Positions 1 to 36,211 of a DNA stretch of 36,211 nt are shown in pieces. The position numbers and the translations under genes are program-made. Source of the DNA: Bacillota bacterium (lineage in GTDB: Bacteria > Bacillota > Clostridia > Peptostreptococcales > Anaerovoracaceae); NCBI GenBank assembly GCA_029218545.1, contig JAQXRN010000241.1, positions 1-36,211 on the forward strand, written 5' to 3'. The notes beneath the pieces are model-generated. The model ran no database searches. It was not told the origin of the DNA and worked only from the letters and a program-made list of their open reading frames with translations. Within the stretch, counting starts at the first letter, position 1. Every line of letters starts with the position of its first letter.

Positions 1-60
1 TGATTTTTCAATGCCCTCTTTATATGCCTTATATGCATATTAACTTTCCAGATTAATGTC

Positions 61-1947
61 CTACCAGCTTCCGCCGCCTCCGCCGCCGAAGCCGCCGCCT
101 GAGAAACCACCGAAGCCTCCTCCTGAGAAGCCGCCTCCGCCGCTTCCTGAGTCTCCACCTGTAGGAATGTGAATATTCTTTTCAAAGCTGCGCCCGCAAG
201 CTCTTGTCATGTTTGAAATCATCCAGATATCAAACATGTCAATATCTCTACCCACATACCAGGATGGTTTTGCCATAGGTATCTTTTCAAATTTCTTTAC
301 CCATTTATCGGTTAGTCCCATTACATATGCATACGGCAATACGTTATAGAAATAACCCGGGTCTTCTTCAACCAAAGCATTGATTTTGGAAAGCTCCGCA
401 GTTTCAATAAAGTTCTTTAGACCTAAAACCTTTCCCATAATGGCAATGCTCTTGGCAGTTCTCTGTCTCATAAGAACCGTTGCAATGCATTCTCCTGTAA
501 GAAGCACTGCCAGCAACACAAATATCCATACAGCTTCAAACATTACCATTCCTACAAGGTAAGAATATGCACAAACAGATATTATCAGGAGCAACCAGAC
601 AATCACACTGCTAATCTTTTTGGATGCCGGTTTCATTGTATAAATCATATACTCTCTTACAACTGCGACAGCAAGAATAATAGCAACTGCTATGGCAGCT
701 ATTGCAGCAAATACCATTACGACGGTCTTTGCACTGTACCATTCAGCAAGCAGCATATTCGCTATCAGTAAAACCACTGTCATCACCATTCCAAGAACCT
801 GGAAAACGGCAGACTTAATTGACATCTGTCTATTTTTGACCGAGCTGAAGTGTCCTCTCAGCTGTTCGATTGCAGTCAGGTAACTTTCGCCGAAATCTTC
901 ATCGAGATCGTCAAAGTTGATTTCATCTCCTTTATTGAACAATCCTCTAAAGAGAGTCTTCGCAAAGTTCTTTTCCTTTGGCTCGATATCTTTCAGCTTT
1001 CTGAGAATAATGCTCTTTTCGCTCTCCTGCTGGATGGATATGTATCCCTTCTCTGCATAATATAGAATAAGCGAAATGATATCACGCTTGTCTATAGAAT
1101 TGTCGATAATAAATCCCACCTCTGCAGGGGTCATTCCCTCAGGCGGATAAAACTCTACAGTAGGAATAATTCTCTTATCTCTTCCAAAGAAGAACCAAAG
1201 CAATATGATAATAACAGGTATAACAAGACCCATAGCTATCGCTAAAGTCTTTGACCACCCGTAGCCTGCTTCACCTTCCCAGTACCCTTCAGGAAGCTCA
1301 CAGAGTACAGTTATGCCTTTTCCCTGTTCGAGCCCGCTTGCCTTAACTGAAAGAGTTCTTGTCTTTTTGTCATAGGTCCACTGAACATCCCCGGAACCGG
1401 TAAATCCGTATTTGCCGCTGTATACCTTTATTTTACCTTCATCGATTTTCTTAGGAAAAACGATTGTGGCAGACGAACTTTTAATAGGAGTTTCCCAGCC
1501 CGTAGGCAGAATGTCCACATAGAAAAAGTCCTTTGACTCATCTCTGTCATCATGAATAACCATTCTGTAGTTTATTTCATAATTCTGCCTTCCTGTTACA
1601 GTTTCATCCTCATCGCCGATCTGAACAACCATGTTGCTATCTTCCGAATAGTCGCTGAAGTTCCATCCGGGAACATCAATGTCTTTAATACTCATATATC
1701 CCATATCATCAAAGTTTCCATATGGAATATATCTGAAAATACCATGTTTCTGTGTAGCAAAATTAACAGAAATACTTTCTTTAACTTGGTATGTGTTATC
1801 CTTGTTTACTGCAATAAAAACATCGTAGCTGTCTGTAGTGTAGCTTGCTGCTAAAGCAGGTGATGCACCGAAAACAAGGCACACCAAAAGTGCTGCAACT
1901 ATTGCAGTTCTTCTAAGTATCTTGCTTGAAAAAGTCATAATATCCAC
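61..1947 (-). CDS. DUF2207 (YciQ-like) predicted membrane protein with Gly-rich C-terminal tail
   Basis: 628 aa ORF; signal peptide (ILRRTAIVAALLVCLVFGASPALA), several TM segments, terminal SGGGGFSGGGFGG tail typical of the family; adjacent to lemA. Confidence 0.85.
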   Translation of the reverse strand: MDIMTFSSKILRRTAIVAALLVCLVFGASPALAASYTTDSYDVFIAVNKDNTYQVKESISVNFATQKHGIFRYIPYGNFDDMGYMSIKDIDVPGWNFSDYSEDSNMVVQIGDEDETVTGRQNYEINYRMVIHDDRDESKDFFYVDILPTGWETPIKSSSATIVFPKKIDEGKIKVYSGKYGFTGSGDVQWTYDKKTRTLSVKASGLEQGKGITVLCELPEGYWEGEAGYGWSKTLAIAMGLVIPVIIILLWFFFGRDKRIIPTVEFYPPEGMTPAEVGFIIDNSIDKRDIISLILYYAEKGYISIQQESEKSIILRKLKDIEPKEKNFAKTLFRGLFNKGDEINFDDLDEDFGESYLTAIEQLRGHFSSVKNRQMSIKSAVFQVLGMVMTVVLLIANMLLAEWYSAKTVVMVFAAIAAIAVAIILAVAVVREYMIYTMKPASKKISSVIVWLLLIISVCAYSYLVGMVMFEAVWIFVLLAVLLTGECIATVLMRQRTAKSIAIMGKVLGLKNFIETAELSKINALVEEDPGYFYNVLPYAYVMGLTDKWVKKFEKIPMAKPSWYVGRDIDMFDIWMISNMTRACGRSFEKNIHIPTGGDSGSGGGGFSGGGFGGFSGGGFGGGGGGSW

Positions 1948-1954
1948 CTGAATT

Positions 1955-2500
1955 CTAGAAGCTTACCTTCACATTCTGTCTTTCTTCAGCAGCATCAACT
2001 TCAAACATAGCCTTCTTTTCAAATTTGAAAATTCCCGCAATAATATTTGAAGGGAATGCTTCGCACTTTACATTAAACTGCTTAACTACAGCATTGTAGT
2101 ATTTACGTGAGTTAGCAATATCCTCTTCCACTTTCTTCAGCTGGTTCTGAAGATCAAGGAAGTTCTGATTTGCCTTTAAATCAGGATAATTTTCAGCAAT
2201 TGCAAATAAGCTCTTGAGAGTTCCCTGCAACTGATTTTCCCCTGCAATTTTATCCTCAACTGTTGCTGCACCCTGTGCCATGTTTCTTGCTTCGATTACT
2301 TTTGTAAGAGTTTCTTTTTCGTGAGCTGCATATCCCTTAACTGTTTCTACCAGGTTTGGAATAAGATCATATCTCTTCTTCAGATATACATCCATTGTGG
2401 CAAAAGCCTCTTCACAATTGTTTTTAAGCTTGATAAATCCATTGTACATTCCTATTACTGCAACAACGATTACAACGATTACTAATAAAGCGATTATCAT
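1955..2500 (-). CDS. lemA: LemA family protein
   Basis: 181 aa; N-terminal TM, then YNGFIKLKNNCEEAFATMDVYLKKRYDLIPNLVETVKGYAAHE, characteristic of LemA; SD GGAGGAG upstream. Confidence 0.93.
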   Translation of the reverse strand: MIIALLVIVVIVVAVIGMYNGFIKLKNNCEEAFATMDVYLKKRYDLIPNLVETVKGYAAHEKETLTKVIEARNMAQGAATVEDKIAGENQLQGTLKSLFAIAENYPDLKANQNFLDLQNQLKKVEEDIANSRKYYNAVVKQFNVKCEAFPSNIIAGIFKFEKKAMFEVDAAEERQNVKVSF

Positions 2501-2533
2501 TTTTCTCCTCCTTTAATACCTTAATAATGTCTT

Positions 2534-3202
2534 TTATTTCAAATCCCAGTCAATAGGTTTTTGACCCGTTATCTCCAGAAATCTGTTGGCCTTGCTGAAG
2601 TACCCTCCTCCAAAGAATCCTCTGTAGGCAGAAAGGGGGCTTGGATGAGGTCCTGCAATAATCATATGATTCTTATTGGTTATCAATGCCTCTTTTGCCC
2701 TTGCGTTGGAGCCCCATAGTATAAATACCATAGGTGCCTCCCTTTCGTTAAGGTGTCTTGCCACGGAATCGGTAAATTCCTCCCATCCCTTACCTCTATG
2801 AGAGTTGGCTTGCCCTTTGCGAACGGTTAAAACATTGTTCAGAAGAAGCACACCCTGTTTTGCCCATTTTTCCAGGTATCCGTGGTCAGGTGGTGTAATT
2901 CCAAGGTCATTTTCGATTTCTTTATAAATATTTACAAGGGATGGTGGAATCTGCACTCCCTTGTTTACGGAAAAGCACAGACCGTGAGCCTGATTCGGTT
3001 CATGATAAGGATCCTGCCCTAAGATTACCACTTTGGTGTTCTCATATGAGGAATATCTCAATGCGTTGAAAATATCCTCTTTAGGAGGATAGATAGTCTG
3101 TTCCTCATATTCCTTTTTCAGAAAATCTCTAAGGTTCAGAAAGTACTCCTTGTCAAATTCTTCAGCCAGTATTTCATCCCAGTCATTGCCGATATGTACC
3201 AC
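2534..3202 (-). CDS. ung: Uracil-DNA glycosylase (family 1)
   Basis: 222 aa; [18 protein letters not shown] and [14 protein letters not shown] motifs; GTG start with GGGGAGG SD. Confidence 0.97.
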
Positions 3203-3229
3203 TTTTATTCTGCCTCCCCTTTACTCCAT

Positions 3230-3258
3230 TTGAAATATTATAGCACAATGTGTATAAT
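3230..3258 (+). promoter_or_regulatory. Sigma-A type promoter: TTGAAA-N17-TATAAT
   Basis: -35 TTGAAA 3230-3235, 17-nt spacer, -10 TATAAT 3253-3258; ATG lies 6 nt after the -10. Confidence 0.7.
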
Positions 3259-3264
3259 GTTGCC

Positions 3265-3912
3265 ATGAGTAAAATTTATGTTAGTAAAGAAGCAAACAGC
3301 CACCTGATAAAATACCTTGAAGAACAAGGTCATAAGGTGTCTCTTATGGAGTCAAAAGCCGATATTGACCCGCCCATCAGCTGCCATCCCGACATCTACA
3401 TGTGCCAGCTGACCCCTGAGGCAGTCTTTCATGGAAATCCTGAAAAGCTTGGAAGAGACTACCCATCTCATGCCATATATAACGGCTGTTCAACGGGCAA
3501 ATTCTTCATTCACAACCTGAAGATTACAGATTCTGAACTTCTTGAAGCTGCCTGCGGCAAAGGTCTGATAACGGTCCACGTTCCTCAAGGCTACAGCAAA
3601 TGCAATATTGTGGTTGTAGACGAGGATTCAATCATAACTTCAGACATGGGCATCTTCAGATCTGCCTTAAAAGCGGGGCTCGAAGTTCTTCTTATCGAGC
3701 CAAAGCAAGTGATACTTCATGGCTACCCTTACGGCTTTCTTGGAGGCGCCAGCGGCAGAATCGGCGATACCATATTGTTTAACGGCGATTTATCAAAGCA
3801 TTCAGATTTCAAGGAAATATGCCGGTTCATTTCTAGTCGTGGCTTAAAGACAAAATATTTTACAGAGTACCCACTCACAGATATCGGGTCAATAATACAG
3901 GAGAAAAAATGA
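3265..3912 (+). CDS. DUF6873-like protein (GME-fold family), hypothetical
   Basis: ORF 3250..3912; start at ATG 3265 (MSKIYVSKEAN) preferred because the track ATG at 3250 is upstream of the -10 box. Conserved-looking HPDIYMCQL, YNGCSTGKFFIHNLK, GGASGRIGDTILFNGDLSKH. Confidence 0.75.
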   Translation: MSKIYVSKEANSHLIKYLEEQGHKVSLMESKADIDPPISCHPDIYMCQLTPEAVFHGNPEKLGRDYPSHAIYNGCSTGKFFIHNLKITDSELLEAACGKGLITVHVPQGYSKCNIVVVDEDSIITSDMGIFRSALKAGLEVLLIEPKQVILHGYPYGFLGGASGRIGDTILFNGDLSKHSDFKEICRFISSRGLKTKYFTEYPLTDIGSIIQEKK

Positions 3913-4988
3913 AAAAACACGCAATCATTCCCATCTTCATACCCCATAAGGGCTGCCCAAATGATTGTATCTTTTGCAACCAGAGAAAAATTACGGCAAG
4001 AACAGCGGATGTTACCCCTTCCGATATTCATAATACTATTAAGACCTATATGTCAACTTTGTCAGTAATGGATATGGAAACTATAGAACTGTCCTTTTTT
4101 GGGGGTTCTTTTACCGGAATTCCTATGGAAGAACAGACCGCCTTTCTTGAAATTGCAAAGGAGTATAAGGATAGGGGAATCATAGACAAGATTCATCTGA
4201 GTACGCGCCCGGATTATATCAATCATGCAATTCTCGATAATCTCAAAAAATACGGTGTCGATGTAATAGAGCTGGGAGTGCAATCCTTTGCCGAGCCCGT
4301 GTTAAAGGCTTCAAGAAGATGCCACGACGCAGCATGTGTCTACGAAAGCAGCCGGCTAATCAAGGAATACGGTTTTACCCTCGGAATCCAGCTCATGATA
4401 GGCCTTCCCGAGGATACCCTTGAATATGATATTTTTTCTGCCAGAGAGGCTGTCTCACTAGCCCCCGAAATTGCCAGACTGTACCCAACAGTGGTTATTA
4501 AGGATACACCATTATACGATGAGATGGAAGCAGGCAGATTCGTTCCCATGACTGAAGATGATGCCGTTATGAGAACGGCTCGCATGTACGAGATTCTCAC
4601 AGATGCAGGAATCAATGTAATCAGAGTGGGGCTTAAGTCCAGCGACATTATTTCCGACCCTTCCACTACATCCGGAACCTTTCATCCAGCCTTCAGACAG
4701 CTTGTTGAAGGATATTTAGCTAAGGAAAGCCTTGAAAAGCAAGTCAAAATTATGTATGCTAGAAGGGATACTTCTATGAAGGACTCAAGACATGAATCAA
4801 TTAAAGTGGCCTTTATTTCAAATCAGAAATGTTACAACAACATGTTTGGTCATGGAGGAATCAATAGAAAATATTTTTCAACAGAATATGATAGGCTAGA
4901 CATCAGATATATGTGCGATTACCAGTTCAGCAGTGATCTGCACCTTAAAGATAATCAATATCTGGTTAAAGACCTTTCAAAATACTAA
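3909..4988 (+). CDS. Radical SAM protein, Elp3/COG1243-like
   Basis: 359 aa; CPNDCIFC (CxxxCxxC) cluster motif, ELSFFGGSFTGIP; ATGA overlap with upstream gene. Confidence 0.88.
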   Translation: MKKHAIIPIFIPHKGCPNDCIFCNQRKITARTADVTPSDIHNTIKTYMSTLSVMDMETIELSFFGGSFTGIPMEEQTAFLEIAKEYKDRGIIDKIHLSTRPDYINHAILDNLKKYGVDVIELGVQSFAEPVLKASRRCHDAACVYESSRLIKEYGFTLGIQLMIGLPEDTLEYDIFSAREAVSLAPEIARLYPTVVIKDTPLYDEMEAGRFVPMTEDDAVMRTARMYEILTDAGINVIRVGLKSSDIISDPSTTSGTFHPAFRQLVEGYLAKESLEKQVKIMYARRDTSMKDSRHESIKVAFISNQKCYNNMFGHGGINRKYFSTEYDRLDIRYMCDYQFSSDLHLKDNQYLVKDLSKY

Positions 4989-5006
4989 ATTTAAGGAGAT
5001 TTTGCA

Positions 5007-5270
5007 ATGAAAGCAGTATTAACAGTAATCGGTAAAGATATGGTGGGCATTTTAGCCAAGGTTGCATCCTCATGTGCAGAAAAAAATGCCAATGTACTTG
5101 AAGTTACTCAGTCCATTCTGGATGGATATTTCTGCATGGTTATGGTGATTGATATCAGCAAGCTTACATGTGAGCTTGATGAACTTGGCACTACCGTAAG
5201 AGCAGCTGTTCCTGATATGGTAATCCATGTTATGCATGAAGACATTTTCAATTCCATGCACAGAATATAA
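5007..5270 (+). CDS. ACT domain protein (UPF0237 family)
   Basis: 87 aa; MKAVLTVIGKDMVGILAKVASSCAEKNANVLEV; SD AAGGAG; immediately upstream of PFL family gene. Confidence 0.92.
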   Translation: MKAVLTVIGKDMVGILAKVASSCAEKNANVLEVTQSILDGYFCMVMVIDISKLTCELDELGTTVRAAVPDMVIHVMHEDIFNSMHRI

Positions 5271-5288
5271 TTAAACGGAGGAAACTTT

Positions 5289-6647
5289 ATGATAAACTTT
5301 AATGACATCATGGAAACCATTACCATGATTCAGGAAGAAAATTTAGATATACGAACCATTACCATGGGAATTTCTCTATTGGATTGCGCCGATGCAGATA
5401 TAGATCGTTCCTGTGAAAAGATTTACAACAAGATAACCACTAAGGCTAAGAACCTTGTTGCTGTAGGAGAAGCAATAGAAAAGAAATACGGCATTCCTAT
5501 TGTAAACAAGAGAATCAGCGTTACTCCAATTGCGATACTTGTAGCTGCAAGCGGCGGTGACCCTGTTAAATATGCAAAGACCCTAGATAGAGCCGCAAAG
5601 GAAGTAGGTGTAAATTTCATCGGTGGCTTCAGTGCCCTAGTTCAAAAGGGCTTCAGTGCAGGTGACAAAGAACTGATTCAGGCAATTCCTCGTGCTCTGG
5701 CCGAAACAGACTTCGTTTGCTCCTCAGTAAATATCGGATCAACAAAAGCCGGTATCAATATGGATGCTGTAAAGATGATGGGTGACGTGGTAAGGGAAGC
5801 TGCAGAGCTTACAAAAGACAAGCAGTGCATAGGTGCTGCAAAGCTGGTTGTTTTCTGCAATGCACCTGAAGACAATCCTTTTATGGCCGGTGCCTTCCAC
5901 GGTATCAGCGAACCTGATGTAGTACTAAATGTGGGTGTTTCCGGTCCCGGAGTTGTTCGTGCAGCTCTTACAAGACTTCCGGATGATGCACCTCTTAATG
6001 AAGTTGCAGAGCTTATCAAAAAGACTGCATTTAAAATTACAAGAATGGGACAGTTAGTTGGTACAGAAGCAGCAGAAATGCTGGGTATCCCATTTGGAAT
6101 AATTGACCTTTCACTGGCACCTACACCTGCTGTTGGCGATTCAGTTGCTTATATCTTAGAAGAAATCGGCCTTGAACAATGCGGAACACACGGAACAACC
6201 GCTGCTCTCGCAATGCTTAACGACGCAGTTAAAAAGGGCGGCGTAATGGCATCCTCTTCAGTAGGCGGACTGTCGGGAGCATTTATTCCTGTTACAGAAG
6301 ATGCCGGAATGATCGATGCCGCGCGTAAGGAAACACTTTCCATAGAAAAGCTTGAGGCCATGACAGCAGTTTGCTCTGTAGGTCTTGACATGATTGTAAT
6401 TCCTGGAGATACTCCTGCTACAACTATTTCTGCCATCATTGCCGACGAAGCAGCAATCGGCATGGTAAATTCAAAAACTACTGCAGTGAGAGTAATCCCT
6501 GCAATAGGTGTTCCTGAAGGAGAAGAACTCGACTTCGGCGGTCTGCTTGGAAATGGTCCTGTAATGAAGCTTCGCCCTCAGTCATCATCAAAAATGATAA
6601 ACAGAGGCGGCAGAATACCGGCACCAATGCAAAGTCTGAAAAACTAA
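5289..6647 (+). CDS. PFL family protein (UPF0210 / DUF711)
   Basis: 452 aa; typical family sequence, known partner of the upstream ACT protein; SD GGAGG. Confidence 0.93.
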
Positions 6648-6690
6648 TATGAAGGAATATGAAGATTGTGTGGTTTATTGCCCGCTCCCA

Positions 6691-6719
6691 TTGACATTAG
6701 TGCTCTATACGAGTAAATT
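6691..6719 (+). promoter_or_regulatory. Sigma-A type promoter TTGACA-N17-TAAATT
   Basis: -35 TTGACA 6691-6696, -10 TAAATT 6714-6719, upstream of zinc-ribbon membrane protein. Confidence 0.6.
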
Positions 6720-6752
6720 ATGGTTATGATTTTAAAAGGAGGGAGAAATCTG

Positions 6753-7142
6753 ATGGGCAATTTTCGATATAAACTTGCACAATTCATGATAGGAAGAAAC
6801 GGTTTTGATACATTCTGTCACGCTTTACTAAAACTGGCTCTTTTTCTGATAATTGCCGACATCATAGTTCCCGGAAGAATTCTTCAAAAAATCGGTTTCC
6901 TGGCAATACTATATTCATATTTTAGAGCGTTTTCTCGCAATGTAGTCAGAAGACGTGCAGAGAATTACTGGTATGTTGAGACTATTGATATGCCTATAAG
7001 GGCCTACAGAGGTCGTGACCATAAGAACTATGTATATTTTAAGTGTCCTACATGTAAACAGACTTTGAGGGCTCCTAAAGGACGTGGCAAGATAAGAGTT
7101 ACTTGCAGTCGTTGCAACAGTAAATTCGAAAAAAAAGTTTGA
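6753..7142 (+). CDS. Small membrane protein with C-terminal zinc ribbon
   Basis: Track ORF begins 6720 but ATG 6753 follows a strong AAAAGGAGGGAG SD; hydrophobic segments; CPTC...CSRC zinc-ribbon pairs. Confidence 0.75.
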   Translation: MGNFRYKLAQFMIGRNGFDTFCHALLKLALFLIIADIIVPGRILQKIGFLAILYSYFRAFSRNVVRRRAENYWYVETIDMPIRAYRGRDHKNYVYFKCPTCKQTLRAPKGRGKIRVTCSRCNSKFEKKV

Positions 7143-7167
7143 TAGCATTATTATTTGATAGCATTAT

Positions 7168-7203
7168 AAAAGGATGTCCACATCAGAAAAAGGACATCCT
7201 TTT
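7168..7203. terminator. Bidirectional intrinsic terminator
   Basis: AAAAGGATGTCC (7168-7179) / GGACATCCTTTT (7192-7203) between convergent genes. Confidence 0.9.
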
Positions 7204-7211
7204 TTAATCTT

Positions 7212-7919
7212 TTAAATCAGCCCGCTTACAAAATCAAATAGCGGAACAAGTGCAACAGGCAAGAAAATAGCCGGCGTGTAGTTCATTATCTTAAGTTTGG
7301 TTGCACCGATTAGATTCAGTGCCATTCCAACAAGCATAAGAGAGCCGACACATGTCATTTCTGCAATTACCGCATCGCTTAAAAATGGCTGAATAAATTG
7401 CGCAAGCAACACAATTCCGCCTTGAAACACAAGCACAAATCCAGCAGATGCCAAAACTCCCACGCCCAGTGAAGCCGCAAAGAACACCGATGATATTCCG
7501 TCCATTGTAGCCTTGGTTATAAGCATTGTGTTATCACCTATAAGTCCCGCCTGAAGAGAACCGACAATGGTCATGGCACCAACACAAAACAACATGCTGG
7601 CTGTAATAAACCCTTCAGAAAAGGAAGGACCGCCTTCTTGAGATTTATTAATAAACTTCTTTTCGAATTTCTCAACGCCTCTGTTTACTCTGGCATCAAT
7701 ATCGAGAGCCATGCCTATTACGGCACCTACCGCCATGGAAATTACGGCAATTATCGCATTTTGACCTTCAAATGCACCGCTGATTCCAATATACATTGTA
7801 ACCAGACCCATGCCGCTTATGATGAAGCCTGACCAGTTATCAGGTATCGCCTTTTTGGCAGCAAGGCCTATCAGACTTCCTATTACTACAGTTACAGTGT
7901 TAACTATTACTCCAAGCAA
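7212..7919 (-). CDS. DUF554 family membrane protein (YdfK/YqgA-like)
   Basis: 235 aa; MLGVIVNTVTVVIGSLIGLAAKKAIP, multi-TM. Confidence 0.9.
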   Translation of the reverse strand: MLGVIVNTVTVVIGSLIGLAAKKAIPDNWSGFIISGMGLVTMYIGISGAFEGQNAIIAVISMAVGAVIGMALDIDARVNRGVEKFEKKFINKSQEGGPSFSEGFITASMLFCVGAMTIVGSLQAGLIGDNTMLITKATMDGISSVFFAASLGVGVLASAGFVLVFQGGIVLLAQFIQPFLSDAVIAEMTCVGSLMLVGMALNLIGATKLKIMNYTPAIFLPVALVPLFDFVSGLI

Positions 7920-7921
7920 GG

Positions 7922-8200
7922 TTATTCACCATCCTCATCCGGTGCGATTTCTTTTTCGAGAGCTTCAATAGCAGCTAAACGCTCATCTATTTTATCACAA
8001 AGCTCCTTAAATTTTTCAACATCTGCATGAGTCCCTGACTTCATGGAGCTATAGACATATTCGCCTATTTCCTCCTTGAGGTCCTTAATCTTTCCTTTTT
8101 CGAGGACAATTTTTCCTTTGGCTTTTCCATAATCAAGAGTTTCTCCTGCCATTTCGCCTACCTTGTTTGCCATCTGTCCTAATTTGTCAATAAAAGCCAT
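7922..8200 (-). CDS. Hypothetical small coiled-coil protein
   Basis: 92 aa, charged heptad-like sequence; SD GGAGGG; 2 bp from DUF554 gene. Confidence 0.65.
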   Translation of the reverse strand: MAFIDKLGQMANKVGEMAGETLDYGKAKGKIVLEKGKIKDLKEEIGEYVYSSMKSGTHADVEKFKELCDKIDERLAAIEALEKEIAPDEDGE

Positions 8201-8242
8201 GTTTTTTCCCTCCTATATTTGTGCTGTTTATTTGTGCTGTTT

Positions 8243-9301
8243 TTATTTTTTTGCCTTGTAGTTTTTCCAGTATTTGCTGTATAAGTCATCTGCTTCAGAA
8301 CCAAGATTCATGAGTGTTTCTGATTTTGCAAGTATATCCTGTGAAGGATTTAATACATCTGCAGTTGTCATATCTGCTATCTCTTTATTTGGAATCGCAT
8401 AAGTTAGATACTCAAAATTTGTAGCAGCAACCTTTCCATCAAGCATAAAGTTTATCCATGCTTCAGCGCCTTCTTTGTTAGCAGCATTAGATGTAATTGC
8501 CCAGCAGTCTGTCCAAACTTCTGTACCTTCCTTTGGCACAACGAAATCAATATTTTCATTTAATTCCTGTGAATATAACACTTCGCCTGAAGTTATTACT
8601 GCAAGGGCTGCAGACTCTCCAATCATTAGATCTCTTGCACTGTCGTTTGCCAGCTTGTAAACCAATGATTTTTGTTTCAGCAGAAGATCGGTCATTTCCT
8701 TTATCTGGTTTTCATCCGTTGTGTTCATTGAATATCCTAATATTTTGCCTGCAATCATGTACATTTCACGAACAGAATCAGGCATAATAATCTGATCCTT
8801 ATATTTTTCATCCCACAAATCAGTCCAGGAATCAATATCTTCAGCCTTTACCATAGTCTTATTATACATGATTCCGTATGTTCCCCATGTATGTGGAACG
8901 CTGTGCTTCATATCCGGATCAAAATCCTGGAAAAATGACTTCACATTGTCAGTTATATTTGCTGCATTTGGCACATTATCGTAGTTTATCTCACCTAACA
9001 AATCATTTTCAATAAGCTTTGCAATCATGTAATCTGATGCACAAATTACATCATACTTTGCTGTATCATTCTTGATAACAGGGAACAGCTCCTCGTTTGT
9101 ATCGAAATAGTCGATAATGACATCATATCCGGTCTGTTCTTCAAATTCATATTCTAAATCAGGATCGAAATAATCCCCAAAGCAATATACATAAACTTCT
9201 CCCTTTGAACCTTTCTTACTGCCGCCACAGCCGGCCATCAGCCCCGTAATCATCACAAAAATAAGCATCAGGGCAAAAACTTTTACAGCTCTCTTTTTCA
9301 T
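8243..9301 (-). CDS. potD: Spermidine/putrescine ABC transporter substrate-binding lipoprotein
   Basis: 352 aa; lipobox GLMAGC; VYVYCFGDYFDPDLEYEFEEQTGYDVIIDYFDTNEELFPVIK; downstream of potABC. Confidence 0.92.
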   Translation of the reverse strand: MKKRAVKVFALMLIFVMITGLMAGCGGSKKGSKGEVYVYCFGDYFDPDLEYEFEEQTGYDVIIDYFDTNEELFPVIKNDTAKYDVICASDYMIAKLIENDLLGEINYDNVPNAANITDNVKSFFQDFDPDMKHSVPHTWGTYGIMYNKTMVKAEDIDSWTDLWDEKYKDQIIMPDSVREMYMIAGKILGYSMNTTDENQIKEMTDLLLKQKSLVYKLANDSARDLMIGESAALAVITSGEVLYSQELNENIDFVVPKEGTEVWTDCWAITSNAANKEGAEAWINFMLDGKVAATNFEYLTYAIPNKEIADMTTADVLNPSQDILAKSETLMNLGSEADDLYSKYWKNYKAKK

Positions 9302-9345
9302 TTTTCTTTCCTTTCTTTAACGATGTAGATATCAATTTTTAACTT

Positions 9346-10143
9346 TTATCTGTTTTTTCTACTGCTTAAAATATTAACAATTACCAATATGATTAATACC
9401 AGCAGAAATATTACTGTTGATAATGCATATAATGTCGGTCTTATTCCAACCTTCACCTGACTGTAAATCAAGGTAGAAAGGGTATTTATTCCTGCTCCTC
9501 TGGTGAAATGTGTAATTACAAAATCATCAACAGACATAGTAAAGGATAATAAGAATCCTGATAATACCCCGGGCATAATATCCGGTAGAACCACTTTAAA
9601 AAAGGCATATGCAGGGGATGCGCCAAGATCCAGTGCTGCTTCGTATGTGCTGTTTTGAAGTTGTTTAAACTTCGGCATTACAGAAAGAATAACATACGGT
9701 ATGCAAAAGGTTATGTGGCTAAAAAGCACAGTCCCGTAATTAAGTGAAATTCCACAAACTACAAACATCAGCATAATGGATATACCTGTTACAATATCTG
9801 CATTTAACAGAGGTATATTATTTAATCCCATTATCATCAGCCTGCTTTTTTCCTTCATGGAATTCATCCCTATGCAAGCCAAAAGTCCAATAACAGTTGC
9901 TATAGCTGCCGCCCAGAATGCAATGGTTAAAGTATTAATCAGCGCATCCATAATTACTTTGTTTCCCAGCATTTCCTCATACCATCTGAAGGAAAAACCC
10001 ATCCATTTTGTCATTGTTTTTCCATCATTAAAGGACAGCACCATCAGAGTTAAAATTGGAAGATAAAGAAACAGCAGGATTGCTGCAAGGTACAGACCAC
10101 GACAAACCTTGGATGCTATTTTTCTAGTTTTAAAGTTCATCAT
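9346..10143 (-). CDS. potC: Polyamine ABC transporter permease
   Basis: 265 aa; permease EAA-like loop AALDLGASPAYAFFKVVLPDIMPG. Confidence 0.92.
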   Translation of the reverse strand: MMNFKTRKIASKVCRGLYLAAILLFLYLPILTLMVLSFNDGKTMTKWMGFSFRWYEEMLGNKVIMDALINTLTIAFWAAAIATVIGLLACIGMNSMKEKSRLMIMGLNNIPLLNADIVTGISIMLMFVVCGISLNYGTVLFSHITFCIPYVILSVMPKFKQLQNSTYEAALDLGASPAYAFFKVVLPDIMPGVLSGFLLSFTMSVDDFVITHFTRGAGINTLSTLIYSQVKVGIRPTLYALSTVIFLLVLIILVIVNILSSRKNR

Positions 10144-10961
10144 AGCATGTTTCCCTCCCCTTCTCTGTCAAATTTTTCTATCATAATCATACTGATTACT
10201 ATAAATACCATCATAACCAATGATAATCCGGCACCTAGATTCCAGTTGGAGCTTACGGTAAATTCCTGCTCTATGATGTTTCCAATGAGATTTACCTTTC
10301 CACCACCCAACATTGTGGAGATGGCAAAAGTGGTCAGAGACGGCACAAATACCATGGTTATTCCGCTGACTATTCCGGGCACTGAAAGTGGCACTATTAT
10401 TCTTTTTAAAACAGTTGCCTTGCTTGCCCCAAGATCATACGCAGCCTCAATGAGACTGTTGTCGATTTTAATCATAGCATTGTAAATCGGTAAAACCATA
10501 AAAGGTAAATAGTCATAAACCATGCCCAGAACTACCGCTGTTGGTGTATTTATTATGTCTAAAAGAGGCAACTCCAATGACTTAAGTATCAAGTTTATTA
10601 CGCCATTTCTTTCAAGTAATACCTGCCACGCCATAGTTCTAAGAAGGAAATTCATCCACATTGGCAGAATGAATACAAATATCATAAATCCCTTTTTGCC
10701 CAAATTACTGTCTTTAAGTATCAGCCCTAAAGGAAAAGCTATTATCAAACAGATAATAGTGCTTATAAAAGCAAGAAGTAATGACAGACCCAATGCCTGC
10801 GGATGGTCTCCGGTCACAATGGCAAAAATATTATCTACGGTAAAAGCTCCGCTTCTATCTGTAAGACCGTAAAAAGCGATTACTACCATTGGAATAATTG
10901 TTCCGCATAAAATAAACGCTAAAAATGGTCCGGAAAATATTCTTTTAATATTTCTATTCAT
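10140..10961 (-). CDS. potB: Polyamine ABC transporter permease
   Basis: 273 aa; EAAYDLGASKATVLKRIIVPLSVPG; 4-bp overlap with potC. Confidence 0.92.
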   Translation of the reverse strand: MNRNIKRIFSGPFLAFILCGTIIPMVVIAFYGLTDRSGAFTVDNIFAIVTGDHPQALGLSLLLAFISTIICLIIAFPLGLILKDSNLGKKGFMIFVFILPMWMNFLLRTMAWQVLLERNGVINLILKSLELPLLDIINTPTAVVLGMVYDYLPFMVLPIYNAMIKIDNSLIEAAYDLGASKATVLKRIIVPLSVPGIVSGITMVFVPSLTTFAISTMLGGGKVNLIGNIIEQEFTVSSNWNLGAGLSLVMMVFIVISMIMIEKFDREGEGNML

Positions 10962-12021
10962 CTAACGCCATCGCCTCCTCGTCTTCAGATTGCGGCTTAT
11001 GCATAATTTGAATGTTCTCCGGTGCAACCTTCATAGACACGCGAGTGCCTACAGGATAACTTGTTGTGTTCTGCACCAGCCATTCGAAGCCCCCTGCTTC
11101 AATGCACATTTCGTAGTGAACTCCAATAAACACATTGGAAGTTACCGTTCCGTCTATTGTACCTTCTCCGGGCTTTCCAATAATGATGTCTTCAGGTCTT
11201 ATTACAACGTCGACAGGCTTATTTCTTCCAAAGCCTTCATCTATGCAGGAGAAAATGTGCCCGCAAATCTTAACGACTCTGTCCTCAATCATTACAGCAT
11301 CAATGATGTTGCTGTCACCGATAAAGTCTGCTACAAACGCATTCTCAGGCTCGTTATATATTTCTTCAGGTGTACCCATCTGCTGAATGTAACCCTGATT
11401 CATTACTACCACCTTATCGGACATGGTAAGTGCTTCTTCCTGGTCATGAGTTACATAAAGGAAGGTTATTCCAAGTTCCTTCTTCAGTCTGATCAGCTCG
11501 TACTGCATCTCCTGCCTCAGCTTCAAGTCAAGTGCTCCTAAAGGCTCATCCAAAAGCAGTATCTTTGGCTCGTTTACGATGGCTCTTGCAATTGCAATTC
11601 TCTGCTGCTGTCCTCCGGAAAGAGAATCAACGGAACGTTTCTCGAACCCGCTGAGGTTTACAAGCTTAAGAGCATATTTTATTTTATCATTTATATATTC
11701 CTTACTTTTGCCGCTTATTTTCAGTCCAAAAGCGATGTTTTCAGCAATGTTCATGTTTGGGAACAGCGCATACTTTTGAAAAACGGTATTCAACGGTCTC
11801 TTGTTTGGTGCAAGATTTGTAATATCCTCACCCTTAAAGAGCACCTTGCCTGTGTCAGGAGTTTCAAAGCCTCCCAAAATTCTTAATGTAGTTGTCTTAC
11901 CGCATCCTGATGGTCCAAGGAGCGTTATAAATTCATTTTCTTTTATTTTAAGGTTAAATTCGTCAAGAACCAGTTCCCCGTCAAAAGACTTGGAAATGTC
12001 ACAAAATTCAATTAATGGCAT
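10954..12021 (-). CDS. potA: Polyamine ABC transporter ATP-binding protein
   Basis: 355 aa; Walker A GPSGCGKTT, signature LSGGQQQRIAIARA, Walker B ILLLDEPLGALD, C-terminal TOBE-like region. Confidence 0.95.
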   Translation of the reverse strand: MPLIEFCDISKSFDGELVLDEFNLKIKENEFITLLGPSGCGKTTTLRILGGFETPDTGKVLFKGEDITNLAPNKRPLNTVFQKYALFPNMNIAENIAFGLKISGKSKEYINDKIKYALKLVNLSGFEKRSVDSLSGGQQQRIAIARAIVNEPKILLLDEPLGALDLKLRQEMQYELIRLKKELGITFLYVTHDQEEALTMSDKVVVMNQGYIQQMGTPEEIYNEPENAFVADFIGDSNIIDAVMIEDRVVKICGHIFSCIDEGFGRNKPVDVVIRPEDIIIGKPGEGTIDGTVTSNVFIGVHYEMCIEAGGFEWLVQNTTSYPVGTRVSMKVAPENIQIMHKPQSEDEEAMALDE

Positions 12022-12029
12022 TTTTTAAT

Positions 12030-12563
12030 TTAGAAACTCGGTGGCGTACTTACCCACAGAATTTCCGCTCCTTTCTTCGATGTAATGTAGTGTTTTTTAT
12101 CGGGCGTGTAGTAAAAGGCCTCTCCTGCCTTGGCAATATATTTATCACTGCCCAAACATATTGTAATCTGCCCTTTAAGAACATACCCAAATTCCTCTCC
12201 TTCATGTGGATTGTCAGGATATGTCTGTCCTCCTGCCTTCAGGGAAAGCCTTATGGGTTCCATCATGTTCTTCTGAGCATTAGGTATTATCCACTCTGTC
12301 ATATTGCCCAGTTCCTCATCTATTTTTTCAAAATAATCAGATTCACCAAAGACAATCTGTGACTTCTCTTCTTTTGCAAAGAATTCGCTGATGGTCATTC
12401 CAAGACATTGCAGAATATCTTCTAAAGTTGAAATTGACGGTGAAGTTAAATCGTTCTCAAGCTGGGAAATAAAGCCCTTTGATAGTTCGCTTCTATCTGC
12501 CAGCTCCTCCTGAGTCAAACCGTTTAATACTCTTAATTCCTTTATTTTGGCACCTATGTCCAC
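12030..12563 (-). CDS. XRE-family regulator with C-terminal cupin (PuuR-like)
   Basis: 177 aa; N-terminal HTH (LNGLTQEELADRSELSKGFISQLEND), cupin (PHEGEEFGYVLKGQI); first gene of the pot operon. Confidence 0.92.
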   Translation of the reverse strand: MDIGAKIKELRVLNGLTQEELADRSELSKGFISQLENDLTSPSISTLEDILQCLGMTISEFFAKEEKSQIVFGESDYFEKIDEELGNMTEWIIPNAQKNMMEPIRLSLKAGGQTYPDNPHEGEEFGYVLKGQITICLGSDKYIAKAGEAFYYTPDKKHYITSKKGAEILWVSTPPSF

Positions 12564-12591
12564 TTTCTCACCGCCTCTGTTTTTAATAATT

Positions 12592-12620
12592 TTAAACTAA
12601 AAGTTTAGAAATACTAAACT
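12592..12620. promoter_or_regulatory. Putative operator of the XRE-pot operon
   Basis: AGTTTAG-AAATA-CTAAACT (12602-12620) overlapping AAACT-AAA-AGTTT (12594-12606), just upstream of the XRE start. Confidence 0.5.
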
Positions 12621-12685
12621 AAATAGCATATATTATTATATATTAATTTATTGCTAAGTCAATAGCAATTAATGGATTATTGGGG

Positions 12686-12714
12686 TTGCTCTTTTAGACC
12701 TTGAGGTTTATAAT
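12686..12714 (+). promoter_or_regulatory. Sigma-A type promoter TTGCTC-N17-TATAAT
   Basis: -35 TTGCTC 12686-12691; -10 TATAAT 12709-12714; ATG 6 nt downstream. Confidence 0.55.
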
Positions 12715-12720
12715 GGCTTC

Positions 12721-13668
12721 ATGGTTATTATTTTAAGTAAAATTGCAGGAATATTTATAGTTATGCTTCTCGGGCTTTTGATAAACAAAGCAAAGGTTAT
12801 TCCCGGAGAAGCAAATCACTACTTCGTAACATTATTACTTTGGGTAACAACGCCTTGTATGATTTATTGCTCTATTACAAGCAGAGAATACGATCCGAGC
12901 ATTCTATCCTCTACAATTCATATGTTTGTAATAGGTGTTGCATTTTTCCTTTTGGCGGTCATAATCGGTTTTGCTTTGGCTAAATACGTTCTAAAGGTTC
13001 CGGAAAAAGATTTGGGCATCTATGTGGCATCATTCGGAGGTATTAATAACGGCTTCATGGGTTTTCCTATTACTCTTGCCCTCTTTGGTAACAATGCGTT
13101 GTACTATATGGTTATTTTCAACATAGCTCTGAATATCTACATGTATTCAGCATGTCCTATAATTATGGGTATTGGTCATGACACTGGCAAGTTCAATGTC
13201 AAATACATTTTTAAGACATTGGCAAACCCTTCAACCATTATCTGCGTAGTAAGCATGGTTATGCTGGTTAAAGGCTGGAACATTCCCGATGTGTTATTCG
13301 AAAGTGTCGAAATGGTAGGAGATATAACGGTACCGTTGTCAATGCTGGTGGTAGGTATGCAGCTTGGACAAAGTGATGTGCTTAAAATTCTGAAGAACAA
13401 AAGGCTTCTTCTATTCTCTGTTATCAAAATGGTATCACTGCCTGTATTGGTTTTCCTTTTTGTAAACTGGCTGCCTGTTATTACAGCTGTAAAGATTGCA
13501 GCAGTCATCGGAGTTACATTCCCTTGTGCTGTTGTTGTATCCGCCATTGCACTTATGGAAAACAGAAATTCAATCTTAGCCTCAGAAATGGTTGCAATAA
13601 CCACATTCCTTTCGGTTATTACAATCCCAATTGTTTCGCTTCTTCTTGGAGGCTATTACGGAGTATAA
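12721..13668 (+). CDS. AEC (auxin efflux carrier) family transporter
   Basis: 315 aa, ~10 TM; SFGGINNGFMGFPI, typical AEC motif. Confidence 0.9.
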   Translation: MVIILSKIAGIFIVMLLGLLINKAKVIPGEANHYFVTLLLWVTTPCMIYCSITSREYDPSILSSTIHMFVIGVAFFLLAVIIGFALAKYVLKVPEKDLGIYVASFGGINNGFMGFPITLALFGNNALYYMVIFNIALNIYMYSACPIIMGIGHDTGKFNVKYIFKTLANPSTIICVVSMVMLVKGWNIPDVLFESVEMVGDITVPLSMLVVGMQLGQSDVLKILKNKRLLLFSVIKMVSLPVLVFLFVNWLPVITAVKIAAVIGVTFPCAVVVSAIALMENRNSILASEMVAITTFLSVITIPIVSLLLGGYYGV

Positions 13669-13680
13669 AAGCATAAAAAG

Positions 13681-13717
13681 AAAAACTTGGGAGTAATATT
13701 TCTTCCAAGTTTTTTTA
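13681..13717. terminator. Intrinsic terminator between convergent genes
   Basis: AAAAACTTGG ... CCAAGTTTTTTT. Confidence 0.85.
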
Positions 13718-14668
13718 ATACATTATTATTGCTCTTACAGGACATGCCGCTGCGCAATATCCGCAAGTAAGACATTTTACTTCATCTATCTGTGCCAATC
13801 CGTTTTCGTTGTAAAAAATTGCTTGAGATTCACACATCTTAAGGCATGTACCGCAGCCTTCGCAATCGCTCTGCTCTATGCACATCTTCTTCTGCGACAC
13901 ATCAGGATTGTAATTCGGACTCATCCTGCCATCCATATAGTCAAACAGGTCATCTACATCTCTGCTTTCTCCAAAGCCTATCATGACTGAATCTATTTCC
14001 TGTTTTTCCAAGACATACTTAAGAGCCTTCTGATAATTGGAAGTCAAATTTCCTCCGCCAAAGGCCTTCATTGAGAAAACACCCTTGCCTGAATCATGGC
14101 ATTTTGTAATTGATTCCATCATTTCAGCTGCTGTACCCGGACCATTTCCCTTACGAATGCCCAGACCCGCATAATTAATTAACGGGAAAACCACATCGCA
14201 CTCAGGCACATCTGCCATTTCAGAAGTAACCAAAAGGTCATGAGTTGATATGCCGCAGGCTCTGATTATTCCTTTAGCCTTTGCATCCTGAAGGCAGTCC
14301 CAGGCACCTTGCCTTTCTTCAAACTGACCGCATCTTAACTCGTGCAGCAGGAAAATATCTATTACATCTCTGTTGAGGCTTTTTCTGGCCTCATCAATAG
14401 CTGATTCCATGGACCTATAGTCAAGGCACAGGCTTTTTGATGATATAACAGGTTCATAACAGCTTCCTTTAAGTGCCTCTCTTATATAGGGGTATGTCTT
14501 ATAGTACTGAGCCGTATCTAAAAAAGTAATGCCTCTGTCTAAAGCATATCTGATTATTGAAGCGCCCTCATCAAGGGGCAGTGCTCTCTGATTGGGTCCG
14601 ATAGGTAAAACTCCCATTCCAACTCTTGAAACTTTTATATTCGTTTTTCCAAGTATTGCATATTTCAT
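13715..14668 (-). CDS. Aldo/keto reductase with C-terminal 2x[4Fe-4S] ferredoxin domain
   Basis: 317 aa; ITFLDTAQYYKTY, HEL (catalytic-type D/Y/K/H present), CEGCGTCLKMC and CLTCGYCAAACP. Confidence 0.9.
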   Translation of the reverse strand: MKYAILGKTNIKVSRVGMGVLPIGPNQRALPLDEGASIIRYALDRGITFLDTAQYYKTYPYIREALKGSCYEPVISSKSLCLDYRSMESAIDEARKSLNRDVIDIFLLHELRCGQFEERQGAWDCLQDAKAKGIIRACGISTHDLLVTSEMADVPECDVVFPLINYAGLGIRKGNGPGTAAEMMESITKCHDSGKGVFSMKAFGGGNLTSNYQKALKYVLEKQEIDSVMIGFGESRDVDDLFDYMDGRMSPNYNPDVSQKKMCIEQSDCEGCGTCLKMCESQAIFYNENGLAQIDEVKCLTCGYCAAACPVRAIIMY

Positions 14669-14742
14669 ATAAAACCTCTTCCTTTTTAGATTATAATCTA
14701 GTATAATTTTATTGTAAATATTATTATTGGGGGTATAAGTTA

Positions 14743-15369
14743 GTGCCGACTACAAATCATATTTCGTCCGATGAACGATTTGAATCATTTAGACACGCTT
14801 ACAGGGCCGCTATCAAAGAAGTCAGAACAAAAATTGAGATTCTTTCCGAAGACTTCGCTGTACGACATGACTACAATCCTATTCATCACATGGAACGTAG
14901 GTTGAAGACTGCCGAAGGTATCGAAGAAAAGCTTATCCGATATGGCAAAGATGTTTCACTTGAATCTGCAAAAGAATACATAATGGATATCGCCGGCGTC
15001 AGAGTAGTGTGTAATTTCATCGACGACGTTTACAGAATTGCTGACATGCTTATGTCTCAAAGCGATCTGAAGTTTATAACTAAAAAAGACTACATAGAGA
15101 ATCCAAAACCAAACGGATACAGAAGTCTTCATCTTGTTGTAGGTGTCCCTGTTTATCTGCTTAACGGATGTGAATATGTCCCTGTAGAAATACAGATAAG
15201 AACGGTTGCTATGGATTTTTGGGCCAGCCTTGAACATCAGTTAAGATACAAGAAAGGCAAGGATTTACCTGAAAGAATTGACATGGAACTGAAATTCTGT
15301 GCTGATGACAGTACACAGCTTGACAAGAGAATGCAGCTTCTCTTTGACGAACTCTATAAAAACAGCTGA
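14743..15369 (+). CDS. relQ: Small alarmone synthetase / GTP pyrophosphokinase (RelQ/YjbM-like)
   Basis: 208 aa; IAGVRVVCNFIDDVYRIADML, KPNGYRSLHLVV, VEIQIRTVAMDFWASLEHQLRYK; GTG start. Confidence 0.9.
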   Translation: MPTTNHISSDERFESFRHAYRAAIKEVRTKIEILSEDFAVRHDYNPIHHMERRLKTAEGIEEKLIRYGKDVSLESAKEYIMDIAGVRVVCNFIDDVYRIADMLMSQSDLKFITKKDYIENPKPNGYRSLHLVVGVPVYLLNGCEYVPVEIQIRTVAMDFWASLEHQLRYKKGKDLPERIDMELKFCADDSTQLDKRMQLLFDELYKNS

Positions 15370-15372
15370 TAA

Positions 15373-15408
15373 AAAAAGGAGGTTAGATTTTAGTCTAATC
15401 TCCTTTTT
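15373..15408. terminator. Bidirectional intrinsic terminator
   Basis: AAAAAGGAGGTTAGA / TCTAATCTCCTTTTT stem with one wobble. Confidence 0.9.
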
Positions 15409-15430
15409 ATATCTTATGCCAATTTGCATA

Positions 15431-16465
15431 TTATGCAAGCAGATATAAATCATCTAGCCCCTGAAGCTGCATCAGCACCCAAATCGCGTCGTTAACTTCC
15501 ATTCTCGTATTGAAATATCCGAAACTGAATCTAGCAACACCGTTTGCTTCTGCTTCAGGCCCTAAATCCTTCATAAGTCTAGGACAGTCCAAATCTCCGC
15601 ATTTAATTGCAATATGGTTTTTCTGCATATAGTCCTTTACTTCCTTTGCAGTAAAACCTTTAACATTAAGGGATACTGTAGGTATTCTTGTGTTGGTTCC
15701 GAAATCGCCGTATACCTTTACGTCCTTCATGGATTTTGTTGCCTCAAAGAATCTCTTAGCTAATCTATGTGGGCACATGGCAATTCCGTACATACCCTTT
15801 TCCAGTATAAAGTCAAGAGCTGCTAAAAGACCTCCAAGTTTTTCAGGTGAAGGCTCATGAACAACCTTCTTTTCTACTTCTGGATTCAATGATAGTCCTC
15901 TTCTGAAACATATTCCTCCTGTTCCATAAGGTCCCATGAGCTTTTTATGTCCTGCAAAACACAGTACATCAAGCTGTATTTCTTCCATATTGATATCTGT
16001 AGCGCCTACTGTCTGTGCAGCATCTGCGATTACCACCAGCTTGTTTCTTCTGGCAATTGTACATACCTTGTCAAGGTCTATTATATTACCTGTAACATTG
16101 GAGCCATGACAGCATACGATGGCCTTTGTATTTTCTTTTACAGCAGGCTCGATTAATTCATACTCCAGTTTACCGTATTCGTTTACAGGAATAAAGGTTA
16201 CCTCGCATCCTGCCTCTTCGAGTGCATCAAGCACTGCCTTATATTCCGTATTAGTTGAAATAACATGGTCTCCAGGCTTTACAAAGCTTAAAACAGCTGC
16301 ACGAACAGCTTCAGTCCCGCTTTGAGTAAGAACGATATTCTCAGGGCTGCTGCATTTTACCAGTCTGGCGATTCTATCCTTCACTTCCTCTGGTGTTGCA
16401 GCCTTGGCTTCTTTAACTGCTTCAGGTTTTAATATGGTTGTTGCTGCGTTATTTAAATATGACAT
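15431..16465 (-). CDS. Class V aminotransferase, divergent cysteine-desulfurase-like protein
   Basis: Start at MSYLNNAATT (ATG 16465, SD GAGGAG) rather than track 16486; PLP motifs DAAQT and AGHKKLMGPYGTGG; C-terminal DCPRLM and RFSFGYFNT. Confidence 0.82.
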   Translation of the reverse strand: MSYLNNAATTILKPEAVKEAKAATPEEVKDRIARLVKCSSPENIVLTQSGTEAVRAAVLSFVKPGDHVISTNTEYKAVLDALEEAGCEVTFIPVNEYGKLEYELIEPAVKENTKAIVCCHGSNVTGNIIDLDKVCTIARRNKLVVIADAAQTVGATDINMEEIQLDVLCFAGHKKLMGPYGTGGICFRRGLSLNPEVEKKVVHEPSPEKLGGLLAALDFILEKGMYGIAMCPHRLAKRFFEATKSMKDVKVYGDFGTNTRIPTVSLNVKGFTAKEVKDYMQKNHIAIKCGDLDCPRLMKDLGPEAEANGVARFSFGYFNTRMEVNDAIWVLMQLQGLDDLYLLA

Positions 16466-16540
16466 AGTCTTCTCCTCATGCATCATTGAGATATATTTTC
16501 TCTATTATACATGGTTTTTTCTGAAAAGTCAGCAACTTTA

Positions 16541-17251
16541 TTAAATGCTTTCATCTTCAATCATTCTGTATCCTATTCCCAGTTCTGTAAAAATGTACTC
16601 CGGCTCTCCTGGATTCTTCTCCAGTTTACGGCGAATGTTGGCCATATTGACACGTAGTATTCTGTTGTTGTCATCAGCATATGGTCCCCAGACCTCATCT
16701 ATGAGAGAAGAATATGTAATAACCTTGCCTGAATGCTTTGCAAGCAAGGATACAATCTTATATTCTACCCTAGTCAGATGGATTTCATTGCCATCGACAG
16801 TTACCTTTCTTTTTTCAAAATCAACTACAAGTCCCTTTGCAGAATAAGGTCTGAAGCTGTTTACCTGATCCGCTTCAATCTTATTGCTGTGCCTTATTGC
16901 AGTTCTGATTCTTGCCAGCAATTCTTCTGTGCCGAAAGGTTTTGTAATGTAATCATCTGCACCGGCATCAAGAGCTAATACCTTTTCTTTTTCCTGAGTT
17001 CTTGCAGAAATAACTATTATGGGAATACTTGACCATTTTCTTGTACTCCTTATTATTTCAATGCCGTCCATGTCAGGAAGCCCCAGATCCAGTAAAATAA
17101 GATCCGGCATCGACGATGTCAGAACTTCAAGCCCCTCCTTGCCTGTCGGTGCAGAAGTGACCTTGTAATCATTAGTGCTCAATATTTTACTTATAAAATC
17201 GCATATGCTCTTTTCATCCTCAATAATCAGAACTGATACTCTCTGCATCAT
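16541..17251 (-). CDS. OmpR-family response regulator, KdpE-like
   Basis: 236 aa; receiver domain (IIEDEKS, LLDLGLPDMDG, ITKPF) and winged-helix C-terminus (LTRVEYKIVSLLAKHSGKVITYSSLIDEVWG). Confidence 0.92.
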   Translation of the reverse strand: MMQRVSVLIIEDEKSICDFISKILSTNDYKVTSAPTGKEGLEVLTSSMPDLILLDLGLPDMDGIEIIRSTRKWSSIPIIVISARTQEKEKVLALDAGADDYITKPFGTEELLARIRTAIRHSNKIEADQVNSFRPYSAKGLVVDFEKRKVTVDGNEIHLTRVEYKIVSLLAKHSGKVITYSSLIDEVWGPYADDNNRILRVNMANIRRKLEKNPGEPEYIFTELGIGYRMIEDESI

Positions 17252-18335
17252 AGCTCATATCCTCCTTTTCTGCCGGCAGGTCAAAATAAAACTCGCTTCC
17301 AATGTCAAGATTCTTTGCTTTTATATCGCCGCCGTGTGCCTTTATTATCGTTTTGCATATGGATAAGCCTATGCCCATCCCTTTATATCCATCTGTGTTG
17401 TCATCTTCTTTTTTAGAATAACTCTCGCCTTCAAAAAGTGTCTCCAGTTTGTTTTCACTAATACCAACACCATAATCTCTGACGCTGAACCATATTTTTT
17501 CGTCCCTGTGCTCTACGTGCAGCTCTATTGGCTGTACGGATTTAGAATGAACATGGGCATTCTGCAGAATGTTGATTATTACCTGCTCGATCAGCATGGG
17601 ATCCATCATCGCCATTACTACATCATCGGAAAGAAAAATCTTGAGTTTTGCATCAGGAAAACGCTTTTTAAATCTGACTACTGCAGAGGATACCACCTCA
17701 TCCACTGCCTCTAAGGACTTGTTAACAGATGTAGTGTCGTTATCAATCCTTGTAACGGAAAGCAGGTTCTCTACCATGTTTAGTAACCAGTTTGCATCGT
17801 TGGCAATATTTTCAATTATTTCGCGTTTTTCTTCTTTCGAGAAGCTGTCCTCCATTTCCAGATAGGACTCACTGTTGCCTATTATCCCTGTAAGTGGCGT
17901 TCTCAAATCATGGGAAACAGCTCTCAAAAGGTTAGCTCTCATCTTTTCCTTCTGTGCCTCGGCCAGTTCCTTTTCCTGCTTTGCCAGAATCTGCGCCTGC
18001 TTCTTAAGGTCCGTTGTCATAGCAGATGTTATTACGTAAATTATCAGCATTGCGGCAAAGGTAATGGGATACCCTTCCAAAGTAAGATTAAATGTGTGAT
18101 AGGGGAATGTAAAAAAATAGTTTACAGAAAAAACACTAAGCACTGCATACAGAAGTCCCCATATATAATCGCTTGTATATCTTGCAACTATCACAATTCC
18201 CAATATGTAAAACATTGTTATGTTTACATCTGGATTCGCAATCATCTCCCTAAAAAACAGCGCAATCATGGTTATGCCAAGAGAAGTGGCAAGAAATATT
18301 GCGAGATTTTGTCGATGTGTCAGGTTTTTTAACAA
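17220..18335 (-). CDS. Sensor histidine kinase, KdpD C-terminal-like (DUF4118 membrane region + HisKA/HATPase)
   Basis: 371 aa; four-TM DUF4118-like N-terminus, RAVSHDLRTPLTGIIG H-box, VRDYGVGI and GMGIGLSICK; lacks the N-terminal KdpD/Usp domains; TTG start. Confidence 0.88.
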   Translation of the reverse strand: MLKNLTHRQNLAIFLATSLGITMIALFFREMIANPDVNITMFYILGIVIVARYTSDYIWGLLYAVLSVFSVNYFFTFPYHTFNLTLEGYPITFAAMLIIYVITSAMTTDLKKQAQILAKQEKELAEAQKEKMRANLLRAVSHDLRTPLTGIIGNSESYLEMEDSFSKEEKREIIENIANDANWLLNMVENLLSVTRIDNDTTSVNKSLEAVDEVVSSAVVRFKKRFPDAKLKIFLSDDVVMAMMDPMLIEQVIINILQNAHVHSKSVQPIELHVEHRDEKIWFSVRDYGVGISENKLETLFEGESYSKKEDDNTDGYKGMGIGLSICKTIIKAHGGDIKAKNLDIGSEFYFDLPAEKEDMSYDAESISSDY

Positions 18336-18490
18336 AACAACTCCCCCTTTGACAGTATAATATATCTTTTATACGTTAAAATGGTGCTAAAATGCACGAT
18401 TTTGATGATTATCTATATATTTTTTTATTATAACATTTTGAACTCTTTTATCATAGTATGAATTATACCCTCTTAGAAAGGAGAGATATT

Positions 18491-18688
18491 TTGATTAAAG
18501 ACCCTTATATAGGCATGCCTATTCATCTGGACACGTCAAGTGGAAGCTGTCTTGAGAATTATCCTATAGCTATGTCCTATGTTCCTTTCCAGCAGTGGAA
18601 ATCCACTTACCCACTGGAAAAGGCTCTCGAGAGAGGAACTCTCTTCCCTGAGCTGGACTTACCTTTTTTGGGAGGTAATACCAAATGA
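18491..18688 (+). CDS. cotJA: Spore coat-associated protein CotJA
   Basis: Track ORF 18458..18688; TTG 18491 preceded by AAAGGAGAG SD favoured; DPYIGMPIHLDTSSGSCLENYPIAMSYVPFQQW. Confidence 0.88.
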   Translation: MIKDPYIGMPIHLDTSSGSCLENYPIAMSYVPFQQWKSTYPLEKALERGTLFPELDLPFLGGNTK

Positions 18689-18933
18689 ATGAAAGACAAA
18701 TGATGCATCAGATACAGCAAGTGAGCTTTGCCCTTGTAGATTTGAATTTATTCTTGGATTCCCATCCTGATAATATGATGGCTCTTGATTTTTTCCGCGA
18801 AATGCAGAAAAAATATACTGAGCTGGTGGCAGAATATGAAATGATGTTCGGACCGCTTACCGCCTTTGACACTAATACTGAACATGGCTGGACCTGGATT
18901 AAGGAGCCTTGGCCATGGGAACTGGAGGCTTAA
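18685..18933 (+). CDS. cotJB: Spore coat protein CotJB
   Basis: 82 aa; IQQVSFALVDLNLFLDSHPDN...WTWIKEPWPWE; overlaps cotJA by 4 bp. Confidence 0.93.
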   Translation: MNERQMMHQIQQVSFALVDLNLFLDSHPDNMMALDFFREMQKKYTELVAEYEMMFGPLTAFDTNTEHGWTWIKEPWPWELEA

Positions 18934-18936
18934 TAT

Positions 18937-19533
18937 ATGTGGACTTATGAGAAGAAATTACAATACCCCATAAAAATCAAGAATCCTAATCCCGCGCTGG
19001 CTAAATTCATAATAAGCCAATACGGAGGTCCGCATGGTGAGATCGGTGCATCCCTCAGATACCTTTCTCAGCGAACTTCCATGCCCGACAGAAGAATAGC
19101 CGGCATCCTCAACGACATTGGCACCGAAGAGCTTTCGCATCTTGAAATGGTTCAGACAATTGTGCACCAGCTTACTAAAGGCATGACCATCGAGCAGATA
19201 AAGGAAGCCGGCATGGAAGCATATTTCGTAGACCATACAGCAAGCGTTTTCCCTCAGTTTGCTTCAGGCACACCGGCCACTGCCGCAACCTTTGCCGTTA
19301 CCGGAGATACCATCGCCGACCTTCAGGAAGATATGGCCGCAGAGCAAAAGGCTCGTATGACCTACGACAACATACTTCGCCTGGCTGATGACCCTGATGT
19401 AATCGACCCTATCAGATTCTTAAGAGCAAGGGAAATTGCACACTATCAGCGCTTCGGTGAAGGACTTCGCCTCGTTTTAGATGATCTTGATAAAAAGAAT
19501 TATTATGCTTTTAATCCAAGCTTTGATAAGTAA
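18937..19533 (+). CDS. cotJC: CotJC, manganese-catalase-like spore coat protein
   Basis: 198 aa; MWTYEKKLQYPIKIKNPNPALAKFIISQYGGPHGEIGASLRYLSQR, GTEELSHLEMV. Confidence 0.95.
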   Translation: MWTYEKKLQYPIKIKNPNPALAKFIISQYGGPHGEIGASLRYLSQRTSMPDRRIAGILNDIGTEELSHLEMVQTIVHQLTKGMTIEQIKEAGMEAYFVDHTASVFPQFASGTPATAATFAVTGDTIADLQEDMAAEQKARMTYDNILRLADDPDVIDPIRFLRAREIAHYQRFGEGLRLVLDDLDKKNYYAFNPSFDK

Positions 19534-19570
19534 TATAAAAACTGCCGTACTGATCGGCAGTTTTTATATT
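19532..19570. terminator. Intrinsic terminator (16-bp perfect stem)
   Basis: AATATAAAAACTGCCG-TACTGAT-CGGCAGTTTTTATATT. Confidence 0.92.
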
Positions 19571-19596
19571 ACGGAATTTTTCGTATTATTTTAACC

Positions 19597-19809
19597 TTAC
19601 TGAATTGTGTCCAGCATCTTTTGCAGCTGTTCCTCCTCTATAGTAGAAAACTGTTTTCTTCGTCCTTCTAAGGCTTTAAAAAGCAGTTTATCGCTTTCTC
19701 TCACCAGAAAATCGTCATTTGGAAATCGAGAAACCAGAAATGCAAACACAAAATACCCTCTCTTCCGGTTTGACCGAAAAGGAGGGCACATATAAATCAC
19801 CTTTTTCAC
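19597..19809 (-). CDS. Hypothetical protein (70 aa)
   Basis: GTG start overlapping (GTGA) the stop of the upstream 299-aa gene, suggesting translational coupling; family not recognised. Confidence 0.5.
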   Translation of the reverse strand: MKKVIYMCPPFRSNRKRGYFVFAFLVSRFPNDDFLVRESDKLLFKALEGRRKQFSTIEEEQLQKMLDTIQ

Positions 19810-20705
19810 AGAGTTTTAGCAACTGTCATTTCGAGCAGCTGACGCATCTCTTCCACGTCCAGTTTTTCAAGCACAAAATGGTTTCCATCAAAACGCTTTA
19901 TTCTCTCTGGGAATTTATTCTTAATATTCGTAACAAACTCATCATATGGAATTTCACCCAGTATTTCGCATCCCTTGCTGTCATACATCAGAATTCCGAA
20001 GTCATCGCATTTTAGCAGTTCATCGGTCTCAGGGTCATTGTACCCATAAGGCACATACGCTCTGGTAGGAAGTATGCTTAAGGCCCCATCCGGCAATGCA
20101 TAACGCCCAAGAATAAGGTTCTCCGCCTTGTAGAAGGCAGGCGTTCCGTAATATGCCTGCATATTCTGCTTACTGTGAAGCCATTTTGCAAAATAGGACG
20201 GTTCTGCAATAAATACCTCCGCTTCAGCTTTGCCCATGACAAGAGGCCAGATTGCACAAAAGAATGTCAATTCCGAATTTCTGCCGGAAATCACAGACCT
20301 TGCCATATCTTTAAGAGACTTCTGATTAACTGCCAGCGTCTTGCTATATCCGTCCAGGAAATTATAAAGACCTGTAAACCTTCCGTCCACCTCTATTTCA
20401 TCAGCCTCCCAGTAATCTGCCACCCTCTCAACAGTTTCATAGAATACCTTAAGCTCTGCAGGTGTTGATGGTGTTAAAATGCGGAGCCTTATAGAAAAAA
20501 GTTCCTTTTCACTCCATTCTACAGTAATTCCTCTTCCTATCTGAAGTGGAATGTATGCAAGAAATTCGTCTTCATCCATTTCTCCCGGCTTTAGCCTCCA
20601 GTGGTCATCATAGGCGCCATATAAAAGGTCGCTGCCAAGTATTACTCTAAGGGGCATGGGCTCCTTATTCTTTCTTGTCTGCATTATTCTAACATCAATT
20701 GCCAT
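19806..20705 (-). CDS. Hypothetical protein, possibly DUF4299-like
   Basis: 299 aa ORF, ATG within the end of the nuclease gene with SD-like GGAGAGC; family assignment tentative. Confidence 0.65.
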   Translation of the reverse strand: MAIDVRIMQTRKNKEPMPLRVILGSDLLYGAYDDHWRLKPGEMDEDEFLAYIPLQIGRGITVEWSEKELFSIRLRILTPSTPAELKVFYETVERVADYWEADEIEVDGRFTGLYNFLDGYSKTLAVNQKSLKDMARSVISGRNSELTFFCAIWPLVMGKAEAEVFIAEPSYFAKWLHSKQNMQAYYGTPAFYKAENLILGRYALPDGALSILPTRAYVPYGYNDPETDELLKCDDFGILMYDSKGCEILGEIPYDEFVTNIKNKFPERIKRFDGNHFVLEKLDVEEMRQLLEMTVAKTL

Positions 20706-21399
20706 CTGCTCTCCAGTTATCTCCCGTTTTGTAATCTATTTCAATTCCCGGCTGAACATTGTAGACAAAGATATTGAAGCATATTCCTTCTCCCTTGTCT
20801 TCCACCGAGTAAGCTTCCATGTGAACACCTCTTGCCACAAGCTCATCATCTTCAAAAATCGGTGTTACACGATATAACACGTGATTATATGTTTCATTTA
20901 TGTAGTCCATTACATCAAGCTCAAAAGGCAGCATGCCGCGCTTGTTCATGTAATCGGTGCCTGTAATCAGATTCTTTTCGTTGTCGTTTTCGCCTGCAAG
21001 TCCAAAGGCTATCAGATGACAACGGTTGTACAGGTATCTTTCATTGATTAAATCGCTGTATTCCGCAGTCTGCCACCCCGTAGGCTTAATATGGCTTATG
21101 CTCTTTCGCTCCTCTCTTGGCATAAGTTCCTTGCCAAGCATTGCATATGCAACTCCGCATCTTCCATAGGAGTCAAGTTCGCTGTAGGACTCAAAAACAT
21201 CCTGCTTCAGATCCTCTTCCGTAAATTCCGGCACATTATTGTTTAGAACCACATAGGTCTTGCCGTTGTACTCCTCAACGGTGTTCAAATCCATATATGC
21301 GCCGCCATAATCCACAAGATCATCTATGGTAAAGATGCCCAGTGATGTTCCAATTGCAAGAAAAGCAAAGAGAATAACTGCTGAAATCTTCTTCTTCAT
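20695..21399 (-). CDS. Exported DNA/RNA non-specific endonuclease (DNA-entry nuclease-like)
   Basis: 234 aa; N-terminal hydrophobic signal/anchor; YLYNRCHLIAFGLAGENDNEKNLITGTDYMNKRGMLPFE. Confidence 0.88.
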   Translation of the reverse strand: MKKKISAVILFAFLAIGTSLGIFTIDDLVDYGGAYMDLNTVEEYNGKTYVVLNNNVPEFTEEDLKQDVFESYSELDSYGRCGVAYAMLGKELMPREERKSISHIKPTGWQTAEYSDLINERYLYNRCHLIAFGLAGENDNEKNLITGTDYMNKRGMLPFELDVMDYINETYNHVLYRVTPIFEDDELVARGVHMEAYSVEDKGEGICFNIFVYNVQPGIEIDYKTGDNWRADGN

Positions 21400-21535
21400 A
21401 ATGATTGTCCTTTCAATTCTTTCTTTCCAATCAATATCCGTTTATTATACTATATTTTCTCATGAAATGCAAAATGCACCGCAATTAAAAATTACGATGC
21501 ATTCCGCGTGTGGTTGATTGATATATTAAAAGTAT

Positions 21536-22252
21536 TTAGAGAACTTTCGCAAGGAAGTTTTTTGTTCTCTCATTCTGAGGGTTGTCAAAAATTTCAACAG
21601 GAGAACCTGTTTCAATAATTTTTCCATCGGCCATAAATACAACTTTATCCGATACCTCTCTGGCAAAACCCATTTCGTGGGTTACAACCAGCATAGTCAT
21701 TCCCTCATCTGCAAGTTCCTTCATTACGTCAAGAACTTCTCCTACCATTTCAGGGTCAAGTGCAGATGTAGGTTCATCAAAGAGGATAATTTCAGGATCC
21801 ATGGCAAGGGCACGTGCAATAGCTACACGCTGCTTCTGTCCACCGGACAGATTTCTAGGGAAAGCTTCAGCCTTTTCTTCAAGACCTACAAGCTTAAGAA
21901 GGTCCTTTGCCTTCTTTTCTGCCTCTTCCTTAGCAACGCCTTTAACATTAATAGGCGCAATTGTTATGTTGTCAAGAACGTTAAGATGGCTGAAAAGATT
22001 GAAATTCTGAAAAACCATTGCCATCTTTGTACGCATTTCCTGAATGTTTTCTTTAGTTACTTTCTCTCCATCTATTTCGATTGTTCCTTCATCAGGTTCT
22101 TCTAGCATATTTAAACATCTTAAAAAAGTGCTCTTTCCTGAACCTGATGGTCCGATGATGCATAAAACTTCACCATCATTTACTGTTATATCAACGCCCT
22201 TTACCGCATGAAGATTAGTAAAGTGCTTATGTATTCCGCTTGCTTTAATCAT
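21536..22252 (-). CDS. Polar amino acid ABC transporter ATP-binding protein (GlnQ-like)
   Basis: 238 aa; [55 protein letters not shown]. Confidence 0.95.
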
Positions 22253-22256
22253 CTGT

Positions 22257-22922
22257 CTATACCTCCTTCGCCATATGCTTTTCTAAAGCATGTACACACT
22301 TTGAGAGTGGATATGTAAGCATCAGATAAACTGCCGCTGCACCTACATATGCAGGGAAAATGTTCAATGATGCCGCACTCCAAAGAGCTGCTTTTCTTAG
22401 TATTTCTACTATGCCTACGTAAGAAAGTACCGACGTTTCTTTTATCAGAGTAACAAATTCATTACCCATGGATGGAATTACAATTCTAAATGCCTGTGGC
22501 AGAATAATCAGCTTATTTATCTGGCTTTTGCTCATTCCAAGGGACTGAGCTGCTTCAATCTGACCATGATCGACGGCCTGAATACCACCACGTATGATTT
22601 CTGCCATATATGCAGCACTGTTTAAGCCGCATACTACAAGAGCAGGAATTATGAGATGAGGCCAGTTAAAATCGATTCCGTTTTCCTTTAACAGTACCGG
22701 AATCCCATACGCCATAATCAGCGCTTGAACAATCATAGGTGTTCCTCTGACAATTTCAATATATGCCTTTGAAAAAAGAGAAATAATCTTTGTTTCTGAT
22801 TTCTTCATCAGTGCGAAAACCAAACCAAACAAGGTACCGATTATAACGGCAACAAGGCTTACACCGACGGTAATTGGCGCCCCTTTCAGGGCAATTAAAA
22901 ATCCTTTTAAATACATTTCCAT
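22257..22922 (-). CDS. Amino acid ABC transporter permease (HisM/GlnP-like)
   Basis: 221 aa; [40 protein letters not shown]. Confidence 0.93.
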
Positions 22923-22992
22923 ATAAGTTCTACCTCTTCTATATCAATTCATTCTTTATTAACCACGTTTCATATTATACACATCAGTGTAT

Positions 22993-23042
22993 AAAAATGC
23001 AATAGTAATTATGAATAATTATTGCATTTTTTCTTATACAAT
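22993..23042 (-). terminator. Intrinsic terminator downstream of the deacetylase gene
   Basis: AAAAATGCAATA ... TATTGCATTTTTT inverted repeat with T-run on the minus strand. Confidence 0.65.
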
Positions 23043-23049
23043 TAACCTT

Positions 23050-23865
23050 TTATTCATTTTTGAGATTTTCGATATCCTTAAACACATATCCATTTGCTTT
23101 CCATCCCTTTATCAGCTCCTCCAGGATTTCTGCATTGGTCTTAGAAGTGCTGTGGAGAAGTACGATTGCACCGGGATGAATTCTGCCGTTTAGCTTATTT
23201 AAAGCTTCCTCTCTTGAGGGCTGTTTATCAACATACCAGTCAACGTAGGCTAGACTCCAGAATATGGTCTTATACCCCAGTGCCTTTGCCTGCTTCAGGT
23301 TGTTTTCACTGTATTTCCCTTGAGGCGGCCTGTATAGCTTTTTCATTTTATGACCTGTTGTTTCCTCGTATATACATGACAGTTCCTCAAGTTCCTTCTT
23401 AAATGCATCCTTATCGCTTATGGCTGACATGTCCGGATGTGTCATAGTATGGTTTCCTACAGTATGGCCCTCTTCAACCATTCTCCTTACGATTTCGGGG
23501 TTTTCTTCAATATAGTTTCCCACAAGAAAAAACACTGCAGGAACCTTCTCTTTTTTAAGCACATCCAGTATTTTTTCTGTATACCCATTCTCATAACCTG
23601 CATCAAAGGTCAGATATATGCTGTTTTCCTTGCCGCAATGAGTGTCTATATAGTAAGCATCAAACTCCTTTAGATATTCCGGTGTTGCGTTTCCTATAGG
23701 TGCAATACCTTCCTGACTGAAGGATAGTCCCCAGTTTCCATCCGCTGCCGTATCTACCGCCTTGGGTCCTGCCGGTCCAGTATTTACAAGGCCCATGATT
23801 GCAGCCCACATACATATGCCGAAAACCGCTACTCCCAGTGAATAAATCAACATTTTTCTTCTCAT
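23050..23865 (-). CDS. Polysaccharide deacetylase, PdaA-like (delta-lactam-biosynthetic de-N-acetylase)
   Basis: 271 aa; YLTFDAGYENGYTEKILDVLKKEKVPAVFFLVGNYI, HTVGNHTMTHPDMS, RPPQGKYS; N-terminal TM. Confidence 0.9.
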   Translation of the reverse strand: MRRKMLIYSLGVAVFGICMWAAIMGLVNTGPAGPKAVDTAADGNWGLSFSQEGIAPIGNATPEYLKEFDAYYIDTHCGKENSIYLTFDAGYENGYTEKILDVLKKEKVPAVFFLVGNYIEENPEIVRRMVEEGHTVGNHTMTHPDMSAISDKDAFKKELEELSCIYEETTGHKMKKLYRPPQGKYSENNLKQAKALGYKTIFWSLAYVDWYVDKQPSREEALNKLNGRIHPGAIVLLHSTSKTNAEILEELIKGWKANGYVFKDIENLKNE

Positions 23866-23868
23866 AAA

Positions 23869-23897
23869 AAATCACCTCATTCATATCTATGAGGTGA
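23869..23897 (-). promoter_or_regulatory. Terminator-like hairpin containing the RBS of the downstream deacetylase gene
   Basis: Minus strand TCACCTCAT-AGATATGA-ATGAGGTGA-TTTTTT-ATG(23865). Confidence 0.65.
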
Positions 23898-23946
23898 CTT
23901 CTTGCCCTATGTATTATATTACCTATGATTTTTTAGCTTTGAATTA

Positions 23947-25185
23947 TTATTTATCAAGCTTTGATTTTTTAGGCTTTACCCTTTCTATGCTTATACACAG
24001 CAACAATGCCCCCAGCCCTGTAATAAGCGTTGAAACAACCAGCATAGTGGAAGCTCCCTTTACGTCCAGCATTACACCTCCTGCAAAGCTGGCAAATATT
24101 GTGGCAACAGTGGTTACTATTGTATAAAGAGCCTGACCTTTGACAGCCTCTCCCTTGTCCATGATTTCATCGATAAAGGATACCATTGCAGGAAGAAATA
24201 TTCCAAAGGAAGTAAGCTGGAAAAGTTGTGCAACATATACCATAGTTACACTCCCTGCCAAAGTGGCACAAAGGATCTTGAGAGTAAAGCATATAGCGCC
24301 TAACTGCAGCAGTCTCTTATTGGAAACCCTTCTGTGCACTCTTTCAAAAAGGAATAGCGGCGGTATTTCAAGGAATGCCATCACGGAAAGAATTCTTCCC
24401 ATATCTTCGCTGGTCCCACCTACATTTTCTACAATCTGAAGCATAAAGCTGTTAAATATTGCATTACTGAAGAAAATGCCTGCAACACCTAAGTTTACCA
24501 CCAGGAATATCTTGTTGCGTTTAATAAACTGTATTAAGTTTATTTCCTCCTGCTGCGCAGGAAGCTCATCTGATAATTTTACCTCACTGTCTGTTTCCCG
24601 GATTTCAGCCTTTAGCTGACAGGCTTTATTGAAATGATGCTTTATTAAAATCAGCGTAATGAGCAGAAGCAGCAAGGTGATTTCACCTGTAAGAGGTACC
24701 ACTACTGTTCCATACCGCTCTGCCCAGGTTCCTAAGACAGCGCAGAGTACTGAATATGCCAAAGAGCCCATAGCTCTTGTTACTCCAAAGTTTATCTTAT
24801 GGCCACTTTCTTCCAATTTAAATGTCAGTGAATTAAACAGAGGCTGCAATGCAGTATGCCATGCAATCATCATTACAAAGATTACAGAAAGTGCAATGCT
24901 TGCACCTGTCATAACAAAGCAGAGAAGCAACATTACCATTATTAAAATGGTAATAATCTGCGTAATTCCTATGAGAGAAATTCTCTTGGATCTGTCCGCC
25001 AGGTCAGCAATAAAAGGCTGCAGGAACACAGCCACTACGCTTCCTACCGCAAGAATCAGTCCTATTTGAGAATTTGTATAGCCTCTATCCAGTAGAAATA
25101 CTGAGGCAAAACTTGAAATAACTGCATATGCCATCCAATATGTGGCATGTATGCCTCCATATTCTGTATTTAATATCTTTCCCAT
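23947..25185 (-). CDS. MFS transporter (LacY/nucleoside-symporter-like)
   Basis: 412 aa, ~12 TM; YWMAYAVISSFASVFLLDRGYTNSQIGLILAVGSVVAVFLQPFIADLADRSKRI. Confidence 0.88.
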   Translation of the reverse strand: MGKILNTEYGGIHATYWMAYAVISSFASVFLLDRGYTNSQIGLILAVGSVVAVFLQPFIADLADRSKRISLIGITQIITILIMVMLLLCFVMTGASIALSVIFVMMIAWHTALQPLFNSLTFKLEESGHKINFGVTRAMGSLAYSVLCAVLGTWAERYGTVVVPLTGEITLLLLLITLILIKHHFNKACQLKAEIRETDSEVKLSDELPAQQEEINLIQFIKRNKIFLVVNLGVAGIFFSNAIFNSFMLQIVENVGGTSEDMGRILSVMAFLEIPPLFLFERVHRRVSNKRLLQLGAICFTLKILCATLAGSVTMVYVAQLFQLTSFGIFLPAMVSFIDEIMDKGEAVKGQALYTIVTTVATIFASFAGGVMLDVKGASTMLVVSTLITGLGALLLCISIERVKPKKSKLDK

Positions 25186-25231
25186 GTCTTATACTTCCAT
25201 TATTCCTGTAATATAACTTGCTTAGATGGTA

Positions 25232-25255
25232 TTTTATAAATGATTATTTATAAAA
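25232..25255. repeat. Inverted repeat TTTTATAAA-TGATTA-TTTATAAAA, operator candidate
   Basis: 9-bp perfect arms in divergent intergenic region. Confidence 0.5.
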
Positions 25256-25292
25256 CCCAAGGGTTATTCTACAACTTTTCTCTTCTGTTTTC

Positions 25293-25319
25293 AACGAAAT
25301 GTGATATAATTATTTCGTT
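25293..25319. promoter_or_regulatory. Inverted repeat AACGAAAT-N11-ATTTCGTT bracketing a TATAAT (-10)
   Basis: TATAAT at 25305-25310 lies between the two arms. Confidence 0.45.
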
Positions 25320-25364
25320 TTGGGCATGAAAAACGCCTTTCGTTCACTGAAAAGGAGATAGAAA

Positions 25365-26486
25365 ATGATATTAAAATGCACACAATGGCTTAAGCAGGAA
25401 ACTTTACTTGTAATTACATTTATACTTGCAATGGGATCAACCTTAGTTGTTGCGCCAAGCCTTGATTATTTAAAATATATAGACTGGGACACTTTAGCAC
25501 TTCTTACTGCCTTGATGATAGTTGTCGGAGGATTCAAAACCCTTGGACTGTTCAGTGCCATGGGCAAAATTCTTTTATCCAGAGTAAGCAGCCAGCGTTC
25601 CATAGAGATTGTTCTCATTTCAGCTTGCTTCTTTTCAAGCATGATTATCACAAACGATATTGCTCTGATTACCTTTGTGCCCTTTGCCATAGAGACTCTC
25701 GATATGGCGAACATGGAAAAAAAGCTTATTCCCGTAGTAGTTCTTCAGACCATAGCAGCAAACCTAGGAAGCATGGTGACCCCAATAGGAAATCCTCAGA
25801 ATATATATCTGTATTTTCAATCAGGGTTTTCTGCCCTGGAGTTTATCTCACTGACACTGCCTTACGCATTGGTTTCCTTCGGCCTTTTGATGTTCTTTAT
25901 ACATGCAAAAAAAAATAAACCTCTTGAAATAACTCCTGTGGATGAGGCTTCCTTTGCAGAAAGCAAGGAAGAAAAGTTCAAGGCTTTGCTGTATACTATC
26001 ATGTTTCTTTTATGCCTGCTTTCACTGAGCAAAATCATACCTGTATACATGGTAGCCGCAGCGGTGGTGATTCTTGCCGCTGTATTCGACAAAAAGGTCA
26101 TAGCAGGTATAGATTATTCACTGCTGCTTACCTTTGTGAACTTCTTTGTCTTTGTAGGAAACATGCAGCATATTCCTATGCTTTCAGATGCCATAGTATC
26201 CATGGTATCTGGCAACGAACTTGCTGCTGCAATCGGCATCAGCCAGGTTATCAGCAATGTGCCTGCAGTTCTTCTTCTGACAGGCTTTACTAACAGCTGG
26301 AAAATGCTCATAATAGGAAGCAACCTTGGAGGTCTTGGAACCTTAATAGCATCCATGGCAAGCCTGATTTCCTATAAATATATCGCTAAGGAATGTCCTG
26401 ATCAGAAGATGAAATATCTGATTATTTTCACCGTTGCAAACGTTATTTTTCTTGCAACTAATTTGCTTCTGACCATGTTTATCTGA
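25365..26486 (+). CDS. SLC13/ArsB-like anion (ion transporter superfamily) permease
   Basis: 373 aa, multi-TM; IITNDIALITFVPFAIETL, NLGSMVTPIGNPQNIYLY; SD AAAAGGAGA. Confidence 0.85.
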   Translation: MILKCTQWLKQETLLVITFILAMGSTLVVAPSLDYLKYIDWDTLALLTALMIVVGGFKTLGLFSAMGKILLSRVSSQRSIEIVLISACFFSSMIITNDIALITFVPFAIETLDMANMEKKLIPVVVLQTIAANLGSMVTPIGNPQNIYLYFQSGFSALEFISLTLPYALVSFGLLMFFIHAKKNKPLEITPVDEASFAESKEEKFKALLYTIMFLLCLLSLSKIIPVYMVAAAVVILAAVFDKKVIAGIDYSLLLTFVNFFVFVGNMQHIPMLSDAIVSMVSGNELAAAIGISQVISNVPAVLLLTGFTNSWKMLIIGSNLGGLGTLIASMASLISYKYIAKECPDQKMKYLIIFTVANVIFLATNLLLTMFI

Positions 26487-26549
26487 TGTATCAACTTATA
26501 TAAATTGCAATGCACGAAATTAAAAAACCATTACGGAGGAAAAAATAAA

Positions 26550-27578
26550 ATGCTTTCATTTGAATGTGATTATAACGTAGGTGCTCATCCGAAAATTTTG
26601 GAGAAACTGATGGAAACCAATATGGAAAAGCTTCCGGGCTACAGAGAAGACCACTACTGCCTAAGTGCAGCCAGAAAGATAAAAGATGCCTGCGGTCTTA
26701 ATGAGTCCGATTCCGATATTCATTTTCTTGTAGGTGGAACTCAGACAAATCAGGTTGTCATTTCTTCAATGCTTCACAGCTATGAGGGAGTTGTTGCCGC
26801 GAAGACAGGTCATGTAGCAGTTCATGAAGCTGGTGCCATCGAGTATTCAGGTCATAAGGTAATTGAAATACCTTCTCACCAGGGTAAAATCCATGCCGCT
26901 GAGCTTAAAGAATATATAGATAATTTTTACAAAGACACCAGCCACGACCACATGGTTTTCCCCGGTATGGTATACATATCCCATCCTACGGAATACGGCA
27001 CTCTATACACAAAAGATGAACTATCGTCTATTGCCGATGTTTGTAAAAGCTTTGAAATTCCACTGTTTTTAGATGGTGCAAGACTTGGCTATGGTTTAGC
27101 AAGCAAGCAGACAGATATAACACTTAAAGATATTGCACGATATGCAGATGTCTTCTATATAGGAGGTACCAAGGTAGGTGCTCTTTTAGGAGAAGCCGTG
27201 GTATTTACCAGGAACAACACGCCAAAACAGTTTGTTACAATGACAAAGCAACGAGGTGCAATGCTGGCAAAAGGCCGCATCCTTGGAATTCAGTTTGATA
27301 CATTGTTTACCGACGATTTATACTTTGAAATCAGCAGGAATGCCATAGAAAGAGCTGAAGACCTTAAAGCACTTCTTAAAGAAAGAGGTTACAAGTTCTT
27401 CCTTGAATCCCCTACCAATCAGCAATTCGTCATTTTAAGCGATGAAAAAATTGCCCAGCTAGAAGGAAAGGTATCATACAGCTACTGGGAACCGCATGCT
27501 GAAGGCACTGTTGTAAGATTTGCTACAAGCTGGGCCACCACAGAGGAAGACATCAGAATGCTTGGTGAAATTCTATAG
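26550..27578 (+). CDS. Low-specificity threonine aldolase (beta-eliminating lyase family)
   Basis: Start ATG 26550 after GGAGGA (track start 26505); FLVGGTQTNQVVISSML, LFLDGARLGYGL, FYIGGTKVGALLGEAVV. Confidence 0.9.
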   Translation: MLSFECDYNVGAHPKILEKLMETNMEKLPGYREDHYCLSAARKIKDACGLNESDSDIHFLVGGTQTNQVVISSMLHSYEGVVAAKTGHVAVHEAGAIEYSGHKVIEIPSHQGKIHAAELKEYIDNFYKDTSHDHMVFPGMVYISHPTEYGTLYTKDELSSIADVCKSFEIPLFLDGARLGYGLASKQTDITLKDIARYADVFYIGGTKVGALLGEAVVFTRNNTPKQFVTMTKQRGAMLAKGRILGIQFDTLFTDDLYFEISRNAIERAEDLKALLKERGYKFFLESPTNQQFVILSDEKIAQLEGKVSYSYWEPHAEGTVVRFATSWATTEEDIRMLGEIL

Positions 27579-27625
27579 AACTCCAATAGATTTTTTCAGT
27601 AATATCAAAGGTTAAAGGTACTAAC

Positions 27626-28495
27626 ATGACAGACAAAACAAAATCCGTGCTCTTTGCACTGACAACAATATTGCTGTGGTCTTCCGCCTTTCCACTGACA
27701 AAGGTTGCCACCGCATATATCCAGCCGAATGCTCTGGGATTTCTTAGATGCAGCATTGCGGCGGTTATTCTGATAATAATAGGAATAATTAATAAGATTA
27801 AACTGCCCCGCAAGCCATCTCATGTGCTCCTGTTTTTTCTCTCAGGGGGACTCGGCTTCACCCTTTACATGATCACCTTCAATACAGGGATGTTGACCCT
27901 TTCGTCAGCCATGGCAAGCCTTGTTATAGCTACAACGCCGGTACTTACAGCCATTGGAGCTTCAATTATTTATAAAGAACGGATAAAACCTCTTGGCTGG
28001 GCCTGCATTGCCGCTGCCTTTCTCGGCGTTGCAATTCTCCTTCTATGGGACTCGCAGCTTTCCATTAACAGCGGCTGCATATGGATATTATGTGCATCCT
28101 CCGTATTCTGCGGATATAACCTTATGAACCGTAAGCTCTTATCCATGGGCTACAATGCTGTCGAATGTGTAACCTGGAGCATCTTATGCGGCGCCCTGCT
28201 GCTGCTCCCCTTCGCACCGGCAGCAGCAGCCCAGGTGGCCGGGGCCACCTGGGAGGCATTGCTCACCGTGGTCTATCTGGGAGCAATGCCCAGCGCCGCG
28301 GCGTACCTCTTTTGGAGCCGCGCCTTCTCCATGGCAAAAAAAACAAGCGACGTCACAAACTTTCAGTTTCTGACACCACTTGTCTCTACAGTTCTTGGCT
28401 TTATTATACTTGGTGAAATCCCCGGTGTTTCCACACTGGTGGGAGGTATAATAATCATCTCAAGTATTGTCCTTTTCGGATTAAAAGGCAGATAG
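27626..28495 (+). CDS. EamA/DMT family transporter
   Basis: 289 aa, 10 TM; two EamA repeats (LLWSSAFPLTKVATAYIQP). Confidence 0.92.
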   Translation: MTDKTKSVLFALTTILLWSSAFPLTKVATAYIQPNALGFLRCSIAAVILIIIGIINKIKLPRKPSHVLLFFLSGGLGFTLYMITFNTGMLTLSSAMASLVIATTPVLTAIGASIIYKERIKPLGWACIAAAFLGVAILLLWDSQLSINSGCIWILCASSVFCGYNLMNRKLLSMGYNAVECVTWSILCGALLLLPFAPAAAAQVAGATWEALLTVVYLGAMPSAAAYLFWSRAFSMAKKTSDVTNFQFLTPLVSTVLGFIILGEIPGVSTLVGGIIIISSIVLFGLKGR

Positions 28496-28497
28496 CC

Positions 28498-29418
28498 TTA
28501 TTTAGCTGCCAGATATTCCAATGCGAAGTGGGAGCTTACAGCACCGTCTGCTACTGCAGTTACAACCTGACGCAGAGCTTTGGTTCTCACATCGCCAACA
28601 GCAAACACACCGGGCAGGCTTGTTACAGTCGTTTCATCGGCAACCACATAGCCTGCCTCGTCTAGTTCAAGCTGTCCGGCTACAAGCATTGTCGATGGCT
28701 TTCTTCCAACGCTTACAAAAAGCCCGTCCAGTTCAATATCTGACGACTCTCCATTGCTTTCAATTCTTATTCCTTTAAGCCTTCCATCTTCTCCCTTTAT
28801 AAGTTCCTTTACAACAGAATTCCAGCGGAATTCCACATTGCCAGTCTCTTTTAGCTGATTGTGGTAGATTTTTTCGGCTCTCAAGGTATCTCTTCTATGG
28901 ATTACAATTACCTTTGCGGCAACCTTTGATAGTATAAGAATATCTGCGACAGCTGTGTTGCCGCCGCCTACAACTGCTACTGTTTTACCCTTATAAAACA
29001 TTCCGTCGCACGCTGCGCAGTAATTGACTCCCTTACCTATGAGTTCCTCTTCGCCTTCAATGCCAAGATTTCTAGGCTCTGCACCTGTTGCAAGGATGAG
29101 CACTCTACTTTTAAACTGCCCTTCACTTGTTTCTGCAATTTTTATTTCACCTTCGAGATTGAGAGAATACACTTCTGCGTATTCTGTAACTGCCCCGAAT
29201 CTTTCAGCACCTGCCTGCATCTTCTCACCAAGTGAAAAACCATCGATGCCTTCTTCAAAACCCGGATAGTTATCCACCTGAGCTGTAAGGGCAATCTGAC
29301 CGCCTGCCGAAAGCTTTTCTAGTACGATGGTTTCAAGTCCCGCTCTGGTGCAGTACAAAGCCGCCGAATAGCCCGCAGGGCCGCCACCGATTATCATTAC
29401 ATCATATATTTTATCCAT
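28498..29418 (-). CDS. trxB: Thioredoxin-disulfide reductase
   Basis: 306 aa; GGGPAGYSAALYCTRAGL, CAACD active site, VVGGGNTAVAD, GVFAVGDV. Confidence 0.95.
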   Translation of the reverse strand: MDKIYDVMIIGGGPAGYSAALYCTRAGLETIVLEKLSAGGQIALTAQVDNYPGFEEGIDGFSLGEKMQAGAERFGAVTEYAEVYSLNLEGEIKIAETSEGQFKSRVLILATGAEPRNLGIEGEEELIGKGVNYCAACDGMFYKGKTVAVVGGGNTAVADILILSKVAAKVIVIHRRDTLRAEKIYHNQLKETGNVEFRWNSVVKELIKGEDGRLKGIRIESNGESSDIELDGLFVSVGRKPSTMLVAGQLELDEAGYVVADETTVTSLPGVFAVGDVRTKALRQVVTAVADGAVSSHFALEYLAAK

Positions 29419-29441
29419 TCTATAGCCCCATTCTACAGTCT

Positions 29442-29768
29442 CTACAGTCCCATATTTTTATCTATGAATTCATTTAGTTTTGCCTTTGAATCGGGTGCTA
29501 CTATGGAGTCTACAACCTGTCCGTCTTTTAGGAACATAAATGTAGGAATAACATCGATATTGTGTGCATCAGATATTTCAATTTCTTCGTCAATGTTCAC
29601 CTGTCCTATAATGATCTTATCTCCATATTCCTCGGAAATTTTATTGTACGCAGGTCCTATTCTGCGGCAATACACACACCATGGTGCTGAAAACTCAATT
29701 ACTCCTGTTTTTTTCTCTTCAACGAAATTCTTGTTGTAAAACTCCTTATTAATATTTACTACTGCCAT
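29442..29768 (-). CDS. Thioredoxin family protein
   Basis: 108 aa; FSAPWCVYCRRIGP (WCVYC redox motif), VIPTFMFLKDG. Confidence 0.93.
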   Translation of the reverse strand: MAVVNINKEFYNKNFVEEKKTGVIEFSAPWCVYCRRIGPAYNKISEEYGDKIIIGQVNIDEEIEISDAHNIDVIPTFMFLKDGQVVDSIVAPDSKAKLNEFIDKNMGL

Positions 29769-29798
29769 GTTAACTTTTCCTTTCTTTTATTATTTATA

Positions 29799-30830
29799 TT
29801 ATATAGATGATTCATCTGCATCTTCCTCGATAATCTGGCCATCTCCTTCCACGAATGTGACTGAAAGAACGGCCTGAGCGATATTCACATATACTTTTGC
29901 ATGCTTTTCTCTGGTTAAGGCTGCTTCCTCTATGACTTTCATCAGCTGCTCTAAGACGTCCCTTGTAAGATACCCGTTTCTCCAGTGAAAGGTAAGCTGT
30001 CTCCCCTTCTTAACTGCTTGAAGGGCTCTTTTGGAAACATCCTCCATCTTTGTAAAGGACATCTTATTTTTCTTGTAGTAAAAACCGTCATTGTCTTCAC
30101 AGGCTGGAACCTTCCATATTACAGGCTCATGATCTCTAAAAATCTGTTTATCGCTGAGCATGAAATAATCATACCTTATATTTCCTCCTTTTCCAAGGGA
30201 GTTATCAAAGGTGGCATCCATATGATAGTATTTGCCATCAATCCTGACGATATTCCATGCATGTCTGTATTTAATGCCCTTATCAGGGTTTGCCTCAGAA
30301 ACAGCTATGGTACACCATATTCCAAGCCTGTCGCAAAGAGCTTTCACAGTCTTTGAAATACCTTCACATACGCCAACACCCTGACCTAAAGGACCAATTA
30401 TTTCGTGGGAATACTGTTTCTTAAGCTTATCATATTTCACATTCTGACATATGAAATCATGCACATACCTTAGTTTTTCTTCCTCTTTAAGATTCATGGC
30501 CGGTCTTATAACCTTTTCTATTCTGGAATTCATGGCCTGCTGGTGTGCCTTCAGTTTCTTTTTATCAAAGAGAAACTCCGCAGCAATTTCTACCTGGGTC
30601 GAATCCTCAAAAAACTTGTATTTAATCCCTGATGAATAGAAAATATCAGGATTATCAAGTCTCAATAGAAAATGAATATCAAATATCTGGTTACCCTCCA
30701 GCCTCGGAGTGTAAAACCTTTGTCTTACATTCCTTATGCCCTCTTCAATGGAAAAATAAACCGCCTGTTTTTCTTTGTCCATCTTTGAATAATAGTATCC
30801 TGTCAGTGCCATCACCTCACTTTTTCTCAA
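29799..30830 (-). CDS. Transglutaminase-like domain protein
   Basis: 343 aa; GVGVCEGISKTVKALCDRLGI ... YRHAWNIVRIDGKYYHMDATFDNS (Cys-His-Asp). Confidence 0.87.
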   Translation of the reverse strand: MRKSEVMALTGYYYSKMDKEKQAVYFSIEEGIRNVRQRFYTPRLEGNQIFDIHFLLRLDNPDIFYSSGIKYKFFEDSTQVEIAAEFLFDKKKLKAHQQAMNSRIEKVIRPAMNLKEEEKLRYVHDFICQNVKYDKLKKQYSHEIIGPLGQGVGVCEGISKTVKALCDRLGIWCTIAVSEANPDKGIKYRHAWNIVRIDGKYYHMDATFDNSLGKGGNIRYDYFMLSDKQIFRDHEPVIWKVPACEDNDGFYYKKNKMSFTKMEDVSKRALQAVKKGRQLTFHWRNGYLTRDVLEQLMKVIEEAALTREKHAKVYVNIAQAVLSVTFVEGDGQIIEEDADESSI

Positions 30831-30960
30831 GTTTCGGTACTATTATAACACATAAAACAACTACTTCTTGTCGTTTTTGGTCGATAAAAAACTCTTTTTA
30901 TTGTTTTTTGTTAAAAATTCAGGTTATAATATAGGGGCATATTATCAAAGGAGAGAAATT

Positions 30961-31881
30961 ATGAATATTTTAGTAATAGGAGCAGTTTTTTTAGATGTAA
31001 AAGGCTTCCCTGAAGACCTTTATATTCCGGATGGCAGAAACGTAGGCAGAATCGAATACATACATGGCGGCGTTGCAAGAAATGTCGCAGAGGATATTGC
31101 TAACGTAGAACTAAAGCCAACATTTTTGAGTCTCGTTGATGACTCTCCCATGGGAAAGGATATTATCGACAAACTCAATAATCACAAAGTAAACACAGAA
31201 TATATGCTTACTGTACCTGATGGAATGGGTACATGGTTAGCCGTGTTTGATAACAATGGTGACGTTGCAGGCTCAATATCCAAAAGGCCTGATCTGATGC
31301 CTATCGTTGATCTTCTTGAAGAAAGAGGCGATGAAATCTTTTCAAAAACAGACACTGTTGTCTTAGAATCAGATATAGATCTTCCTCTCGTAAAAAAAGT
31401 CCTGGAGCTGTGCAAAAAACATGATGTAAAACTTGTAGGTCTTGTTTCAAACATGGGTATCGCTGCCAAGAGAAGAGATCTTCTTCAGCAGTTCGACTGT
31501 TTTATCTGCAATCAGCAGGAGGCCGGAATTCTCTTTGCCGGTGACTACAGCCAGATGGATTCGGAAGAGCTTAAAAAAATCCTGCCACTGAAGATTAAGG
31601 CTGCAAACATTCCTGCAATGATAGTTACTCTAGGCGACAAAGGTGCCGTATATGCCGACCTGGAGGGTAACAGCGGTTCATGCCCTGCTAAAAAAGTTCA
31701 GGTTAAGGATACTACAGGTGCCGGAGATGCATTCTGTGCCGGTGTTGCCATCGGACTGACATTCTCCAAAACGTGGGAAGAAACCATTGAAATCGGCTCA
31801 ACTCTCGCCGCTTCTGTGATAACTTCATCAGAAAATGTATGCCCAAGATTCCTTCCTGAGGAATTCGGCATTTCCGCATAA
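30961..31881 (+). CDS. PfkB-family carbohydrate/nucleoside kinase
   Basis: Start ATG 30961 after AAAGGAGAG (track start 30868); GGVARNVAEDIA and DTTGAGDAFCAGVAIGL. Confidence 0.92.
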   Translation: MNILVIGAVFLDVKGFPEDLYIPDGRNVGRIEYIHGGVARNVAEDIANVELKPTFLSLVDDSPMGKDIIDKLNNHKVNTEYMLTVPDGMGTWLAVFDNNGDVAGSISKRPDLMPIVDLLEERGDEIFSKTDTVVLESDIDLPLVKKVLELCKKHDVKLVGLVSNMGIAAKRRDLLQQFDCFICNQQEAGILFAGDYSQMDSEELKKILPLKIKAANIPAMIVTLGDKGAVYADLEGNSGSCPAKKVQVKDTTGAGDAFCAGVAIGLTFSKTWEETIEIGSTLAASVITSSENVCPRFLPEEFGISA

Positions 31882-31905
31882 AAAATATCTACTGAAAAAA
31901 CAAAC

Positions 31906-31942
31906 CTCCCGTAAAGTTTTACTTCTTTGCGGGAGATTCTTT
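31906..31942. terminator. Intrinsic terminator between convergent genes
   Basis: CTCCCGTAAAG-TTTTACTT-CTTTGCGGGAG followed by T-rich run. Confidence 0.85.
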
Positions 31943-31972
31943 TTTTGTATTTGTTTTATTTTTTCTGAATTA

Positions 31973-33154
31973 CTATTTCTTTTCAGTAACCGGCTGCAGA
32001 ATTTCTCTCTGACGGGATATTTCCTCCCATCTTGGAATCTTATCATAAATTTGTGCAAAGTCCTTCATTGCAGCAGGAATATCGATATTCTGAGGGCATA
32101 CCTTGGCACACTTGCCGCAGGCGATACATGCTGCCGGCTTCTTGTCGTCAGGGAGTGCTTCCACAACCATTACGGTATTGAAGGAAGGAATTATCTTCGC
32201 ATCGTTATATACCGATAAAAGCATAGGAATATCAAGTTCTCTAGGACAGTCACTGCAGCAGTATCTGCACGCAGTACACGGAACAGAATCCTTCATACCT
32301 TCTGCAACGTCCATAAGAAGCTTCTTTTCAGCTTCAGAAAGCTTTCGTTCTTCCCTGAAGGTCTCAATATTCTCCTTCATCTGACGGATATTGGAAACAC
32401 CGTTTAATACTACCTTCACATTATCCATATTGTGGAAGAATCTCAATGCGAGAGACGCGGGAGTATCTTCAGGACTTATGGCCTTCATCTGTTCAGCAGC
32501 CTCACCTGTAACATTGGCAAGCTTACCTCCTCTAAGAGGTTCCATAACCCAAACGGGGATTCCACGCTTTGAAAGGATTTCGCACTTTTCTCTTGCCTTC
32601 TGAAGAGACCAGTCCAGATAATTCAATTGTATCTGACAGAACTCAATGGCATCGCCAAAAGCATCCAGAATTGCTTCGAGATTTTCAGCCTGAGCATGAG
32701 TGCTGAGTCCCAGGTGCTTAATTCTGCCAAGTCTTTTTTGCTCTTTAAAGTATTCAATAATGTCCCACTGAGGATCTGTATAGACGCTGATAGACTTTTC
32801 ATAAACATTATGATACAGATAAAAGTCAAAATATTCCACCCTGCACTTTTCTAATTGCTTTTCAAATATATATGCAGGGTCATATGTAGAGCTTATCTGA
32901 TGTCCCGGGTACTTGTCCGCCAAGTAAAAACTGCTTCGGTCATGTTTTGAAAGCGCCTCGCCTATGACCAGCTCTGATTGCCCGGTATGATATGGCCATG
33001 CAGTATCGAAGTAGTTTACTCCGTTTTCTATTGCCATATCTACCATTTCCTGAACCTGGACCTTATCAACGGTTCCGTCTTCAAGTAGCGGCAGGCGCAT
33101 AGCGCCAAAGCCCATAAGTGAAATTTTTTTGTCTTTAAATTCTCTGTAAATCAT
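31973..33154 (-). CDS. Aldo/keto reductase with C-terminal ferredoxin-type Fe-S domain
   Basis: 393 aa; NYFDTAWPYHTGQSE, FYLYHNVYE, CTACRYCCSDCP and CIACGKCAKVCP. Confidence 0.92.
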   Translation of the reverse strand: MIYREFKDKKISLMGFGAMRLPLLEDGTVDKVQVQEMVDMAIENGVNYFDTAWPYHTGQSELVIGEALSKHDRSSFYLADKYPGHQISSTYDPAYIFEKQLEKCRVEYFDFYLYHNVYEKSISVYTDPQWDIIEYFKEQKRLGRIKHLGLSTHAQAENLEAILDAFGDAIEFCQIQLNYLDWSLQKAREKCEILSKRGIPVWVMEPLRGGKLANVTGEAAEQMKAISPEDTPASLALRFFHNMDNVKVVLNGVSNIRQMKENIETFREERKLSEAEKKLLMDVAEGMKDSVPCTACRYCCSDCPRELDIPMLLSVYNDAKIIPSFNTVMVVEALPDDKKPAACIACGKCAKVCPQNIDIPAAMKDFAQIYDKIPRWEEISRQREILQPVTEKK

Positions 33155-33265
33155 ATTTTTTCTTTATCTCCTCGACTGGCTGCTGTTAATTATTTCTGTG
33201 GTAAAACTACGGATACCACACTTTTCAACAAGCAAAATTTGTCCATTTTTCAACGATTTGCCTTT

Positions 33266-33398
33266 TTATCCACATAGCATAGTAAAATCGTATACGATTT
33301 TATGAACATGACCTTGTGGATAACATCAAATCATTGCAACCCAGTGTTTTCAATGGTTGAGCCCTTGTTATCGATTTGTCAAGAGAAAGTTATCCACA
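33266..33398. other. DnaA-box cluster: three exact TTATCCACA sites
   Basis: TTATCCACA at 33266-33274 (+) and 33390-33398 (+); TGTGGATAA at 33315-33323 (-). Confidence 0.6.
33283..33302. repeat. 20-bp perfect palindrome TAAAATCGTATACGATTTTA
   Basis: Read directly; lies between DnaA boxes 1 and 2. Confidence 0.85.
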
Positions 33399-33478
33399 TA
33401 TTTCTTACATTATTATAACATTTATTGAATTAGTTTTCTACAGCAACTATAATATGAGTATCAGGGAGGTATTTTGAC

Positions 33479-34189
33479 ATGTTGAAAATTGAGAACTTAA
33501 CCAAGATATACGGCGACAAAAAGGCCGTTGATAACTTATCACTTCACATTAAACCGGGGGAAATATATGGATTTATAGGACATAACGGTGCCGGCAAAAC
33601 AACGACCATCAAATGCTGCTGCGGAATACTTCAGCACGAAGAAGGAAAAATTTTCATTGATGGAACAAACCTTTCAGAAGCACCTCTTGCCTGTAAGCAA
33701 AATCTGGCGTATATTCCTGATAACCCGGATTTATATGACTTTATGACAGGGATTCAGTTTCTGAACTTCGTAGCAGATATCTTCAGCGTTGATGCAGAAA
33801 TCCGTCAGAATCTCATCCACAAATATGCCGACATGTTCGAGCTAACTGCAGATCTTGCACAGCCTATATCAGCCTATTCACACGGTATGAAACAGAAGCT
33901 CGCCATCATTTCAGCTTTGATTCACAGCCCTAAACTCATAATAATGGATGAACCCTTCGTTGGACTTGACCCTAAGGCTTCCCATCTTCTCAAGGAAACC
34001 ATGAGGGAATTATGCAACAATGGTTCTGCAATCTTTTTCTCAACACATGTTCTTGAGGTTGCTGAAAAACTGTGCGACAAGGTTGCCATAATTAAAGGCG
34101 GAAAACTGATTAAATCCGGAACAATGGAAGAAGTTAAGGGCGATGCCTCTTTAGAATCTGTATTTTTGGAACTGGAGGCAGCAAAATGA
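33479..34189 (+). CDS. ABC exporter ATP-binding protein
   Basis: 236 aa; GHNGAGKTTTIKCC, YSHGMKQKLAIISALIHSPKLIIMDEPFVGLDP. Confidence 0.93.
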   Translation: MLKIENLTKIYGDKKAVDNLSLHIKPGEIYGFIGHNGAGKTTTIKCCCGILQHEEGKIFIDGTNLSEAPLACKQNLAYIPDNPDLYDFMTGIQFLNFVADIFSVDAEIRQNLIHKYADMFELTADLAQPISAYSHGMKQKLAIISALIHSPKLIIMDEPFVGLDPKASHLLKETMRELCNNGSAIFFSTHVLEVAEKLCDKVAIIKGGKLIKSGTMEEVKGDASLESVFLELEAAK

Positions 34190-35781
34190 CACAAGCATTA
34201 ATCAAAAAACAGCTTTTAGAAGTTTTTGCGTGGGTGTTTCAAGATAAAAAGACCGGCAAAAACAGAAAAGGCTCATCACTTGTTGCAAACAGCCTTCTAT
34301 ACATATCCATATTAGGTCTTATCATAGGTATCTTTTACTATATGGCAGATTCACTTTGTGCACCTCTTATTTCCTTTGATATGGGTTGGCTCTACTATGC
34401 AATAATGGGCCTCCTCGGCATTGTATTAGGTGTATTTGCCAGCGTTTTCAATACTTATACCACATTATATCAGGCCAAGGACAATGATTTACTCCTGTCT
34501 ATGCCTGTTCCTGCTTCAAAGATACTTTTTGCAAGGCTTTTAGGGATTTATACCATGGGACTGCTATATGAGCTCCTGGTAATGCTCCCTGCAACAGTGG
34601 TATTCTATGCAAATAGCAACATAGGCCTTCTAGGAGTAGTATTTACAATACTAATGCCGTTTTTGCTCGGTTTCGTCATACTGGCACTGTCCTGTATAGT
34701 CGGTTATGCCGTGGCTCTTATCGCCTCACATTTAAAAAGCAAAAAATTAGTGACCGTATTCTTATCATTGCTGTTTATTGCGGCATATTACTATTTCTAT
34801 GCCCATGCTTACAGCATCCTGCAGGGAATATTGCTTAACCCTGTAAGCTTTGGAGAAAAGGTGTCCGGCATCGCATATCCTCTTTATCAGATGGGACTTG
34901 CCGCTGAAGGCAGACTATTGCCTATGCTGATTTTTACCTGTATGTCCTTAGTGTTTTTTGCCCTTATATACTCCATATTGGCAAAGAGTTTTGTAAAACT
35001 TGCAACTACAAACAAAAGCTCTTCAAAAACAAAATATGTAAAGAGGGAAGCTAAGGTTTCATCTCAGTCAACTGCTTTACTGTCCAAAGAGTTTCGCCGC
35101 TTTTTGGGCAGCACCAACTATATGCTGAACTGCGGGCTTGGAATCGTCCTGATTATAATCGCCAGCGCATTTGTAATAATTAAAGGTGATTTCATTACAG
35201 GTTTTTCATCATCAGTTCCTGATGAATACATGGATGCATTTTATCTGATGGCTGCTGCTGCAGTTTGCCTGTCAACTACTATGAACGACATGACTGCCCC
35301 ATCCATATCACTGGAAGGAAAGAATCTCTGGATTTTACAGTCACTGCCTGTTTCAAGCTGGCAAATAATTAAAGCAAAGCTTCATATGCATCTTATCTTG
35401 ACTCTGGTGCCTTTAGCTATTCTTATAGTATGTGTTGAAGTAGTAGTTAAGCCTTCAGCTCTGTTTGCTATACTTATACCTGTAATTGCAGTACTCTTTG
35501 TTCTGCTTACAGCTAGTGCAGGACTAATAAGTAATCTGCTGATGCCAAACCTGACGTGGACAAACGAGGTTGTTCCCATCAAACAGAGCGCAAGCGTTTT
35601 CTTGGCATTGTTCGGAAGCTGGGCACTTATTACAGTACTTGGTGGAGTATATTATCTGATGTTTGAGCATATATCCGCAGGTACATATGCAGTAATTGTA
35701 GCCATTATATTTACCCTTTGCGATGTATTAATGCTTCGCTGGTTAAAGCTCCGCGGAACTAAACTCTTTGATGAGCTTTAG
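34186..35781 (+). CDS. ABC exporter permease subunit (large membrane protein)
   Basis: 531 aa, ~12 TM; 4-bp overlap with the ATPase gene. Confidence 0.85.
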   Translation: MTQALIKKQLLEVFAWVFQDKKTGKNRKGSSLVANSLLYISILGLIIGIFYYMADSLCAPLISFDMGWLYYAIMGLLGIVLGVFASVFNTYTTLYQAKDNDLLLSMPVPASKILFARLLGIYTMGLLYELLVMLPATVVFYANSNIGLLGVVFTILMPFLLGFVILALSCIVGYAVALIASHLKSKKLVTVFLSLLFIAAYYYFYAHAYSILQGILLNPVSFGEKVSGIAYPLYQMGLAAEGRLLPMLIFTCMSLVFFALIYSILAKSFVKLATTNKSSSKTKYVKREAKVSSQSTALLSKEFRRFLGSTNYMLNCGLGIVLIIIASAFVIIKGDFITGFSSSVPDEYMDAFYLMAAAAVCLSTTMNDMTAPSISLEGKNLWILQSLPVSSWQIIKAKLHMHLILTLVPLAILIVCVEVVVKPSALFAILIPVIAVLFVLLTASAGLISNLLMPNLTWTNEVVPIKQSASVFLALFGSWALITVLGGVYYLMFEHISAGTYAVIVAIIFTLCDVLMLRWLKLRGTKLFDEL

Positions 35782-35867
35782 TACATATAATCTGCAATTA
35801 GGATTATTGGTAAAAAAACTAACAATAGGGATGTAAACTGCATTGCATTTTTCTTTAATGATTTCAT
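35778..35867 (-). CDS. Putative 29-aa hydrophobic small peptide (MKSLKKNAMQFTSLLLVFLPIILIADYMY)
   Basis: ATG 35865-35867 to TAA 35778-35780; SD-like AAAGGCGG (35875-35882, minus) 7 nt upstream; not in the supplied ORF track because of its length. Confidence 0.4.
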   Translation of the reverse strand: MKSLKKNAMQFTSLLLVFLPIILIADYMY

Positions 35868-35957
35868 TTTTATACCGCCTTTCGACCAATAGACTTTAAT
35901 TCGGGTTCTTTGTGTATACCCATTATCCTATATGTTGAGTACGAAAAAACGGACAAT

Positions 35958-35989
35958 AAAAAGAGATTCCTTTTGCGAATCTCTTTTTT
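35958..35989. terminator. Intrinsic terminator
   Basis: AAAAAGAGATTC-CTTTTGC-GAATCTCTTTTTT. Confidence 0.88.
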
Positions 35990-36003
35990 GTGTAAAGTTA
36001 ATT

Positions 36004-36211
36004 CTAGAATTGTACTCTTAGGTTCTTATTTTTGTACAACATGGCATCTGCCTCTTGGATCACATTCTGAATGTCAGAAGCTGCCGCATCATAACATGAA
36101 TATCCAAGTGAAACTCCCGGCATTCTCGAATCTTCTTTTTTTATTTCATTTATTGCAGATGTGAACTTTTCATTTAATGTTTCCAAATTCTCAATATTAT
36201 TCTTAAGAATT
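36004..36211 (-). CDS. C-terminal part of a GGDEF (diguanylate cyclase-like) protein, truncated by window edge
   Basis: PGVSLGYSCYD...IQNVIQEADAMLYKNKN matches the GGDEF-domain C-terminus; frame stays open upstream of the track start to base 36211. Confidence 0.7.
   Translation of the reverse strand, partial: ILKNNIENLETLNEKFTSAINEIKKEDSRMPGVSLGYSCYDAAASDIQNVIQEADAMLYKNKNLRVQF

Follow-up and report, generated by a model that had tools for sequence, protein, structure and literature searches.

A cluster of DnaA boxes around a central palindrome

The window, i.e., the whole stretch of DNA that was analysed (36,211 nucleotides from the draft genome of a gut clostridium of the Anaerovoracaceae), contains a divergent gene pair formed by an aldo/keto reductase (AKR) gene with a 4Fe-4S domain (31973-33154, minus strand) and an ABC transporter ATPase gene (33479-34189, plus strand). 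The gene starts at 33154 and 33479 leave an intergenic region of 324 bp (33155-33478, no strand), in which the element described here occupies about positions 33200-33410. Neither neighbour is conserved together with it. The three exact copies of the DnaA box TTATCCACA were confirmed where the initial annotation had placed them, namely, box 1 (33266-33274, plus strand), box 2 (33315-33323, minus strand, inverted) and box 3 (33390-33398, plus strand). The perfect 20-bp palindrome TAAAATCGTATACGATTTTA (33283-33302, no strand), a probable GntR/FCD operator, was confirmed as well. Its conserved core ATYGTATACRAT (33287-33298) lies 12 bp from box 1 and is followed after 16 bp by box 2, and box 3 stands at +103 from the core start.

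Two further sites, absent from the initial site list, were recognised in the same region. Box 0, a DnaA-box variant TTTTCAACA (33222-33230, plus strand), lies 44 bp before box 1 and emerged from a profile of 77 elements, and a degenerate DnaA box TTATGAACA (33300-33308, plus strand) overlaps the right end of the palindrome and is TTATCCACA-like in many relatives. A conserved TTTTCAA motif (33347-33353, plus strand) is found at about +60/+61 from the core. The degenerate box TGTGGTAAA that had been noted at 33197-33205 is present, but it is without counterpart in relatives. An AT-rich stretch does follow box 3, but it is not a conserved unwinding element, since 76 elements showed mild AT enrichment only and no DnaA-trio.

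An exact count found no TTATCCACA in the window beyond these three. Shuffled sequences gave an expectation of 0.42 exact copies per window, and at least three copies anywhere occurred in 1 of 100 shuffles. A search of the contigs of the draft genome (2.08 Mb, 266 contigs) returned 43 exact copies, a density that predicts about 1.6e-4 triples within 133 bp per genome. Such clusters are thus not common at random; had they been so, this would have spoken against the annotation. No RNA families or tRNAs were found in the window. Elsewhere in it (8243-12563), ORF translations indicate a probable polyamine ABC transporter operon with a substrate-binding protein, two permeases and an ATPase, accompanied by an XRE-cupin regulator.

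A conserved composite element

A DNA search with the intergenic region recovered the element in every one of the genus's five other genomes and in some further genomes of the family. It also revealed a second copy in the source genome (G000:C262:25591-25753, L042) beside an N-acetylmuramoyl-alanine amidase gene, and it is this copy, rather than the one in the window, that is syntenic with the genus mates. The cluster is therefore kept in close relatives, at another locus; its absence from them had been named as grounds for rejecting it.

Species genomes were then scanned with the pattern TCCACA - N9..19 - ATYGTATACRAT - N9..19 - TGTGGA, which at least 119 stretches matched. Although this pattern permits 121 gap combinations, all 83 elements among the matches listed showed gaps of 11 or 12 bp and 16 bp only, giving the fixed order of box 1, 11 or 12 bp, ATYGTATACRAT, 16 bp and inverted box 2. 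The columns fixed by the pattern were excluded as evidence of conservation, and we relied on the spacing, on box 3, which lies outside the pattern, and on the other motifs. Box 3 was found with at most one mismatch at +99 to +103 in 71 of the 77 nonredundant elements among the matches listed, and in 5 more of these 77 it was located at +91/92, about one helical turn closer; chance would account for its placement in less than 1% of cases per element. Box 0 follows the profile TTTTC[AC]ACA, 44 bp before box 1, and takes the canonical form TTTTCCACA in some relatives, including copies from three genomes (G096, G158 and G174). The boxes fit TTWTCCACA, and so do the clusters near dnaA in these genomes. 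Two further conserved motifs, TTATGTMAACC and TGTTCG, lie to the left of box 0, in the interval of about -77 to -60 from box 1; in some genomes of the genus, the former doubles as the -35 of a leftward promoter.

Genomes with several copies, such as G076 with about ten, allowed the limits of the module to be placed at about -75 to +115 around the core. Within these genomes, the copies agree mainly at the motifs over about 200 bp, and their flanks show random identity. The conservation of only the motifs among copies within a genome indicates selection on these motifs and marks the element as a discrete module. The exception is G086, in which near-identical copies (L258 to L261) lie next to one family of long secreted-looking proteins that was apparently duplicated with the element. 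Elements also occur in pairs with a separation of about 2 kb (L252 in G177, L078 and L152), those of L078 and L152 being mutually inverted around two short genes, one of which encodes an LUD-like protein. Judged by its motifs and their spacing, the cluster in the window is one copy of a composite conserved element of about 200 bp of the Anaerovoracaceae.

Distribution of the element

A sequence model of the element matched 115 of 151 sampled Anaerovoracaceae genomes, 108 of them strongly, and 36 were without a match. Most genomes gave two matches, one per strand of the near-symmetric core, and hence carry one copy. When 240 genomes from across the class were sampled, only four matched at E<=1e-7, all of them Anaerovoracaceae. 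Those weak matches in other families of the order that were read proved to be coding sequence or DnaA-box clusters lacking the palindrome; tight clusters of the latter kind occur at L367 (G193) and L369 (G199). Named matches of the pattern scan include Anaerovorax, a member of the Anaerovoracaceae, as well as Emergencia, Mogibacterium, Hornefia, Baileyella, Sinanaerobacter and [Eubacterium] infirmum, which we take to belong to this family too. Many of the scan matches were MAGs, and a few stood under other labels.

The palindrome recurs at the promoter of a GntR/FCD regulator gene

The initial annotation did not address the likely cognate regulator of the palindrome. We found the same palindrome, as a 16-mer, over the -10 region and start of a gene whose product carries GntR and FCD domains and whose nearest solved structures are other GntR regulators; there it takes the form TTGAC...TGnTAAAATTGTATACRATTT. 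A palindrome at the regulator's own promoter, the feature by which we recognised an operator, was present for the close orthologs, that is, for 14 of the 15 with at least 53% identity, and for four more distant ones. In two genomes (G001 and G146), the promoter copy is accompanied by TTATCCACA at the 12-bp spacing of the element. Moreover, the regulator and the element tend to occur together (97 genomes with both, 28 with neither, 11 and 15 discordant; Fisher 2.6e-11, uncorrected for relatedness). Many orthologs at 37 to 51% identity are without the palindrome at their own promoter, though their genomes carry the element, so that the pairing of GntR with the palindrome is firm for only part of the family.

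The palindrome is thus a probable autoregulatory operator of a single GntR/FCD regulator. Like autoregulated GntR/FCD repressors, this protein combines the two domains with a palindrome overlapping its own promoter. Unlike for those repressors, the other exact sites lie only in the DnaA-box element and not in catabolic promoters: in five genomes of the genus (G000, G001, G003, G004 and G005), the exact palindrome was found solely at the GntR promoter and in the element or elements.

Orientation relative to the replication fork

Local GC skew identified the strand running from box 0 through to box 3 as the C-rich one for 76 of 80 elements, and likewise for 26 of 28 elements of a second set that came mostly from genomes with several copies. 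Where dnaA was mapped and the assembly consisted of one to three contigs, which was the case for nine genomes, 15 of 17 elements were oriented against the fork, its direction being assigned on the assumption that the terminus lies opposite dnaA. Single boxes, sampled in two genomes, were oriented 19:8; composition accounts for part of the polarity of the element, therefore, but not for all of it. The distance of the element from dnaA is not conserved (fractions from -0.47 to +0.46). Pure titration does not explain this orientation bias, and the polarity suggests that something beyond titration is involved.

Alternative explanations

The position of the window element between divergent genes had raised the idea of a DnaA-controlled promoter, in which DnaA and GntR would jointly regulate the neighbours (the AKR and ABC genes in this case). 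At some B. subtilis sites, DnaA serves as a transcription factor (PMC4447404), and in the promoter of the GntR gene the palindrome presumably acts as an operator. Across elements, however, the flanking genes differ (tandem in 43 cases, divergent in 17 and convergent in 8, counts that are not independent since many of the loci are orthologous), no conserved -35/-10 accompanies the core, and the AKR-ABC context is absent from the genus mates. We had looked there for the corresponding empty AKR-ABC site and abandoned this when no close ortholog of the ABC permease was found (best identity, 40%). Since the elements of relatives adjoin unrelated genes and even lie between convergent ones, the element is not tied to promoters in general, and we regard transcriptional control of the neighbours as unlikely. 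The occurrence of several copies in some genomes and, in G086, of near-identical copies adjoining a single gene family could also reflect a repeat that is mobile or spreads passively and serves no cellular function. Yet the element is mostly single copy, its neighbourhoods recur (amidase, AlaX and AraC genes), and copies within a genome have diverged except at the motifs and share no ends, which makes such a repeat very improbable.

A secondary or unusual origin, another of the initial proposals, would be compatible with a DnaA-box cluster that has an AT-rich flank. Against it, dnaA has DnaA boxes of its own, with no GTATAC nearby, in the source genome and in most of ten relatives, and in two closed genomes (G109 and G112) GC skew flips sign at dnaA but shows no such switch at the element. 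Neither feature by which we would recognise oriC, a skew switch at the site or a DnaA-trio with a marked unwinding region, was found at the element, and we give an origin hardly any credence. In the same two genomes, the element lies away from the skew-defined terminus, and a reading of TTATGTMAAC as a dif half-site was discarded. The strong polarity relative to the fork would rather fit an element tied to fork passage (restart, pausing, lagging-strand priming or segregation) instead of to the control of free DnaA. The inverted boxes 1 and 2 could form a stem in single-stranded DNA, and the window copy indeed folds with a z of about -5. This stem is not maintained, since third positions mismatch in 25 of 77 elements and two of five other folds were weak or absent; a box 1/box 2 hairpin is possible in the window, but we rejected it as a conserved structure. 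Moreover, the element usually occurs once per genome and at varied distances from dnaA. A role in fork passage therefore appears rather doubtful.

Discussion

Of the functions initially proposed for the cluster, a titration or reactivation locus fits best, as a putative function, and neither the secondary origin nor the divergent promoter as a general function was borne out. Somewhat in favour of this reading, we propose a chromosomal DnaA-binding element with a central GntR/FCD repressor site that alters free or active DnaA and sets the timing of initiation. The sequences themselves display the parts of the element, their fixed spacing and phasing, their conservation and restriction to one family, the association with the GntR gene and the polarity towards the fork; binding by DnaA and by GntR, a ligand and an effect on initiation are inferred. 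DnaA would bind the boxes as an ordered multisubunit complex with fixed phasing. A dimer of the GntR/FCD repressor, which would repress its own gene via the same palindrome, would bind in the middle of the element and there help or hinder assembly of the complex. The complex would alter the amount or the nucleotide state of free DnaA, by titration or by ATP/ADP switching as at datA/DARS, and the changed level of free or active DnaA would set initiation timing, with GntR strengthening or weakening the effect according to a small-molecule signal. Sequence does not distinguish between titration, datA-like hydrolysis and DARS-like reactivation.

In E. coli, datA, DARS1 and DARS2 are short noncoding DnaA-box clusters away from oriC that carry IHF/Fis sites (PMC5295017) and keep a conserved relative distance from oriC (PMC5010248). 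The element resembles them as a noncoding DnaA-box cluster away from oriC with a probable site for a second protein. It differs in that this second conserved site is, to judge from its sequence, a GntR-type palindrome, in its six or so ordered sites with the palindrome at the centre and in its orientation bias. Its distance from dnaA is, unlike theirs, not conserved, and for this reason we do not class it as datA/DARS; the likeness is anatomical, and no sequence relationship is claimed.

B. subtilis harbours six DnaA-box clusters outside oriC, and deletion of all six advances initiation (PMC13220808, PMC5295017). Compared by description, these share with the element the presence of DnaA boxes outside oriC in a Firmicute, and the element differs by its rigid spacing, its embedded putative operator of a dedicated regulator and its usual single copy. 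At some B. subtilis sites, DnaA requires Rok in vivo (PMC4447404), and here too a second DNA-binding protein, in our case a putative one, would shape DnaA binding; Rok is a nucleoid-associated protein, whereas the partner of the element would be a GntR/FCD repressor with an operator-like palindrome. According to a 2026 review, B. subtilis is without datA and DARS, and regulators balancing DnaA-ATP and DnaA-ADP are not known to exist in it (PMC13220808). In C. difficile, a bipartite origin with the same box consensus is located at dnaA (PMC7561715). No GntR-linked DnaA locus, and no pairing of DnaA with GTATAC, was described in the open-access journal literature searched.

More tentatively, the regulon of the GntR/FCD protein might consist of little more than its own gene and the DnaA-box element, and might couple a metabolic signal to the availability or nucleotide state of DnaA; the element would then belong to a system that resembles datA/DARS, arose independently in Clostridia and has a polarity relative to the fork. 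Its strong fork orientation is a second feature, unpredicted by the titration model. Since this small conserved element, with its DnaA boxes and a probable dedicated regulator, is present in culturable Clostridia (Emergencia, Anaerovorax and Hornefia), control of initiation in a Firmicute via a specific chromosomal DnaA locus, tied to metabolism, is testable there. The element may thus act as a switch for adjusting the replication of the chromosome in bacteria for which the literature searched holds no such locus.
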